A DNA stretch of 64,000 nucleotides. It comes from Thiomonas delicata (GTDB lineage: Bacteria > Pseudomonadota > Gammaproteobacteria > Burkholderiales > Burkholderiaceae_C). The position numbers were made by a program, and so were the translations under genes. The notes beneath the pieces are model-generated. The model did no database searches. It saw nothing but the letters and a program-made list of their open reading frames with translations, and was not told the DNA's origin. Positions 1 to 64,000 of this stretch are shown here, one piece after another. The first letter of the stretch is position 1, and each line of letters begins with the position of its first letter. The DNA lies in NCBI RefSeq assembly GCF_900088825.1, contig NZ_LT592171.1, positions 916,425 through 980,424 on the forward strand, in the 5' to 3' direction.

Positions 1-1
1 G

Positions 2-490
2 ACCCGGGCCATCGTCGCTCCCTATGTGCTGGACGCAAGGCGCTGCATCTCCTACCTGACCATCGAGCTCGCCGGCCCGATACCCGAGCCGCTGCGTCCG
101 CTGATGGGCAACCGCGTGTACGGCTGCGACGACTGCCAGCTGGCCTGCCCGTGGAACAAATACGCCCAGCTTGCGCCGCTGCCGGATTTCGCCGCCAGGC
201 ACGGACTGGACCAGGCCACGCTGCTGGACCTTTGGTCGTGGACCGAGGAGCAATTCCTCGCCCGCACCGAGGGCAGCGCCATCCGGCGCATCGGCTTCGC
301 GCGCCTGCGCCGCAATCTCGCCGTGGCGCTGGGCAACGCCCGGCGCGGCCTGCCGGCGTCGGATGCCGCCCAGGCGGGCATCGAGACCGCGCTACGGGCT
401 GCGCTGCCCACGGCTTCGCCCCTGGTGGCCGAGCACATCGCCTGGGCCTTGGCGCAAAGTCCGGGCGCCGGCGCGGGGCAGGCGGCCTGA
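2..490 (+). CDS. queG: Epoxyqueuosine reductase QueG, C-terminal part (5' end outside window)
   Basis: The reading frame is open from base 2, so the gene begins before the window. QueG reduces epoxyqueuosine to queuosine, the last step of making this modified base in the tRNA anticodon, using cobalamin and two [4Fe-4S] clusters. Visible are the family segment APYVLDARRCISYLTIE and the second cluster motif CDDCQLACPWN (C-x2-C-x3-CP). The C-terminal tail after the cluster is helical and alanine-rich, as in the family. Only about 162 residues are present and the cobalamin-binding part is missing from view. Family assignment is confident. Confidence 0.93.
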   Translation, partial: TRAIVAPYVLDARRCISYLTIELAGPIPEPLRPLMGNRVYGCDDCQLACPWNKYAQLAPLPDFAARHGLDQATLLDLWSWTEEQFLARTEGSAIRRIGFARLRRNLAVALGNARRGLPASDAAQAGIETALRAALPTASPLVAEHIAWALAQSPGAGAGQAA

Positions 491-860
491 TCCATGTCGC
501 CGGAGGCGCTCGCGGGCGGATCGAGCAGGGTCATCGCCTTGGTAGGATCCCGGCGGACTGGACGAACCTCTTGCCCGCATTGAACCGCCACCCGGAAGAT
601 CTCGAAATGTCCGAGCGGATGTGGGGTGACTTCGTGCGCACTGATCTTGAGCCGCCAGCATCGGCGTCGGGTCGACAGCCTGTCAGGCGCGGGGACTCGG
701 CTTGCGTTTCGCCATGGTCGGGGATGTGATGACCGACGTGAACCCGTGTCCTCGTGTCGAGAGCGTCGAAGCAATCTTTCCTCGGCTCGGAGCGGTCGGC
801 CGGACGGAAGAGGTCATCGTGCTCCCCGATTTGACGCACAGCTGAACCGCGCGCAACGAC
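491..860. other. Intergenic region without a convincing gene
   Basis: These 370 bases separate queG from the MFS exporter. Short open frames exist on both strands (for example 531-839 on the minus strand), but none resembles a known family or has a good ribosome binding site. The stretch is arginine- and serine-rich in every frame, as expected for non-coding GC-rich DNA. It may be a decayed gene, and probably carries the promoter of the gene at 861. Confidence 0.4.
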
Positions 861-2315
861 ATGCCCGACGATCCGCGACAGGCCTGGCCGGCATCGGCAA
901 CCATTGCAACCGCGGGAGAGCCGCCGCCCGTCGAACCGCCCCGTCGCCTGAGGATGCTGATTCCGCTGATCGTGGCGATCGCATTCCTGATGGAGCAGCT
1001 CGACGTCACCATCGTGACCACCGCCATTCCGGACATGGCGCGCGCTTTACACACCACCGCCGTGCACATGAGCCTTGCGGTGAGCGCCTACATTTTCACC
1101 CTCGCGGTGTTCATTCCGATCAGCGGTTGGTGTGCCGACCGCTTCGGCACGCGCCGGGTGTTCACGGCGGCTCTCGCCGTGTTCACCTTGGGGTCCGCCT
1201 TGTGCGGCATGGCCGACAGCTTTGCGATGCTCGTGGCGACTCGCGTGTTGCAAGGCCTGGGCGGGGCCATGATGACCCCAGTCGGCCGCCTCATCCTGCT
1301 GCGCAGCTTTCCGCGCAATCAGCTCGTCAAAGCGATGACGTATACGACCTTGCCAGCCATCATCGGGCCGGTCATCGGTCCTCTGCTCGGCGGTTATCTC
1401 ACCACCTATCTCTCCTGGCGTTGGATTTTTTACATCAACCTACCCTTCGGTCTGATCGGGATGGCGTTGGCCTATCGCTATGTCACGCCCCTGCCGGCCG
1501 AGGAGGTGTCGCCTTTCGATCTGACGGGTTTCGCTCTGTTCGGCGTGGGCGTCGGCCTGCTGCAGTTCACGATGGAAGGCATCGGGCATTTCTCCTGGGG
1601 CGCATTGGCGGCTCTTGTCGTGATCGCCATGGGGCTAGTCCTGGGTTTTGCATGGCGAAGCCGCGCGCAAGCGCACCCCGCCGTCGACCTGGGGCTGCTG
1701 CGTGAGCGGGCGTTTGGCATTGCGACGATAGCCGGCGGGTTGTGCCGGGTTGCGATGAACGCGCCCGTCTATCTCCTGCCGCTTCTGCTGCAACTGGGCC
1801 TGGGCATGAGTTCCGTGGAGTCCGGCTCGCTCACCTTTCTATCCGCGTTCGGCGCGCCGCTGATCCGGCTCGCCATCGGCCCCGCGTTGCGCCATCTTGG
1901 ATTCAAGAGCCTGTTGATCGGCAGCGCGCTGGCCTGTTCCGGCATGCTCGCTAGCTTCGCCTTGATTGGACCAGTGACGTCACACGCCTGGATTGCGGCC
2001 CTCATCGTCCTGTTCGGGCTGGTGCGTTCCACACAGTTCATGACCTCGAACACACTCGCCTACGCCGACGTTGAGTCCCGGCGCTTCAGTCGGGCCACCA
2101 GCCTGGGAGGCCTACTGCAGCAATTGACCGTGAGCTTCGGTGTTTCGCTTGGCGCTGCACTGCTTGGACTGCTCGCACCGAACCGGTCAGGTCCCGCTTT
2201 GTCCTCGTTCCATGGCGTGTTCTTGATTCTCGCCGGCCTGCCGCTGCTCGCGCTGCCGGGTTTCGCGCGCTTGCACCGCGCCGATGGCGCCGCCGTCAGT
2301 GGTCACAAGCCTTGA
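861..2315 (+). CDS. MFS drug exporter, DHA2 (EmrB/QacA) type
   Basis: This 484-residue, very hydrophobic protein has the length and about 14 membrane segments of the DHA2 drug:H+ antiporters. The motif LDVTIVTTAIPDMARAL in helix 1 corresponds to the D1 motif of this family, and CADRFGTRRVF is the MFS motif A loop between helices 2 and 3. ATG 861 is used; no clear Shine-Dalgarno precedes it, and the hydrophobic part begins about 32 residues in, so a later start is possible. The substrate cannot be told from sequence. No adjacent membrane-fusion partner is seen. Confidence 0.88.
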   Translation: MPDDPRQAWPASATIATAGEPPPVEPPRRLRMLIPLIVAIAFLMEQLDVTIVTTAIPDMARALHTTAVHMSLAVSAYIFTLAVFIPISGWCADRFGTRRVFTAALAVFTLGSALCGMADSFAMLVATRVLQGLGGAMMTPVGRLILLRSFPRNQLVKAMTYTTLPAIIGPVIGPLLGGYLTTYLSWRWIFYINLPFGLIGMALAYRYVTPLPAEEVSPFDLTGFALFGVGVGLLQFTMEGIGHFSWGALAALVVIAMGLVLGFAWRSRAQAHPAVDLGLLRERAFGIATIAGGLCRVAMNAPVYLLPLLLQLGLGMSSVESGSLTFLSAFGAPLIRLAIGPALRHLGFKSLLIGSALACSGMLASFALIGPVTSHAWIAALIVLFGLVRSTQFMTSNTLAYADVESRRFSRATSLGGLLQQLTVSFGVSLGAALLGLLAPNRSGPALSSFHGVFLILAGLPLLALPGFARLHRADGAAVSGHKP

Positions 2316-2340
2316 GGTGGTGGATGAGGGCCTGTTCAGG

Positions 2341-3243
2341 CTATGTCTGCACCAGGCCCAGGAAGAGGGGGAGCGAGACCGCCCCGAGCAGCGTGGACAG
2401 GCTGACCAACCCCGCGACATAAGGCCCGTCGCCGCTCATGCGCACCGCCAGCACATAGGCGCTCGACGCCGTCGGCATGGCCGCGAACATCACCACCACC
2501 ATGGTCTGCAGCGGCGTGAGGTGCAGCGCCACGGCAAGACCCCAGGCAATGAGCGGAATGAGCAGGTGCCGCACCGTCATGAGCCAGGCCGACAGGCGCC
2601 ACTCGCGATGGAGCCCGCGCAGCTGCAGGCCGGCCCCCACGGTCATCAGGCCCATCGCGATCGACGCGTTGCCGATGCGGTCGAGCACCGGCAACAGCAA
2701 CTCCGGCGGCCGCAGGCCCAGGCTGTGGGCAAGAAGCCCCGCCGCCGTGGCGAGGATCAGAGGGTTGCGCAGCAGTTCGCGTAGCAGCCCCCGCTGCGCA
2801 TGCCTGGCCAGCGCCCACACGGCAGCGGCGTTGCACAGCGGCACCCCGAACGCGATCAGCACCGCCACCAGCGAGACCGCCTGTGCGCCGCCCAGACGGT
2901 CGGCGACCGCCAGGGCAATGTAGGAGTTGAAGCGAAAGGCGCACTGCACGCCGCTCGCGGCGCAGCGCCGGTCGGCCTTGAGCCAGAACGCGGCGTAGGC
3001 CAGGGCGATGCCGCAGACCAGGGCGCCGATGCCGGCCAGCAGTACCGCAACCGCGCCGCCCAGGGTGTAGTGGCCGCGACTGCTGGTGGAAAACAGCAGC
3101 ACGGGGAACAGCACGTAGTACACCAGCCGTTCCACCGCGCTCCACACGTCGCGCTTGAGCGAGGTCCACTGCGACAGGGCGAGGCCCAGGGCGATGAGGG
3201 CGAAATCGGGAAACAGCAGCAGGGCGTTGTGCCACACGGGCAT
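2341..3243 (-). CDS. AEC (auxin efflux carrier) family transporter
   Basis: This 300-residue membrane protein has about ten hydrophobic segments arranged as two halves, typical of AEC-family permeases such as bacterial malonate or organic-acid carriers. The segment GNASIAMGLMTVGAGLQL in the second half matches the conserved AEC crossover region. The neighbours (an MFS exporter facing it and ogt diverging from it) give no substrate hint. The start ATG at 3243 is the first in frame before the first membrane helix. Family is confident, substrate unknown. Confidence 0.85.
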   Translation of the reverse strand: MPVWHNALLLFPDFALIALGLALSQWTSLKRDVWSAVERLVYYVLFPVLLFSTSSRGHYTLGGAVAVLLAGIGALVCGIALAYAAFWLKADRRCAASGVQCAFRFNSYIALAVADRLGGAQAVSLVAVLIAFGVPLCNAAAVWALARHAQRGLLRELLRNPLILATAAGLLAHSLGLRPPELLLPVLDRIGNASIAMGLMTVGAGLQLRGLHREWRLSAWLMTVRHLLIPLIAWGLAVALHLTPLQTMVVVMFAAMPTASSAYVLAVRMSGDGPYVAGLVSLSTLLGAVSLPLFLGLVQT

Positions 3244-3318
3244 GGCTTCCGGGTGGAACGCGGCGTCAGTGCGGCCAGCGTATCAGGCTGACGCGCCGGG
3301 GCGCGGGGCGGCTGCGGG

Positions 3319-3332
3319 GAACAGGCCCTAGC
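3319..3332. repeat. 14-bp intergenic repeat, inverted copy
   Basis: GAACAGGCCCTAGC lies between the divergent AEC transporter and ogt genes. It is the exact reverse complement of GCTAGGGCCTGTTC at 8445-8458, and its core GGGCCTGTTC recurs at 2328-2337. All three copies touch gene ends or intergenic DNA. Function unknown. Confidence 0.4.
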
Positions 3333-3342
3333 ATATTCATCC

Positions 3343-3876
3343 ATGTCCTCCGCGTTGCCGCCACTGCCCATGACCGACGACTCCGTCTTCACGCCGATTC
3401 CGACGCGCTGGGACGCCGTGCTGGATCTGCCATTCGGCCGCCTCGGTCTGCGTTGCACGACCGAGCGGGTGCTGGCCCTCGAATACCTGCCGGCATCCAC
3501 GCCCGCGCAAGCGCCCGCAAGCGCGCTGGGCCGTGAAGTCCAGGCCCAGCTGCAGGCCTATTGCCACGACCCCGATCACCGCTTCGACCTGCCTCTGGAC
3601 GATGTCGGAACCATCTTTCAGCGGCGCGTATGGGCCCTGCTACGCGCAATCCCGCGTGGTCGCACGCTGCGCTACGGCGAAGCGGCCGCGCAACTGGGTA
3701 GCGCCGCGCGTGCCGTGGGCCAGGCCTGCGCGGCCAACCCCTTCGCGCCCGTGGTGCCCTGCCACCGCATCGTCGCCCGCGCCGGGCTCGGCGGCTTCGC
3801 CCATTCCACCGACGCCCAGGGCGAACTGCTGCGCATCAAGCGCTGGCTGCTGCAACACGAGGGGGCGATGGCGTGA
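3343..3876 (+). CDS. ogt: Methylated-DNA--protein-cysteine methyltransferase
   Basis: This 177-residue protein transfers the alkyl group from O6-alkylguanine in DNA to its own cysteine in a single-use repair reaction. The active-site motif PCHRIV is present (VVPCHRIVARAGLGGF), preceded by the DNA-binding helix with the arginine finger (RTLRYGEAAAQLG) and the conserved AxGxACAANPFAP stretch. Length fits Ogt/MGMT. A second in-frame ATG at 3370 could be the true start; ATG 3343 has no strong ribosome binding site. It is followed at close range by xerD on the same strand. Confidence 0.92.
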   Translation: MSSALPPLPMTDDSVFTPIPTRWDAVLDLPFGRLGLRCTTERVLALEYLPASTPAQAPASALGREVQAQLQAYCHDPDHRFDLPLDDVGTIFQRRVWALLRAIPRGRTLRYGEAAAQLGSAARAVGQACAANPFAPVVPCHRIVARAGLGGFAHSTDAQGELLRIKRWLLQHEGAMA

Positions 3877-3922
3877 CGCGCGGACCCATGCGCGGCCATG
3901 CGCTTGTGTGGACGCGTGCGCG

Positions 3923-4957
3923 ATGAGCGCCACGACACGCGATGAAGCGCCGATGGCGCGGGCCGAAAGCGCGTCGGCAGCAAGGCCCGGCCGCCGGCGT
4001 GGCCGCGCCGTGGCGCACCCCGAATGGCCCGCGCCGCCGGCCGCATGTTCCGAGGCGATCGACCGGTTCTGCGACGCGCTGTGGCTGGAACACGGCCTGT
4101 CCGCCAACACCCTGGCGGCCTACCGCAGCGATCTCGGCCTGTTCGCGCGCTGGCTGGCGCATGCCGGAAGGCCGGGCCTGCTGCAGGCCACGGAGGCCGA
4201 CGTCATGGCCTATCTCGCCGCCCGTTTCGCGGGCAGCAAGGCCACTGCGTCCAACCGCCGGCTCGCCGCGCTGCGGCGCTATTTCCGCTGGGCGCTGCGT
4301 GAGCACAGGCGCAGCGACGACCCCACGCTCAAGCTCGAGCGCGCGCGCCAGCAGGCGCGCCGGCCCAAGACCCTGAGCGAGGCCCAGGTCGAGGCCCTGC
4401 TGCTGGCGCCCGACCTGGAAACCCCGCTCGGGCTGCGGGACCGCGCCATGCTCGAACTCATCTACGCCAGCGGCCTGCGCGTGAGCGAACTGGTGGCGCT
4501 CAAGGCCGTGCATCTCAGCCTTGCGGATGCGGTGGTGCGCGTCGTCGGCGGCAAGGGCGGCAAGGACAGGCTGGTGCCGTTCGGCGAGCAGGCGGCCTTC
4601 TGGTTGCGGCGCTATGCGGAGGAGGCCAGGCCGTTGATTCTGGGCGGCGGCGACAGCGATTTCCTGTTCGTCACCCAGCGCAGCGGCCAGGCGAACAAGC
4701 GCGTGGCGGCCGGCATGACGCGGCAGATGTTCTGGACCCTGCTCAAGCGCCACGCCTTGCACGCGGGCATCGACGCGCCGCTGTCGCCGCACACCCTGCG
4801 CCACGCCTTCGCCACCCATCTGCTCAACCATGGCGCCGACCTGCGCGTGGTCCAGCTCCTGCTTGGACACGCCGACATCTCCACCACGCAGATCTACACC
4901 CATGTCGCGCGCGAGCGCCTCAAGCAACTGCATGCCCACCATCACCCGCGGGGTTGA
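3923..4957 (+). CDS. xerD: Tyrosine recombinase XerD
   Basis: Site-specific recombinase that, with XerC, resolves chromosome dimers at dif during division. The N-terminal SAM-like core-binding domain (EAIDRFCDALWLEHGLSANT) is followed by the catalytic domain. The catalytic set is visible: Arg in ASGLRVSEL, Lys in GGKGGKDRLVP, the HTLRHAF box, His in LLGHADIST and the nucleophile Tyr in QIYTHV. From ATG 3923 it has 344 residues, about 45 more than usual at the N-terminus, so ATG 3953 or later is possible. Resemblance to XerD is stronger than to XerC, and no integrase context is seen. Confidence 0.9.
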   Translation: MSATTRDEAPMARAESASAARPGRRRGRAVAHPEWPAPPAACSEAIDRFCDALWLEHGLSANTLAAYRSDLGLFARWLAHAGRPGLLQATEADVMAYLAARFAGSKATASNRRLAALRRYFRWALREHRRSDDPTLKLERARQQARRPKTLSEAQVEALLLAPDLETPLGLRDRAMLELIYASGLRVSELVALKAVHLSLADAVVRVVGGKGGKDRLVPFGEQAAFWLRRYAEEARPLILGGGDSDFLFVTQRSGQANKRVAAGMTRQMFWTLLKRHALHAGIDAPLSPHTLRHAFATHLLNHGADLRVVQLLLGHADISTTQIYTHVARERLKQLHAHHHPRG

Positions 4958-4963
4958 ACCACC

Positions 4964-5560
4964 ATGGCGCAAAACGACTTCGGGTCGGCCTTCGTCCTGC
5001 TGTTGCTGATTCTGGACCCATTCGGCAATTTGCCGTTCTTCATCGCCATCATGCGGCAGCTGCCGGTGCAGCGCCGCTTGCCGGTGGCGCTGCGCGAGAT
5101 CGGCATCGCCTATGTCGTGCTGCTGGGCTTCATGTGGGGCGGGCAGGGTTTCCTGCGCCTGATGGGCCTGAGCCAACCGGCGCTTGAGGTGGCCGGTGGC
5201 GTGATCCTGCTGCTGGTGGCGATCAAGATGATCTTCTCCACCACGTCCGAAATCTTCGGCGGCGGCGACGGGCGTGAACCCATGATCTTTCCGCTTGCCG
5301 TGCCCTTGCTTGCCGGGCCGTCGGCGCTCGCCACCGTGCTGCTGTTGACCTCGCGCCAGCCGGGCCAGATGTGGACCTGGATGGCCGCGCTGTCGGCCGC
5401 CATCGTCGTCACCGGCGGCCTGCTGCTGATGGCCGAGACCCTGCTCAAGTGGGTGGGCGACTCGGTCATGCGCGCGGCGGAGAAGCTCATGGGTCTGATC
5501 CTTTCCGCCATCGCCGTCAACATGTTGCTGGGCGGTCTGCGCAGCTATTTCATGCACTGA
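4964..5560 (+). CDS. MarC family integral membrane protein
   Basis: This 198-residue protein has six predicted membrane segments. The opening AFVLLLLILDPFGNLPFF contains the DPxGN signature of MarC/UPF0056 proteins, and a second copy-like region (AVPLLAGPSALATVLLL) begins the other half. The biochemical role of MarC proteins is not established, though some members appear to be amino-acid exporters. It starts six bases after the xerD stop and may be co-transcribed with it. Confidence 0.9.
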   Translation: MAQNDFGSAFVLLLLILDPFGNLPFFIAIMRQLPVQRRLPVALREIGIAYVVLLGFMWGGQGFLRLMGLSQPALEVAGGVILLLVAIKMIFSTTSEIFGGGDGREPMIFPLAVPLLAGPSALATVLLLTSRQPGQMWTWMAALSAAIVVTGGLLLMAETLLKWVGDSVMRAAEKLMGLILSAIAVNMLLGGLRSYFMH

Positions 5561-5698
5561 ACGAAGCGTCCCTGGGGGCGCGAGACCGGCGGCACGAAAC
5601 CAGGAAATGGCTACGATTGCAGGCGCCACCGCGGCATCGATGCATGCGGGGTGGCCGAGACTGGCTGCCGAAAACCACAATTCAGAGAGACCCGCATC

Positions 5699-6199
5699 AT
5701 GGAAAGTCTGCCCATTACCCCCAAAGACCGCGAAAACCTGGCCCAATTCCTGGGCAACCTGGTCGACACCAGCATCCTGCTGCGCCGCGAGGTCCACGAT
5801 TTCCTGGACTACTGCGACCTGATGGCCCCCAAGAAGGGCGAGATCATCGCCGACATCGGCCAGGTCGGCGAAGCCCTGTTCTTCGTGCTCGAGGGCCATG
5901 GCTGCCTGATGGCGCAAATGCCCGAAAGCGAAATGGAAATCGGCAAGATCGAGCCCGGCGAAATGCTCGGTGAAATGAGCTTTTTCGACCGCAAGCCCCG
6001 CGAAGTGCGGCTGCGTGCCGGGGCCGATACCCGCCTGCTCCGCATCAGTCGCGCCATGTACCAGCGCCTGCGCCTGGAGCGGCCGCTGCTGGCCGTGCTG
6101 CTGCTGGAGGCGGCCATCATCAGCCTCGATCACCTTTACCGCCGCACCTCCACGGACATGACCCAGCTCAACCGCTACATCCACCGCACCGGACGTTGA
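5699..6199 (+). CDS. Cyclic-nucleotide-binding-domain protein
   Basis: This 166-residue protein is a single cNMP-binding-type beta roll without a helix-turn-helix DNA-binding domain. The core (KGEIIADIGQVGEALFFVLEG then PGEMLGEMSFFD) follows the CAP/CNB fold and includes the GEMSFF phosphate-binding-cassette-like segment. The C-terminal helix ends in a long amphipathic stretch. ATG 5699 is preceded by GAGAGA at good spacing and is preferred over an upstream in-frame codon at 5651. Such proteins may sense a nucleotide or act as a partner regulatory subunit; the ligand is unknown. Confidence 0.8.
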   Translation: MESLPITPKDRENLAQFLGNLVDTSILLRREVHDFLDYCDLMAPKKGEIIADIGQVGEALFFVLEGHGCLMAQMPESEMEIGKIEPGEMLGEMSFFDRKPREVRLRAGADTRLLRISRAMYQRLRLERPLLAVLLLEAAIISLDHLYRRTSTDMTQLNRYIHRTGR

Positions 6200-6250
6200 C
6201 GGTCTCGGCGGCCGGAGCGCGAGCCGCCGATCGACGGGCCGGGCGCTTCG

Positions 6251-7138
6251 TCAAGTTGCGGCGCGCTGCCGCAGCCAGAGCTGAAGCCGCGCGGCGAACT
6301 GGTTCAGCGCCAGTCCCCCGAGCACCAGCAAGCCCGCCATGATCTTCCATGGTTCCAACGCTTCGTGCAGCACCAGCGCGGCCGATACCATGCCCGCCAC
6401 CGGCACCAGCAGGCTGAACGGCGCGACCTGCGCAGCCGGGTAGCGCCGCATCAGCATGGACCACACCCCGAAGCCCAGCAGGGTGTTCGGGTAGGACTGG
6501 AACAGCACCGTCAGCCAGGATTTCAGGTTCATGGCCTGCACCGCCGCGAGCATGGCGTGCGGGCCCTCGACCACGGCGGAGACCAGCAGCAACGGCGGCA
6601 CCGCGACCAGGCTGCCCCAGGCCACCAAGGCCAGCGGCTCCACCGCGCCGATGCGCTTGGTCAGGATGTTGGCCGTGGCCCAGGACATTGCGGCGCCGAT
6701 CACCAACAGCAGGCCGACGAGCGTGCCAGGCGTGTCCAGATGCCAGGCCACGATGCCCATGCCCGCCAGCGCGATGCCCGCGCCGAGCAGCTGCATCGGA
6801 CGCGCATGCTCGCCCATCAGCCACCACGCCAGCCCGATGGTGAAGAAGGCCTGCAACTGAATGACCAGCGACGACAGTCCCGCCGGCATCCCCAGTTTCA
6901 TGCCGACGAACAGCAACGCGAACTGCACCGCGAACTGTGCCAGGCCCCAGCCCACCAGCAGGCGCCAGTCCGTGGCGGGTCTGGAGACGAAGAACACCAA
7001 GGGAACCGCGGCAAAGAAAAAACGCAGGCTGGTGAACAGCAGCGGCGGCAGGCCCTGCAGCCCGATTTCGATGACCACGAAGTTGAAACCCCAGATCGTG
7101 ACCACGAGCAGGGCGAGGAGGGCGTGGCGAGGGCGCAT
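6251..7138 (-). CDS. EamA/DMT family transporter
   Basis: This 295-residue protein has ten membrane segments in two EamA repeats, typical of drug/metabolite transporters such as amino-acid exporter EamA. The first repeat begins ALLALLVVTIWGFNFVVIE, the usual WGxNF opening, and the second begins around GLLLVIGAAMSWATANILTK. It lies convergent with the cNMP-binding gene. The substrate is not deducible; many relatives export cysteine or other amino acids. Confidence 0.9.
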   Translation of the reverse strand: MRPRHALLALLVVTIWGFNFVVIEIGLQGLPPLLFTSLRFFFAAVPLVFFVSRPATDWRLLVGWGLAQFAVQFALLFVGMKLGMPAGLSSLVIQLQAFFTIGLAWWLMGEHARPMQLLGAGIALAGMGIVAWHLDTPGTLVGLLLVIGAAMSWATANILTKRIGAVEPLALVAWGSLVAVPPLLLVSAVVEGPHAMLAAVQAMNLKSWLTVLFQSYPNTLLGFGVWSMLMRRYPAAQVAPFSLLVPVAGMVSAALVLHEALEPWKIMAGLLVLGGLALNQFAARLQLWLRQRAAT

Positions 7139-7274
7139 GAGGACTTCAATGAAGGGCAGGCGGCTGATCCTACCCGGATGCGGAATGATTCGCTGGTCGC
7201 CGCAGCCGCCGCTTTTCGGCGATGGAGGGAGACGTCCTGCGCCCCCGCAGCCGGGCGGCGCAGTTCAGTGCGAT

Positions 7275-7877
7275 TCAGCCGAACATCTTTTTCGCGATCT
7301 CGGCCACGTGTTGACCCTGGTACTTGGCGATGGCCAGTTCGTTGGCGCTGGGCATGCGGCTACCGTCACCCTTGCTCAGCGTGGAGGCGCCGTAGGGCGA
7401 GCCGCCGCTGATGTCGTCCATGTTCGTGAGCCCGGCGCAGGCGTAGGGCACGCCGACGACGATCATGCCGTGGTGGAACAGCGTGGTATGGAAGGAGGTG
7501 ATGGTCGTTTCCTGGCCGCCGTGCTGGGTCGCGGTGCTGGCGAACACGCTGCCGATCTTGCCCACCAGCTTGCCTTGCTGCCACAGGGCACCGGTCTGGT
7601 CGAGGAAGTTGCGCATCTGTCCGCACATATTGCCGAAGCGGGTGGGCGTGCCGAAGATGATGGCGTCGTAATCGCCCAGTTCCTCGGGCTTGGCCACGGG
7701 GGCGGCCTGATCGGTCTTGGCGTGGATTGCGGCCACGGTTTCCGGCGGCATGGTTTCGGGCACGCGCTTGAGGGTCACGTCCACGCCGGCGACGGCGCGC
7801 ACGCCTTCGGCGACTTCCTGCGCCATGCGCTCGACATGCCCCCAGGTGCTGTAGTAGAGAACGAGAACTTTGGCCAT
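7275..7877 (-). CDS. wrbA: NAD(P)H:quinone oxidoreductase WrbA
   Basis: This 200-residue flavodoxin-fold enzyme carries out two-electron reduction of quinones with FMN, avoiding semiquinone radicals. The FMN phosphate loop ([12 protein letters not shown]) and the WrbA signatures [19 protein letters not shown] and [13 protein letters not shown] are present, and length matches E. coli WrbA (198). The start ATG at 7877 has a clear AAGGAG site. It diverges from an HxlR-family regulator with a near-perfect inverted repeat between them, suggesting direct control. Confidence 0.95.
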
Positions 7878-7940
7878 GAGAACTCCTTGCGGTAGGGTGG
7901 ATGAAGTTCGTATGATGCGACCGATGGTTGTGAATGAAAA

Positions 7941-7962
7941 GTAGGTACCTTTAAGTAACTAC
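7941..7962. promoter_or_regulatory. Probable operator of the HxlR-type regulator
   Basis: In the wrbA/HxlR divergent spacer an imperfect palindrome has arms GTAGGTACC and AGTAACTAC around TTTA. Seven of nine arm positions are complementary, and the GTAC/TAC-rich arms look like operators of HxlR/YodB-type regulators. Its place 64 bases before wrbA and 73 before the regulator suits control of both genes. Confidence 0.55.
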
Positions 7963-8034
7963 TTGGCTCAAGTGGCCCGCGCCGTCCCGGCGCACGGATG
8001 CAAGGTTGGTCTTGCCGCGCAAGGAGAATGGGAG

Positions 8035-8421
8035 ATGCCCCGCAAAACAAGTCCGCAATCCAGCGCGCAATGCCCGATGGATGCGCTGTTGCGTCTGCTG
8101 ATGGGGCCGTGGACCACGTACCTGCTGTGGGTGCTGCGCCAGCAGGGGCCTCAGCGCTTCGGTGTGCTCAAGCGCGCCATTCCCGGCATTTCTTCCCGTG
8201 TGCTGACCGAGCGCCTGCGCCTGCTGGAGGAGGCGGGCGTGATCCATCGCGACCATCTGCCGACCATTCCACCGCAGGTGACCTACAGCCTGACGCGCCG
8301 CGGCCAGGAACTGGGGCCCGTGCTCGACGCGCTGGACGCGCTGGCGCGCCGCTGGCATGCGCAGAACCAGGCGGTGCGGGGGCGGACCGAGCACGAGGCG
8401 GCGCGGCGCCAGGCGGCTTGA
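8035..8421 (+). CDS. HxlR-family transcriptional regulator
   Basis: This 128-residue single-domain winged-helix protein shows the HxlR signature: LLMGPWTTYLLWVLRQQGPQ, then RFGVLKRAIPGISSRVLTERLRLLEEAG. A conserved cysteine lies before helix 1 (Cys13 in SSAQCPMD). In the relatives YodB and HypR the corresponding cysteine senses quinones, diamide or hypochlorite. ATG 8035 is chosen because AAGGAG lies nine bases upstream; an upstream in-frame start at 7963 would overlap the operator. Divergence from wrbA suggests repression of a quinone reductase until electrophile stress. Confidence 0.88.
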   Translation: MPRKTSPQSSAQCPMDALLRLLMGPWTTYLLWVLRQQGPQRFGVLKRAIPGISSRVLTERLRLLEEAGVIHRDHLPTIPPQVTYSLTRRGQELGPVLDALDALARRWHAQNQAVRGRTEHEAARRQAA

Positions 8422-8444
8422 GGTCTCCGGCCGCCTTTGTCGGG

Positions 8445-8458
8445 GCTAGGGCCTGTTC
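8445..8458. repeat. 14-bp intergenic repeat, direct copy
   Basis: GCTAGGGCCTGTTC, identical to the reverse complement of 3319-3332, overlaps the last codon region of the SGNH hydrolase gene. A shorter copy, GGGCCTGTTC, is at 2328-2337 beside the stop of another minus-strand gene. Confidence 0.4.
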
Positions 8459-9830
8459 ACGTTTTGTCTGCATCCGCGCCGGGGGTTTGGGCGGATACAG
8501 TGCGAGGCGTAGGCCGTGCCTGCAGCAGGCCGAGGGGGACCGCCGCAGCCATCGCGGCGTAGCCGGCGTCACTGGGGTGGACGTGGTCGCCGCTGTCGAA
8601 GCGTGGCAACAAGCGCGATGGCTGGGCCGGGTCGCGCAGCGCGGCGTCGAAGTCGATGACGCCGTCGAAGGCATGGCTCTGGCGTATCCATGCGTTGACC
8701 GCACGCCGCACGGTTTCGCGCCCGGGCGGCAGGTTTGCCGGGGTGATGGTGCCACCGACGATGACGACACCCCGGGCGTGGGCCTGGGCAATGAGCGCGC
8801 GATAGCCGGCGATGAGGTCGGCGGCGCTCACTTTCACGTGCGGGACGTCGCAGTCCAGGCCGGGATGGGGGGCGACGAAGCCGAAGTTGATGTCGTTGAT
8901 GCCCGCCAGCACGATGACGGCGCGCACCCCGGGCTGGTCGAGCGCGTCGCGCGCGAAGCGCTGTTCCAGGCTGATGCCGTAACAGGGTGAGTCGTGCAGC
9001 AAGCGGTTGCCGCTGATGCCGGCGTTGAGTACGGCCAGATTGCGGATGCCGGCTTCGCGCAGCCGTCGCGCCAGGACATCCGGCCAGCGCCGGTCCGCAT
9101 TCAGGGTGGAGCGCATGCCGTCGGTGATCGAGTCGCCGATGGCGACCACGGCGGCCGCGTGTTCCGCGGCGGGCGTGCGAACCTGCATGCCGTCGAGCCA
9201 GAGATAGGAGGTGACGCGGCGGGTGAAGGCCGCGCCGCCGGTATCGTCGGCATGGTCGCCGGCGGCGGAGATGAAATTCACCTGGCTGGCAAGCTTGTGC
9301 CAGGTCTGGGGCGTGACGTTGCCGTGCACGGCCAGGCTGACGGCCAGGGCCTTGCCGGCCTGCACGGGCAGGTCGACGGCGTCGCTGACGCGGCTCCCAC
9401 CAGCGGGGATGCGCAACGACGCCTGGCCGTCGAACAGCACGGTGCGCAGGGTGGCAGAGTCGATGGCCGCGCCGCGTCGGACCATGGCGACAGTGACTTT
9501 GTCGATGCGCACGTCCTGCGTGCCGAAGCGGTTGCTCAAACGCAGGCGCAGCGCCGGTCCCGGCAGCGTGGGCACGATGATTTGCCGCACGGTGGCGTTG
9601 AACACCGCGGGAGCGCGGTCATAGCCCGGTGCCGCCGGGTGCTGGGCCACGGCCTGCGGCGCCATCGCCCAGGCGCCGACCCAGGACGCGCCGCCGGCCT
9701 GCGCGCCGAGTTCCCTTGCCGCGGCGGCGTGCATCCACAGCGCGCACAACGTGATCAGGCCCAGGCGCACAATAATCATGGCAGTTGCGGGGCGCGGCAT
9801 GTGCGCGGCCCCGTCGTGAAAAGCGGGCAT
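8457..9830 (-). CDS. Secreted SGNH/GDSL-type hydrolase
   Basis: This is an esterase/lipase-like enzyme with the SGNH fold. Block I is AIGDSITDGMRS (Ser in GDSITDG), block III is LAGINDINFG and the catalytic Asp-His is in DHVHPSDAGYAAMA. A long N-terminal beta-rich region (about residues 50-200) precedes the catalytic domain, as in rhamnogalacturonan-acetylesterase-like members. Near the start MIIVRLGLITLCALWMHAAAA is a good signal peptide, so the true start is probably ATG 9800 or 9779 rather than 9830. Substrate unknown, acting in the periplasm or outside. Confidence 0.85.
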   Translation of the reverse strand: MPAFHDGAAHMPRPATAMIIVRLGLITLCALWMHAAAARELGAQAGGASWVGAWAMAPQAVAQHPAAPGYDRAPAVFNATVRQIIVPTLPGPALRLRLSNRFGTQDVRIDKVTVAMVRRGAAIDSATLRTVLFDGQASLRIPAGGSRVSDAVDLPVQAGKALAVSLAVHGNVTPQTWHKLASQVNFISAAGDHADDTGGAAFTRRVTSYLWLDGMQVRTPAAEHAAAVVAIGDSITDGMRSTLNADRRWPDVLARRLREAGIRNLAVLNAGISGNRLLHDSPCYGISLEQRFARDALDQPGVRAVIVLAGINDINFGFVAPHPGLDCDVPHVKVSAADLIAGYRALIAQAHARGVVIVGGTITPANLPPGRETVRRAVNAWIRQSHAFDGVIDFDAALRDPAQPSRLLPRFDSGDHVHPSDAGYAAMAAAVPLGLLQARPTPRTVSAQTPGADADKT

Positions 9831-10072
9831 TCTAGAACCGCACCGTGCATCGGGAGACCCGGCCTCGCCGCTGGGCCTGACATCTGATCACCTGATGGCA
9901 CGCAGCTTGGTGACCGTGGCGGAGACAATGCCCACGCGGCTGGCGATGGGTTCGGATGTGGCGCTGGCCGGGGTGATGCGCAAGCCTTGCCCTCGCCTCG
10001 GGCGCGGCGGTTTGAGTGCCCGGGCCGGTTGCCACGCAATGTTTTTTGGATATTTCAACTGGAGTCTTCAAC

Positions 10073-10468
10073 ATGGCGCAATATGGTTTTGGTTCCCCGG
10101 TGAAGGGCGAGTTCGGTGCGGTGGTCGAGCGCGTGACGCAAGCCCTCAAGCAGGAAGGTTTCGGCGTGCTCACGACCATCGACGTGGCCGCCACGCTCAA
10201 GGCCAAGCTCGGTCAGGACATGCCGCCTTATCTCATTCTTGGCGCGTGCAACCCCAGCTTCGCCAGCCAGGCCTTGCGCGCCGAGCCCGACATCGGCCTG
10301 CTGCTGCCGTGCAATGTGGTGGTGCGTCAGACCGAAGGCGGCGAGGTGATCGTCGGCTTCATGGATCCCGAAGCCGTGCTCGGCATGGTCAACAAGCCCG
10401 AGGTCACCACCTTGGGCCACCAGGTGCGCACCGCGCTGCAGCGCGTGGACGCCAGTCTGCGCGCCTGA
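10073..10468 (+). CDS. DUF302 domain protein
   Basis: This 131-residue protein matches the DUF302 family: VVERVTQALKQEGFGVLTTIDV near the start, YLILGACNPSFASQAL in the middle and LLPCNVVVRQ after it. The family is widespread in sulfur-oxidising and metal-handling bacteria, but its function is not established. ATG 10073 follows CTGGAG at eight bases and gives the normal family length. No signal peptide is visible, so a cytoplasmic location is expected. Confidence 0.9.
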   Translation: MAQYGFGSPVKGEFGAVVERVTQALKQEGFGVLTTIDVAATLKAKLGQDMPPYLILGACNPSFASQALRAEPDIGLLLPCNVVVRQTEGGEVIVGFMDPEAVLGMVNKPEVTTLGHQVRTALQRVDASLRA

Positions 10469-10577
10469 ACTTCGCGTCGGTCCGTCGGCGCGGGGGATCC
10501 CGCGCCGCAATCGATGTCGCCGATGCCCATCGGGGCATAGATGGAATGGATGGCGGCCGGGTGTCGGTCCGGCAGTT

Positions 10578-12023
10578 TCACGCCAGCTGCGCGGCGGCGA
10601 TTTTTCCGAGCAGCATCAGGGCGGCTTCGATGTCACGGTTCCAGAGGTAGCTGTAATTGAGCCGGATGCAGTTCTGATAGCGCTTGCCGGTGGCGAACAT
10701 GTAGCCGGGGCCTATGGTGATGCCGCTGGCGACGGCGCTTTGATACAGGCGCATCGAATCGATGGCCTCGGGCAGTTCCACCCACAGCACGTAGCCCCCC
10801 GCGGGCTGGGAGACCTGGGTGCCACGCGGGAAAAAGCGCAGCACCGCCGCACGCATGATGCGCGCTTGCTGGGCATAGCGCCTGCGCATGCGGCGCAGAT
10901 GGAGTTCGTAGCCGTCGTTCTGCAGATAGGCGGCGATGGCCAGTTGCGGAATGGAGGGGGTGGTCAGGGTGTTGAGGAACTTGAGCTTCTCGACCCTGGA
11001 GACGTAGCGGCCGGCCATGGCCCAGCCGATGCGGTAGGCGGCGGTGAGCGATTTCGAGAATGACGCGCAGTGCAGCACCAGGCCATTGGTGTCGTAGGTC
11101 TTCAGCGCACTGGGGTGGGCGTCGCCGTAGTACAGCTCGTGATAGACGTCGTTCTCGATGGCGGGGATGTCGTGTCGGGCGAGCAAGGCGACGAGATCGC
11201 GCTTCTTCGCGTCCGGCATTTGAAATCCGAGCGGATTCTGGAAGTTCGGCATGACCATGCAGGCCGCGATCCTTTGCGTGCGGATGACGTCGGCCAGGGC
11301 GTCCAGGTCCATGCCCTCGCGCGGGTGCGTCGCGATCTCGACGGCGCGCATGCCCATGCGCTCGATGGCGTGCAGCATCGCGTAGTAGGTGGGCGATTCC
11401 ACCGCGATCGTGTCCCCGGGATTGGCCACGGCCTGCAGGCAGAGGTTGATGGCTTCGGTCGCGCCGACGGTGATGACGATTTCGTTGGGGTCGACAGCCA
11501 GGCCGTTTTGCAGATAACGGCGGGCGATCTGCCGGATCAGTTCGGGGTTGCCCGGGGGCAGGTCGTTCATCAATCCCCAAAGGGCCTCCTGCCGTCCGGC
11601 GGCCTGGATGTGTTGGTTGATCTTGCGCTGCGGGAAAAGCGACGGATCCGGGTAGGGTGAGCCGAACGGAATCGCGTTGTGGCTGCGGATCGAACGCAGC
11701 GTGGACAGCACCAGGCGGCTGACGTCCACCTGCGAGGGAACCGGGCTCGGCTTGTTTGCGCGCAAGGCAGGCATTGCCGTGCGTTCGGCGCGGGCACGCA
11801 CGAAATAGCCCGACTGGGGCCGGCTCTCGATCAATCCCTGGCTTTCGAGCTGGGAGTAGGCATGCACCACGGTGGTCATGCTCATCTTGTGGTGCTGGCT
11901 GGCCCGGCGTATGGAGGGAATTTTCTCGCCCGGCAGCAGTACGCCTTGCCGGATCTGGTCCCCGATGGTTTTTGCCAGTTTTTCGTAGAGATTCAAGCGC
12001 GCTCCCTTCTTGATCCGGGGCAT
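10578..12023 (-). CDS. MocR-type regulator (GntR helix-turn-helix fused to aminotransferase fold)
   Basis: This 481-residue protein begins with a GntR winged helix (about residues 10-75, including GEKIPSIRRASQHHKMSMTTVV) followed by a class-I aminotransferase domain. The PLP lysine region is in HCASFSKSLTAAYRIGW. MocR proteins use PLP or its amino-acid adducts as effectors and often control the adjacent divergent gene. That gene here is the YdeP-type oxidoreductase. ATG 12023 is preferred to a TTG at 12050, since the latter would place a candidate operator inside the gene. Confidence 0.88.
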   Translation of the reverse strand: MPRIKKGARLNLYEKLAKTIGDQIRQGVLLPGEKIPSIRRASQHHKMSMTTVVHAYSQLESQGLIESRPQSGYFVRARAERTAMPALRANKPSPVPSQVDVSRLVLSTLRSIRSHNAIPFGSPYPDPSLFPQRKINQHIQAAGRQEALWGLMNDLPPGNPELIRQIARRYLQNGLAVDPNEIVITVGATEAINLCLQAVANPGDTIAVESPTYYAMLHAIERMGMRAVEIATHPREGMDLDALADVIRTQRIAACMVMPNFQNPLGFQMPDAKKRDLVALLARHDIPAIENDVYHELYYGDAHPSALKTYDTNGLVLHCASFSKSLTAAYRIGWAMAGRYVSRVEKLKFLNTLTTPSIPQLAIAAYLQNDGYELHLRRMRRRYAQQARIMRAAVLRFFPRGTQVSQPAGGYVLWVELPEAIDSMRLYQSAVASGITIGPGYMFATGKRYQNCIRLNYSYLWNRDIEAALMLLGKIAAAQLA

Positions 12024-12036
12024 TTCAGTTGTGCCG

Positions 12037-12176
12037 GTACAGTTTCTCAAAATCCAGGTCGAAGTATCGGACGAGCCGCATGCTGTATTCCTAGGGTTAA
12101 TGCGGAACTGGTTTTCAGACTATAAAAAATCGATAAAAAATGCGCATTCTGCGGGCATGGGCAATTCAAACTGTAC
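12037..12176. promoter_or_regulatory. Paired GTACAGTT/AACTGTAC sites between mocR-like gene and ydeP-like gene
   Basis: GTACAGTT at 12037-12044 and its reverse complement AACTGTAC at 12169-12176 flank an AT-rich stretch. MocR regulators often bind two short sites of this kind in the divergent spacer. The assignment is inference from position and symmetry. Confidence 0.4.
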
Positions 12177-12297
12177 TGCTTCAGGAAGCCCCTATGTGTT
12201 CATTCAATTCGCGAGATGTATCCCTAGGATGTGTTTCTCAAGCACCAGGCATTCGCCGAGGCGCATTTCGCATTTGTCGAACATCTTGGAACACCTC

Positions 12298-14616
12298 ATG
12301 GCGGCTTCCGAAACAACGCGCAAGATCGAACCCTATACCCATGCAGCAGCCGGATGGGGTGCCTTGAAGCAGGTGGCGGTGCATCTGATCAAGGAGAAGG
12401 TGCCGGGCGCCCACTACAGGATGCTGCTGCAGCAAAACCAGCCTGACGGCTTCGACTGCCCAGGCTGCGCTTGGCCCGACCGCGACCACACGTCGAGCTT
12501 CGAGTTCTGCGAGAACGGCGTCAAGGCCGTGGCCGCCGAGTCCACCAGTAAGCGCGCGACCCCCGATTTGTTCGCCGCGCACACGGTTGCCGAACTCATG
12601 GAACAGAGCGACTACGCGCTGGAACAGCATGGGCGCCTGACCGATCCCCTGGTGTACGACAAGGCGACCGACCGCTACCGCAAGATCGCATGGAGCGAGG
12701 CGTTTGAGATCATCGCCCGCCACCTCCACGCGCTTGAGCATCCGGATCAGGCCTCCTTCTACACCTCCGGGCGCACCAGCAACGAGGCGGCCTTCCTGTT
12801 CCAGCTCTTCGTGCGGGCCTACGGGACCAACAATTTCCCGGACTGCTCCAACATGTGCCACGAGGCGACGAGCCGCGGGCTTCCGGGGACGGTGGGCGTC
12901 GGCAAGGGCACCGTCACACTCGACGATTTCGAGCATGCCGACACGCTGCTGCTGTTCGGGCAGAACCCGGCCACGAATCACCCCCGCATGATGGGCGAGC
13001 TGCGCGATTGCGCCAAGCGCGGCGCGACCATCGTGGCGATCAACCCGCTGCGCGAGCGCGGGCTCGAGCGTTTCGCGAGCCCGCAGCATCCGCTGGACAT
13101 GCTGGGCCTGGCGAACGACCGGATCAGTTCGGTGTTCATCCGCCCGCGCCTGGGCGGGGACTACGCGCTGATCAAGGGCGTGGCCAAGCATGTGCTCGAA
13201 CTCGACTTGGCCGCGCAGCGCGGCGGCGAGGCGCGGGTGCTCGACGTGGATTTCATCGCGCGGCACACGACGGGTTTCGACGCCTTCGCCGCTGATCTGC
13301 AGGCCGAGGATTGGGATGAGATCGTCGCCGAATCCGGTGTGCCGCGCGCGGAGATCGAGGCCTTGGCGCGCATCTATGCCAAAGGCGAGCGCGTGATCGC
13401 GACCTGGGGCATGGGCCTGACCCAGCACAAGAACGCGGTCGCCAACGTCCAGATCCTGTCGAACCTGATGATGATGCGCGGCCAGATCGGCAAGCGCGGC
13501 GCGGGGCTGTGCCCGGTGCGCGGACACTCCAACGTGCAGGGCGACCGCACCGTGGGGATCGAGGAGAAACCGACGCAGGCGTTCCTCGACCGGCTGCAGA
13601 AGGTGTTCGGCTTCGAGCCGCCGCGCCATCACGGCCTGGACGTGGTCGACACGATCAACGCCATGCTGCGCGGCGAGGTGCGGGTATTCGTCGGGCTGGG
13701 CGGCAATTTCGCCATGGCCACGCCGGACACGCCGCGAACCTGGGAGGCGCTGCGCGCGTGTCGGCTGACGGTGCAGATCAGCACCAAGCTGAACCGCAGC
13801 CACCTCGTCCACGGCGAGGAGGCGCTGATCCTTCCCACGCTGGGGCGCACGGAAATCGACTTGCAGGATGGCGTGCCTCAGGGGGGCACGGTGGAAGACT
13901 CGATGAGCATGGTCCACTTGTCGCACGGCATGAACCGGCCGGCGTCGACGAATCTGCTGTCCGAGGTCGCCATCGTGGCGGGCATGGCCGAGGCCACGCT
14001 GGGCAAGAGGCCGGTGGACTGGGCCTGGTACGTGCGTGACTACGCGCGCATCCGCGACGCGATCGCGCAGGTCATCGACGGCTTTCAGGACTACAACAAG
14101 CGGGTGGCCAAGCCGGGTGGATTTCACCTGGGCGTGGCGTCGCGCGAGCGCGTCTGGCAGACCGCCAGCGGCAAGGCGCAGTTCATCGTCAGCGCCATCG
14201 AGCGCGACACGCCCATCACGCGGGCGCGCCAGCGCCACGGCGAGCGTCTGATGGTGCTCACGACGATACGCTCGCACGACCAGTACAACACCACCATCTA
14301 CGCCATGAATGACCGCTACCGCGGTGTCTATGGCCAGCGCGACATCCTGCTGATCAACCCGGCGGATCTGCAGAAACTGGGCTTGAGGGCCGGTGAGCGG
14401 GTGGATGTTTCCACGGCGTGGGGCGACGGCATCGAACGCCGCATCCGCGGCTTCATGCTGGTCGAATACGACATTCCGCCCGGCTGCCTCGGCGCCTACT
14501 ACCCCGAGACCAACCCGCTGGTGCCGCTGGACAGCGCGGCCGACCACTGCGGCACGCCGGCCTACAAGTCCATCCCGGTTTTGCTGGAGCGCACCGAGAC
14601 GAAAGCCGCAGCATGA
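12298..14616 (+). CDS. FdhF/YdeP family molybdopterin oxidoreductase
   Basis: This 772-residue protein belongs to the molybdopterin-bis-MGD family and most resembles E. coli YdeP, not catalytic formate dehydrogenase. The molybdopterin domain runs from about residue 120 (SFYTSGRTSNEAAFLFQLF) through NNFPDCSNMCHEATSRGL, with an MGD-binding C-terminal domain (VLTTIRSHDQYNTTIY). The N-terminus has a CPGC pair but lacks the four-cysteine [4Fe-4S] motif of true formate dehydrogenases. ATG 12298 gives the YdeP length. It overlaps fdhD by four bases. YdeP is linked to acid resistance in E. coli; its substrate is unknown. Confidence 0.88.
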   Translation: MAASETTRKIEPYTHAAAGWGALKQVAVHLIKEKVPGAHYRMLLQQNQPDGFDCPGCAWPDRDHTSSFEFCENGVKAVAAESTSKRATPDLFAAHTVAELMEQSDYALEQHGRLTDPLVYDKATDRYRKIAWSEAFEIIARHLHALEHPDQASFYTSGRTSNEAAFLFQLFVRAYGTNNFPDCSNMCHEATSRGLPGTVGVGKGTVTLDDFEHADTLLLFGQNPATNHPRMMGELRDCAKRGATIVAINPLRERGLERFASPQHPLDMLGLANDRISSVFIRPRLGGDYALIKGVAKHVLELDLAAQRGGEARVLDVDFIARHTTGFDAFAADLQAEDWDEIVAESGVPRAEIEALARIYAKGERVIATWGMGLTQHKNAVANVQILSNLMMMRGQIGKRGAGLCPVRGHSNVQGDRTVGIEEKPTQAFLDRLQKVFGFEPPRHHGLDVVDTINAMLRGEVRVFVGLGGNFAMATPDTPRTWEALRACRLTVQISTKLNRSHLVHGEEALILPTLGRTEIDLQDGVPQGGTVEDSMSMVHLSHGMNRPASTNLLSEVAIVAGMAEATLGKRPVDWAWYVRDYARIRDAIAQVIDGFQDYNKRVAKPGGFHLGVASRERVWQTASGKAQFIVSAIERDTPITRARQRHGERLMVLTTIRSHDQYNTTIYAMNDRYRGVYGQRDILLINPADLQKLGLRAGERVDVSTAWGDGIERRIRGFMLVEYDIPPGCLGAYYPETNPLVPLDSAADHCGTPAYKSIPVLLERTETKAAA

Positions 14617-15446
14617 ACGCCAACGACACCCCATTGCTCGCCGGCACGCGGCAGGCCCAGGTGCTGCGCTGGCGCGATGCGCAGCGCAGCGAGGTCTTGG
14701 ACTGGCTGGCCGACGAGGTTCCGGTGGCCTTGGAGTTCAACGGCATTTCGCATGCCGTGATGCTGGCCACGCCAACGGACCTGGAGGATTTCGCCCTCGG
14801 CTTCGCCCTCAGCGAGGGCATCCTCGACCGTCCCGACGATCTGTTCGACTGTGAGACCGACGTCTGTGCGGAGGGCCTGACCGTGCGGCTCGAAGTGTCC
14901 TCGCGCAGCTTCGCCCGGCTGAAGGACCACCGCAGGACCTTGGCCGGCCGCACGGGCTGCGGCATCTGCGGCACCGAAAGCCTGGCGCAAGTGCTGCGGG
15001 ACGTTCCCGCGGTGCAGGGCGCCGCGCTTCGCCTCCATGCCGCGGCCATCGACCATGCGATGGAAAGCATGCGCGCGCGTCAACTGCTGGGTCGGGCCAC
15101 GGGAGCCACCCACGGCGCGGCCTGGTGCGCGGCAAACGGCGACGTGATTCTGCTGCGCGAGGACGTGGGGCGCCACAACGCGCTCGACAAGCTCATCGGC
15201 GCCATGGTGCGTGTGGGGGTCGACGCGCGCACGGGTTTCATCGTCGTGACCAGCCGCGCCAGCGTGGAAATGGTGCAGAAGGCCGCCACGGCTGGCGCGC
15301 CCCTGCTGGCCGCCGTGTCGGCGCCGACTTTTCTCGCGCTCGAGGCGGCGCAACGAGCCGGAATGACCTTGGTGGGGCTGGCGCGGCAGGGCGATCTTGT
15401 GGCCTACGCGCATCCACAGCGCCTTCTTTTCGATCGCGAAAACTGA
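14613..15446 (+). CDS. fdhD: Formate dehydrogenase accessory sulfurtransferase FdhD
   Basis: FdhD moves sulfur from IscS to the molybdenum cofactor before insertion into formate-dehydrogenase-type enzymes. The sulfur-carrying cysteine pair is in TGCGICGTE. Other conserved parts are the ATPTDLEDFALGFALSEGI segment and REDVGRHNALDKLIG. It has 277 residues, matching E. coli FdhD (277). Its ATG overlaps the TGA of the YdeP-like gene (ATGA), so the two are translationally coupled and FdhD probably serves that enzyme. Confidence 0.95.
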   Translation: MNANDTPLLAGTRQAQVLRWRDAQRSEVLDWLADEVPVALEFNGISHAVMLATPTDLEDFALGFALSEGILDRPDDLFDCETDVCAEGLTVRLEVSSRSFARLKDHRRTLAGRTGCGICGTESLAQVLRDVPAVQGAALRLHAAAIDHAMESMRARQLLGRATGATHGAAWCAANGDVILLREDVGRHNALDKLIGAMVRVGVDARTGFIVVTSRASVEMVQKAATAGAPLLAAVSAPTFLALEAAQRAGMTLVGLARQGDLVAYAHPQRLLFDREN

Positions 15447-15449
15447 ACG

Positions 15450-15674
15450 ATGGAATTCGATAGTCTGATTCACCTGGCCAACCGGATCGGCCTGCTCTTT
15501 GCTTCGATGCCCGACCGGGCCGAGGCCCTGGAGTGCATCGCCGAGCACATCCAGTATTTCTGGGAACGGCGCGCCCGCGCCAAGTTGCTGGAGCATGTCG
15601 ACGCCAAGGACGGCATTGGCCTTGACACCATCGTGCTCGACGCCTTGCAAGCGCACCGCGCCATCCTGCTGTGA
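15450..15674 (+). CDS. Formate dehydrogenase delta subunit-like protein (FdsD)
   Basis: This 74-residue protein has the FdsD pattern: an opening LIHLANRIGLLFASMPD, then IAEHIQYFWERRAR followed by a leucine-rich helix. FdsD is the small subunit of soluble NAD-dependent formate dehydrogenase and is usually encoded after fdsA and fdhD. It begins three bases after the fdhD stop, so the three genes form an operon. No fdsGBA genes are in the window, which makes it either an orphan or a partner of the YdeP-like enzyme. Confidence 0.8.
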   Translation: MEFDSLIHLANRIGLLFASMPDRAEALECIAEHIQYFWERRARAKLLEHVDAKDGIGLDTIVLDALQAHRAILL

Positions 15675-15771
15675 ACGGCAAGGGCTGGCAAGGCCATGGC
15701 ATGCCTGCGCACCCCGAGCGTTTCTCGGCGCTGAATCCCCGTCGTGGGCGCAGACATGGTGTGAGCCGGCC

Positions 15772-15966
15772 CTAGTTCTTGCGCATCGGGCAGGTGCGTA
15801 TGCCCAGGATCGCGTACAGCGGGCAAAAGCCCACCGCACCGGCGATGAGCGGTATCACGCCGATCCAGCCCCATACGCCAATGACATGGGTGAGCGTGAG
15901 ACCGATGAGGATCAGGCCGGCAATCACCCGCAGGGCGCGGTCCAGGGTGCCTTCGTTGATGGTCAT
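15772..15966 (-). CDS. DUF2892 small membrane protein
   Basis: This 64-residue protein has two membrane helices (VIAGLILIGLTLTHVIG and GVIPLIAGAVGFCPLYAILG). It carries the typical DUF2892/YgaP-tail ending FCPLYAILGIRTC. Such proteins often accompany rhodanese and sulfur metabolism genes, but no rhodanese is adjacent. ATG 15966 has an AGGAG site seven bases upstream and is preferred to the start at 15999. Confidence 0.88.
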   Translation of the reverse strand: MTINEGTLDRALRVIAGLILIGLTLTHVIGVWGWIGVIPLIAGAVGFCPLYAILGIRTCPMRKN

Positions 15967-16217
15967 GGAAGTTCTCCTCTTTGCGTCGTGGAGCCGCAAG
16001 GTCGCGGCGTTCCATCATGGCACAACGGCGATACTGACGGGAATATCGCAAACCCGTGCGGTTCGTAGGTCTTTGGCGCGCCGCGTGCAGCCCGCCGAAG
16101 TTCCGCGCCGATCCACAAAAAACAACAGGACGGCAGTCTGGACAGATCAAACATTGTTCACCTACAGTCGCGCCCAGTTTTGCATCCATCGCGCAAGCCG
16201 GCCGATACGGTATCGGT

Positions 16218-17495
16218 TCAGAGCCGTGTCGCGGCTTCGCCTTCGGGCTCGGTGTACACCGGCGCGAATCCTCCGCCGGGCGTCCTGAAGTTGGTGGTCT
16301 GGCCCTGGTAGAGGCGGGCGGAAAACCACATCACATGGCCGACGTCGGCATAGACGCGCAGATCGAACTTGAGGGATAGCGGCGCGGCGGCATCGCCGAT
16401 GTGGCGTTCGCCGGGAGGCGACAACGCCTGGGCGACATAAGGGTTCGCGACGATGTCGTCCCAGACGCTTTTGGTGAGCTTGGCGCCACGGTAGGCGGCG
16501 CGACTGCCGAAGCCGGCCCAGGGCTTGAAAAAGAGACCGCGCCGCTGGGACCAGAGGCGCTCGGCGTTGTGCGGCGTGACGATTTCGGTCTGCGGTATGT
16601 GCGCCGCAAGCAGGGCGGCGGCGGCTGGGTCGGCGCCGAGTTCGCGCAGCCGGTCCGCATCGCCCAGCAGCGCGAGGTTGCGCTTGTCGGCGTACAGAGC
16701 GTGGGCACGCGGGTGGGGCGTGAGCACCACTTCGTTTCGCTCATAAGCCTGGCGCAGCGCTGCGTGGGCCGCTTCGTCGAGCGCGAAATCGGTGAGCCGG
16801 TTGTAAACCAGATCGACGGGCTCGGTGCCGTGCCACAAGCGGCCCGCATCGCGGTGCAACGCCCCAGGGTCGGCCAAGACGGCGTGCATGCCGGCGCGCT
16901 CGAACAGGCGCGCGAACAGCAAGAACTCGGCGTAGAGATACTGGTCCTGCGGCGCGGTGTCGACGATGGCGATGCGCCGCGGCCGGCCTTCATGTCCGGC
17001 CTGCTTCCATTCGCGCAGGAACATGGCGACGATATCCGATTCGAACGCATCCACCACCGCAGCCGTGGGGACCATGCCCTGCATGTCGTCGCAGCAGGCG
17101 CGCTGCGCCCGCGCCAGCGCGGCCGAGAGCAACGCGCCGCCCGGGTTGGTGTTGATCTCGATGAGGTGCAGGGTGTCGGCTTCGAGGTGGAAGTCGAAGC
17201 CGAGGAACACGCCCGGGTTGCTAGGGTCGTGCTGCGCGGCGGCGGGCGCTGCGGCCAGCACCGCGCGTTGGTAGCCGGGCAGCGCGGCCACCGACTCCAC
17301 CGCCTGCACGATCTCGCGCATGCGCCGTGCATGCCGGCGGGCGACAAACACCGGCTGGGCCGAGAACATGTGCGGGTTGCGCGCGCGCACCAGGGCGTAC
17401 AGGCCGGGCTGGCCCAATTCGGACTCGAGCGCGCGGGCCAGGGCCTCGCGGTCCAGGCTGATGCAAAAACAGTCGCGGTTGAGATGTTCGATCAT
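16218..17495 (-). CDS. Unrecognised ATP-grasp-like protein, partner of the amidotransferase
   Basis: This 425-residue protein seems to have a (possibly rearranged) ATP-grasp ligase fold. FHLEADTLHLIEINTNPGG reads as an ATP-grasp metal-binding strand (the E-x-N-x-N-P type), and RGLFFKPWAGFGSRAAYRG reads as the ATP-binding lysine and glycine loop, here located after it. That order suggests a circular permutation, but no exact family was recognised. It follows the asparagine-synthase-like gene by 110 bases on the same strand. A peptide or amino-acid ligase acting with the amidotransferase is plausible inference. ATG 17495 is chosen over upstream starts because conserved-looking sequence begins there. 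Confidence 0.6.
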   Translation of the reverse strand: MIEHLNRDCFCISLDREALARALESELGQPGLYALVRARNPHMFSAQPVFVARRHARRMREIVQAVESVAALPGYQRAVLAAAPAAAQHDPSNPGVFLGFDFHLEADTLHLIEINTNPGGALLSAALARAQRACCDDMQGMVPTAAVVDAFESDIVAMFLREWKQAGHEGRPRRIAIVDTAPQDQYLYAEFLLFARLFERAGMHAVLADPGALHRDAGRLWHGTEPVDLVYNRLTDFALDEAAHAALRQAYERNEVVLTPHPRAHALYADKRNLALLGDADRLRELGADPAAAALLAAHIPQTEIVTPHNAERLWSQRRGLFFKPWAGFGSRAAYRGAKLTKSVWDDIVANPYVAQALSPPGERHIGDAAAPLSLKFDLRVYADVGHVMWFSARLYQGQTTNFRTPGGGFAPVYTEPEGEAATRL

Positions 17496-17604
17496 CGAAC
17501 GGCGTGATGGGTCGGGTGATGGATGACGGCGAGACCTTGCGTTTGCGGCGTACGGCGCTGCCGCCGAGTTGCCAGGCCTGCGTGCGCGAGGCTCGGCGAC
17601 GGGG

Positions 17605-19398
17605 TCATGCCGGCGCCCCGTCCACATGGGTTTGCAACCACCATTCCAGCAGGGCGAGGTGCCAGAGCTTGCTGCCCTGGATGCGGGTGAAATGCTGGGG
17701 AGCCTCGGGAGCGGCCAGCAGACGGTCCACGTATGCGCGCCGGTACAGGCCGCGATTGCGGCAGGCGTGCGAATTCAACAATGCACGCATGCGATCGAGA
17801 AAGGCGCCGCGCACATGCTTGAGCACGGGTACCGGGAAATAGCCCTTGGGGCGGTCGATCACGGCATCGGGAAGGATGCCGCGCGCGACGGCCTTGAGCG
17901 GATACTTGCCGCCATCCCTCAGCCTGAATGCGGGCGGCATGGCGGCAGCCAGTTCCACCAATTGGCGGTCTAGAAACGGCACGCGCAATTCCAGCGCATG
18001 CGCCATCGGCAGGTTGTCCACGCGCTTGACCGGGTCGTCGACGATCAGGGTCGTGACGTCCAGGCGCAGCACCTGGTCGAGGAAGGTCTCGGCGCCGGGC
18101 TGGGCCAGGGCGCGCTCCACCAGTTCGGCCGTAACGTCCGGCACATGGTAGGCAGGCTCGATCATCGACAGCCACTCGGCGTGTTCGCGGTCGAAATAAT
18201 GCCGCGAGAAGCGCTCCAGCGGCGTGCCGTGCTCGGCCTGCATGCGCGGATACCAGAAGTAGCCGGCGAACACTTCGTCCGCGCCCTGGCCGGCGAGCAC
18301 CGCTTTCACGTCGTGCCCGACCCATTCGGACAGCAGGTCGAAAGCCACCACGTCGTGGCTGAACATGGGTTCGGTCATGCGCGCGATGGTGTGCGGCAGG
18401 CGCTCCAGCACGGCGTCGTTGGGAATCAGCAGCTTGTGGTGGCGCGTGCCGAAGTGTTGGGCCACCAGATCCGAGTACTCGAATTCGTCGGCCTTTTCCG
18501 TGCCGTCGCCCAGGCTTTCGAACCCGATGGAATACGTGCGCAGGTCGCGTACATGGTCGGCCAGCAGACCGACGAGCAGGCTGGAGTCGAGCCCGCCCGA
18601 CAGTAGCACCCCCACCGGCACGTCGGCGGCAAGGCGATGACTGTCCAGCGCGGCGCACAGCGAGCTGCGGGTGCGGTCGACCCATGCGTCCTCGCTCGGT
18701 TCGGGGTTCGGGCGCGTGGCTTGCAGGGCCCAATAACGCGACAGCTCGCTGGGCCCGTCGATTCGCACACGCAACACATGTGCGGGCTGCAGCTTGCGCA
18801 CGCCCCGCAGGATGGTGTGCGGCGCCGGAACCACGGCATGCAAGGTGAACAGATGGTGCAGCGCGACCGGATCCAGCGATTTGTCCACGCCGCCCGCGGC
18901 AAGCAGGGCCGGCAGGCTGGAAGCGAAGCGCAGGCGCTTGCCGTCCTGCGCGAGGTAGAGCGGTTTCATGCCGAAGCGGTCGCGCGCCAACAGCAAGGTT
19001 TGGGTGCGGGGATCCCACAGGGCGAAGGCAAACATGCCCTCGAGCCTGTGCACGAACTCGGCGCCCCAGACGGCATAGGCTTTGAGGATGACCTCGGTAT
19101 CCCCCTGGGACACGAAGCGCTGGCCATGGCTGGCCAATTCGGCGCGCAGTTCGCGGTAGTTGTAGATCACGCCGTTGAACACCAGGGTGCAACCGGTCTC
19201 GGCGTCAGTCATCGGCTGATCGCTGCTGGCGCTCAAATCGATGATGGCCAGGCGGCGATGGCCGAAAGCGATGACGCCCTTCGCCCAACTCCCGGCGTGA
19301 TCCGGCCCGCGCGGTGCCAGCGCGTCGCGCATGCGGGCAACTGCGCGGATGTCGGCTTGTCCGCCATCAAACCGCATCTCTCCGCAAATTCCACACAT
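17605..19398 (-). CDS. Asparagine-synthase-family amidotransferase (NAGGN amidotransferase-like)
   Basis: This 597-residue protein has an N-terminal class-II glutaminase domain (MCGICGE, with Cys2 as nucleophile after Met removal; RGPD; GHRRLAIIDLS). A C-terminal synthetase domain follows, with the pyrophosphatase loop LLSGGLDSS. The opening MCGICGEMRFDG and overall length resemble the amidotransferase of N-acetylglutaminylglutamine amide (NAGGN) osmolyte clusters more than housekeeping AsnB. The usual NAGGN partners, a GNAT/RimK-like fusion and an M42 peptidase, are missing. Instead a different ATP-grasp-like gene follows. The product is therefore uncertain. Confidence 0.82.
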   Translation of the reverse strand: MCGICGEMRFDGGQADIRAVARMRDALAPRGPDHAGSWAKGVIAFGHRRLAIIDLSASSDQPMTDAETGCTLVFNGVIYNYRELRAELASHGQRFVSQGDTEVILKAYAVWGAEFVHRLEGMFAFALWDPRTQTLLLARDRFGMKPLYLAQDGKRLRFASSLPALLAAGGVDKSLDPVALHHLFTLHAVVPAPHTILRGVRKLQPAHVLRVRIDGPSELSRYWALQATRPNPEPSEDAWVDRTRSSLCAALDSHRLAADVPVGVLLSGGLDSSLLVGLLADHVRDLRTYSIGFESLGDGTEKADEFEYSDLVAQHFGTRHHKLLIPNDAVLERLPHTIARMTEPMFSHDVVAFDLLSEWVGHDVKAVLAGQGADEVFAGYFWYPRMQAEHGTPLERFSRHYFDREHAEWLSMIEPAYHVPDVTAELVERALAQPGAETFLDQVLRLDVTTLIVDDPVKRVDNLPMAHALELRVPFLDRQLVELAAAMPPAFRLRDGGKYPLKAVARGILPDAVIDRPKGYFPVPVLKHVRGAFLDRMRALLNSHACRNRGLYRRAYVDRLLAAPEAPQHFTRIQGSKLWHLALLEWWLQTHVDGAPA

Positions 19399-19488
19399 CG
19401 GCGGATTTCCTCATGAGAACCAAACCCGCCATTGTCTGCGAATGGCCGCCAGTCCGCCTTGTCGTCCCGTTGTGTTCCAAGGCGGCCA

Positions 19489-20244
19489 TCAAGCCGTGGC
19501 TGCGGCCGAAGCGAGGATCTCCAGTCTGTCCTTGCCCGCGCTCTTCGCGGCATAGAGGGCGTTGTCGGCCAGGCGCATGGCGTCGGCGAGATCGGCTGTC
19601 GGCCCCGCCACGCTGGTCATGCCGATGCTGACCGAGATCGGCAGTGGAACGTCTTGTAGCCGGACGTCGAGATGGCGGATGCGTATCAGCAGGCGCTGCG
19701 CAAGCTCTTGCGCCACCGCCAGGCTGCTCGCGCGGAACAGAAAGGCAAATTCTTCGCCGCCGATGCGCGCGACGACGTCGGTGTCGCGCACCGAGCTGCG
19801 GCAGGCATGCGCGATCTGCTTGAGCACCTCGTCCCCGCCCAGATGGCCGAAGCGGTCGTTGATGGTCTTGAAGTTGTCGATATCGACGATGGCCAGCGCA
19901 AACGACGTCCCATGCGCTTTCGCCTGCTCGATTTCCGCATGCAACGTCTGCATGAAGTAGCGGCGGTTGTGCAGCTCGGTCAGATGGTCGCGGTGAATGA
20001 GTTCATGCAGCCGCGTATGCGCCTGGTCGAGTTCGCTCACCAGTCTGAGCGTGATGTACGTCATCACCGGGGAGATCACCGCCGGGGTGAGCAGGGTGAT
20101 GATCCAGGCCGATCGTGTCATGCTCCCGTCCAACACCCAGTAGGTCATGCCGGAGGCGATGCCGGCCGAAACGGCAATCGACAGCAGCGTCACGAAGAAG
20201 ACTGTCAGCCAAATACCGTAGCGATGGAGGCAGGCTTTGAGCAT
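19489..20244 (-). CDS. Membrane-anchored diguanylate cyclase (GGDEF)
   Basis: This 251-residue protein has two N-terminal membrane helices (WLTVFFVTLLSIAVSAGI and a second near residue 60) followed by a GGDEF domain. The active-site loop is GGEEF and the product-inhibition site RDTD stands five residues before it, so both c-di-GMP synthesis and feedback control look intact. No separate sensor domain is visible. ATG 20244 is the likely start, since the first helix follows directly; 20274 is an alternative. Confidence 0.9.
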   Translation of the reverse strand: MLKACLHRYGIWLTVFFVTLLSIAVSAGIASGMTYWVLDGSMTRSAWIITLLTPAVISPVMTYITLRLVSELDQAHTRLHELIHRDHLTELHNRRYFMQTLHAEIEQAKAHGTSFALAIVDIDNFKTINDRFGHLGGDEVLKQIAHACRSSVRDTDVVARIGGEEFAFLFRASSLAVAQELAQRLLIRIRHLDVRLQDVPLPISVSIGMTSVAGPTADLADAMRLADNALYAAKSAGKDRLEILASAAATA

Positions 20245-20489
20245 GGGCGGATGATGCCGGGGAAATGGCGCCATTGTCCCAGTTTCCCCGGGCCATGGGA
20301 GTGCCGGTGCCAGGGTGGGCGCGCATGACGCGCATCCGCCTAGCCCTGGCGAAGGCCCACGCGCTCATGGCGATCCGATCCGCCCGGTTTCAGGTGCGCC
20401 CTGTGGTCAAGCATTGATCCACCCTTGAAATCCATGCTTGCACACCCAGATAGGCGGGGTACGGACAACTTCGCTACCATCCCGCTCAA

Positions 20490-20849
20490 GGGGCCGACCA
20501 GGTTTCGACGTGAATGACGAAGTCGTGGAGTGCATGCCGAGCACCAGTTCGCTCGTAAATCCACTGGAATCAAGTTAAACGCGAACGACGATAGTTTCGC
20601 TCTCGCAGCTTAATTGCCGCGAGCCTTGCAACGGCACGCTGATGGGCCGGGGTGGCAACACCTGCAAGGTCATCCACATCAGATCGTGATTCTGTGCGCC
20701 GCGCGCAAAATCATTAAATCCAGCGGATCGCCAGTTCAGAAGCATGTCCATCTGCGTCTGGGCGGTTAAAACCCAATGATGGCACTAAGCATGTAGAGCT
20801 TGCGATGGAGAATTTGCGGACGGGGGTTCAATTCCCCCCGGCTCCACCA
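20490..20849 (+). ncRNA. ssrA: Transfer-messenger RNA (tmRNA), encoding tag ANDDSFALAA
   Basis: The 5' end GGGGCCGACC pairs with the 3' end CCCGGCTCC followed by ACCA, forming the tRNA-like acceptor stem. The GGTTCAAT-like T loop (GGGGGTTCAATTCCCCC) precedes it. The resume codon GCG at about 20580 starts a frame reading ANDDSFALAA and then TAA, matching betaproteobacterial proteolysis tags ending in LAA. Total length is 360 nt, normal for the family. tmRNA rescues stalled ribosomes with SmpB, which is not in the window. Confidence 0.97.
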
Positions 20850-20855
20850 ATAACG

Positions 20856-20887
20856 AAACCCCAACCGTTCTCGGTTGGGGTTTTTTC
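20856..20887 (+). terminator. Rho-independent terminator of ssrA
   Basis: The stem ACCCCAACCG / CGGTTGGGGT with loop TTCT is followed directly by six T residues, seven bases after the tmRNA CCA end. Confidence 0.95.
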
Positions 20888-21482
20888 TTGCCCGCTCGTG
20901 CCGGCTCCCGCGTGTGGTTGGGGGTTCCTGCGGATTGCGCCAGTCTGCCTTCTGGCCCGTTCCTGGCCATTCTTCCCTCCTGCCTCGCTCTGCGCGAAAG
21001 ACCCGAAGTCCGCAGCTCAGTTGTCGGCCCGGCAAGGGAGCCGGCCTGCCCTCTCGTCTGCAGTAGCATGCAGCACTGTGTTGCCGCTGATTGTCCCAAG
21101 GCCCTTGCCTGGGTCCGGTGCTTCTTTTCAGAGCACAACCACCTCGCGGCCTTCAAACGCCCGATCTACGCTTTGCGCGACGACTGGATGATGTGACGCT
21201 AGAGGCTGTCGTGGAAGATGGCGCCTTGGGCCAACCTTCTGGCTGACCTTTTCGTCGTCGCCTCAGCCAGGTAGCTCGAGCACGCTCGCCATAATTTCTT
21301 ATTATGTATTGAATAAGAAATTCAGGGTTTTATTATCTGTCGACAGCCCTTAGGATGACGCGGCCGACGCGGATGGAGGTGTGGGATTCGCGCCGGGTTG
21401 AAGCGGGCGCCCAGTGCGATCCGGAGGATCGGATCCACATCTCGGCGCACTTGCCTTTCCCTTTATCGAGGACGAGTCTGCC
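20888..21482. other. Long intergenic region between ssrA and the dab operon
   Basis: About 600 bases hold no recognisable gene. Open frames in the first 310 bases give cysteine- and serine-rich sequence without family resemblance. The region from 21290 to 21345 is strongly AT-rich against the GC-rich background, and carries an 11-bp inverted repeat and a CbbR-like box. It is the probable dab promoter. DNA next to ssrA is a frequent integration site, but no integrase or duplicated ssrA end was seen. Confidence 0.6.
21292..21322. promoter_or_regulatory. Inverted repeat and candidate CbbR site upstream of dabB
   Basis: AATTTCTTATT (21293-21303) and AATAAGAAATT (21312-21322) are perfect 11-bp inverted arms around an 8-base spacer. 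The left arm overlaps TAATTTCTTATTA (21292-21304), which fits the LysR/CbbR half-site pattern TNA-N7-TNA. A similar box lies at 28350-28362 before cbbL, so shared CbbR control of both operons is plausible. Confidence 0.5.
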
Positions 21483-23177
21483 GTGGACGATTGGGTCGCG
21501 TTTTGCCTGATGGCTTTGCCGGTCTTGCCGGTGCTTTCTGCTGTCGTTGCGCCATTGCTGTCCCGCGCAGCCGAACATCGGGCAGCGCGGATCAGCGCGG
21601 GCTTCATGGGGTTGACTCTGTTTCTCGCGCTGGCCCTGCTGGTTGCGGTGCTGCGCATGCCGGCCGAACAAGTCGAGGTGCTGCGCGCCGGGCCGTTGGC
21701 CCTGATGCTCGACCACCTCGCCGTGGTGATGGCGGTGCTGGTGTCGGGAATCAGTCTGATCGTGCATCTATACGCGGTGCATTACATGGCCGATGAGCCA
21801 GGGTATGCGCGGTTCTTCGCACTGCTGGACCTGATGACCGCGGACATTTTGCTGCTGGTGTGTGCGTCGGACTTCCTCACGCTGATTGTGGCCTGGTTCC
21901 TGGTCGGGGTGCTGCTGTACTTCCTGCTGGGACACGACACGACACGCGTGGCCAGCGGCCGCTATGCGTTCTGGACCTTCATCACCTACCGCGCCGGTGA
22001 CCTACCCCTGCTCGGTGCGGCTTTGCTGCTTGGGCACGCTTACGGCACGACGCAGCTGCCCGAGTTGTTCGCGCGCATTGCGGCCAATCCCGGCGTGGAA
22101 GTCGGCGGCTGGCCGGCGGCGAGCACTGCGGCGATGCTGGTGGCGCTGGCCGCGTTTGCGCGCTCGGCGCAGTTTCCGCTGCATTCATGGTTGCCGTACA
22201 CGATGGAGGGGCCAACTCCGGTGTCGGCACTGATGCACGCCGGCATCGTCAATGCCGGAGGTTTTTTGCTCAACCGCTTCGCACCGTTGTTCGTGCATGC
22301 GTCGGACGTGCTGCACGTGGTGTTCGCGGTTGGGCTGCTGACCGCACTGATCGGCTCGGCGCTGATGCTTACGCAAAACGACATCAAGAAATCGCTCGGC
22401 TATTCGACGATGGGGCAGATGGGTTTCATGGTGATGGAGTGCGGGCTCGGAGCGTTTTCGCTCGCGGTGTACCACCTCATCGCCCACGGTCTGTTCAAGG
22501 CCACGCTGTTCCTCGGCTCGGGCGGGGTGATCAACGATGCGCGCCGCAACGATGGCGTGCCTCCCGACGACATCTACACCTCCGTGGTCGAGCGCAGGCC
22601 GCTGCGCGTGGTGCGACTGCCATGGTTGGTCGCATTGGCGGTGACGGTGCTGGTTCCCGTCTTCGTGCTCGGCTTCTCGCATCTGCTGGTGGCCGCCGAT
22701 TTCGTGCACAAGCAAGGCGCTGTCATCCTGCTGTTTTTCGGCTGGGTCACCGGCGCCCAGGTCTTTTTCTCGATCCACCGTTTGCCCAGCGAGAACCCGT
22801 GGCGGTCGATGGGCATGATCTTCCTGTCGTTTGTCATCGTCGTCGTCGGCTATACCGTGATCGGACATCTGTTCGAGCACTTCCTCTATCCCGACGCGGC
22901 GTTGTTGGACGCGATCTACACCGCCGCAGGGGTCGATCTGATCGCCTTCGATACTCTCGTGGTGGTGCTGACCTTGGTCCTGGTGGCGGCCTGGCTGGTC
23001 ACGTTATACGCCGACTCGCTGGATTTGCGCACGCGTTCGGGAGCCTGGAACACCGTTTACCTCAATCTTTATGCCTTGTTCTCGCGTGAGTTCTACGTGG
23101 CCGACGTGTTCGCGCGGCTGGCACGCATGCTGCAAAACGGCTCCAAGCGTGTGAACGTATGGCTGCGCTGGGTCTGA
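21483..23177 (+). CDS. dabB: Inorganic carbon pump subunit DabB (NuoL/Mrp-antiporter family)
   Basis: DabB is the proton-conducting membrane subunit that, with DabA, drives vectorial hydration of CO2 to cytoplasmic bicarbonate. The 564-residue protein is hydrophobic, with about 14 membrane helices, and has the antiporter-family core LHSWLPYTMEGPTPVSALMHAG and KKSLGYSTMGQMGFM. GTG 21483 is chosen because CGAGGA lies ten bases upstream; an earlier GTG at 21414 would add 23 residues. It opens an operon of four genes ending in cpII. Confidence 0.9.
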   Translation: MDDWVAFCLMALPVLPVLSAVVAPLLSRAAEHRAARISAGFMGLTLFLALALLVAVLRMPAEQVEVLRAGPLALMLDHLAVVMAVLVSGISLIVHLYAVHYMADEPGYARFFALLDLMTADILLLVCASDFLTLIVAWFLVGVLLYFLLGHDTTRVASGRYAFWTFITYRAGDLPLLGAALLLGHAYGTTQLPELFARIAANPGVEVGGWPAASTAAMLVALAAFARSAQFPLHSWLPYTMEGPTPVSALMHAGIVNAGGFLLNRFAPLFVHASDVLHVVFAVGLLTALIGSALMLTQNDIKKSLGYSTMGQMGFMVMECGLGAFSLAVYHLIAHGLFKATLFLGSGGVINDARRNDGVPPDDIYTSVVERRPLRVVRLPWLVALAVTVLVPVFVLGFSHLLVAADFVHKQGAVILLFFGWVTGAQVFFSIHRLPSENPWRSMGMIFLSFVIVVVGYTVIGHLFEHFLYPDAALLDAIYTAAGVDLIAFDTLVVVLTLVLVAAWLVTLYADSLDLRTRSGAWNTVYLNLYALFSREFYVADVFARLARMLQNGSKRVNVWLRWV

Positions 23178-23180
23178 TTC

Positions 23181-23981
23181 ATGGAGACGACACCGATGGC
23201 GATACCACCGATGGCGCTGCTGGCGTTTTTTTTCCTGCCGCTATTCCCGTTCAGCGCGGTCTTTAACGCCGCATTGCGCGCGCTGCGCGTGGCGTGGCTG
23301 CGCGCTGCCTTGCTGCTGGTTTGGCCGCAAATCGGCGTGTGGTTGATCGTCGATGCCGGAATGCACCTCCCACCGGACTGGGCGGCTGCCGTGCTTGCGT
23401 GGGCCACCGGCTCGTCGCTGTTCTATGCCTGGCGCATGCTGTCGACGCGGGATTTCGACATCTGGATCGGGTTTTACGCCAGCTCAGCGTGGGCCCTGGC
23501 CTGGATCGGCGTCGTCGGCGGGGCCGACGCGATGGGGCTGCGCGTGGCAATGGCGTGCATGTCCGTGACCGCGCTGGCGCTGGCGCTGGCCAGCCATTGC
23601 TTGCGCAGGCGTTGGGGCGAAGCCTACGTCGGCCTGCGCCCCGGGCTGGCGCGGGCGATGCCGCGCCTGGGCCTGGCGACCACGCTCTCGGTCCTTGCCG
23701 CCCTCGGGGCGCCGGTGTTTCCGGTGTTTTTCGCGATGATCTATCTGCTGGGCCTGGCTAACGCCGCGACCGTCGTCGGTGTTCTCGTCGTCTGGTTGCT
23801 GTGGGGTTGGGCCGGGGCGCAGATATGGCAGGGCTTTCTGTTCGGAACACCACACGTTGAGCATGCTTTCGAGCCGTCGCTGCGTGACATTCCGGTGTCC
23901 TGGACCGTACTGGTCGCGCTGTTGGCCGTTGCTGCGATCGTGGCCGCTTCTCTCTGGAGCATGACATGGCTGATGCATTGA
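23181..23981 (+). CDS. Membrane protein of the DAB operon, partial NuoL/M-like
   Basis: This 266-residue protein has about seven to eight membrane segments and begins three bases after dabB. Its second half (RLGLATTLSVLAALGAPVFPV, later GWAGAQIWQGFLFGTP) resembles the last helices of NuoL/M-type antiporters, where a glycine-proline kink and an FG-P ending occur. The conserved lysines and GPTPVSAL core of the full family are not visible. It looks like a shortened, diverged third subunit or scaffold of the Dab complex. Its stop overlaps the dabA start by 16 bases, so it is translated with dabA. Function unknown. Confidence 0.7.
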   Translation: METTPMAIPPMALLAFFFLPLFPFSAVFNAALRALRVAWLRAALLLVWPQIGVWLIVDAGMHLPPDWAAAVLAWATGSSLFYAWRMLSTRDFDIWIGFYASSAWALAWIGVVGGADAMGLRVAMACMSVTALALALASHCLRRRWGEAYVGLRPGLARAMPRLGLATTLSVLAALGAPVFPVFFAMIYLLGLANAATVVGVLVVWLLWGWAGAQIWQGFLFGTPHVEHAFEPSLRDIPVSWTVLVALLAVAAIVAASLWSMTWLMH

Positions 23982-26900
23982 ACCTGGGCAAGATCCTGCG
24001 CGTGCATGCCACGGCTTATGTGGCGGCCGAGCCCGTGCCGTTGTTCTGGCCGATGCGCACATTCATCCACAACAATCCCTTGCACGGGTTGGAAAACCTG
24101 CCGTTCACCGAGGCGGTGCAGGCCGCGCGCGGCCTGTTCCATGCCCGCGTGTACCTTCCGCGCACCACTTACCAGCGCTATCTGCGGGAAGGCAAGGGCG
24201 ATGCGCGTGTGCTCGACGCGATCACGGCGCAGTTTGCGCAGACCGCGCCCAGCGTCGATGGCATCGACTGGCAGCGCTGGCTGAGCGCAGTTCGCGAGGC
24301 GCCGACCGACGCCTCGCCGTGCGTGCCGCATGCCCTGGCCGAAGACGTCGCGGTACTGCTGGCCGGGCAGGCCGTTCCGGATGACGGTGCCGCCGCGGCT
24401 GGCCTGGACACCGCCATGCGCGACGACCTGCCGCCCTGGCGGCCGCTGACTGAGTGCATCGATGCCCTGTGGGGAACCAACCTTGCTGCCGAACTCGACG
24501 AATTGGTGGTCAAGAGCTGCCTAGATTTTTTCGACGAAAACCAGTCGTCGTGGCGCATGCCCGGGCGGGAGCACGGTTTTTACGCCGCCTGGGCCGACAT
24601 TGCCCGGCGCAACGGCCGCATGTTTCTGCGCGGGCTGGCGATCAAGCGCATCCTCGATCAGGCGCCGCGCGCCGACGCCGCGATTGTTCACGTCATGCAG
24701 TCGCTGGGCATCGCCGAGGAGCATTGGCAAGCGTATTTTTCGCGCGAGTTGCTGCGGCTGCACGGCTGGGCCGGCTTCATCCGCTGGCGCTCCGAGGCCA
24801 AGCATTACCACTGGGGGCGCAAGCACCCTGCCGATCTGGTCGATTTCCTCGCCGTGCGCTTGGTGTTCGCGTTGGCGCTGATCGAGGAAAGCGCGCGGCA
24901 TCGCAAAACGCCGGCGAATCGACCTGCGTTCGACACCTTCCTGCGCGAGCAACGCGACTGCGCCATGTTGCGCTACGCCCTGCACGCCGGAGAGCTCTTG
25001 CCCGGCTGGGCGCAACGCATCGACGACACCCTGGAGCGGCGCGACGGCGCGCGTGCGGCCCGATTGGCCGCGGACTACGCGGGACAGTGGCGGCATGCAC
25101 GCGCGCAGCAACAAGCCCGGATGCTGCAGAAAATCGCCGAGCAGGCCGGAACTTCGATGCAGACGCTGGCCGCGCTCGGGCCGCAGCGCACCGCCGAAGT
25201 CCTTGAGGTGCTGCAGCGCTTCGTCGCACAGGAAGGGTCGATGTGGCTGCGCGCACTCGAAGCGCGGGCCATCGACCGTCTGCTGGGCCAGATCGTGACC
25301 CCGGACGAGCCGTCGGCGCCCAAGCGCGCCTTTGCCCAGGCGCTGTTTTGCATCGACGTGCGCTCGGAGCGGCTGCGGCGCAATCTGGAGAACGTGGGAG
25401 ATTTCCGGACTTTCGGCATTGCCGGATTTTTCGGCGTTCCCGTCGGCTTTTTGGGCTACGGCAAAGGTAGTGAAACCCACTTGTGCCCGGCAGTGGTCAC
25501 GCCGAAAAACCTGGTGCTCGAAATTCCGGCCGCGCTCGACTTCGACGACGAGGCTTTCGTCTCGACTCTCGGCCATGTGCTGCACGATCTCAAGAGTTCG
25601 GTGATCTCTCCCTTCGTCACGGTGGAGGCCATTGGCGCGCTGTTCGGCTTCGATCTGATCGGCAAGACCGTGATGCCCTCGGCCTATCACCGCTGGCGCA
25701 GCCGGCTCGACGCGCCGCGCCCCGTCACCCGCATGCTGCTGGACAAGCTCAGCCGCGAGCAGGCCGATTCCATCGTGCGCGCGCTGCAGCGAGGAATGAT
25801 CGTCAATGCTTTGCGCGTCGAGTTGGGCATCGAGCGTGAGCGCGTCAACGACGACATGATTCGCGAACTGCGCGAAACGGCGCTGGGCCATCGCAGCGGC
25901 ACCACGATGCTGGCACGCGAGTTCGGCCTTTCCCCCGAACGCGAAGCGCGATTCATCGAGCAGGTGCGCGAGGGCTACCGCGTCAATCCGTCATACGCCA
26001 ATTACCAGATGCTGCGTCTGGGGCGCATCGGTTTTTCGCTCGACGAGCAGGTCAACTACGTCTGGACCGCGCTGGCCTCCATTGGCCTGACGCGCAATTT
26101 TTCGCGCTTCGTCCTGCTCATCGGACACGGCAGTCAATCGGAGAACAACCCCTACGAGTCGGCACTCGATTGCGGCGCCTGCGGCGGCAGCCAGGGCTTG
26201 GTCAGCGCCAGGGTGTTGGCGCAAATGGCCAACAAGGCCGAAGTGCGGGCGAAACTGCGCGACATCGGGGTGGAGATCCCCGCCGACACCTGGTTCGTTC
26301 CCGGGCTGCACACCACGACCACCGACAGCGTCGAATTGCACGATCTGGAGCTTTTGCCGCCGCAGTTGCTGGTGTACCTGGAGCGGCTGCGCAACGGCCT
26401 GCATGCGGCGTCGCGGCTTTGCGCGGCCGAGCGCGTTCCGACGCTGCTGCCTCAAGCCAAGGTGCTGAAGCCGGCCCAGGCCCACCGCCTGGCGCGTGCG
26501 ATGTCGCACGACTGGTCGCAGGTGCGGCCCGAGTGGGGGTTGTCGGGCAATCTGTATTTCGTCGTGGGACGGCGCGGTCTGACGCAAAAAGCCGATTTGC
26601 ACGGGCGCTGTTTCCTGCAGTCCTACGACTGGCGGCTCGACCCCAAGGGCCGCCTGCTGGAGAACATCCTCGCCGGCCCGGTGGTGGTGGGGCAGTGGAT
26701 CAATATGGAACACTACTTCTCTGCCGTCGACAACACCCATTTCGGCAGCGGCAGCAAGGTCTACCACAACGTTGCCGGGCGTTTCGGCGTGATGACCGGC
26801 AACCTGTCCGATCTGCGCACAGGGCTGCCGGCGCAGACCGTGATGCGTCGCGGGCAGCCCTATCACGAGCCCCTGCGTCTGATCGTGATGATCGAGGCGC

Positions 26901-27094
26901 CGCTGGACTTCGCATGTCGCGCCATCGAAGCCGTGGCCAAGGTCAAGAGCCTGGTGCAGGGACAGTGGATCCGCGCCATCGTCGTCGATCCGACGCAGGA
27001 TATGCAGGCCTATGTCTTCGACCATGGCCAATGGCGAGCTCATTCCGGGTCCGCATCGCAACAGACATACACCGAGGAGGTCGTCGCAGCATGA
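23966..27094 (+). CDS. dabA: Inorganic carbon pump subunit DabA (DUF2309, carbonic-anhydrase-like)
   Basis: DabA is a large cytoplasmic zinc protein, distantly like beta-carbonic anhydrases, that hydrates CO2 when coupled to DabB. The zinc and active-site residues can be placed: Cys462 and Asp464 in FCIDVRSE, His721 in LIGHGSQSENN and Cys736 in ALDCGACGG. The two-residue and fifteen-residue spacings equal those of Halothiobacillus DabA2 (C351/D353, H524/C539). At 1042 residues it is the longer DabA1-type form, with extra sequence between the Cys-Asp and His-Cys pairs. It overlaps cpII by four bases. Confidence 0.96.
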   Translation: MADALNLGKILRVHATAYVAAEPVPLFWPMRTFIHNNPLHGLENLPFTEAVQAARGLFHARVYLPRTTYQRYLREGKGDARVLDAITAQFAQTAPSVDGIDWQRWLSAVREAPTDASPCVPHALAEDVAVLLAGQAVPDDGAAAAGLDTAMRDDLPPWRPLTECIDALWGTNLAAELDELVVKSCLDFFDENQSSWRMPGREHGFYAAWADIARRNGRMFLRGLAIKRILDQAPRADAAIVHVMQSLGIAEEHWQAYFSRELLRLHGWAGFIRWRSEAKHYHWGRKHPADLVDFLAVRLVFALALIEESARHRKTPANRPAFDTFLREQRDCAMLRYALHAGELLPGWAQRIDDTLERRDGARAARLAADYAGQWRHARAQQQARMLQKIAEQAGTSMQTLAALGPQRTAEVLEVLQRFVAQEGSMWLRALEARAIDRLLGQIVTPDEPSAPKRAFAQALFCIDVRSERLRRNLENVGDFRTFGIAGFFGVPVGFLGYGKGSETHLCPAVVTPKNLVLEIPAALDFDDEAFVSTLGHVLHDLKSSVISPFVTVEAIGALFGFDLIGKTVMPSAYHRWRSRLDAPRPVTRMLLDKLSREQADSIVRALQRGMIVNALRVELGIERERVNDDMIRELRETALGHRSGTTMLAREFGLSPEREARFIEQVREGYRVNPSYANYQMLRLGRIGFSLDEQVNYVWTALASIGLTRNFSRFVLLIGHGSQSENNPYESALDCGACGGSQGLVSARVLAQMANKAEVRAKLRDIGVEIPADTWFVPGLHTTTTDSVELHDLELLPPQLLVYLERLRNGLHAASRLCAAERVPTLLPQAKVLKPAQAHRLARAMSHDWSQVRPEWGLSGNLYFVVGRRGLTQKADLHGRCFLQSYDWRLDPKGRLLENILAGPVVVGQWINMEHYFSAVDNTHFGSGSKVYHNVAGRFGVMTGNLSDLRTGLPAQTVMRRGQPYHEPLRLIVMIEAPLDFACRAIEAVAKVKSLVQGQWIRAIVVDPTQDMQAYVFDHGQWRAHSGSASQQTYTEEVVAA

Positions 27095-27417
27095 ACACGT
27101 TCAAACTCTCCCCCCTGAAAAAACTCGAAATCATCCTCGAAGGCGCACACCGCGAATTCGCCACCGGTTTGCTCGACCGCGCCGGGGTAAAGGGCTACAC
27201 CATCGTCGGAAACCTTTCGGGCAAGGGCAGCCACGGTTTTTATGAAGGGCACCTGATGTTCAACGAGGACGACGCGCTGATCATGATCATCGTCGCGGTG
27301 CCGCCCAATCTCGTCGATGCGCTGCTCGAAGGCTTTCAGCCGTTTTTCGAGGCCCATTCCGGGGTGATCTTCGTCAGCGACATCCAGGTCGGCCGCCCGG
27401 TCAAGTTCATGACCTGA
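27091..27417 (+). CDS. Carboxysome-associated PII protein CPII
   Basis: This 108-residue PII-like protein starts inside the dabA stop (ATGA). The ferredoxin-like fold is readable (KKLEIILEGAHREFATGLLDRAG, then a T-loop-like GNLSGKGSHGFYEG and the C-terminal IFVSDIQVGRPVKF). The CPII studied in Thiomonas intermedia binds ADP/AMP together with bicarbonate, which suits a sensor controlling the Dab pump encoded just upstream. It lacks the GlnB uridylylation Tyr51 motif, so nitrogen signalling is unlikely. It converges on cbbR with only one base between the stops. Confidence 0.9.
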   Translation: MNTFKLSPLKKLEIILEGAHREFATGLLDRAGVKGYTIVGNLSGKGSHGFYEGHLMFNEDDALIMIIVAVPPNLVDALLEGFQPFFEAHSGVIFVSDIQVGRPVKFMT

Positions 27418-27418
27418 A

Positions 27419-28339
27419 TCAGGAGGGGGGCGGACCCTGCAGCGAAGCCAGGGGTCTTGCCTCGCGAATCAGGAAGTCGAGGAATGCCTGCGCTACCGTC
27501 GACAGCCGCTTGCCCTTGCGATGCACGACGAACCACTGCCGCATGATCGGAAAGCGCTCGACCTCGAGCACGGCCAGGCGCCGCATCGCCAGTTCGAGTT
27601 CGAGCGTATGCAAGGACAGGATGCCCAGGCCCAAACCCGCTTCCACCGCCTGCTTGATCGCCTCGTTGCTGCTCATTTCCATCACCGAATGAAACTCCAC
27701 GCCGTGCCGCGAGAAATGCCGCTCGGACGCTTTGCGCGTTCCCGAGCCGGGCTCGCGGGTGATGAAGGTTTCGCGTTCCAGGTGCTTGAGCGTGATTCGG
27801 CTCTTCCCCACCAGCGGATGCGTCGGCGCGGCAATCACGACGAGCGGGTTGTCGAGAAAGGCCTGGGCGACCAGCTCAGCGTCCTCTGGCGGCTGGCCCA
27901 TGATCGCCAGATCCTTGTTCGATGTGGTCAGCATGTCCAGGATCTGTTCCTGGTTCGACACTTGCAGCCGCACTTGCACTTTGGCGTGCCGGCTGCAGAA
28001 TGCAGCGATCAGCTTGGGCGCGAAGTAGTTCGCTGTGCTCGCCACCACCAGATCCAATTCGCCTCGGCGCACGCCGCGGAATTCCTCCATGGCAGAACTG
28101 AGGTCCTGCACTTTCGCGGCAATGATCATCGCGTGGCGATGCAGCTCGCGACCGGCGTCGGTGGGCTGGATCTGTTTGCCGACTTGGTCGAACAAAGGCA
28201 CGCCGACCTGCTCTTCGAGTTGCCGCATCTGCATCGATACGGCAGGTTGCGTCAGATGCAGGGCGTCAGCCGCACGCGTGAAACTTTGGCACCGCATGAC
28301 GGCGTCGAAAATCTGGAGTTGGCGCAGGGTCAGATGCAT
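27419..28339 (-). CDS. cbbR: LysR-type regulator CbbR
   Basis: This 306-residue LysR protein has an N-terminal helix-turn-helix (MHLTLRQLQIFDAVMRCQSF, then ADALHLTQPAVSMQM) and a periplasmic-binding-like effector domain. It diverges from cbbL, the standard position of CbbR, the activator of Calvin-cycle operons that responds to metabolites such as NADPH or RuBP. A TNA-N7-TNA box stands just upstream of its start. It also lies directly behind the dab operon, which may share its control. Confidence 0.93.
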   Translation of the reverse strand: MHLTLRQLQIFDAVMRCQSFTRAADALHLTQPAVSMQMRQLEEQVGVPLFDQVGKQIQPTDAGRELHRHAMIIAAKVQDLSSAMEEFRGVRRGELDLVVASTANYFAPKLIAAFCSRHAKVQVRLQVSNQEQILDMLTTSNKDLAIMGQPPEDAELVAQAFLDNPLVVIAAPTHPLVGKSRITLKHLERETFITREPGSGTRKASERHFSRHGVEFHSVMEMSSNEAIKQAVEAGLGLGILSLHTLELELAMRRLAVLEVERFPIMRQWFVVHRKGKRLSTVAQAFLDFLIREARPLASLQGPPPS

Positions 28340-28349
28340 CGTTGTGACA

Positions 28350-28362
28350 TAAGTATTCCTAA
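28350..28362. promoter_or_regulatory. Candidate CbbR-binding box in the cbbR/cbbL spacer
   Basis: TAAGTATTCCTAA fits the TNA-N7-TNA half-site pattern used by CbbR proteins. It lies 10 bases upstream of the cbbR start, in the AT-rich part of the divergent spacer, where autorepression of cbbR and activation of cbbL would be expected. Confidence 0.55.
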
Positions 28363-28554
28363 TACACTTTATCAGAAACTCGAATTGCGTTTTATGATTT
28401 CGTCCGATATGGTGTCGGCACGCGAATCGATGAATCCATCCCTGAGCCCAGGCTTCGATGCCTCGGTCGAGCGGGCCGAGGCATTCGTCGTGTTGCGCCA
28501 GCTTTCACTCGTCGTTTGTTCTCGCGCGCAGCGCGCTTTAAGGAGTCGTCAAAC

Positions 28555-29976
28555 ATGGCAGTCAAAACCTATCAGGCCGGGGTCAAGGAGTACCGGCAAA
28601 CCTACTGGCAGCCCGATTACGTGCCGCTGGACACCGACATCCTGGCGTGTTTCAAAATCACCCCGCAGGCTGGCGTCGATCGCGAAGAGGCTGCCGCGGC
28701 GGTGGCCGCCGAGTCGTCCACGGGCACCTGGACCACGGTGTGGACCGACCTGCTGACCGACATGGACTATTACAGGGGTCGCGCCTATCGCATCGAGGAC
28801 GTCCCCGGCGATGACACCTGCTTCTACGCTTTCATCGCCTATCCCATCGACCTGTTCGAAGAGGGCTCTGTGGTCAACGTGTTCACCTCGCTGGTGGGCA
28901 ACGTGTTCGGTTTCAAGGCGATTCGCGCCCTGCGCCTGGAGGACGTGCGCTTCCCCATCGCCTATGTCAAGACCTGCGGCGGCCCCCCCAGCGGCATTCA
29001 GGTCGAGCGCGACAAGATGAACAAGTACGGCCGGCCGTTGCTGGGCTGCACCATCAAGCCCAAACTGGGCCTTTCGGCCAAGAATTACGGTCGCGCGGTG
29101 TACGAGTGCCTGCGCGGCGGCCTGGACTTCACCAAGGACGACGAGAACATCAACTCGCAGCCGTTCATGCGCTGGCGCGACCGCTTCGAATTCGTGCAGG
29201 AAGCCACGCTGAAGGCCGAGGCCGAGACCGGCGAGCGCAAGGGCCACTATCTGAACGTCACCGCGCCCACGCCTGAAGAGATGTACAAGCGCGCCGAGTT
29301 CGCCAAAGAGATCGGCGCGCCGATCATCATGCACGATTACATCACCGGCGGCTTCTGCGCCAACACCGGCCTGGCCAACTGGTGCCGCGACAACGGCATG
29401 CTGCTGCACATCCACCGCGCCATGCACGCCGTGCTCGACCGCAATCCGCACCACGGCATCCACTTCCGCGTGCTGACCAAGATCCTGCGCCTGTCCGGCG
29501 GCGATCACCTGCACACCGGCACCGTGGTGGGCAAGCTTGAAGGCGACCGCGCCTCCACGCTGGGCTGGATCGACCTGCTGCGCGAATCCTTCGTGCCGGA
29601 AGACCGTTCGCGCGGCATCTTCTTCGACCAGGACTGGGGTTCGATGCCCGGCGCATTCGCCGTCGCGTCCGGCGGCATCCACGTCTGGCACATGCCCGCG
29701 CTGGTCACCATCTTCGGTGACGATTCGGTCCTGCAATTCGGCGGTGGCACGCTCGGCCACCCCTGGGGCAACGCCGCCGGTGCGCACGCCAACCGCGTCG
29801 CACTCGAAGCCTGCGTGCAGGCGCGCAATGAAGGCCGCCAGGTCGAGAAAGAAGGCCGTGAGATCCTGACCGCCGCCGCGCAGCACTCGCCTGAACTGAA
29901 AATCGCCATGGAAACCTGGAAAGAGATCAAGTTCGAGTTCGACACGGTGGATAAGCTCGACATCGCCAACAAGTAA
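28555..29976 (+). CDS. cbbL: Form IA Rubisco large subunit
   Basis: CbbL carries out CO2 fixation onto ribulose-1,5-bisphosphate inside the carboxysome. The 473-residue protein has the catalytic KPKLG loop (Lys168, Lys170) and the carbamylated Lys194 with metal ligands Asp196 and Glu197 in [10 protein letters not shown]. The mobile loop 6 region is [11 protein letters not shown]. Being followed by cbbS and csoS2 identifies the carboxysomal IA type. ATG 28555 has AAGGAG nine bases upstream; an upstream in-frame start at 28516 is not needed. Confidence 0.98.
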
Positions 29977-30060
29977 TGCTGCAAACCGAATCCGCTCGAT
30001 TCGCGCCGCAATGAGGCGACGCCGGCCGGATTCGACCCCCAACTTCGAAAGGACACAGCC

Positions 30061-30387
30061 ATGGCCGTTCAAGCCTATCGCTCGACGAAAAAGTACGAAA
30101 CCTTTTCGTATCTTCCCCAGATGACGCCCGACCAGGTGCGCCGCCAGATTGCCTACGCCATCGCCCAGGGCTGGAACCCTGCGGTCGAGCACACCGCCAA
30201 GGGAACGCCTGCCAAGGTGAGCTTTTGGCATATGTGGAAGCTGCCGATGTTCGGCGAGCAGTCGATCGACGTCGTGCTGGCCGAGATCGAGGCCTGCCAT
30301 CGTGAATTTCCCGATCAAATGGTGCGCTTCGTCGCTTACGACAACTACGCGCAGAGCCAGGGCATCGCTTTTGTCGTTTACCGCTGA
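30061..30387 (+). CDS. cbbS: Form IA Rubisco small subunit
   Basis: This 108-residue protein has the small-subunit sequence [19 protein letters not shown] and a C-terminal segment [21 protein letters not shown]. It caps the L8 core to form L8S8 Rubisco, whose surface at the L/S junction is where the CsoS2 N-repeats bind. It follows cbbL by 84 bases, with GAAAGGA in front of the ATG. A hairpin after it separates it from csoS2. Confidence 0.98.
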
Positions 30388-30396
30388 AACGCAACA

Positions 30397-30422
30397 ACAG
30401 GCCCGTCCGAGGGCGGGTCTGT
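30397..30422 (+). promoter_or_regulatory. mRNA hairpin between cbbS and csoS2
   Basis: An 11-bp stem starting ACAGGCCCGTC closes around the loop CGAG, ten bases after the cbbS stop. No T-run follows, so it is not a strong terminator. It could stabilise the cbbLS message or reduce read-through, giving more Rubisco than shell transcript. Confidence 0.6.
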
Positions 30423-30492
30423 GCTGCGTGAATTCGAACAACCCGGTGCGGCCTGCGGCCGCCTGAAATGAACTCCAAGTGCTGAGGTCCGT

Positions 30493-33201
30493 ATGACAAT
30501 CGCTGCACCAGGTCATGCCAATGCAAACCTATCCGGGCGGGAATTGGCGCTCCAGCGTCGCCAGGCGATGGCCCGCCAAGGCAAAACCGCCATCGCCAAA
30601 GCGCCTGCGCCGCACGGCAGCGCAGGCGGCATGATGGATGCAGCCAAGGTCGCAACCGCCTGGCGCAGCGCGCAGGCCCCAGCGCCTGCGGCGGTATCGA
30701 CCATGCCGGTCTCGGCACGCGCCGAGGCCTTGCCGGCGGCAGCCGTGTCGCCAGCACGGGCGCGACGTCAAGCGCTCGCCACTGTTGGCAAGGCCGCCCT
30801 GCAAACCGCTTCGACGGCTCGTCCGAGCGCGCATTTGCGTCAAGCCGCGCATCCGTCTGGCGCGGGTGATTGCGGCTGCGGCGCGCAGTGCGATTGCCAG
30901 GCTCAGCGCGCCGACGCTCCGAGTGGGGAGCAGGTGCAGCGAGCGGCGGCTGGCGAGGTGTCGGTAGCCGTGGTGACGGCGCAGGAACACGCGCAGCGCG
31001 CGCCCGCTGCCACGGGCGTCGAACAGGCGACTGGACGCGCGTTGGCCAAGATGCGTCGCGCAGCGCTGACGCAAGATGGCAAGGCTGGGCTCAAGCGGGT
31101 TGCCCAGGCGACCAAGATCGCCGCGGCGATGCCAGGGCAGGATTGGCAGGCTGCAATGATCCGGGGCGCCACCGGAAGACAGGTCGCGATGCAGCATCGC
31201 CTGGTGCTGTCGCTCGCCGGTCGCGCGGGCCTGTCGACCAGCGCCGCATCGAGACCGAGCGGGCGGGTCAAGGCGCGTGACGTCAAGGCGGCGCCGGTCA
31301 AGGTCGAGGAAGGCCACACCCTGTCCGGCCAACCCGTCACCGGCACGATGGTCGAGCGCAGCGCCAAGGTCACCGGCAACGAGCCCGGATCGTGCCGCAA
31401 CATCACCGGTACTGAATACATCGGTACCGAACAGTTCCAGACCATCTGCGGCGTGCGTGCCGAACCCGGCGTGCCCAAGGTTGCGATAGGCAGCACGCTG
31501 CGCGAGCAGCGCATCACGGGCACCGCGCTGGGTCGCTCGACCAAGGCCACCGGCGATGAACCGGGCACCTGCTATGCCGTGACCGGGACGGAATATCTGT
31601 CGGCCGAGCGTTTCCAACAGTTCTGCGGTACGCGCCCGACCCCATCTCCAGAAAAAGTCGCGGTGGCATCCACCGACAAGGGCAAAACTGTGACGGGTTC
31701 CCTGGTCGACCGCCCGCGCAAAGTCACCGGCGTCGAATCCGGCGCCGATCGATCGATCACCGGTACGCGCTACGGCCGCCCGCCGGAAAGCGACAACGCG
31801 CCGGACAAGGTCGCGGTCACGCACACCGGCTCGGGCAAAACGGTCACGGGCACGCTGGTGGGCCGCAGCGAGCGCCTCACCGGCGACGAGGCCGGTAGCT
31901 GCCGCGTCATCACCGGAACCGAATATCTTTCCGCCGAACAGTTCCGCGACCTGTGCCGCACCAGCGCACCGGCTGCGCCGCGCAAGGTCAGTGTGATGTC
32001 GACGCGCGACGCGCAAGCCGTTTCGGGTAGCACCGTTGATCGTTCGACGAAGGTCACCGGCAACGAGGTCGGCTCTTGCCGCGCGATCACCGGAAGCCAG
32101 TACTACACCACGGCCGATTTCGCAGCCCTGTGCGAAGCGCCCGGGCCGAACAAGGTCAGCACGATGCACACCCTCGCCGGACGTGTTGTCACGGGTTCGG
32201 AGGTCGCTCCAAGCCCAAAATTGTCGGGTGACGAATCCTATGGGTGCAAACCCGTCACCGGTACCGACTACATCGGCACCCAGCAGCTTGCAGCCGTGTG
32301 CCCGCCAGGGCAGGCGCCGGCCGCGCAATCCGTGAGCAAGGTCGTCTTCGACACCACGCTGCGAGGTCAGCCGGTCTCCGGCAGCTATCCGGGGCGTGCT
32401 GCCAACGTCACCGGCAACGAAGCCGGCGCCTGCGCTCCCATCAGCGGCGCGCAGTACTCCGGCACGTCGCAAATGCAGAATTTCTGCCCGGCCCCTAGCC
32501 TCGAGGCCCAGGCGGCGCGCGTGCGCGACAGCGCCGTGATTCCGGCCACCGTCGTGACCGGCGACCGTCCCGGCGCAGGAGGATCGCAGATGACCGGCGA
32601 TGAGCGTGGCGCGTGCGAGCCGGTTTCAGGCACGCCTTACCTCGGGCCGGACAACAGGCCCGACCATTGCGCGGTGAGCGGTCGTTTCGTTTCGCGCGGA
32701 CGCACGTTCGATGTCGCGCCGCGGCCGCCCGCGCCGAAGGATTTCAGCATCCAGAGTCCGGCGCGTCAGGCGCGTGAGCGCCAAGTCGACGATGTGACCG
32801 GTAGTGCGCTGAGCAGCTCGCGCATCACCGGGCCGATCAACAAGGCTGACGGCCTGATCACCGGAACGCCGGAGTTCCGGCATGGCGATATGTCCCGCCG
32901 CCAGACGCAACAGGATGAAGTCGTCGCTGCCGCGCTGCGCCTGAGCGGCGAGGGAAGCCAGCAAGGGACCCGCATTTCGGGCGATGCCTGGAACGCCAAC
33001 ACCCGCGTCACGGGCACTGAAGGCTCGTCCAGCCTGGTGCGCAACCCTTCGAAGCGCGGCCAGCCGCGTGGCGCCGGTGTCAACGCGGTGAAGTTCCGCG
33101 AACTCGAGCGTCCGGAAGTGCCTGATTCGGTCATCACCGGGTCGTCCGGTAACACCCGCAGAGGTGCCACCGTCACCGTTTCGGGCGGAGCGCGCGGCTG
33201 A
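30493..33201 (+). CDS. csoS2: Carboxysome scaffold protein CsoS2
   Basis: This 902-residue disordered scaffold links Rubisco to the shell. The N-region (1-260) has four short basic helices of the type RRQAMARQGK, RRQALATVGK, RRAALTQDGK and HRLVLSLAGR, which bind Rubisco. The M-region (about 268-615) has six repeats with VTG/ITG triplets and paired cysteines; the third repeat is shortened and lacks both cysteines. The C-region (from about 617) has more ITG motifs and ends VTVSGGARG, the shell-anchoring terminus. Some relatives make a short form by ribosomal frameshift; no obvious in-frame slippery heptamer was found here. Confidence 0.97.
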   Translation: MTIAAPGHANANLSGRELALQRRQAMARQGKTAIAKAPAPHGSAGGMMDAAKVATAWRSAQAPAPAAVSTMPVSARAEALPAAAVSPARARRQALATVGKAALQTASTARPSAHLRQAAHPSGAGDCGCGAQCDCQAQRADAPSGEQVQRAAAGEVSVAVVTAQEHAQRAPAATGVEQATGRALAKMRRAALTQDGKAGLKRVAQATKIAAAMPGQDWQAAMIRGATGRQVAMQHRLVLSLAGRAGLSTSAASRPSGRVKARDVKAAPVKVEEGHTLSGQPVTGTMVERSAKVTGNEPGSCRNITGTEYIGTEQFQTICGVRAEPGVPKVAIGSTLREQRITGTALGRSTKATGDEPGTCYAVTGTEYLSAERFQQFCGTRPTPSPEKVAVASTDKGKTVTGSLVDRPRKVTGVESGADRSITGTRYGRPPESDNAPDKVAVTHTGSGKTVTGTLVGRSERLTGDEAGSCRVITGTEYLSAEQFRDLCRTSAPAAPRKVSVMSTRDAQAVSGSTVDRSTKVTGNEVGSCRAITGSQYYTTADFAALCEAPGPNKVSTMHTLAGRVVTGSEVAPSPKLSGDESYGCKPVTGTDYIGTQQLAAVCPPGQAPAAQSVSKVVFDTTLRGQPVSGSYPGRAANVTGNEAGACAPISGAQYSGTSQMQNFCPAPSLEAQAARVRDSAVIPATVVTGDRPGAGGSQMTGDERGACEPVSGTPYLGPDNRPDHCAVSGRFVSRGRTFDVAPRPPAPKDFSIQSPARQARERQVDDVTGSALSSSRITGPINKADGLITGTPEFRHGDMSRRQTQQDEVVAAALRLSGEGSQQGTRISGDAWNANTRVTGTEGSSSLVRNPSKRGQPRGAGVNAVKFRELERPEVPDSVITGSSGNTRRGATVTVSGGARG

Positions 33202-33212
33202 GGATTGTGGCG

Positions 33213-34742
33213 ATGAACACGCGACAACGTATGCAGGCCTTGCGGCGCAGCGGCGTCGGGCCGGTGGGCATGGCCGACGCGGGTGGCATCGCGGCGGTGC
33301 CCGAGCATCCTGCTTGCGTCATCGGCAGCGGGCAGAGTTGCGAGCACTCGCTCGTCGACCGCGAACTCAACCGGGAGCTGTTCACTTACGAGCAGACCGT
33401 GCGCGGACGCTTCGCCCGCATCGTCGGCGTGCTCAAGCAAATTTCTGCGCATCAGCATGACGCCACATTTGCCGAGCGCGCGCAGCAACTCGCGCTCGAG
33501 CAGCTCGGTTTCGAACTGCCGCGCGAGGTGCTCGACGACGCCTGGGTTTCGGGGCTGGACCTGCGTGCACTGCACTCGCACTGCATTTTCAACAGCCTCA
33601 AGCTGTGTGTCGAGCGCGCCAGCGCGGAGCAGGCGGGATGGAGTCAGCGACTGCCGATCGACTCGAATCTCCTGCATAGCTGCGGTTACCACACGGTGGA
33701 CATCAGCCCGTGCGCCGACGGCCGCCTGCAAGGCATTGCCCCCTATGTGCTGCGCTTGCTGCCCGCGCCGAACGTACGCGTGAAGGCCTATGCCGGTGCC
33801 CTGTTCGACGTCGACGGCGACGTGGCTGACTGGGCACAGCGCGAAGTCGAGCGCCTCTCGGGAGCGATGGAAGACGGTGATCGTCTCAATTACCTGAAGA
33901 TCGCGGTCTATCACCTGAGCAGTTCCAATCCCGGCGCGCAGGGCTGCGCCGCGCATGGCAGCAACGATCGTCAAGCCACCGAGTCGGCGCTCAGCCGCCT
34001 CGATGAACTCCGCGAGGCGATCGATCGCAGTTTCGGTGTCGGCGCGGCGCCCGACGTGCTGCTGATCGGGGTCGACACCGATCTGGACGCGCTGCGCATC
34101 CATCTTCCCGACGCGTTCGGCGATGTCAATCCGCACCGCTACATCGAAACCGGGAAGATCTACCGCGAGACCCTTGGGCTGTCGGCCGAGGCGGCACGCG
34201 TGCGGATCGCCGAGATGATCGCCGACGTCGAGAGCACCGGCGGCTGGGGCCAGGGCCAGGGCCAGATGCGCGACGGCATGCGCCGCCTGGTGTCGGCGCT
34301 GGCCGAGGCCAATCTGTCGCAGATCGAATACGTCATCAAGCACCACACCGGGCGCTATGCCGTCATCGGCCACGACGAGGAGTGCATCGTCGCCGGCGAG
34401 GCCGTGCGCACGCTGCAGTTGCGCAACCTGTTTTATTTCGCACATCTCGACACCGTGGAGGAGGGGGCGCCCGACATGGACGTGGGGATCAAGATTTTTC
34501 GCAATCTCAATGTTGCCCATGGCTTGCCGGTGCCGGTGTTGGTGCATTTCGAATACGACTCCCGCATTCCCGGCTCGCGCCAGCGCGCAGTCGATCGCGC
34601 GTGCCGCGTGCGCGACGCCATCGTCGGGCGCTACGCCGATCTGGCAAAGAAGGGGTTGCTGACATGCGCCATGGCGGTCAGCGACCGCAACGGCGACGAA
34701 TGCTGCGACTTCGTGGCCGATGAAGCCGTCGCGGACCATTGA
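33213..34742 (+). CDS. csoSCA: Carboxysomal carbonic anhydrase CsoSCA
   Basis: CsoSCA (CsoS3) dehydrates bicarbonate to CO2 next to Rubisco inside the shell. The epsilon/beta-type zinc site is complete: Cys167 with Asp169 and Arg171 in SPCADGRL, His234 in AVYHLSSSN, and Cys245 eleven residues later. That spacing equals Halothiobacillus C173/H242/C253. The protein has 509 residues, the normal length. ATG 33213 has GAGGA eight bases upstream and is preferred to GTG 33207. Confidence 0.97.
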   Translation: MNTRQRMQALRRSGVGPVGMADAGGIAAVPEHPACVIGSGQSCEHSLVDRELNRELFTYEQTVRGRFARIVGVLKQISAHQHDATFAERAQQLALEQLGFELPREVLDDAWVSGLDLRALHSHCIFNSLKLCVERASAEQAGWSQRLPIDSNLLHSCGYHTVDISPCADGRLQGIAPYVLRLLPAPNVRVKAYAGALFDVDGDVADWAQREVERLSGAMEDGDRLNYLKIAVYHLSSSNPGAQGCAAHGSNDRQATESALSRLDELREAIDRSFGVGAAPDVLLIGVDTDLDALRIHLPDAFGDVNPHRYIETGKIYRETLGLSAEAARVRIAEMIADVESTGGWGQGQGQMRDGMRRLVSALAEANLSQIEYVIKHHTGRYAVIGHDEECIVAGEAVRTLQLRNLFYFAHLDTVEEGAPDMDVGIKIFRNLNVAHGLPVPVLVHFEYDSRIPGSRQRAVDRACRVRDAIVGRYADLAKKGLLTCAMAVSDRNGDECCDFVADEAVADH

Positions 34743-34762
34743 GCATCGAGGACCAAAACGCC

Positions 34763-35020
34763 ATGCGAATCATGCGTGTTGAAAAAACCCTGGTGTCGAC
34801 CAACCGTATCGACGCTTTCGGCCATCGTCCGCTGCTCGTCGTGCAGGACAAACCCGGCGGAACGCGCAGCGTGGCGGTCGATGCGGTGGGCTGTATCCCC
34901 GGTGACTGGGTGATCTGCGTCGGTTCCTCGGCGGCGCGGGATGCGGCCGGGGCCAGGGATTTTCCGTCCGATCTCACGATCGTCGGCATCATCGACCACT
35001 GGAATCCGGAGGCAGTCTGA
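34763..35020 (+). CDS. csoS4A: Carboxysome vertex protein CsoS4A
   Basis: This 85-residue BMC-P (CcmL/EutN) pentamer seals shell vertices. The start MRIMRVEKTLVSTNRI and the central KPGGTRSVAVDAVGCIPGDWV are typical, with SSAARDAAG matching the conserved G-SSAAR loop. It begins 20 bases after csoSCA and overlaps csoS4B by one base. Confidence 0.96.
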   Translation: MRIMRVEKTLVSTNRIDAFGHRPLLVVQDKPGGTRSVAVDAVGCIPGDWVICVGSSAARDAAGARDFPSDLTIVGIIDHWNPEAV

Positions 35021-35268
35021 TGGAGATCTGGCGCGTCGTCGACGAACTGGTGTGCACCCGGCGTGTGCCAGGGCTCGGTTCGGTGTCATTGCGCGTGCTG
35101 AAGGGGCAGAAGGGTGAAGTCATGGTGGCGTCCGACGCGGTCGGTGCGCCGCCAGGCAAATGGGTGTTCACCACGCTGGGCAGCGCCGCCAGGCTGGCGA
35201 TGCCGGATCCGGCGACGACGACGGATCTCACGATCTGCGGCATCATCGACGGGTGGGACGAAGCGTGA
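35020..35268 (+). CDS. csoS4B: Carboxysome vertex protein CsoS4B
   Basis: This 82-residue second BMC-P pentamer has the family pattern MEIWRVVDELVCTRRVPGL and SDAVGAPPGKWVFTTLGSAAR. It is encoded in a one-base overlap with csoS4A (TGATG). In other alpha-carboxysomes loss of both pentamers leaves leaky shells, so the pair is normally retained. Confidence 0.96.
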   Translation: MEIWRVVDELVCTRRVPGLGSVSLRVLKGQKGEVMVASDAVGAPPGKWVFTTLGSAARLAMPDPATTTDLTICGIIDGWDEA

Positions 35269-35381
35269 AAACAGACGTGTGCAAACACGGACGTACAGAG
35301 CAAAAGGGCGCACGCGTGACGGGCGCTTGGGTGCAGCGAGTGGCAGTTCAACCAATCTTTTTTTGACAAAGGAGTAAGCAA

Positions 35382-35678
35382 ATGGCAGAGACGATGGGCA
35401 TTGCCCTGGGGATGATCGAAACCCGCGGTCTGGTTCCCGCGATCGAAGCGGCCGACGCGATGACCAAAGCCGCCGAAGTGCGCTTGATCGCACGCCAGTT
35501 CGTCGGTGGCGGCTATGTCACCGTGATGGTGCGCGGCGAAACCGGTGCGGTTAACGCCGCAGTCCGTGCAGGCGCCGATGCCTGCGAGCGTGTGGGTGAC
35601 GGCCTGGTCGCCGCGCACATCATTGCCCGCGTGCACAGCGAGGTCGAGGGCATCCTGCCCAAGGCTCCGAGTGCCTGA
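35382..35678 (+). CDS. csoS1A: Major shell hexamer CsoS1 (first copy)
   Basis: This 98-residue single-domain BMC-H protein forms hexagonal shell facets. It begins MAETMGIALGMIETRGLVPAIEAADAM and has the pore loop in RQFVGGGYVTV. It differs from the next gene in few positions. The 113-base gap before it contains TTGACA and a good AAGGAG site, so an internal promoter is possible. Assigning A or C suffixes is arbitrary. Confidence 0.95.
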   Translation: MAETMGIALGMIETRGLVPAIEAADAMTKAAEVRLIARQFVGGGYVTVMVRGETGAVNAAVRAGADACERVGDGLVAAHIIARVHSEVEGILPKAPSA

Positions 35679-35720
35679 GACCCTCCCTATCTTTCCTGAA
35701 ACGACTACGAGGACAGCAAC

Positions 35721-36059
35721 ATGGCAAACGTCAACGGCATTGCCCTGGGGATGATCGAAACCCGCGGTCTGGTTCCCGCGATCGAAGCGGCCGACGCGAT
35801 GACCAAGGCATCTGAGGTGCGCCTGATCGGCCGCCAGTTCGTCGGCGGTGGCTATGTCACCGTGCTGGTGCGCGGCGAGACCGGTGCCGTCAACGCCGCG
35901 GTGCGCGCGGGTGCCGACGCCTGCGAGCGCGTGGGTGACGGCCTGGTCGCCGCGCACATCATTGCCCGCGTGCACAGCGAGGTCGAGGGTATTCTGCCGA
36001 CCAAGCCCGACGTCAACGGCGGCGGCCGCGACGCCGAAATCACCTCCACGCGCAGCTGA
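35721..36059 (+). CDS. csoS1B: Major shell hexamer CsoS1 (second copy, C-terminal extension)
   Basis: This 112-residue BMC-H protein is nearly identical to its neighbour across the fold but has about 14 extra C-terminal residues (KPDVNGGGRDAEITSTRS). That resembles CsoS1B of Halothiobacillus, which also has a tail. Bases 35736-35806 are identical to 35397-35467, showing recent duplication or gene conversion. It has its own GAGGA ribosome binding site. Confidence 0.94.
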   Translation: MANVNGIALGMIETRGLVPAIEAADAMTKASEVRLIGRQFVGGGYVTVLVRGETGAVNAAVRAGADACERVGDGLVAAHIIARVHSEVEGILPTKPDVNGGGRDAEITSTRS

Positions 36060-36079
36060 CCGACGGGTCGTTTCCTGCC

Positions 36080-36514
36080 ATGGCTGTCGATCCGAGAACC
36101 CTGGGGTGGCTGGCACGCGCGCTCAACCACGAGATGAGCGCGGTCCAGCAATATCTCGCACAAAGCGTGCTTGCGCGCCTTTGGGGCGATGTGGAACTCG
36201 CGGCCCGCCTGCGTGCCGAGGCCATCGAAGAACTGGAACACGCCGAACGCTTGATGGAGCGTCAGATCCTTCTCGGCGTGGCCCCTTCGGGCGGACAGTT
36301 GCCCGTCGTTCGCCTGGGCCGCAATGCACAGGAATTGCTCGCCCACGATCACCAGTTGGAAGTGCAGGCCGTCCAACTCTATGCCGATGCGCTGATGCAT
36401 GCACGGCGCTTGCGCGACCAAGATTCGACGGCTTTGCTCCAATCGCTGTTGGCGCAGGAGCGCGAGCATCTCGAGCACATTGCGCACACCAAATCCGCAG
36501 GGGCCTCGACATGA
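36080..36514 (+). CDS. Bacterioferritin-like di-iron protein of the carboxysome operon
   Basis: This 144-residue four-helix ferritin-like protein keeps every bacterioferritin ferroxidase ligand at the same number: Glu18, Glu51, His54, Glu94, Glu127 and His130. The haem ligand Met52 of E. coli Bfr is Leu52, so haem binding between subunits is not expected. Bfr-like genes at this position occur in several alpha-carboxysome operons, but their role is not established; iron storage, oxygen scavenging or redox buffering are guesses. It overlaps acRAF by four bases. Confidence 0.9.
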   Translation: MAVDPRTLGWLARALNHEMSAVQQYLAQSVLARLWGDVELAARLRAEAIEELEHAERLMERQILLGVAPSGGQLPVVRLGRNAQELLAHDHQLEVQAVQLYADALMHARRLRDQDSTALLQSLLAQEREHLEHIAHTKSAGAST

Positions 36515-36777
36515 GCGACGCATTGCAAGGCTGGGAAAGGCGCGACAAGCCGCCAACATTGTTCAGACGCTTCGCCTTCGAGCGTTACGCCCAGACGCGC
36601 GCGTTTCTCGATGCCTTGTCGGCTCTATGCGATGAGTTCGGGCGGCATCCGCAGAATATCAATTTCGGCACCACCTACGTCAATGTCACGCTCGAGGCGG
36701 CCGACGGCCAGGCCTTCGCGCCACAGGATGAAGTCTTCGCCGCACGCATCTCAGCGCTGGCCGAGCAGGGGGAGTGA
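36511..36777 (+). CDS. Rubisco assembly factor acRAF (pterin dehydratase-like)
   Basis: This 88-residue protein has the pterin-4a-carbinolamine dehydratase fold: FAFERYAQTRAFLDALSALCDE and then RHPQNINFGTTYVNVTLEA. The true enzyme has a catalytic histidine cluster (HHPE...); here it is RHPQNINFGT, so dehydratase activity is unlikely. The family acts as a chaperone of alpha-carboxysomal Rubisco assembly. The ATG lies in the stop of the ferritin-like gene and the end abuts mcdA, making three coupled genes. Confidence 0.92.
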   Translation: MSDALQGWERRDKPPTLFRRFAFERYAQTRAFLDALSALCDEFGRHPQNINFGTTYVNVTLEAADGQAFAPQDEVFAARISALAEQGE

Positions 36778-36788
36778 CGTTGGCAGGC

Positions 36789-37418
36789 ATGCGGGTCATC
36801 GCGGTCATCAACCAAAAGGGTGGTGCCGGCAAGACCACGGTGGCGATGAATCTCGCCGCCGGGCTGGCGCGACGTGCGCCAGCCGTGGTCGTCGATCTCG
36901 ACCCGCAGTCCTCGGCCACGCAATGGGCCGCGGCCGGCACCGCGACATTTCCCGCCACGGTCAAGCAGCTTCGCGTCGGCGCCAGCCTGCCTGATTTGCG
37001 CCGGGAATTCCGCGCCTTCGATCACATCGTGCTCGACTGCCCGCCATCGGTCGACACCCGCGCCGCGGCACTCGCGCTGCAGACCTGCGATGTCGCGCTG
37101 ATCCCGGTTCTGCCTTCGCCCGTGGACCTGTGGGCTAGCCTGCGGCTACCTCAGGAAATCGACGAGGCGCGCAAACGCAATCCGAAGCTGCGAGCCTTCC
37201 TGCTGCTCAATCAGATCGAAGCGCGAAGCGCGCTGTCGGCGGCCATGCAGGAAGCGCTGGCCGAATTCGGCCTGCCGGTGCTGCAAACCCCGGTACGCCG
37301 GCGCAGCATCTACAAGACGGCGGCGCTCGAAGGCGTGTCGGTGTTTCAAATGGGTGCGCGCGGGCAGGCCGCCGCCGCAGAAATCGAGGCCATCATCGAG
37401 GAGGTTGTAGCATCATGA
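36789..37418 (+). CDS. mcdA: ParA-type ATPase McdA, carboxysome positioning
   Basis: This 209-residue ParA/MinD-family ATPase has the deviant Walker A box with signature lysine, KGGAGKTT, then DLDPQSSATQW and the Walker B-like HIVLDCPPS. In alpha-carboxysome operons this gene is McdA, which forms ATP-dependent gradients on the nucleoid to space carboxysomes. ATG 36789 is preferred; GTG 36774 overlaps the acRAF stop and would add five residues. Its stop overlaps the mcdB start. Confidence 0.92.
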   Translation: MRVIAVINQKGGAGKTTVAMNLAAGLARRAPAVVVDLDPQSSATQWAAAGTATFPATVKQLRVGASLPDLRREFRAFDHIVLDCPPSVDTRAAALALQTCDVALIPVLPSPVDLWASLRLPQEIDEARKRNPKLRAFLLLNQIEARSALSAAMQEALAEFGLPVLQTPVRRRSIYKTAALEGVSVFQMGARGQAAAAEIEAIIEEVVAS

Positions 37419-37660
37419 CCAGCATCAAAGACAAGCTTGCCAGCAGTGTGCGTCAGGCCAAATCCGCCACGCCGTCCAAGACCGCCGCTGCCAAGCCCGC
37501 CGCACCGCGCCCGGCAGCCAAGGGCGCCAAGCAAACGAGCACGCAGCCCGCGCCGGCGCGTCAAGCCGCTGCCCCTGCGCGCATCCAGGGCACTGGAGCG
37601 AACCTTGAGCCCGCTTCGAGCGCCCAGGCACTTTTCCCCGATCGCGTGTGGCCGGACTGA
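37415..37660 (+). CDS. mcdB: Carboxysome positioning adaptor McdB (alpha type)
   Basis: This 81-residue, low-complexity protein is rich in Ala, Lys and Pro, with a basic N-terminus (MTSIKDKLASSVRQAK) and an acidic, Trp-containing end (LFPDRVWPD). Small disordered proteins with an invariant C-terminal tryptophan next to mcdA are alpha-type McdB, which couples carboxysomes to the McdA gradient. It starts in the mcdA stop (ATGA). The call rests on context and composition more than on a fold. Confidence 0.85.
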   Translation: MTSIKDKLASSVRQAKSATPSKTAAAKPAAPRPAAKGAKQTSTQPAPARQAAAPARIQGTGANLEPASSAQALFPDRVWPD

Positions 37661-37780
37661 AACCGGTCGAACCGATGACTTCTGGATACCACCATGCGTG
37701 ACGAAAATCTGATGCGAACCTATATGCCGCGGCGGGATGCAGCTTCCCGTTCTACGACTTCGACCTCGGAGACGCAACCG

Positions 37781-38617
37781 ATGTCGCGATCAGCGGCCGA
37801 AACCGGTGCGCCGACATCGGGTTTGCTCGACAGCTACCGCGTGGCCCGCGAGCCCTACTATCGCGCCGTCGGCGACGAAGTCGCGCTGTACGAGGCGGCA
37901 TACTCGGTGCGCATGCCCATCATGCTCAAGGGGCCCACCGGCTGCGGCAAGACCCGTTTTGTCGAATACATGGCGTGGAAGCTCGGCAAGCCGCTGATCA
38001 CCGTGGCGTGCAACGAGGACATGACCGCCTCCGACCTGGTCGGCCGCTTCTTGCTCGACGCCAGCGGCACGCGCTGGCAGGATGGACCGCTGGCGCTGGC
38101 AGCGCGCCATGGCGCGATTTGCTATCTCGACGAAGTGGTCGAGGCCCGGCAGGACACCACGGTCGTGATCCACCCGCTGACCGACGCGCGGCGCATTCTG
38201 CCGCTGGAGAAAAAGGGCGAGATCATCGAGGCGCACCCCGATTTCCAGGTGGTCATCTCGTACAACCCGGGCTACCAGTCGCTGATGAAAGACCTCAAGC
38301 AGTCGACCAAGCAACGTTTCGGCGCATTGGATTTCAACTACCCCGAACACGAGACCGAGGCCGAGATCGTCGCGCACGAAAGCGGCGTGGGCGTGGACGT
38401 GGCGAAGAACCTGGTGCACATCGCCGAGCGGGCGCGCAACCTCAAAGGGCATGGCCTCGATGAAGGCATTTCCACCCGCATGCTGATCTACGCCGGCAGC
38501 CTGATCGCCAAGGGCGTGGCGCCGCTGGCGGCGTGCCGCGTCGCCTTGGTGCGGCCGATCACCGACGACCCCGACATGCGCGATGCGCTCGATTCGGCGG
38601 TCACCACCTACTTCTGA
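37781..38617 (+). CDS. cbbQ: Rubisco activase AAA+ subunit CbbQ
   Basis: This 278-residue MoxR-class AAA+ ATPase has Walker A GPTGCGKT and Walker B ICYLDEV, followed by the sensor-like [11 protein letters not shown]. CbbQ hexamers with CbbO remove inhibitory sugar phosphates from Rubisco, using ATP. ATG 37781 gives the usual CbbQ length; an in-frame ATG at 37694 would add a 29-residue serine/threonine-rich tail and cannot be excluded. Confidence 0.96.
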
Positions 38618-38680
38618 TCGGACCGCATCGCCCGTACGCTCCCGGCAGCGCTGTCTTGCGGCCGGGGCGGGGTTCGCATC

Positions 38681-41041
38681 ATGGCCATTCACCTCGAAGA
38701 ATTCCAAGAACTGCTCGACGAACTGCCCGGAGGCGCGCAGGAGCTGCTGCGTGCGTCTTGGAACGAGGCGGCGCGTGCATTCACGCCGCGCGGCCTGGAC
38801 AACTACATCAAGGGCGCGGTCGCGTTGCATCACCTCGGCCGCGGCGAAGACCTGGTCGTCGGCTTCATCCAGTCCATGCCCGAGCTGGCGCGCGGGGTGG
38901 GCGAGGAAGTGCTGCCCGATCTGGTCAATTTTCTCCTCAGCATGGCGTCCAAGACCTCGGGCCATGTGCTGGCGCTGATCGTCGGCACCGCGCCGCTGGC
39001 GGCGCAGCGCCTGGGCGATGCCGACCTGTTCGGCAGTTACCTCAAGGTGCTCGAGATCGTGCTCGCGCAGGTGCCCCGCGGCCTGCGCCCGATGTTGGAA
39101 AACCTCGACCGTCTGCTCACCCAGCTCACCTTGGGTGGCCTGCGGCGCTGGGTGCAGTGGGGCGCGCAGGCGTATCGCAGCGATTTCGACGGTCAGGTCG
39201 CGTACTTTTCGCTGCAGAGTCCGGACGCGCTGGCTGTGCTGCAGCAAGAGCGCAAGGGCACGCTGTTCGTCGACATCCAGCGCCGCCTGAACATCTATCA
39301 ACGCGCGATGTGGGGGCGCGATTTTTTCCTGCGGCCGACCGCGGGTGATTACGAAAACCGCGAAGCACTCAAGCCCTACATCGAGCATTACGTCATCCAC
39401 ATCGCCGACGCCTACGACGACTACAAGCCGCTGGGCCCCGACACCCCGCCCGAGCAATGCGTGCCGGCGCTGGAGATCTACCGCGCCGCGGCCAACCATT
39501 GCGCCGCGCATCTGGTGTTCACCCAACAGCCGCTGTCCATGCAGATGCTGCACCCGGCGCAAATGGCCGTGATCGAGGTGTTCGAAGATGCACGGGTCGA
39601 GGAACTGGCAATCCGGCAGTTTCCGAACATGCGCGAGGCCTGGCTGGCGTTGCACCCGGTGTTCGACGATGCGCGCGAGCCGCAGAGCGTCGGCGAACTG
39701 CTCGACCGCCTGGCTCGCGCGTTGCTGGAAGCGCAGAGCCGCGACCCGCATCCCTGGGTGCGCGAAGCCGTGGCGGCGTTTCGCGCGCAGGACGATCTGT
39801 CGAGCAACCAGACGAGCTGGAACCTCGGCATCGATTTGTCGCATAAGCTGTTCGAGCTGCCGCTGCCCGAGTTCAACAGCCGCACCGATCACCGCTTGAG
39901 CGCGATCTACCGCGACGACAACCGGGCGGTGTGGCAGCTCGAGGAGTACGACGAGGCGCAGGCGCTGGAAGCCACCTGGCAGACGCGGCAGCAGGTGCGC
40001 AAGAAAGTCAGCCTGATGGAAATGGTCAACGAAGTCGACAACGAGTTCGCCGGCGATGACGCGCAGGAAGTCTGGGAGCTGCCGACCGAATACCTGTTCG
40101 ACGACGGCGTCAGCATCAACGAACTCGAAGGCCGCCCACCGATTTCCGAGCCTTTCCATTATCCCGAGTGGGACTACCAGATTCAGCTCGACCGCCCGAA
40201 CTGGGTCACCGTCCTCGAGCGCCATCCGCCGGTGCGTGAGCTCGAAATCATCGAGAACATCATCGCCGATAACAAGCCGTTGATCTCGCGGCTGAAGTTC
40301 CTGATCGAATCGATGGTGCCGCAAGGCATGCAGCGCATCCGTCACGTCGAAGATGGCGACGAGATCGATATCAACGCCGCGGTGCGCGCGATGATCGACA
40401 TCCGCATGGGCCAGCAACCCGACCCGCGCATCATGATGCGGAACAAGCGCAAGCTGCGCGAGCTCGCCGTGATGGTGTTGCTGGACATGTCCGAGTCGTC
40501 CAACGACAAGGTGCGCGGACACGACTACACGGTGATGGACCTCACCCGCACGGCCACCGTGCTGTTCGCCGACGCGCTCGACCGCATCGGCGATCCGTTC
40601 GCGATCCACGGCTTCTGCTCCGATGGCCGGCACGACGTGCACTACCACCGCTTCAAGGACTTCGACCAGCCTTATGGCGACCTCGTCAAGGCACGCCTGG
40701 CCGGCATGAAGGGGCATCTGTCCACGCGCATGGGCGCGGCGCTGCGTCACGCCGGGCACTATCTGGCGCAGCAGCCCAAGTCCAAGCGCGTGATTTTCGT
40801 CATCACCGACGGCGAGCCGGCCGACAACGACGTGCGTGATCCGCAATACCTGCGCCACGACACCAAGCATGCGATCGAGCAACTCGCGCGCCAGGGCATC
40901 ACGGTGTATGCGCTGTCGCTCGACCCGCATGCCGACCAATACGTATCGCGCATTTTCGGGGCGAAGAACTTCACCGTCATCGACCAGGTCGAGCGTCTGC
41001 CGGAAAAACTGCCGATGCTGTACATGAACCTCACGCGCTGA
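38681..41041 (+). CDS. cbbO: Rubisco activase adaptor CbbO (VWA protein)
   Basis: This 786-residue protein ends in a von Willebrand factor A domain (about 590-786). Its metal-binding MIDAS motif DMSESS is intact, with a later ITDGEP completing the site. The N-terminal two-thirds is helical and specific to CbbO/NorD-type proteins. CbbO docks CbbQ onto Rubisco through the MIDAS. It follows cbbQ by 63 bases in the operon. Confidence 0.96.
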
Positions 41042-41054
41042 AGGGTGCCACGCG

Positions 41055-41687
41055 ATGAAAATCAGCTTGCGCACCTTCGTCTTTCTCGACGCGCTGCAAC
41101 CGCAGCTCGCGTCCTATCTCGCCACCTCGTCGCAGGGCTTTCTGCCGGTGCCGGGCGATGCCTGCATGTGGATCGAAGTCGCCCCCGGCATGGCGGTCCA
41201 CAACCTCTCGGACATCGCGCTGAAAAAAACCAATGTGCGCATGGGTGAGCAGGTGGTGGAGCGTGCGTTCGGATCGATGGAAATCCATTTCCGCAACCAA
41301 AGCGAAGTGCTCGCTGCCGGCGATGTGATCCTGCGGCAGCTCGACACCACGATGGAATCGCGCCTGCGCTGCAAAATCGCTTGGAACGAGATCATCCGCG
41401 CCATCACCCCCGACCATGCCACGCTGATCAACCGTCAACTGCGCAAAGGCTCGATGCTGTTGCCGGGCAAGAGCATGTTCATCCTCGAAGTCGAGCCTGC
41501 CGGCTACATTGTCTATGCGGCCAATGAGGCGGAAAAGGCCGCTCACGTCACGCTGGTGGACGTCAAACCCTTCGGCAGCTTCGGCCGCCTGACTATGATG
41601 GGATCGGAGGCCGAGGCCGAGGAGGCGCAACGTGCCGCAGTGGCGGCGATCGAGCGCCTGAACCAGCGCGCTGCCGCCCACCCCTGA
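41055..41687 (+). CDS. csoS1D: Tandem-BMC shell protein CsoS1D
   Basis: This 210-residue protein has two BMC folds in tandem (about 30-105 and 130-205), the second recognisable in [20 protein letters not shown] then [18 protein letters not shown]. CsoS1D forms pseudohexameric trimers that stack and can open a large gated pore for metabolites such as RuBP. The paired gate residues Glu-Arg appear as E69-R70 in [13 protein letters not shown]. It lies directly behind cbbO, with a 13-base gap. Confidence 0.88.
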
Positions 41688-41727
41688 GGCAGAGCGACGC
41701 TGCCGAGCCGCCCCCGCACATCGCATC

Positions 41728-42552
41728 ATGGAAATCGACTCGATCGCCAAGCGCCTGCTGTTTTGCACGGTGCGCGTGGACACCGAACTCGAAGACGGCA
41801 GTGCCGGCTCGGGAACCGCGTTCATCATCACCCACAGCCACGCCAAGGGCACGACGCCGTTCATCGTCACCAATCGGCATCTGGTCGAAGGGGTGCGCCG
41901 CGGCGGGTTGGTGTTCACGCAGGCGCGTGATGGCAAGCCCGCCTTCGGCCAGCGTTTCCAACTCAACATCGACGACTTCCCGGCGGCTTGGTTTTTCCAT
42001 CCCGATCCCGAGGTCGACTTGGCCATCGTGCCGCTGCGCCCGCTGGAGCGCGCCGCGCGCGAACTTGGCATCGATCTCTATTACCACGCGATCGACAGCG
42101 CCAGCATTCCCGATGCCGCCGCCACGCGCGGCTTCGACGCGCTTGAGGACGTGTTGTTCGTCGGCTACCCCAGCGGTATGTGGGATGAGGTCAACCTCAT
42201 GCCTATCCTGCGCCGGGGCACCACTGCCACGCCGCTGGAACTCGATTTCGAGGGCCAGAAGCAGTTCCTGATCGACGCCGCGGTGTACCCGGGGTCGAGC
42301 GGAAGCCCGGTGTTCGTCATGCGCGACGATCCGCTGCGCCCGCGCGGCGACGGCGCGCGCTCGATCTGGTTTGCGGGTGTCGTCGCGGCGGTGTTTTTCC
42401 GCGAAGAAGCCAACCAGATCGTCCCCGGCCCGGTGCCGGCGCACAATGCAGGCCCGTCGGTCGCTTCCGAAATGATCGACCTGGGTTTGATCATCAAGTC
42501 CGAATCGGTGCGCGAAGTCATCGACGCTTTCGTGCGCAACTGGCTTAGCTGA
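41728..42552 (+). CDS. Trypsin-like serine protease in the carboxysome operon
   Basis: This 274-residue protein has the chymotrypsin-fold triad: His in FIVTNRHLVEG, Asp in EVDLAIVPL and Ser in YPGSSGSPVF. It has no signal peptide, membrane helix or PDZ domain, so it should act in the cytoplasm. It lies 40 bases after csoS1D and 36 before the next small gene, all on one strand, which points to co-transcription. Proteases are not a known part of alpha-carboxysomes. Processing of CsoS2, CsoSCA or the shell, or unrelated quality control, are possible. Confidence 0.8.
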   Translation: MEIDSIAKRLLFCTVRVDTELEDGSAGSGTAFIITHSHAKGTTPFIVTNRHLVEGVRRGGLVFTQARDGKPAFGQRFQLNIDDFPAAWFFHPDPEVDLAIVPLRPLERAARELGIDLYYHAIDSASIPDAAATRGFDALEDVLFVGYPSGMWDEVNLMPILRRGTTATPLELDFEGQKQFLIDAAVYPGSSGSPVFVMRDDPLRPRGDGARSIWFAGVVAAVFFREEANQIVPGPVPAHNAGPSVASEMIDLGLIIKSESVREVIDAFVRNWLS

Positions 42553-42588
42553 TCGTTCGAACCCCACAGCCGCTTCACCGGTGCAACC

Positions 42589-42888
42589 ATGCAAAAGATG
42601 ACCTATCCCGGATTCAGTCAGGACAAGCACGGCATCACCCAGCTCGGCCGTGTCGTGCTCGACGCCCGCGTGTTCGGCTTCATCGCCGAGACCGAGGATT
42701 GCGCCGGCTGGGACCTGGGCCGCATGCAGGCCCTGGTCGAACGCGTGGACCGCGAGTGGGACAAGCACGGCAACCTGCCGAGCAGTTTGCCTCCCGAACT
42801 CCGCGCGCGTCACGCCCGCTTCTATGCGGAGGCCATCGTCCGCGCCAGGGAACATGGCTGGGACGCGGAACTGGACGACGACGAGTAG
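42589..42888 (+). CDS. Small conserved-looking protein, unknown function
   Basis: This 99-residue soluble protein begins YPGFSQDKHGITQLGRVVLDA and has an acidic end (AELDDDE). It is mostly helical with several tryptophans and no signal or membrane segment. It is not recognised as any family. It follows the protease by 36 bases and is the last gene before the strand run is broken by the mgtA promoter region. It may be a regulatory or cargo-related part of the carboxysome operon, by position only. Confidence 0.7.
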   Translation: MQKMTYPGFSQDKHGITQLGRVVLDARVFGFIAETEDCAGWDLGRMQALVERVDREWDKHGNLPSSLPPELRARHARFYAEAIVRAREHGWDAELDDDE

Positions 42889-43038
42889 GCCGGCACAGAC
42901 CGCCCCGGTGCTTGTCATGCCGGGCCGGACGGCGTGGCTGTCATGGTCTGCGCCTACGATCGGGGCTCGAAGTCCAAAGCCGTGCTTCCCATCGATGCGC
43001 GAATGCGGACGCAGCCACCGTGACCCGGATCATGATCC

Positions 43039-45537
43039 ATGGATACGCATGCGACCGCTCGGCCCATGCAGTGGAATGGCCTGAGCAGCGCCGAAGCGCA
43101 GGCGCGATTCAAGCGCGACGGCCCCAACCAGATCCGGCCGCAGCCGCAACGGCGGCTGGCCCTGCAACTACTGGCGCGGTTCCAGAACCCGCTGGTGCTG
43201 ATCCTGCTGGCGGCCAGCGGCGTTTCGGCGATGACGGGCGATGTCATGGGCGCCGCCGTCATCGGCGTCATCATCCTGGCCAGTGTGCTGCTGGACTTTT
43301 TCCAGGAGCATCGTGCCGGCCGAGCGGCCGAGCGTCTGGCCGAGCAAGTCGCCGTGACCGTCACGACGCTGCGCGACGGTCTGCCGTGCGCGTTGGCTTT
43401 GCCGCAACTGGTGCAGGGCGATGTCGTTCTTTTGTCCGCGGGCAACCTGGTCCCGGCCGACGGTTTGGCGCTGGAAGTCGAGGATTTTTTCGTCAATCAG
43501 GCCCAGCTCACCGGAGAGCCGTATCCGGTCGAGAAACACGTCGATCCGAGCGCTGGGTTCGACGCCTGGCTGCCCGAGGCCGGGAATGCCGTGTTCATGG
43601 GCAGCTCGGTGATCAGCGGTTCGGCGCGCATCCTCGTCATGCGCACGGGGTCTGCCACCGCGCTGGGGCAGATCGCGGCATCCCTGGCCAAGCCGGCCCC
43701 GGCAACGGCGTTCGAGCGCGGGACGCGCCAGTTCGGCCTGTTGATCATGCGTCTGACCCTGGCCATGGTGCTGTTCGTGCTGCTGGTCAACATCGTCCAT
43801 CACCGTCCGTTGCTGGAATCGTTTCTGTTCGCGGTGGCGCTGGCGGTCGGGCTCACGCCCGAGCTGCTGCCGATGATCGTCTCGGTGACGCTGGCGCGAG
43901 GCGCCTTGCGCATGGCGGACCAGAAGGTCATCGTCAAGCGCTTGTCAGCCATCCAGGACATGGGATCGATGGACGTCCTGTGCACCGACAAGACCGGAAC
44001 GCTGACGCAGGCGCGCATACGCCTGGAGCGCCATGTCGACGCGCAAAACCAGGAATACGCGCGGGTGCTGGAACTGGCCTACTTGAACAGTTCTTTCGAA
44101 ACCGGGCTGAAGAGCCCGCTCGACGACGCCATCCTGCAGCATGGCGAAGTGGACGTTTCCGGGTGGAAAAAGCTCGACGAGGTGCCGTTCGACTTCGAGC
44201 GCCGACGGGTTTCGGTCCTGGTCGCGCGCGGGTCGCAGCGCCTGCTGATCTGCAAGGGCGCGCCGGAAGACATCCTCCGCCTGTGCGCCCGGTACGAGGG
44301 CGAGGGCGGCGAGATCCTGCCGCTCGACGCGCAGGCGCGCGGGCGCATCGAGGGACTTTTCGACCGCCTGGGAGATGACGGTTTTCGCGTGCTGGGGATC
44401 GGCTGGCGCGAGGTGGCAGCGGATCATCCGCACGCCGTCGTCACCGATGAAACCGCGCTGATCTTCGCCGGGCTCGCCGCATTTCTCGATCCCCCCAAGG
44501 CGAGCGCGGGCCCGGCGCTGGCCGCCATGGTCGCCAGCGGCCTGGCGGTGAAAATCGTGACCGGCGACAGCGAGCGCGTCACGCGGCACGTCTGCGCGCA
44601 GCTGGGCTTGCCGATCACCGGCGTGCTGACCGGCCAGGAGATCGCGCGCATGAACGACGATGCGCTGCGCGCGCGCGTGGGCGGGGTGAATCTCATTTGC
44701 CGCGCCAACCCGGCGCAGAAGACCCGTGTCCTGCTGGCGCTCAAGGCGCGCGGGCACGTCGTCGGCTATCTGGGCGACGGCATCAACGACGCCCCTTCCT
44801 TGCACACCGCCGACGTGGGCATCTCCGTCGACAGCGCGGTGGACGTGGCCAAGCAGGCCGCGGCCATGATCCTGCTCGAGAACGACCTCCACGTGCTGCA
44901 CGCCGGCATCCTCGAAGGCCGGCGCACCTTCGGCAACGTGATGAAGTACATCATGATGGCGACCAGCTCCAACTTCGGCAATATGTTCAGCATGGCCGCG
45001 GCAGCCGTGGTCTTGCCCTTCCTGCCCATGCTGCCGTTGCAGATCCTGCTCAACAACCTGCTCTACGACGTCTCCGAGTTGCCGCTGCCGCTCGATCGCG
45101 TGGACCATGAGGACATGGCGCGCCCGCGACGCTGGGACATGCGCTTCATCCGCAACTTCATGCTGGTGATCGGGCCGATCAGCTCGGTGTTCGATCTGCT
45201 CACCTTCTACCTGCTGATCGTTCTGTTCAAGGCCGACGAGGCGCTTTTTCACACCGGCTGGTTCGTCGAGTCCATCGCCACCCAGGTCCTGGTGATCTTC
45301 GTCATCCGCACGCGGCGCAACCCGCTGCGCAGCCACCCGCATCCCTGGTTGATGCTGGTTTCCCTGGGGGTGGTGGCGCTGGCCATGCTGCTGCCCTTCT
45401 CGCCCATCGCCGGCGATCTGGGTTTCGCGCCGCTGCCCTTGGAGTTCTTCGCACTCCTGACGGTGCTGCTGGTGGTCTACCTGCTCTTGGTGGAGGCCGG
45501 CAAGCGCTGGTTCTACCGGCGCTGGGCATACGCATGA
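43039..45537 (+). CDS. mgtA: Magnesium-translocating P-type ATPase MgtA
   Basis: This 832-residue P-type (3B) ATPase imports Mg2+ using ATP. It shows the actuator loop QLTGEPYPVEK, the ion-helix segment GLTPELLPMIVSVTLARGAL and the phosphorylation motif DKTGTLT, plus the hinge YLGDGINDAPSLHTADVGI. Sequence between GLTPELLPMI and MDVLCTDKTGTLT is closer to MgtA/MgtB than to calcium pumps. No Mg-sensing leader was identified in the 150-base gap before it. Mg2+ supply would suit Rubisco demand, but it is not obviously in the carboxysome operon. Confidence 0.92.
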   Translation: MDTHATARPMQWNGLSSAEAQARFKRDGPNQIRPQPQRRLALQLLARFQNPLVLILLAASGVSAMTGDVMGAAVIGVIILASVLLDFFQEHRAGRAAERLAEQVAVTVTTLRDGLPCALALPQLVQGDVVLLSAGNLVPADGLALEVEDFFVNQAQLTGEPYPVEKHVDPSAGFDAWLPEAGNAVFMGSSVISGSARILVMRTGSATALGQIAASLAKPAPATAFERGTRQFGLLIMRLTLAMVLFVLLVNIVHHRPLLESFLFAVALAVGLTPELLPMIVSVTLARGALRMADQKVIVKRLSAIQDMGSMDVLCTDKTGTLTQARIRLERHVDAQNQEYARVLELAYLNSSFETGLKSPLDDAILQHGEVDVSGWKKLDEVPFDFERRRVSVLVARGSQRLLICKGAPEDILRLCARYEGEGGEILPLDAQARGRIEGLFDRLGDDGFRVLGIGWREVAADHPHAVVTDETALIFAGLAAFLDPPKASAGPALAAMVASGLAVKIVTGDSERVTRHVCAQLGLPITGVLTGQEIARMNDDALRARVGGVNLICRANPAQKTRVLLALKARGHVVGYLGDGINDAPSLHTADVGISVDSAVDVAKQAAAMILLENDLHVLHAGILEGRRTFGNVMKYIMMATSSNFGNMFSMAAAAVVLPFLPMLPLQILLNNLLYDVSELPLPLDRVDHEDMARPRRWDMRFIRNFMLVIGPISSVFDLLTFYLLIVLFKADEALFHTGWFVESIATQVLVIFVIRTRRNPLRSHPHPWLMLVSLGVVALAMLLPFSPIAGDLGFAPLPLEFFALLTVLLVVYLLLVEAGKRWFYRRWAYA

Positions 45538-45627
45538 GAGCCACGCGATGGGTTTCTGCGCGATGCCGGCGCGGTATGTCGCCAGCGCCACGCGGCGAGC
45601 CCGTGTCTGTCACCGTGCAGGGCGCCC

Positions 45628-46527
45628 TCATGCACCCTGCATGACTTCCAGGTAGGCGTGTTCGAGTGAAACGCGTTGCAGGTTGATCGAGGTCGCGCCG
45701 ACCCCACGCAGGGCGAGCGCGGTTTCCTCCAGGGATGCCTGCTGCGGCAGCAAACATGCCATCCGGCCGGCATAGTCGCGCAGCGCCCAGCCCAGTTCGC
45801 GCGCACGCGCCCGCACCTTTTCCGGGTCCGGCCCATCGACCAGCGCGATGGCTTGCGCCGGAACCAGCGCCAGGATTTCGGCAATCGTGCCCTCCCTGGC
45901 GAGGCGCCCGTCTTTCAGGATGCCCACGCGCGAACAGAGGCGCTCCGCTTCTTCGAGGTGATGCGTGGTCAGCAGAATGGTCATGCCCTGCTTCTTGAGG
46001 GCTTCGATGATCAGCCAGAGTTCCTGCCGCGCCTTGACGTCGACCGCGGCGGTCGGTTCGTCGAGGACGAGCAAAGTCGGGGCATGCACCAGCGCCACGG
46101 CGATGTTGACACGTCGCTGCCATCCGCCCGACAACGCTGCAACCGGTGTGCGCGCGAAAGTTTCGAGGCCGAAGAGCCCGACCAGTTCAGCGATGCGGCG
46201 CGAGGCATGTCCCGGCGCCAAACCGTAGATCTCGGCGAAAAACCGCAGGTTCTCGGCCGGATAGAGATCCCGGTAGAGCGCGATGTCCTGCGGGCAGATG
46301 CCTAGCGCAGTTCGCGCCGCCGCCGAGGCCGGCCTGCCGTCGATTTCCACCGTGCCGCGATCGGGGTCGAGCAGATTGCAGAGGATGTTGATGGCGGTGG
46401 ATTTTCCCGAACCGTTCGGCCCGAGCAGGCCGTAGATCTCGCCTTGTTCGATCGTCAGATTCAGTCCATCCAGGACGCGCCGCGCTCCCAGGGTCTTGTC
46501 GATGTCGGCCAGGCGAACGGCACTCAT
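45628..46527 (-). CDS. ABC-2 exporter ATPase
   Basis: This 299-residue ABC ATPase has Walker A GPNGSGKST, signature LSGGWQRRV and Walker B LLVLDEPTAAVD. It pairs with the permease gene, whose stop overlaps its ATG (ATGA). Domain order and size match DrrA/NodI-like exporters. A C-terminal domain of about 80 residues follows the ATPase. ATG 46527 is used; upstream starts would lie in the permease. Substrate unknown. Confidence 0.9.
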   Translation of the reverse strand: MSAVRLADIDKTLGARRVLDGLNLTIEQGEIYGLLGPNGSGKSTAINILCNLLDPDRGTVEIDGRPASAAARTALGICPQDIALYRDLYPAENLRFFAEIYGLAPGHASRRIAELVGLFGLETFARTPVAALSGGWQRRVNIAVALVHAPTLLVLDEPTAAVDVKARQELWLIIEALKKQGMTILLTTHHLEEAERLCSRVGILKDGRLAREGTIAEILALVPAQAIALVDGPDPEKVRARARELGWALRDYAGRMACLLPQQASLEETALALRGVGATSINLQRVSLEHAYLEVMQGA

Positions 46528-47291
46528 GCGCGTTTTTCTGCGGCGAGCATGCGCCTGTAGGCGGCGACGCCGAGCCCGAGCGAGGCTGCCGCGAAGGCGC
46601 TCAGGAATGCGAGGCTGGCCGAGACATCGGCCCAGCCGAGGCCTTGGCCCGCCACGCCCTTCAAGGCTTGGTTCATGTGGAAGATGGGATCGAACCATGC
46701 GACCCGCAACAAGAACGGCGGCAGCAGGCTGACCGGGAACCAGGTTCCTGCGAGCACCAGAAGTGGGACGCCGAACGCCGCCACGGGCCCGTTGACATCC
46801 TCGGCCCGTTTGGCGAACAGGGCCCCGAAAAAGAACCCCAGGCCCACGAAGGCAAACACCGAGAGTGCGACGATGACTGCCCCCAGCAGCACGCTGCCGT
46901 GAAAGCGCGCGCCGATGCTGTGAGCTAGGCCATACACGATCAGGGTTTGCAGGCCGGCGACGACGGATAGCGCGAGCACGATGCCGAGAAAGTAGGCGGC
47001 AGGAGACAGCGGGGAGACCAGCAGGCGCCGCAAGGTGCGGCGCTCACGTTCGGCGACGATGATGGACACCGTTCCCCCAAGGCAACTGAAGAACAGCGCC
47101 GCGCCGATCAGGATGCCGGCAGGGGTCGTATCCCGGCTGGCGGCCATGGCCGTCTTGTTGGCGTAGATGAGGTCGAACAGCAGCAGCATGAGCGCCGGAA
47201 ACACGACCCAGAAGATCAGCGTCCGGCGCTGTCTGCGGTATTCCGTCAGGATGCGCCGGGCGACGCCGAAGGTCTGTCGAAAGAAGATCAT
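46524..47291 (-). CDS. ABC-2 type transporter permease
   Basis: This 255-residue protein has six membrane segments with an ABC-2 type core and ends RRMLAAEKRA. The motif SCLGGTVSIIVAERERRTLRR contains the conserved E-R-E-R-TL-R loop that contacts the ATPase. It is upstream of and translationally coupled to the ATPase gene. A drug or polysaccharide/lipid exporter is likely; the substrate is not deducible. Confidence 0.9.
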   Translation of the reverse strand: MIFFRQTFGVARRILTEYRRQRRTLIFWVVFPALMLLLFDLIYANKTAMAASRDTTPAGILIGAALFFSCLGGTVSIIVAERERRTLRRLLVSPLSPAAYFLGIVLALSVVAGLQTLIVYGLAHSIGARFHGSVLLGAVIVALSVFAFVGLGFFFGALFAKRAEDVNGPVAAFGVPLLVLAGTWFPVSLLPPFLLRVAWFDPIFHMNQALKGVAGQGLGWADVSASLAFLSAFAAASLGLGVAAYRRMLAAEKRA

Positions 47292-47331
47292 GTCTTGCGC
47301 CTTGACGAAAGCAGCGGGGCCGGTTTGCCGC

Positions 47332-47787
47332 CTAGCCAGACTTTTGCGTCGGCCCGTGGACGATCAGCACCGGCGCGCCGCAAAGCCGCGCCGTGCCTTC
47401 GGCCACGCTGCCCGAAAAGAGCCGGGTCAGGCCGCGACGGCCATGGCTGCCCAGGACCACCAGGTCCGCGGCGATCCCATGCGCCTTGTCCGCCAGCATT
47501 TCCGCCACGCGCGGACCGTCGGCGCGCGTTTCCAGCAGGGTTGAGGTGACGCTCAATCCCGCCTGTTTCGCCGAGGCCACGGCACGGGCAAGGATGGTTT
47601 CGCCTTGCTGGCGATAGAACGTCAGCATGTCCTGGATGTCGACCTCTTCCCACGGCATGCCCACGATGTCGACCACGTGGATCGCGTGCAGCTTGGCGCG
47701 CTGATCCTGCGCCAGCCGGATGGCATGGTGCAGCGCCGCATCGGAGACCGCGCTGCCATCGACCGCGACGAGGATGTTGGTGTACAT
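47332..47787 (-). CDS. Universal stress protein UspA family
   Basis: This 151-residue single-domain Usp protein begins MYTNILVAVDGSAVSDAAL. The ATP-binding loop G-2x-G-9x-G(S) is present in LGSHGRRGLTRLFSGSVAEG. It probably binds ATP and is induced by starvation or low oxygen. It is the first of four minus-strand stress genes (UspA, Hsp20, Sel1-repeat, membrane protein). Confidence 0.93.
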   Translation of the reverse strand: MYTNILVAVDGSAVSDAALHHAIRLAQDQRAKLHAIHVVDIVGMPWEEVDIQDMLTFYRQQGETILARAVASAKQAGLSVTSTLLETRADGPRVAEMLADKAHGIAADLVVLGSHGRRGLTRLFSGSVAEGTARLCGAPVLIVHGPTQKSG

Positions 47788-47916
47788 GGATGACGTCCTT
47801 TGATGTTGGTCTGTCCAGGCCGAGGTCTCGCCGCGCTTTCGCCAGGCATGCCGGCGGCACAGGTTCGAGATGTGCCCTCGTCAGGCTTTGGAAGCCTGTC
47901 GAAGGCCCACGATGCT

Positions 47917-48360
47917 TCACGCTACCTTCACCTCGATGGCCTTGGGTTGGGCTGCCGCCGTCTTGGGAATCTGCAGGCTGAGCACGCCGTCCTTGAACGT
48001 GGCCTGGGCGGCGTTCGCGTCGATGTTGTCGGGCAGCGAGAAGCTGCGGCTGAAGCTGCCGTAGAAACGCTCGATGCGGTGGAATTTCTTGTCCTTCTCT
48101 TCTTTTTCCTGTTTGCGCTCGCCCTGGATGGTGACAACGCCGCTGTCGATCGAGACCTTCACGTCTTCCTTCTTCACTTCCGGAATTTCGGCCATGATGG
48201 TGAACTCCTTGGGCGTTTCGGCGATATCGACCTGGGGCGACCAATCCGCGATGGTGGCGATTTCGCCGGTGGTGGATTTGCGCGGAAAGCTGATCGCCCT
48301 GGTGTAGCGGTCGAACATGTCTTCGATTTCGCGCCAGGGATCAAATTTGACGATAGCCAT
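47917..48360 (-). CDS. Small heat-shock protein Hsp20
   Basis: This 147-residue alpha-crystallin-domain chaperone starts MAIVKFDPWREIEDMF. The domain core is SPQVDIAETPKEFTIMAEIPE and the ending has the I-x-V-type motif (KAIEVKVA) that binds neighbouring subunits. It holds unfolding proteins without ATP. The ATG at 48360 gives the usual bacterial length; longer in-frame starts add basic residues not typical of the family. Confidence 0.93.
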   Translation of the reverse strand: MAIVKFDPWREIEDMFDRYTRAISFPRKSTTGEIATIADWSPQVDIAETPKEFTIMAEIPEVKKEDVKVSIDSGVVTIQGERKQEKEEKDKKFHRIERFYGSFSRSFSLPDNIDANAAQATFKDGVLSLQIPKTAAAQPKAIEVKVA

Positions 48361-48484
48361 GATGCTTCTCCGTGATGGCGGGCAGATTGACAAGCGCCGC
48401 TTACACCTTGCCCGCATGAGGTGGTGACGGTTGGTCGTTCAGGTCGTGAATTCGCGCGCCGGCCCCACGAATCGGGATCGGATG

Positions 48485-49285
48485 TCATGCCTCCCTTGGA
48501 TAGGGCGCCGTTCCGGGCCGGCCTCGTTCTCGGGCAAGCCTCGGCGTCGACAGGTTCACATAGCCGTGGTCCACGGCCTTGCGCAGCCAGGAGGCGGCCT
48601 GCTCGTCGTCCCGTGGCACGCCATGTCCACTTTTGTAGAGGATTCCCAGGCAATACTGGGCCAGGTTGCTCCCCTGATCGGCTGCCAGGCGGAACCAATG
48701 CGCGGCCCGTGCGAAGTCTTGCGGTACGCCGCGGCCATCGCGATACAGCGTGGCGAGGCAATACTGCGCGGCTCCGCAACCTTGCTCGGCAGCCTGGCGA
48801 AACCAGTGCGCGGCCTGAGCGAAGTCGCAGGGCACGCCCAGGCCTTCCTGGTACAGGTCGCCGAGGTGATATTGGGCGGTGCCGTGCCGCTGTGCGGCGG
48901 CTTCGCGCAGCCATCGCGCGGCCAGCGTGAAGTCCTGCTCGACGCCCTGGCCACGCTTGTACAGAATGCCCAGGGCACATTGCGCGCGCGCATGCCCCTG
49001 GGCCGCGGCATGGCCGTACCACATGGCAGCAAGGGCATAGTCGCGGTTTACACCCTGGCCGTGTTTGTACAGGGAACCCAGCTGGTACTGGCCATTGCTG
49101 CTGCCGCTTTCGGCGGCTAGGCGCAGCCAGGAAGCTGCCTGGGCGTAGTCCTTGGCGGCCTTGTAGGCCAGGCCGACCGCAAGCGCATCGGCCGAGCCAG
49201 CAGGCAACCCGACCCCGAACGCATCAGGGGGATCAAACTGACGGGCGTGCGTCGATGTCGAAGCGATGTTGTGTTCTTCAGCCAT
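48485..49285 (-). CDS. Sel1-like repeat protein
   Basis: This 266-residue protein consists of about six Sel1 repeats (36-residue helical repeats), for example AQCALGILYKRGQGVEQDF and AQYCLATLYRDGRGVPQDF. Each carries the A-x-Y/C-x-LG-x-Y-x-x-G-x-GV pattern. There is no signal peptide, so it probably acts as a cytoplasmic scaffold. Sel1 proteins mediate protein-protein contacts in stress and signalling; the partner is unknown. The last 20 residues are low complexity. Confidence 0.88.
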   Translation of the reverse strand: MAEEHNIASTSTHARQFDPPDAFGVGLPAGSADALAVGLAYKAAKDYAQAASWLRLAAESGSSNGQYQLGSLYKHGQGVNRDYALAAMWYGHAAAQGHARAQCALGILYKRGQGVEQDFTLAARWLREAAAQRHGTAQYHLGDLYQEGLGVPCDFAQAAHWFRQAAEQGCGAAQYCLATLYRDGRGVPQDFARAAHWFRLAADQGSNLAQYCLGILYKSGHGVPRDDEQAASWLRKAVDHGYVNLSTPRLARERGRPGTAPYPREA

Positions 49286-49390
49286 GTTGCATCCTTCTCA
49301 TCCGGCGCTCAATTGGAGGATTAAAGACGGTCGAACGCGGCATCGATGCCCGTTGGAGACGCCGCAAGTCCCCAGCGCTACGGCTGTTTT

Positions 49391-49900
49391 TCAGGGGAAG
49401 GCGGGAATGTCGGGCTCCAGACCTTCTGCCTTGGCCTCGGGGTGATGTTTTCTGATGAGGGCGTTGACTTCATCGACGCGTTCGGGCTGCGTATCGACCA
49501 TCATGAGCAGTTGCCCCTGCTGGATGGCCTGTTCGTATTGCTTCAGGCGTGGGCTGTCGACGCTCACACCGATCATGCTGCTGAGCCATGCGCCCATGGC
49601 CGAACCCACGAGGGCCAGGCCCACCACCAGCGCGCCGGCGGAAATCACCGCCACGCCAGGAATTGAAAGCGCGACGAGACCGGCGAGCGTGCCGGTGACG
49701 CCGCCATAGCCAAGCCCGCGCTCAATGGAAGGGATGAGGTCGGTCTTCTGCGCCAGACCCGCTTCGGGAAGATTCTCGAGTGGCGTGCCGTCGCGCGCGA
49801 TGATGTGGATATGTTTTTCAAGCATGCGAGCCAGCAGCAGATCATCGACGATCGCCTTGGCCGTGGGAACATCTGGAACCAGGAAGTACAACCTGCGCAT
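49391..49900 (-). CDS. Small membrane protein with stress-related context
   Basis: This 169-residue protein has a soluble N-terminus (MRRLYFLVPDVPTAKAIVDD) and a hydrophobic hairpin (GTLAGLVALSIPGVAVISAG then ALVVGLALVGSAMGA). This layout matches DUF1269/YdjM-like integral membrane proteins of unknown function that are common with stress genes. ATG 49900 has GGAGA seven bases upstream. It shares strand with UspA, Hsp20 and the Sel1 gene. An FNR-like site lies 204 bases upstream. Confidence 0.75.
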   Translation of the reverse strand: MRRLYFLVPDVPTAKAIVDDLLLARMLEKHIHIIARDGTPLENLPEAGLAQKTDLIPSIERGLGYGGVTGTLAGLVALSIPGVAVISAGALVVGLALVGSAMGAWLSSMIGVSVDSPRLKQYEQAIQQGQLLMMVDTQPERVDEVNALIRKHHPEAKAEGLEPDIPAFP

Positions 49901-50298
49901 GGTGGTCTCCTCGATCGTCCGGGGGCTGAACCGCCGCTTTGCGGCGGACTGGCGTGCGCACGCTTCGCGTTGGTGCGGGATCTGGCGTGGATACATGTCT
50001 TGGTGAAAGCTATCGCACCAGGGGATCCAATTGAAATCTCACATCAAGCCGCTATAAACGTGAAAAACTGCAAACATTGTCGATGCAAATATGCAAAAAA
50101 TCATTGATGTGCATCAGGCAAAGTCCAGGGGGTGTCACCGGCCACCCTGCTGCCTACGCAAGGCTGAAGTTCGAGCCGCCCGCCCTGGCCTGCATGCAAG
50201 GTCGTCGATACGCGCAGGTTCAACAAATCGTGTCCGGAACTGCGCGCCGCTGCGTGCACAAGCGCGTAGGTCGCTGCGCAGTTCGGATTGGCAACGCG
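49901..50298. other. Intergenic region with FNR-like box and inverted repeat
   Basis: No gene is seen in these 398 bases. They are AT-richer around 50030-50110 and carry TTGATGTGCATCA (50104-50116), a near-consensus FNR/ANR site. Inverted arms AACTGCGC (50238-50245) and GCGCAGTT (50276-50283) lie just past the stop of the BrkB gene and may form a 3' hairpin. Confidence 0.55.
50104..50117. promoter_or_regulatory. FNR/ANR-like box
   Basis: TTGAT-GTGC-ATCAG matches the FNR consensus TTGAT-N4-ATCAA in nine of ten conserved bases. It lies upstream of the minus-strand membrane-protein gene that ends the stress cluster. It is very close in sequence to the box at 55439-55452. Confidence 0.55.
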
Positions 50299-51513
50299 TC
50301 ATGCCTCGGCCGCCAGCAGGCGCTCCAGGGTCAGCGCGCGCTCCTCGTCGCTGACGATCTGCGCCAGCAGCGGCGAAACCTGGGACGCCGCGGCGTGGTC
50401 GAGCAGCAGGACGTCCACCAGGGCGGCAACGGGCGTTTGCGCGGGGTCGACCAGCAGCGCCCAGCGCACGCCTTTGCCGTGTCCCCCGGGCGCCACGCGG
50501 CCGATCCAGCCGATGCCCTCCAGGGCGTTGAGCAGGGGCTGCAGGTACAAGGGATCAAGCCGCAGGCTGCGCGCGAGCGCGAGGGTGTCGCGTCCGCATT
50601 CGGGGGCGTTGCGCGCCAAGGCGAGCTGGCGCAGCAGCCGCAGGGCGAGCAGGAAATCGGCGCCGGCTTGCGGCCGCACCGGCAGCGCGCGCACGCGCAG
50701 CAACGGCAGGAAGGCGGCCAGCATGGCGCCCAGCAGAAGCACCATCCAGCTCCAGTAAATCCACATGAGAAAGATCGGCAGGGTGGCGAAGGTGCCGTAC
50801 ACCGCGGTGAAGGTGGGCATGCTGGCCACGTACCAGGCGAAGGCGCGACCAGCGAGGTCGAAGCCCACCGAGGCGAAAAACCCGCCGGCCAGGGCGTCGC
50901 GCCATTTCACCTCGGTATTGGGCACGAAGCGGTACAGCGCGCCAAGGGCCGTGCCCATGAATCCCCAGGACAGCAGGGTGAGCAGCACGTCGGCCCCGCC
51001 GGGGATCTGGCGCACCCAGCCGCGATGCGCGGCCATCAATGCGGTGGATGCGGCCAGCCCGGCGCCCAGCACCAGGGGGCCGAGCGTCATGCCGGCCCAG
51101 TACAGCAGCACGCGTTGGGCCAGCGGCCTGGGGCGGGCGGTGCGCCAGATGGCGTTGAGGGCCTTGTCCACCGTGAGCATCATGGAGGTGGCGAGGAAGA
51201 TCAGGCCGGCCACGCCCACCGCGCCCAGGCCCTTGGCCTTGGCCGCGAACTGGTTGAGGTAGCGGAACACCGTCTCGGCGATGCTCTGGGGCAGCAGGGC
51301 ATGGGCGAACTGCTGCTGCAGGTGTTCCTGCATGCGGTGAAAGGCCGGGAAGGCGGTGAAGATGGACAGGCCCACCGCCAGCAGCGGCACCATGGAAATC
51401 AGGGTGGTGAAGGTCAGGCTGCCCGCGGTCTGCGCCAGGCGTTCCTCGCCAAACCGCTTCAGCAGCAGGCGCAGGCTTTGCGGGATATCGGGCGGGCGGT
51501 AGCGGGGGCGCAT
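50299..51513 (-). CDS. YihY/BrkB family membrane protein
   Basis: This 404-residue protein has six membrane helices in the YihY/BrkB (formerly RNase BN-like) domain. It begins RLAQTAGSLTFTTLISMVPLLAVG and contains the family segment FMGTALGALYRFVPNTEV. The C-terminal part (from about 290) is soluble and helical. Its function is unknown: the earlier tRNA-processing claim for YihY was later attributed to another gene. ATG 51513 is used because sequence upstream lies in the divergent WrbA-like promoter. Confidence 0.9.
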   Translation of the reverse strand: MRPRYRPPDIPQSLRLLLKRFGEERLAQTAGSLTFTTLISMVPLLAVGLSIFTAFPAFHRMQEHLQQQFAHALLPQSIAETVFRYLNQFAAKAKGLGAVGVAGLIFLATSMMLTVDKALNAIWRTARPRPLAQRVLLYWAGMTLGPLVLGAGLAASTALMAAHRGWVRQIPGGADVLLTLLSWGFMGTALGALYRFVPNTEVKWRDALAGGFFASVGFDLAGRAFAWYVASMPTFTAVYGTFATLPIFLMWIYWSWMVLLLGAMLAAFLPLLRVRALPVRPQAGADFLLALRLLRQLALARNAPECGRDTLALARSLRLDPLYLQPLLNALEGIGWIGRVAPGGHGKGVRWALLVDPAQTPVAALVDVLLLDHAAASQVSPLLAQIVSDEERALTLERLLAAEA

Positions 51514-51515
51514 AG

Positions 51516-52118
<603 letters not shown>

Positions 52119-52125
52119 GGGCGAC

Positions 52126-52590
52126 ATGGAGCAAGCGACCGAACTTCCGCTGCGTACCGCGCCCCCGCCGCCGCGGTTTGCCGCTCCGGCCTGGCGCCGT
52201 GCCAATCTGTTGCTGTGGCTGGCCCTCGTCGCGCTGTGTCTGGGATGGGAGCTGTGGTGGGCGCCGCTGCGCCCGGGCGGCTCGTGGCTGATGCTGAAGG
52301 TGCTGCCCCTGCTGGCGGCGGCGCCGGGAATGTGGCGCGGGCGCCTTTACACCTACCAGTGGATGAGCATGCTGGTGTGGTTCTACATGACCGAAGGCGT
52401 GGTGCGGGGATTGACCGACCCTTCCCCGCTGTCGCGCGCGCTGGCCTGGAGCGAGTGCGCGCTGGCGCTGGTGTCCTTCGGGGTGATGGCGGCCACGCTG
52501 CGCACCCATGCGCGCAGGCCCGCGTCTTTGCAGGCCGGGCCGGCCTTGCCGGGCGCGGCACCCGCAGGACGCAACGGCGCCAAGCCATGA
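52126..52590 (+). CDS. DUF2069 membrane protein
   Basis: This 154-residue protein has four membrane segments (LLLWLALVALCLGWELWW, MLKVLPLLAAAPGMW and two more) and matches the DUF2069 pattern, in which GRLYTYQWMSMLVWFYMTEG is conserved. Function unknown. It lies between the WrbA-like and GlcD-like genes and overlaps the latter by four bases, as DUF2069 genes often accompany flavodoxin-like wrbA genes. Confidence 0.85.
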   Translation: MEQATELPLRTAPPPPRFAAPAWRRANLLLWLALVALCLGWELWWAPLRPGGSWLMLKVLPLLAAAPGMWRGRLYTYQWMSMLVWFYMTEGVVRGLTDPSPLSRALAWSECALALVSFGVMAATLRTHARRPASLQAGPALPGAAPAGRNGAKP

Positions 52591-54017
52591 ACAAGGCCGA
52601 ACGCATCCGTTTTCTCGACGCCTTGCGCGCGCTGCTCGGGGCCAGCCATGTGCTGAGCGAGGCGCACGACCTTGCTCCCTATGCCACGGATTGGCGCAAG
52701 CGCTATCACGGCAAGCCCATGGCCGTGGCCATGCCGGGTGACACGGCGCAGGTCGCCGAGGTGGTGCAGTTGTGCGCCACGCACCGCGTGCCCATCGTGC
52801 CGCAGGGCGGCAATACCGGCCTGGTGGGCGGCGCCACGACGGATGCCAGCGGCACCGAACTGCTGTTGTCGCTCAGGCGCATGAACCGCATTCGCGACCT
52901 GTCCACGGCCGATGGCGTGCTGGTGGCCGAAGCCGGTTGTGTGCTGGCCGCCGTGCAGCAGGCCGCGGACGGCGCCGGCATGCTGTTCCCCCTGAGCCTG
53001 GCGGCCGAGGGCAGCGCCACTGTCGGCGGCGTGCTGTCCACCAACGCCGGCGGCACGGCCGTGCTGCGCTACGGCAATGCGCGGTCGCTGTGCCTGGGGC
53101 TGGAAGTGGTGACCCCGCAGGGCCAGATCTGGAACGGCTTGAGCGCGCTGCGCAAGGACAACACCGGCTATGACCTGCGCGACCTGTTCATCGGCGCCGA
53201 GGGAACCCTGGGGCTGATTACCGCGGCCAGCCTGCAGTTGTTCGCGCGCCCTGCGGCGCGGCGCACCGCCATGGCCCTGGTCGCCCACGCGCAGGATGCC
53301 GTGGACCTGCTGCAGCAGGCGCGGGGTGCGCTGGGTGCCGGGTTGACCGGCTTCGAGCTGATGAGCGCGCACAGCCTGCAGCTGGTGCAGCGCCATTTCC
53401 CCCGGCTGCGCCTGCCGCTGGAGCTGTCGAGCCCGTGGTGCGTGCTGCTGGAATTGTCGGACAACGAGGGCGAAGCCCATGCCCAGGCCCGGCTCGAAGC
53501 CGTGCTGGGCCTGGCGATGGAACAGGGCAGGGTGGTCGACGCCGCCGTCGCCCAGACCCTGGCGCAGGCGCAGGCCATGTGGGCGCTGCGCGAGCACATT
53601 CCGCTGGCGCAGGCCCAGGAAGGACTCAACATCAAGCACGACATCGCCGTGCCCATCTCGCGCATGGCGGCCTTCGTCGAAAGCACCGCCGAGCTGGTGA
53701 CGCAGGCGCTGCCGGGCGCGCGCCTGGTGGTGTTCGGCCATCTGGGCGACGGCAACCTGCACTACAACGTGCAGGCCCCGCTCGGCGGGGATGCGGCGGA
53801 TTTCCTGGCGCGGCACCAGGACGCCTGCAACCGCATCGTGCACGACGCGGCGGCGGCCTGTGGCGGCAGCTTCTCGGCCGAGCACGGCGTGGGCCAGCTC
53901 AAGCTGGACGACCTGTTGCGCTACAAGAGCCCGGTGGCGGTAGCGATGATGCGGGCGATCAAGGCCGCGCTGGATCCGCAGGGCTTGATGAACCCGGGCA
54001 AGGTGCTCCGGCCATGA
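52587..54017 (+). CDS. FAD-linked 2-hydroxyacid oxidase/dehydrogenase (GlcD/D-LDH type)
   Basis: This 476-residue flavoprotein has the FAD-binding PCMH domain (VPIVPQGGNTGLVGGAT; SAEGSATVGGVLSTNAGG; NTGYDLRDLFIGAEGTLG) and the C-terminal oxidase domain ending EHGVGQLK and PQGLMNPGKVL. It oxidises a D-2-hydroxyacid such as D-lactate, glycolate or 2-hydroxyglutarate; the substrate is not decided by sequence. In a Rubisco organism glycolate from oxygenation is a reasonable candidate, but the glcE/glcF partners are not adjacent. Its end overlaps the K+ channel gene. Confidence 0.88.
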   Translation: MNKAERIRFLDALRALLGASHVLSEAHDLAPYATDWRKRYHGKPMAVAMPGDTAQVAEVVQLCATHRVPIVPQGGNTGLVGGATTDASGTELLLSLRRMNRIRDLSTADGVLVAEAGCVLAAVQQAADGAGMLFPLSLAAEGSATVGGVLSTNAGGTAVLRYGNARSLCLGLEVVTPQGQIWNGLSALRKDNTGYDLRDLFIGAEGTLGLITAASLQLFARPAARRTAMALVAHAQDAVDLLQQARGALGAGLTGFELMSAHSLQLVQRHFPRLRLPLELSSPWCVLLELSDNEGEAHAQARLEAVLGLAMEQGRVVDAAVAQTLAQAQAMWALREHIPLAQAQEGLNIKHDIAVPISRMAAFVESTAELVTQALPGARLVVFGHLGDGNLHYNVQAPLGGDAADFLARHQDACNRIVHDAAAACGGSFSAEHGVGQLKLDDLLRYKSPVAVAMMRAIKAALDPQGLMNPGKVLRP

Positions 54018-55297
54018 CTGCGTCTGGGCCGGAGCCAGATTCGCCGGCCGGTCCGCCCGGCGGCCCCCCGGCGCCTACAAGCCCCGCGGTTTCGCATCGC
54101 GCCAAGCGCTTGAAATCGCTGCGCGCGCGCTTGGCCGGGGTTGTGCGATGGATCTTGCATGTCTGGCACGAGCAGGGGCCGCAGGTGCTGGCGGCCTTGC
54201 TGGCCGTGGCTTGCGGAGTCTTGCAGATCCGACCTCAGCTTGGATCGCTGCGGCTCGGGTTTCAAGCCGTCGTGCAGCATGGCACCGGCGCCATGACGCA
54301 TCTGGCCGACCTGGCGGCAGTTCCGCGCGGGATCATCGGCGCGGGGCTGCTGCTGATGGCCATCGGCCTGGTGCTGCGGGCCCGGGTGGCCTGGGTCATC
54401 AGCCTGTTGCTGGCCGTGCTGTCGGCGGGCCTGGCGCTGGGGTTCGCGCATCGGCCCGACGCGGTGTTCGCCGTCGCGGCGGCGCTCGTCGTCGTGCTGG
54501 CCGTCTATGCGCGGCATTTCAACCGCAGCAGCCTGGCGGCAAGCTCGCTGTTCGCGCTGCTGGGCATCGGCAGCCTGCTCATCTATGGTGTGCTCGGCAG
54601 CCTGTGGTTCGGGCCGGGCTATGCGCCGCCGATCCGGGATCTACCCACCGCCTTCTATTACGCCGTGGAGACCATGTCCACGGTGGGCTATGGCGACATC
54701 GTGCCCAGGACGGTCGAGGCGCGCATGTTCACCGTCTCGCTCATCGTGCTGGGCATCACGGTGTTCGCCACCACGCTGTCGGTGGTCATGGGGCCGCTGG
54801 TGGGCGGCAGCTTGAAACGTGCTTTGGAGGGCAGGATGCAACGCGAAAACCGCCGCAACCATTACGTCATCATCGGGGTCTCGGGCTTGGCTTACACGCT
54901 GTGGCAGGAACTGCACGGCCGCAACGTGCCGGTGACGGTCATCGCGTCGCCGGGACGCCCCTCGCCGTATCCGGAGGATGCCGACGTGATCGTCGGCGAC
55001 GCGAGCCGCAACGAGATTCTGGAGCAAGCCGGCGTGCCGCTGGCCAAGGCCGTGCTGACCCTGCGCGACGACGATGCCGAGAACGCATTCGCCGTGCTCG
55101 CGGTGAAGGAATTGGCGCCCGGCGTGAAAACCATCGCCGGGGTGAACGATGCGCGCCATCTGGCCAAGATCCGCCGCGTGCAGCCCGACATGCTGTTTGC
55201 GCCGCAGCTGCTGGGCAGCGACCTGCTGGCGCGGACCCTGCTCGATGAACCGATCGACAACGAGACCGTGAGCAAACTGCTCTTCGCACAAAACTGA
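54014..55297 (+). CDS. Potassium channel protein with TrkA-N (RCK) domain
   Basis: This 427-residue protein has several N-terminal membrane helices, a pore loop with the selectivity filter TVGYGD (residues about 227-232) and a C-terminal TrkA-N/RCK Rossmann domain (NHYVIIGVSGLAYTLW). This matches the Kch-type K+ channels, which regulate potassium flux in response to ligands or voltage. It overlaps the preceding gene by four bases. The N-terminus has a proline-rich tail that may be an artefact of start choice. Confidence 0.88.
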   Translation: MTASGPEPDSPAGPPGGPPAPTSPAVSHRAKRLKSLRARLAGVVRWILHVWHEQGPQVLAALLAVACGVLQIRPQLGSLRLGFQAVVQHGTGAMTHLADLAAVPRGIIGAGLLLMAIGLVLRARVAWVISLLLAVLSAGLALGFAHRPDAVFAVAAALVVVLAVYARHFNRSSLAASSLFALLGIGSLLIYGVLGSLWFGPGYAPPIRDLPTAFYYAVETMSTVGYGDIVPRTVEARMFTVSLIVLGITVFATTLSVVMGPLVGGSLKRALEGRMQRENRRNHYVIIGVSGLAYTLWQELHGRNVPVTVIASPGRPSPYPEDADVIVGDASRNEILEQAGVPLAKAVLTLRDDDAENAFAVLAVKELAPGVKTIAGVNDARHLAKIRRVQPDMLFAPQLLGSDLLARTLLDEPIDNETVSKLLFAQN

Positions 55298-55438
55298 ACT
55301 TGGATCAAAGGTGTCCCGGATCGGCGGCGGTTTTCCCGACCCAACGAGGCGCCTGGGCGTGGCCATGTCCTGGGACGTGGCGAGCATTTTGTAATGATCG
55401 GCGTTGCCGAGCGCTTCCTAGCCGGAGCTGGTGAGGGT

Positions 55439-55452
55439 TTGATCTGCATCAG
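55439..55452. promoter_or_regulatory. FNR/ANR-like box upstream of the phosphoketolase operon
   Basis: TTGAT-CTGC-ATCAG matches FNR consensus TTGAT-N4-ATCAA in nine of ten bases and lies 79 bases before the xfp start. Oxygen-sensing FNR/ANR proteins use such boxes for low-oxygen genes; upstream placement suits activation. Confidence 0.6.
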
Positions 55453-55530
55453 TTCACCGCGATGGCGGGCTCTCCACAATGGCATTGACAACCGTGCGCC
55501 CATGCGGCGTCGCACACGAGGAGATGGTGC

Positions 55531-57951
55531 ATGGCAGGCGAGATCCCAGCGCGGTTGGCCGCGCCGCAGTTGGCATGGGCGGATCGCTGGTGGCGCGCGG
55601 CCAACTATCTGGCTTGCGCCCAAATCTTTCTGCAGGACAACGTGCTGTTGCGCGAGCCGCTGCGGCCCGAGCATGTCAAACCGCGCCTGCTCGGGCATTG
55701 GGGCACGAGCCCGGGGCTGAATCTGCTGTATGCGCATCTGCTGCGCGCAGCCCATGGACTGCATGCAGCGCCGCTTTTCGTCGCCGGCCCCGGGCATGGC
55801 GCGCCGGCGGTGCTGGCCAATGTCTGGCTCGAGGCCAGCTATGGCGCGGTGCGGCCCGAGATGACGCGCGACGCCGCCGGCATGCTGCGCCTGTGCCGCA
55901 TGTTTTCCAGGCCCGGCGGGGTGTCCAGCCACGTCGGGCCGCACATTCCGGGTTCGTTGCATGAAGGCGGCGAGTTGGGCTACGGCCTGCTGCATGCCTA
56001 TGGCGCGGTGTTCGATAACCCCGATCTTCTGGCGCTGGCCGTGGTGGGTGACGGCGAGGCCGAAACCGGGCCCGCCAGCGGAGCATGGAAGTCCATCCAC
56101 TTCGTCAACCCCGGGCGCGACGGCGCCGTGCTGCCGGTGCTGCACCTCAACGGCTACCGCATCGCCGCGCCGACGGTGCTCGGGCGCATGGACGACGTGC
56201 AGATCGCGCGTTCTTTCCAGGGCATGGGATTCAGGGTGCTGACCGTGGCTGGCGGGGATCCATCCGCCGTGCATGAGCAGCTAGCCGAGGCGATGGACGC
56301 CGCCATCAGCCATATCCACGCCATTCAGGCGGACTGGCGTGCGGGCCGCGCGCAGGGCCGCAGCACACCGGATTGGCCGCTGATCGTGCTGCGCACGCCC
56401 AAGGGCTGGACCGGTCCGCGCGAGGTGGACGGCCTGCCGATGGAAGGCAGCTTCCGCGCCCATCAGGTGCCTCTTCCACGCGCGCGGGAGGACGCCGTAC
56501 AGCGCGCCCAGCTCGAGGCCTGGCTGCGCAGCTACCTGCCCGATACCTTGTTCGACGCGGCAGGCCGTCCTCTGCCCGATCTGCTGGCCGGACTGCCGCC
56601 CGAGAACCTGCTCCCTGGCAACTGCCGCCATGCCGATGGCGGGCGCGTGCGCCTGGATCTGCAACTGCCCGCCGTCGAAGGCATCGCGCTTGCGCTTGCG
56701 GCGCCGGGCGCGGTGCAGGCCGAATCCACCCGCGTCCTCGGGGCATGGTTGCGCGAGGTGTTCCGCGCCAACACCAAGACCGGCAATTTCCGCATGTTCT
56801 GTCCTGACGAACTCGTCTCCAACCGGCTCGACGCGGTGTTCGAGGTCACCGCCCGTTGCACGCTGCAGCCGGTTGATGCGGATGACGAGCATCTGAGCCC
56901 GGATGGCCGGGTGCTCGAGGTGCTGTCGGAGCATTGCTGCGAGGGCTGGCTCGAAGGCTATGTGCTCAGCGGCCGCCATGGCCTGTTCGCCTGCTACGAG
57001 GCATTCGCCCCGATCGTCGACAGCATGGTCAACCAACACGTGAAGTGGCTCAAGGCCGCGTCCGAAGTGCCCTGGCGCCGGCCGCTTCCGGCGCTGAACA
57101 TCCTGCTCACTTCGCACACCTGGCGGCAGGATCACAACGGCTACAGCCACCAGGGTCCGGGCTTCATCGACAACGTGCTCAACCGCAAGCACAGCCATGT
57201 GCGCGTTTACCTGGCCGCCGATGCCAACACCCTGCTTGCCGTGGCGCAGCATGCCCTGCAAAGCACGGGCAGGGTCAATCTCATCATCGCCGGCAAGCAG
57301 CATATGCCGCAATGGCTGAACCTGGATAGCGCGGTGCGCCACTGTGCCGCGGGCGCGGGGCGCTGGGCCTGGGCCGAAGGTGCCGGTGCCGACCAGCCCG
57401 CCATGGTGTTGGCTGCCGCCGGCGACGTACCCACGCTCGAGATGCTGGCCGCTGCCGATCTGCTGCGCCGCTTCGTGCCCGACCTGGCGTTCCGCGTGGT
57501 CAACGTCGTGAACCTGCTGGCTCTGGCGCATCCATTGGACCACCCCGACGGCATGCCCGAGGCGGATTTCGACGCCCTGTTCACCCCGGACCGGCCGGTG
57601 CTGTTCGCCTTCCATGGCTATCCCCATGTCATCGACGGACTGGTGCATGCGCGCAGGCAGCCCGGCCGCTTTCACGCCGAGGGCTACCGCGAGGAGGGTG
57701 CGACCACCACGCCCTTCGACATGGTCGTGCGCAATCGCCTGAGCCGCTACCAACTCGCCGCGCAGGCCCTGGAGCTGGCGGGGCGGGGGGATGACCGGGC
57801 GAACGCATTGCGCGAGCATTGCGACGCGAAGCTTGCCGAGCATGCGCTCTGCATTCGGACACGGTTCGATGACATGGCCGAGATTCGCGATTGGCGGTGG
57901 CCCGGGAGCCAGCCCAGCTGGGGCGGGCTTGCTGACGAGAAGCCGAGATGA
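55531..57951 (+). CDS. xfp: Phosphoketolase (Xfp family)
   Basis: This 806-residue thiamine-diphosphate enzyme splits xylulose-5-phosphate and/or fructose-6-phosphate into acetyl phosphate and a smaller sugar phosphate. It shows HWGTSPGLNLLYAHL, the ThDP-binding GDGEAETGPASGAW and the C-terminal SHTWRQDHNGYSHQGPGF block conserved in phosphoketolases. Length is typical (about 800). ATG 55531 opens a four-gene operon in which every gene overlaps or nearly touches the next. Confidence 0.95.
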   Translation: MAGEIPARLAAPQLAWADRWWRAANYLACAQIFLQDNVLLREPLRPEHVKPRLLGHWGTSPGLNLLYAHLLRAAHGLHAAPLFVAGPGHGAPAVLANVWLEASYGAVRPEMTRDAAGMLRLCRMFSRPGGVSSHVGPHIPGSLHEGGELGYGLLHAYGAVFDNPDLLALAVVGDGEAETGPASGAWKSIHFVNPGRDGAVLPVLHLNGYRIAAPTVLGRMDDVQIARSFQGMGFRVLTVAGGDPSAVHEQLAEAMDAAISHIHAIQADWRAGRAQGRSTPDWPLIVLRTPKGWTGPREVDGLPMEGSFRAHQVPLPRAREDAVQRAQLEAWLRSYLPDTLFDAAGRPLPDLLAGLPPENLLPGNCRHADGGRVRLDLQLPAVEGIALALAAPGAVQAESTRVLGAWLREVFRANTKTGNFRMFCPDELVSNRLDAVFEVTARCTLQPVDADDEHLSPDGRVLEVLSEHCCEGWLEGYVLSGRHGLFACYEAFAPIVDSMVNQHVKWLKAASEVPWRRPLPALNILLTSHTWRQDHNGYSHQGPGFIDNVLNRKHSHVRVYLAADANTLLAVAQHALQSTGRVNLIIAGKQHMPQWLNLDSAVRHCAAGAGRWAWAEGAGADQPAMVLAAAGDVPTLEMLAAADLLRRFVPDLAFRVVNVVNLLALAHPLDHPDGMPEADFDALFTPDRPVLFAFHGYPHVIDGLVHARRQPGRFHAEGYREEGATTTPFDMVVRNRLSRYQLAAQALELAGRGDDRANALREHCDAKLAEHALCIRTRFDDMAEIRDWRWPGSQPSWGGLADEKPR

Positions 57952-59495
57952 AAACTCTGGCGCCGGTTCCAGCTGTTGCGGCTTCCGCGCCGGCCGAGCC
58001 GTTCACCCTGCGGCCGCGGCGCCTGGGCATCGACACCCATCACGAGCCCGTCGTGGTGCTGCGGGCCGATTCGCCGGTGTGCCGCGCCGAGGGGTTCGAG
58101 GCCCACGCCCGCATCGAGGTGCTGGGGGTTTCGCGCAGCATCGTCGCCACGCTCAACATCCTCACCGCCGGCGACCTGATCGGCCCCGACGAAGTGGGCC
58201 TGTCCGAGTCGGCCTGGCGGCGGCTCGATCCGGCCGCCGGGGAACGTCTGCGGTTCCGCCACGCTCAGCCCAGCGACAGCATGAGCCATGTGCGCGGCAA
58301 GATCTACGGGGAGCACCTGAGCGAGAACCAGTTCGACGCCATCATCGGCGACATCGTGGCCGGCCGCCTGTCCAATGTCGAGATCGCGGCGTTTCTCGCG
58401 GCCTGTGCCGGCGGCCGCATGAGCACGGCCGAAGTCACCAGCCTAACGCGCGCGATGGTGCACACCGGCAGCCGCATGAGCTGGCCGCACGCGGTGGTGG
58501 TGGACAAGCACTGCATCGGCGGGTTGCCGGGCAATCGCACCACGCCGATCGTCGTGTCCATTGCCACGGCACTGGGCCTGGTGATGCCCAAGACCAGTTC
58601 GCGCGCCATCACCTCGCCGGCGGGAACGGCCGACACCGTCGAGACCATGACACGGGTCGATCTCGGCCTGGACGACATGCGCCGCGTGGTCGAGGCCGAG
58701 GGCGGATGCATGGTCTGGGGCGGGGCGATGAACATGAGCCCGGCCGACGATCTGCTCATTCGCGTCGAGCGCACGCTGGATCTCGACAGCGAGGGCCAGC
58801 TCGTCGCCTCGGTGCTGTCGAAGAAGGCCGCGGCCGGCTCGACCCATGTGGTGATCGACATTCCCACCGGCCCCACCGCCAAGGTGCGCAGCCATGCCGA
58901 GGCGCAGTCGTTGTTGCGCGCGCTGCAGCTCACCGGCCATGCGATCGGCTTGCAGCTGCACGGATTGGTCACCGATGGCGGGCAGCCCGTGGGGCGTGGC
59001 GTCGGGCCCGCACTGGAGGCCCACGACGTGCTGGCGGTGCTGCAGAACCGCGCCGAGGCTCCCGCCGACCTGCGGCAGCGCGCGCTGCTGATCGCCGCCG
59101 CGGTGGTGGAAATCGGCGGCCTGGCCGAAGGCCAGGCGGCGCACGACATGGCCCATGCCGCATTGGCGGATGGCCGCGCATGGCGCAAGTTCCAGGCTAT
59201 CTGCCAGGCGCAAGGCGGCCTGTGCGAGCCGGGCGTGGCGGCATACCGGCATCCCGTGGAGGCCTCCCGGGACGGGCGCGTGGCCAGCATCGACAACCGC
59301 CTGCTGGCACGGGCCGCGAAGCTGGCGGGCGCGCCCCATGCCAAGACCGCGGGGTTGTGGCTGGGCGTCCACGTGGGCGACCGCATCGGGCACGGCCAGC
59401 CCCTTTTCGTGCTGCATGCCGAATCGCGGGGCGAACTCGACTATGCGCTGGATTTCGTGCATCGCCATCCAGGCATCATCCACCTGGAATCATGA
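57948..59495 (+). CDS. AMP/thymidine phosphorylase family (DeoA-like)
   Basis: This 515-residue protein belongs to the archaeal-type AMP phosphorylase/thymidine phosphorylase group. It has the phosphate-binding DKHCIGGLPGNRTTPIVVSI and SSRAITSPAGTADTVE motifs and an N-terminal extension typical of that group. AMP phosphorylase makes ribose-1,5-bisphosphate and adenine from AMP and phosphate. No ribose-1,5-bisphosphate isomerase follows, so a link to Rubisco is not shown here. It overlaps xfp by four bases. Confidence 0.87.
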   Translation: MKTLAPVPAVAASAPAEPFTLRPRRLGIDTHHEPVVVLRADSPVCRAEGFEAHARIEVLGVSRSIVATLNILTAGDLIGPDEVGLSESAWRRLDPAAGERLRFRHAQPSDSMSHVRGKIYGEHLSENQFDAIIGDIVAGRLSNVEIAAFLAACAGGRMSTAEVTSLTRAMVHTGSRMSWPHAVVVDKHCIGGLPGNRTTPIVVSIATALGLVMPKTSSRAITSPAGTADTVETMTRVDLGLDDMRRVVEAEGGCMVWGGAMNMSPADDLLIRVERTLDLDSEGQLVASVLSKKAAAGSTHVVIDIPTGPTAKVRSHAEAQSLLRALQLTGHAIGLQLHGLVTDGGQPVGRGVGPALEAHDVLAVLQNRAEAPADLRQRALLIAAAVVEIGGLAEGQAAHDMAHAALADGRAWRKFQAICQAQGGLCEPGVAAYRHPVEASRDGRVASIDNRLLARAAKLAGAPHAKTAGLWLGVHVGDRIGHGQPLFVLHAESRGELDYALDFVHRHPGIIHLES

Positions 59496-59496
59496 C

Positions 59497-60456
59497 GTGA
59501 GTCGCATCGCCTTCTATCCGATGCCCGGCAACGAAGCCCGTGCCAAGGGCATTGCGCAGGCTCTGTCGACGCGAGCGGACGTGGGTCTGGGAGCCTGTGC
59601 GGTGCACCATTTCCCGGACGGGGAAAGTCTCGCGCAAATCCAGCCTCCCGAACCGGGCGCGCAGGCCGTGCTGGTGTGCACCTTGAACCAGCCCGACGCC
59701 AAGACCGTGCCCTTGCTGATGGCCGCCGCAACCCTGCGCGATCTGGGCGCGGCGAGCGTGGGGCTGGTGGCGCCCTACCTGGCGTACATGCGCCAGGACA
59801 AGCGTTTCCTTCCCGGGCAGGCCATTTCAGCGCGGGTCTATGCGCGCTGGCTTTCGGCGCACTTCGACTGGCTGCTCACGGTCGACCCTCACTTGCATCG
59901 CATTCGCGCGCTGCCGCAGATCTACACCCTGCGCAGCCGCGTGCTGCGCGCCGCGCCGCGCATGGCGGCATGGATCGCCGCCAACGTGGCCAACCCGCTG
60001 ATCGTGGGTCCGGACGGCGAGAGCGCGCAGTGGGCCGCCGACGTCGCCGGGCGCGCCGGCGCGCCCATGGTGGTGCTGGAGAAGACCCGTCTCGGCGACA
60101 AGGACGTGCGCGTGACCGTGCCCGATCTGCGCCGCCACGCCGGCCGCACCCCGGTGCTGATCGACGACATCATCAGCTCGGGCCGCACCCTGGTCGCGGC
60201 GCTGGAGCGCCTGCGCGAGGCGGCCACGCCGCCGCCGGTCTGCGTGGCCGTGCACGGCCTGTTCGCCGGGGATGCGCTGGCCGCCATCCGCGAGGCTGGC
60301 GCCGCGCGCGTGGCGTGCACCGACACGGTCGACCACCCGGTCGAAGCCATCGACTTGACCTCCGACCTGGCCCAGGGCGTGTTGGACATGATCCTTCCTG
60401 TGGCGGGCCACGGCGCCCCGCCTTTTCCATCCATCGGCCAAGGGGCGGAACCATGA
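59497..60456 (+). CDS. Ribose-phosphate pyrophosphokinase-like protein
   Basis: This 319-residue protein matches PRPP synthetase (Prs) in its main blocks: YLAYMRQDKRFLPGQAISA (cf. ARQDR), VDPHLHRIRALPQIYTL and the PRPP loop VLIDDIISSGRTL. It would make PRPP from ribose-5-phosphate and ATP, or, in the diverged form seen in this operon type, handle a related pentose phosphate. It starts GTG 59497, one base after the phosphorylase stop; ATG 59521 is a possible shorter start. It is likely a paralogue of the housekeeping prs. Confidence 0.85.
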   Translation: MSRIAFYPMPGNEARAKGIAQALSTRADVGLGACAVHHFPDGESLAQIQPPEPGAQAVLVCTLNQPDAKTVPLLMAAATLRDLGAASVGLVAPYLAYMRQDKRFLPGQAISARVYARWLSAHFDWLLTVDPHLHRIRALPQIYTLRSRVLRAAPRMAAWIAANVANPLIVGPDGESAQWAADVAGRAGAPMVVLEKTRLGDKDVRVTVPDLRRHAGRTPVLIDDIISSGRTLVAALERLREAATPPPVCVAVHGLFAGDALAAIREAGAARVACTDTVDHPVEAIDLTSDLAQGVLDMILPVAGHGAPPFPSIGQGAEP

Positions 60457-61856
60457 TCCGATTGTCCAGCCACGGCGCCGCCAAGCAGGTCACCGGCTCG
60501 TGCCATCTGATCGAAACCGACCGCGCCCGCGTGCTGGTGGACTGCGGCCTGTTCCAGGGCGGGCGCGAACTGGCCGAGGAGAACGCCGAGGACTTCGGCT
60601 TCGATCCCCGCCAGATCGACGTGCTGCTGCTCACCCACGCCCACCTCGACCACTGCGGGCGCATTCCGCTGTTGGTCAAACGCGGCTTTCGCGGCCGCAT
60701 CATCGCCACCGCGCCCACGCGGGAACTCGCCCGCCTGGTGCTGGCGGATGCCGCCGGACTGCAGGAAGAGGAGGCGCGCCGCGATGCGCGCCACGCCAAG
60801 CGCCACGGCGACGCGCAGGAGCCGCAGCCGCTCTACACCCTCGCCGACGCCTTCCACGCCATGGACTTCTTCGACGGCGTGGCCGGCTATGGCCAAGCCA
60901 TGCAGGTGGCCGACGGCGTGCGTGCCACGTTCATGAACGCCGGACACATCCTCGGCTCGGCCTCGATTTTCCTCGAACTGGAAGACCATGGCGTGACGCG
61001 TTCGGTGTATTTCTCGGGCGACATCGGCAATCCCGGCCGCCCGCTGCTCGACGATCCGCAGGCGCCGCCCGCGCCGCCCGACTACGTGGTGATGGAAACC
61101 ACCTACGGCGATCGCGACCACCGGCCCTGGGACGAGTCGATCGACGAACTCATCGATGCCGTGTCCGAAACCCACGCCCGCGGCGGCAACGTGGTGATTC
61201 CGACCTTCGCGCTGGAGCGGGCGCAGGAGGTGCTGTACGGCCTGTCCGAAGGCATTGCGCGCCGCCGCCTGCCCGCGCACATGGTGGTGTTTCTGGATTC
61301 GCCGATGGCCATTTCGGCGACCGAGGTGTTCACCCGTTACCCCGAAGCCATGCGCGCCGGTTTCCCGGCACGCCTGCACGACGTCAGCCCGTTCGACCTG
61401 CCCGGCCTGCGCATGACCCGCGATGCCTCGGAGTCCGTCGCCATCAACACCATTCGCGGTGGCGCGGTCATCATGGCCGGCTCGGGCATGGCGACCGGCG
61501 GACGGGTGCGCCACCATCTGCGCCACAACCTCTGGGGCGCGGCCAACAGCGTGGTCTTCGTCGGCTACGCCGCACAAGGCACGTTGGCGCGGCTGATCAT
61601 CGACGGCGCGCGGTCCGTGCGCCTGTTCGACGAGCAAATCCAGGTGCGCGCACGCATCCACACCATCAACGGCTTTTCCGCCCACGCCGGGCAAGGCGAG
61701 CTGCTGGCCTGGCTGGGACGTTGCGGCAAACCGGACCGGGTCTTCCTGGTGCATGGGGATTTCGAGCGCGGCATGAGAGTCTTCGGCGAACAACTGCAAA
61801 GCCGGCAGCAACCCTGGCAGATACCGGGCGCGGGCGAGCCCATCTTGCTGCGCTGA
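60453..61856 (+). CDS. Metallo-beta-lactamase/beta-CASP RNase-type protein
   Basis: This 467-residue protein has the metallo-beta-lactamase motif HAHLDH (with Asp and His for two zincs), later HILGSASIFLEL and FSGDIGNPGRPLL, and the beta-CASP segment METTYGDRDH with GSGMATGGRVRHHL. These are features of CPSF/Int11-type nucleases. Its role in a carbohydrate/nucleotide operon may be RNA turnover that feeds AMP to the phosphorylase. It overlaps the preceding gene by four bases and ends the operon. Confidence 0.9.
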   Translation: MIRLSSHGAAKQVTGSCHLIETDRARVLVDCGLFQGGRELAEENAEDFGFDPRQIDVLLLTHAHLDHCGRIPLLVKRGFRGRIIATAPTRELARLVLADAAGLQEEEARRDARHAKRHGDAQEPQPLYTLADAFHAMDFFDGVAGYGQAMQVADGVRATFMNAGHILGSASIFLELEDHGVTRSVYFSGDIGNPGRPLLDDPQAPPAPPDYVVMETTYGDRDHRPWDESIDELIDAVSETHARGGNVVIPTFALERAQEVLYGLSEGIARRRLPAHMVVFLDSPMAISATEVFTRYPEAMRAGFPARLHDVSPFDLPGLRMTRDASESVAINTIRGGAVIMAGSGMATGGRVRHHLRHNLWGAANSVVFVGYAAQGTLARLIIDGARSVRLFDEQIQVRARIHTINGFSAHAGQGELLAWLGRCGKPDRVFLVHGDFERGMRVFGEQLQSRQQPWQIPGAGEPILLR

Positions 61857-61998
61857 AACCAGCTCCGCGCACGGCAAAACAGGTCCTGCCCTGCGGGCAA
61901 TGGGGTTCGCCTGATGTACGTCAACACATTAATGCACAAAATGGACCACGATTTGTGTTGTTTGTCACATTGACATGCGATTTGACGAGGAGTAGGCG

Positions 61999-62559
61999 AT
62001 GCGCACCACCGAGCAGATTCAAGCGGTACAGAAGGCGGAACTGGAGTCCATGGTCAGCATGGCCGAGAAAGCACTGAACGGATTCGAGAAAATGGCCATG
62101 CTCAATATGCAGACCCTGCGCGACGCCACGATGGATGCGGCCGCGGCGATGCGTACGGCCTTGTCCGCGCGCGATATGCAGGAATTCATGGGTTCCCAGG
62201 CGGCCAGCCCGATGCAGACCGCCGGCCAGAAGACGCTGAGCTATGCGCAGCACGTGGCCGAGATTGCCGGCAGCACCCAGGCGGAACTCGCCGACGCCTT
62301 CAACCAGAGCATGGCGCGCATGCAGCAGGTCATGCGCGAGGCGACCAAGAATGGCGCGGGCGGGCTGCCGGCGGGTTCCGACGCCATGTCGACCTTGATG
62401 CAAAGCGCGATGAATTTCACCACGCAAGCCTTCGACGCGGCGCAGAAAGCGCAGACCCAGGCGACGAAGATGGTGGCCGACGACGTGCAGAGCCTGAGCC
62501 AGGCGGCGGCCAAGTCCGGCGCGGCGAAACCGGCTTCGGCGCGCAAGGGTGCGGCTTGA
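61999..62559 (+). CDS. Phasin family protein
   Basis: This 186-residue, almost entirely helical protein (AELESMVSMAEKALNGFEKM) matches phasins, which coat polyhydroxyalkanoate granules. It has the usual alanine- and methionine-rich coiled-coil pattern and a lysine/alanine-rich C-terminus. GAGGAG lies seven bases upstream of the ATG. No phaC or phaP partner is in the window. Confidence 0.9.
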   Translation: MRTTEQIQAVQKAELESMVSMAEKALNGFEKMAMLNMQTLRDATMDAAAAMRTALSARDMQEFMGSQAASPMQTAGQKTLSYAQHVAEIAGSTQAELADAFNQSMARMQQVMREATKNGAGGLPAGSDAMSTLMQSAMNFTTQAFDAAQKAQTQATKMVADDVQSLSQAAAKSGAAKPASARKGAA

Positions 62560-62945
62560 CGGTTTGATGCGGCGCGGGTCCGGCCACAGGCATGCGGGCC
62601 GCGACGCTCGTCGCCGCGGCGCTTGCCGCAGCATTCGGCATGGGTTTGGCCTTCTCTTCCTCACATTCCTCCACGCCGATGATCCTGGCGCCCGGCACCC
62701 CGTTTGCCATCTGTTCACGGGAACAAACCGAAGCCGGCTCGCTGTTTCCTTGGGTTCTGTATTCACCAGCAGCATGGTGGATGGCAAGGCGGTCCGTCCG
62801 ATCTTCATCATGGTTTCGCTTGACCTGGATGTGCTGAGCATCCTTCTGTCCCTGCTGCAGATCTGCGGCTTCCTGCCGGGCGGACGCCCGTGATTGCGGA
62901 ATCGCGTCCTTTCAGGGCGGCTCTTGGGGCCGCGGGCCGTTCCTC
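62560..62945. other. Intergenic stretch with a weak open frame
   Basis: These 386 bases hold no family-recognised gene. A frame at 62592-62837 (81 residues, with a leading hydrophobic segment MRAATLVAAALAAAFGMGL) is possible, and another frame ends just before the HlyD gene. The two read like pieces of one small membrane protein broken by a frameshift, but neither has a good ribosome binding site. Confidence 0.4.
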
Positions 62946-63938
62946 ATGATGTCCCGCCGTCGTCTTGGCTTCGGCGCACTGGCGGTTGTTCTGGCCGCAG
63001 GCGCGCTCCTGCTCTGGACGCCGACCCGGCAGCTTCTGTTCGGCACAGCGCAGGCGCCGCGGACCGTTGTCGTGTCCGGCAATATCGAGGCGCATCAAAG
63101 CGTGCTGAGCTTCACCAATGTGCAGGCGCCGATCATTGATCTGCCCTTCGATGAAGGCAAATCCGTCGCGGCCGGTACCGTGCTGGCCCGCGTCGATGAC
63201 GGCTTCTATCGGCAGCAATTGCAGATCGACCTGGCGGCGCTCGATGTCGCCCGCCAACAGATTGCCGTCAGCCAGAGCAATCTGGCGGCGGCGCAAAACA
63301 CCGTCTTGAGCGATCGGCTCGATCTGGCAGAGAAAAAACGCGATCTCGAGCGCGATGCACAGCAGTTGAAGGTGGGTGCCGTCTCCCGCCAGACCTACGA
63401 CCAGGCCCTCACCGCCGCCGGGCAGTCGGCGGCTGCGCTGTCGCGCGATCAGGCACTGGTCAAGGTGGCCGTCAACAACGTCGGCCTTGCCGAGGCCAGC
63501 CTCAAGGACGCCGAGGCGAAGGTTGGGCTCGATCGCGTGACACTGTCCTACACGACTCTGAAGGCTCCGTTCAGCGGCGTCCTGGCGGTGCGGCAGGCCG
63601 AGCTGGGCGAATTGGCCGGTCCAGGGGTGGCCATTTTCACGCTCGACGATCTCGACCATGTCTGGCTGCGGGCCTATCTGAACGAACAGGATATGGGCCG
63701 TGTACGTCTGGGGGAGCCGGCTTCGGTGACTACCGACACCTACCCTGGCCATGTCTATCACGGGCGCATCGGTTTCATCGCCTCTCAGGCCGAGTTCACG
63801 CCCAAGACGGTGGAGACCCATGCCGAACGCGTGACGCTGGTCTACCGAATCCGCATCGACATCGACAATCCGACGCACGAGCTGCTCCCAGGCATGCCTG
63901 CTCAGGCGGAAATCGCACTTTTGCGCGCTGGGAAATGA
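62946..63938 (+). CDS. HlyD-family membrane fusion protein
   Basis: This 330-residue periplasmic adaptor has an N-terminal membrane anchor (GFGALAVVLAAGALLLW), a lipoyl-like half-motif, a long coiled coil (about residues 95-200, repeated KRDLERDAQQL-type heptads) and a second lipoyl half (TLKAPFSGVLAVRQAELGE). It is typical of YbhG/MacA-like efflux pumps and is followed by an ABC ATPase gene. Together they should form a tripartite exporter; the substrate is unknown. Confidence 0.92.
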   Translation: MMSRRRLGFGALAVVLAAGALLLWTPTRQLLFGTAQAPRTVVVSGNIEAHQSVLSFTNVQAPIIDLPFDEGKSVAAGTVLARVDDGFYRQQLQIDLAALDVARQQIAVSQSNLAAAQNTVLSDRLDLAEKKRDLERDAQQLKVGAVSRQTYDQALTAAGQSAAALSRDQALVKVAVNNVGLAEASLKDAEAKVGLDRVTLSYTTLKAPFSGVLAVRQAELGELAGPGVAIFTLDDLDHVWLRAYLNEQDMGRVRLGEPASVTTDTYPGHVYHGRIGFIASQAEFTPKTVETHAERVTLVYRIRIDIDNPTHELLPGMPAQAEIALLRAGK

Positions 63939-64000
63939 CCGCAGATTCTGACGACATCGCCGTGCAGGTGCGCGAACTGCGCAAGAGTTTCGGGTCCGTG
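63935..64000 (+). CDS. ABC transporter ATPase, 5' end only (runs off the window)
   Basis: The frame from ATG 63935 is open to the window end and overlaps hlyD by four bases. The first 22 residues end in VRELRKSFGSV, the usual beginning of an ABC ATPase before Walker A. The rest lies outside the window. Confidence 0.8.
   Translation, partial: MTADSDDIAVQVRELRKSFGSV

Follow-up and report, generated by a model that had tools for sequence, protein, structure and literature searches.

A lineage-specific serine protease gene at the end of an alpha-carboxysome operon in Thiomonas delicata

Expanded alpha-carboxysome loci carry cbbQ, cbbO, csoS1D, dab and mcdAB, as set out in the sections of PMC4633670 that describe them, and the part of Axen et al. 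(2014, PMC4207490) dealing with carboxysome loci lists no protease there. The same source does place a peptidase gene in GRM3 microcompartment loci, where its role is called unclear and regulation is suggested. Such a gene is also absent from the passages on carboxysomes or activases in PMC4207490, PMC4633670, PMC10781756, PMC5385338 and PMC12918739, the last a 2026 review in whose main text 'proteas', 'proteoly' and 'degrad' do not occur, and no dedicated carboxysome protease was found described among the titles and abstract openings of the open-access literature. Elsewhere, MoxR-vWA ternary conflict systems combine a MoxR AAA+ ATPase, a VWA protein and a trypsin-fold peptidase in one operon, according to the relevant part of Kaur et al. 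(2020, PMC7159879), and the PDC-S45 protease family was named in a Sinorhizobium prophage (in the passage of PMC12429752 concerned).

The window, that is, the whole stretch of 64,000 nucleotides analysed here, contains a carboxysome operon that ends in a protease gene. Its features are as follows.

28555–30387, + strand: cbbL and cbbS, form I Rubisco (from the ORF list and annotated homologues on a Nitrobacter hamburgensis plasmid)
30493–33201, + strand: csoS2 (from the ORF list and homology)
32214–32220, + strand: CCCAAAA slippery heptamer in csoS2, the predicted source of the short form CsoS2A
33207–34742, + strand: csoSCA, carboxysomal carbonic anhydrase, used here as the lineage marker
36774–37418, + strand: mcdA-like ParA ATPase of the same block (Pfam, NCBIfam)
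37415–37660, + strand: mcdB-like small ORF (our reading of position and composition; no family match)
37694–38617, + strand: cbbQ, MoxR-type AAA+ Rubisco activase subunit, 307 aa, with a lineage-specific tail at residues 1–44
37694–37825, + strand: DNA for that CbbQ tail, a candidate substrate or docking site
38681–41041, + strand: cbbO, VWA-domain adaptor of CbbQ (Pfam)
41055–41687, + strand: csoS1D, tandem-BMC shell protein (Pfam, NCBIfam)
41728–42552, + strand: cytoplasmic serine protease of Trypsin_2 fold, triad H51, D97 and S191

The locus has the gene kinds of the expanded type up to csoS1D, but the protease and the CbbQ tail are additions; the Halothiobacillus CbbQ structure (5c3c) aligns from residue 41 of the window CbbQ. 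It resembles GRM3 loci in having a peptidase gene within a microcompartment locus, although the GRM3 compartment houses a glycyl-radical enzyme and is not a carboxysome, and the likeness is one of gene presence rather than peptidase type. The MoxR, VWA and trypsin-fold trio recalls the ternary conflict systems, but CbbQ and CbbO are Rubisco activases and no variable effectors were recognised here; a general Pfam scan of seven window proteins found no VMAP or iSTAND third component. With Trypsin_2 and HtrA/Deg enzymes the protein shares the predicted chymotrypsin fold, the order of the triad and a GxSGxP nucleophile loop, whereas it has no PDZ domain and its sequence likeness to solved HtrAs is marginal. 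It also lacks a visible signal peptide and is therefore not periplasmic, unlike periplasmic HtrA/Deg proteases. PDC-S45 gives a near full-length model match (PADLOC, 295.7 bits, residues 1–268), but the carboxysomal members have invariant positions of their own and sit in a metabolic operon, and the defence role of that family is itself a candidate one.

The protease and its place in the operon

The gene is real, intact, conserved and lineage-specific. Its ORF begins with ATG and encodes 274 residues plus a stop codon. The motifs TNRHLVEG, EVDLAIVPL and GSSGSP are each found and supply H51, D97 and S191, so that the intact His-Asp-Ser triad of the original prediction stands. Its other two statements on architecture are likewise borne out: the Pfam scan yields Trypsin_2 alone (PF13365; 42.6 bits, with the cut-off at 27.6), with no PDZ domain, and no signal peptide is visible because the maximum 15-residue hydropathy within the first 60 residues is 0.95. 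No matching NCBIfam model was found. Across 18 carboxysomal sequences, which include two near-copies (L005 and L006), the three triad residues are identical throughout, 110 of 272 ungapped columns are invariant, lengths range from 272 to 276 aa, and no targeting tail was seen.

An AlphaFold2 model from 22 rows (mean pLDDT 88, pTM 0.88) predicts a chymotrypsin-like series of strands. Foldseek returned 175 PDB matches at E 0.001 or better, led by the bacterial serine protease 8kic and including many of DegP, DegQ and Deg2 type, with TM-scores to the query mostly about 0.4–0.5. By sequence, HtrA matches in the PDB are marginal (E 0.05; profile E 0.0016), and the nucleophile loop DAAVYPGSSGSP aligns with HtrA enzymes. 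The description 'trypsin-like' thus holds for the fold but is probably wrong for specificity, because the residue six before the catalytic Ser is Ala185 and not Asp. This residue, which we take to correspond to chymotrypsin position 189, would lie at the base of the S1 pocket, where an Ala suggests a small aliphatic P1. Judged by its intact triad and predicted fold, the protein is most likely a catalytically competent cytoplasmic serine endopeptidase of HtrA/chymotrypsin fold, without PDZ or targeting domains.

The protease start lies exactly 40 nt behind the csoS1D stop, as first noted, and the gene is the last conserved member of a cbbQ-cbbO-csoS1D-protease block. A pattern scan of 40000–44500 found no promoter- or terminator-like pattern in this gap (41688–41727), nor did it place any terminator-like site on the + strand in the interval from the protease to the following ORF. 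A promoter and terminator isolating the gene, which would have set it apart from the operon, were thus not found in the gap or behind it, but a weak promoter-like site does lie inside the end of csoS1D (41572–41599; 9 of 12 matches, 0.5 expected by chance), so an internal promoter may serve the protease. Terminator-like matches in the scanned region number five, against 3.2 ± 1.8 expected; three are on the + strand, namely two overlapping ones inside the protease ORF (42371–42393) and one at 42381.

Behind the protease lies a 99-aa ORF (42589–42888, + strand) of an unnamed family, without a Pfam or NCBIfam match. Relatives occur in 17 of 20 csoSCA genomes searched and are absent from G377, G742 and G731; some lie in or near Rubisco operons, as between cbbS and cbbQ in L071 or upstream of dabA in L147.

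A single lineage of carboxysome clusters

In a sample of 369 genomes from the window's class, the protease gave 12 matches at E 1e-20. Four of them, at 61–100% identity (G000, G106, G263 and G358), all lie at a csoSCA locus. The other eight, at 29–47% identity, have no carboxysome genes in the 5–19.5 kb fetched around them, and three of their genomes (G021, G191 and G277) carry csoSCA on another contig. The marker csoSCA is present in 68 of the 369 genomes, and 64 of these 68 lack a close copy of the protease (at least 60% identity) anywhere in the genome. Thus, the protease is not a core component of all alpha-carboxysome clusters.

Within the family of Nitrosomonas eutropha (91 genomes), both the protease and csoSCA occur in five genomes, and these are the same five; hand arithmetic puts the chance of this at 1 in 46.5 million, a figure that is overstated, since the genomes are related. 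The class of Nitrobacter (289 genomes) gave two matches, Nitrobacter at 86% and one at 33%, and the window's own order (200 genomes) gave two, the window genome and probably the N. eutropha genome G378, so identified by a match at the same contig position and score. In a phylum sample of 398 genomes there were four matches, the window alone exceeding 32%.

The relatives found at 60% identity or more are all at carboxysome loci, with csoS1D (or cbbO, if there is no csoS1D) as the preceding gene and 2–95 nt between it and the protease in each of the 18 loci. The refuting condition set out with the original prediction, orthologues mainly away from carboxysome loci, therefore does not apply at this level of identity, whereas family members below 50% identity do occur elsewhere. 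A scan of genome contigs by exact peptide patterns, which sees close relatives only, gave ten loci at 80–93% identity: two N. eutropha strains, five Nitrobacter or Nitrobacter MAG contigs, and three other MAGs labelled Proteobacteria, Burkholderiales and Nevskia. The protease follows cbbQ-cbbO-csoS1D in nine of them. In the tenth (L010), csoS1D-protease comes after dabA, P-II and cbbR, and a different contig holds csoSCA and the N-terminal part of csoS1D, so that the assembly appears to be split here. Nine of the ten genomes have csoSCA, and the remaining one is a MAG whose contig begins inside the cluster.

Plasmid 1 of Nitrobacter hamburgensis X14 holds the whole operon in the same gene order, with 5 nt between csoS1D and the protease; the annotation calls the latter 'serine protease' and the preceding csoS1D 'hypothetical protein'. 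In five Nitrobacter-type loci and on this plasmid the stop codon of csoS1D shares bases with an in-frame GTG, so translational coupling of the two genes is possible. The plasmid (L133; NC_007959.1) is classed as mobilizable and has a transposase gene about 3.4 kb beyond the operon, which makes it a plausible route for operon spread. Downstream of one N. eutropha protease, L001:12160–12948 contains a relative of the 99-aa ORF together with a short ORF that looks, on inspection, similar to a portion of cbbO; the arrangement gives the impression of a second, decayed cbb operon.

Loci of at most 20 kb centred on csoSCA were taken from other genomes of the class and the operon genes were mapped, acRAF rows being disregarded because their query had been translated in the wrong frame; several stretches end at contig ends, so protease absence rests on the whole-genome search. 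In a CsoSCA tree of 83 rows (a quick method with SH-aLRT only), 15 protease-bearing clusters and four second csoSCA copies lie on one side of a branch with support 100, and 64 protease-less clusters, none with the gene, lie on the other. The genome of L002 is represented in this tree by L147, and three loci were omitted: L003, whose contig has no csoSCA, L006, which nearly duplicates L005, and L010, whose csoSCA is on a different contig. The second csoSCA copies (L143, L144, L145 and L146), which come from four protease-bearing genomes and lie outside a full shell-gene cluster, nest inside the protease clade; L145 also has a csoS4A fragment beside P-II, cbbR and a second cbbLS.

Pairwise distances of the protease correlate with those of cbbO (r = 0.93), cbbQ (0.88), csoS1D (0.96), mcdA (0.97) and csoSCA (0.95), and 0 of 2000 Mantel permutations reached the observed value for each of the five; the smallest csoS4A lengths in this comparison (5 and 1) are start-choice artefacts. 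The protease is under purifying selection, with dN/dS of 0.052–0.118 in all ten pairs. The same pairs gave 0.049–0.200 for cbbO, and the nine available pairs gave 0.076–0.194 for csoSCA. These three genes supply the values used, mcdB being missing in five of the ten pairs and some csoS4A values being artefacts (17% for L133–L008, 75% for L007–L008, no dS for window–L001).

The protease is therefore a lineage-specific carboxysome operon gene: syntenic, co-occurring and confined to a single clade. Its predicted membership of the operon holds for synteny, co-occurrence, phylogeny and selection, all of which were tested, with the addition that only one carboxysome lineage has the gene. That it is a passenger, as was also considered, we reject as probably wrong because of its low dN/dS (0.05–0.12), its single clade and its co-occurrence with csoSCA.

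The CbbQ tail and other candidate substrates

Twelve operon families were searched for segments that distinguish protease-bearing clusters from the rest by occurring in just one of the two groups; mcdB, acRAF and the second csoS1 were outside this comparison, and cbbL and cbbS had just two and five protease-bearing rows. A long clade-specific segment appears in CbbQ alone (26 columns). In csoS2 a 5-column run is specific to the protease-bearing rows and a 7-column run is missing from them, and a 133-column cbbL run was set aside as truncation of the fetched loci. CsoSCA and CbbO, both proposed earlier as proteins to be trimmed, have no clade-specific extension in this comparison.

The CbbQ tail consists of a 14-residue head followed by an Ala/Ser/Thr-rich linker. 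In all 16 protease-bearing clusters 36–47 residues precede the core motif DxYRVxxEPYYR, against 0–17 in all 17 protease-less CbbQ inside fetched loci, ranges without overlap; starts were taken at a conserved Met in the former and at the last Met at least eight residues before PYY in the latter, which favours short tails there. As checks on this choice, nine of the 17 protease-less open frames are too short for such a tail, and the alignment of the Halothiobacillus CbbQ structure begins at window residue 41. The pattern RxYx(P/A)R stands near the start of 14 of the 16 tails, whereas L055 and L056 have MRR(L/F)TP(K/R)QLQAQHRR instead. The motif is missing from five further CbbQ/NorQ-type copies, which lie in four of the 11 protease-bearing genomes searched. 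Within the operon it has one more match, in DabA, possibly by chance given five matches in 127,996 six-frame residues.

In the AlphaFold2 prediction CbbQ residues 1–41 have pLDDT below 50, so that the tail is predicted to be disordered. Among six Nitrobacter-type loci dN/dS is 0.27 for the head and 0.51 for the linker, against 0.08 for the core; the tail is thus constrained but loose. Protease and tail mark one lineage and are kept together in the clusters sampled. Being confined to one clade, this pairing is a single evolutionary event and not repeated co-evolution; it suggests that the two may be coupled.

Two other operon proteins come into question. CsoS2 is largely disordered and has two forms in several proteobacteria, according to the pertinent part of PMC12918739, and so could be cut to give the short CsoS2A. 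In Halothiobacillus, frameshifting makes CsoS2A (PMC5009743, in the part describing it), and the csoS2 signal here resembles that layout: in the window gene the –1 frame closes after three codons, at a point 329 codons short of the C-terminus, and 13 of 15 protease-bearing csoS2 genes keep CCCAAAR followed three codons later by a –1 stop, 325–335 codons from the C-terminus. The same signature occurs in nine protease-less loci (a count that excludes L024–L053, which hold short csoS2 fragments only), so the short form needs no protease. We therefore reject CsoS2A production as the main job and regard the trimming of CsoS2, an original suggestion, as very improbable; a cut is possible in L009 and L054, whose csoS2 lacks the signal. 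CsoS1D is the immediate neighbour and possibly translationally coupled in Nitrobacter, but in G106, a single-contig genome of 99% completeness, csoS1D was not detected at E 1e-8; the protease begins 7 nt after cbbO there, and genes for an SbtA-type bicarbonate transporter and P-II come next. CsoS1D is thus no obligate target, a role we reject, and as it also shows no clade-specific segment among the 12 families, its processing by the protease is highly doubtful.

What the protease may do

We favour, with some confidence, the reading that the protein is an active peptidase serving the carboxysome and activase block, most likely by cutting one of its clients. A single recruitment would have brought the gene into the alpha-carboxysome operon in one lineage of proteobacteria, where it closes a Rubisco-maintenance block (mcdA-mcdB-cbbQ-cbbO-csoS1D-protease), and the operon would then have moved between classes. 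The protease would cut either the CbbQ/CbbO activase or proteins that the activase passes on, as limited or quality-control proteolysis, and the leading candidate site is the putatively exposed, Ala/Ser/Thr-rich CbbQ N-terminal tail, confined to this lineage among the clusters examined. Several observations weigh against this reading: most alpha-carboxysomes do without the gene, the match of protease and tail is one coincidence in one clade, relatives of less than 50% identity have no link to carboxysomes, and a weak promoter-like site lies inside csoS1D. The dN/dS values of head and linker also fit a plain docking tail that is never cut.

A narrower version, which we regard as unlikely, makes protease and tail the paired elements of a proteolytic switch acting on Rubisco activase. 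CbbQ hexamers would be anchored through the RxYxPR head to Rubisco, to CsoS2 or to the shell; the protease, a domesticated member of a phage-defence-type family, would clip the linker so that the activase is released, retired or matured.

General quality control, in which a Deg-like house-cleaner removes misfolded Rubisco, shell or activase proteins without a dedicated site, is in keeping with the many DegP, DegQ and Deg2 types among the Foldseek neighbours, the HtrA-like nucleophile loop and the Ala at the S1 base. It is nonetheless rather unlikely, as Pfam reveals no PDZ or oligomerisation module and a house-cleaner need not be fixed in one carboxysome lineage. The other alternative is that a PDC-S45 protease still defends against phage and is merely housed, domesticated or hitch-hiking, at the operon's end. 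All six non-carboxysomal relatives tested match the PDC-S45 model (80.8–401.5 bits; five at 224–402 and the sixth at 81), and three carboxysomal members score 282–296 bits, below four of those six. Distant relatives are scattered: by our reading of the ORFs they lie near glmU/glmS-like genes, among hydrogenase-maturation-like genes (CobW/HypB match) and in an array of short repeated ORFs; 12 of 13 plasmid records are below 60% identity, and Shigella phage SfII has one at 26%. The nearest non-carboxysomal relative (47%; L057:2852–10976) sits between AAA-AAA-Peptidase_M41 and Ser/Thr-kinase-WD40 proteins. Yet the protease is present in every sampled cluster of its clade and tracks the operon; the neighbours read are carboxysome or carbon-uptake genes, with a PADLOC scan covering two window proteins, the protease and that of the 99-aa ORF; at 50 positions the residue is invariant among 13 carboxysomal rows and is shared by at most two of nine others; and PDC-S45 is itself only a candidate family. 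We therefore hold continued defence to be quite improbable. The simplest reading of the family's distribution is that a mobile, stand-alone protease was recruited into a metabolic operon. The window's genome also encodes a distant 252-aa paralogue (G000:C5:348245; L065:8994–9752) that matches PDC-S45 at 80.8 bits.

The preferred reading, cleavage of a client of the block, bears on whether carboxysomes are remodelled or only built. It suggests control of the carboxysome, or of its repair machine, by protein cutting in a lineage that includes nitrifiers (Nitrobacter and Nitrosomonas eutropha), and it offers one concrete pair, the protease and the CbbQ tail. If the switch were true, it would be, as far as our searches show, the first operon-encoded carboxysome regulator that works by cutting. 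The finding is also relevant to moving carboxysomes into new hosts, where it raises the question of whether the protease gene should travel along.
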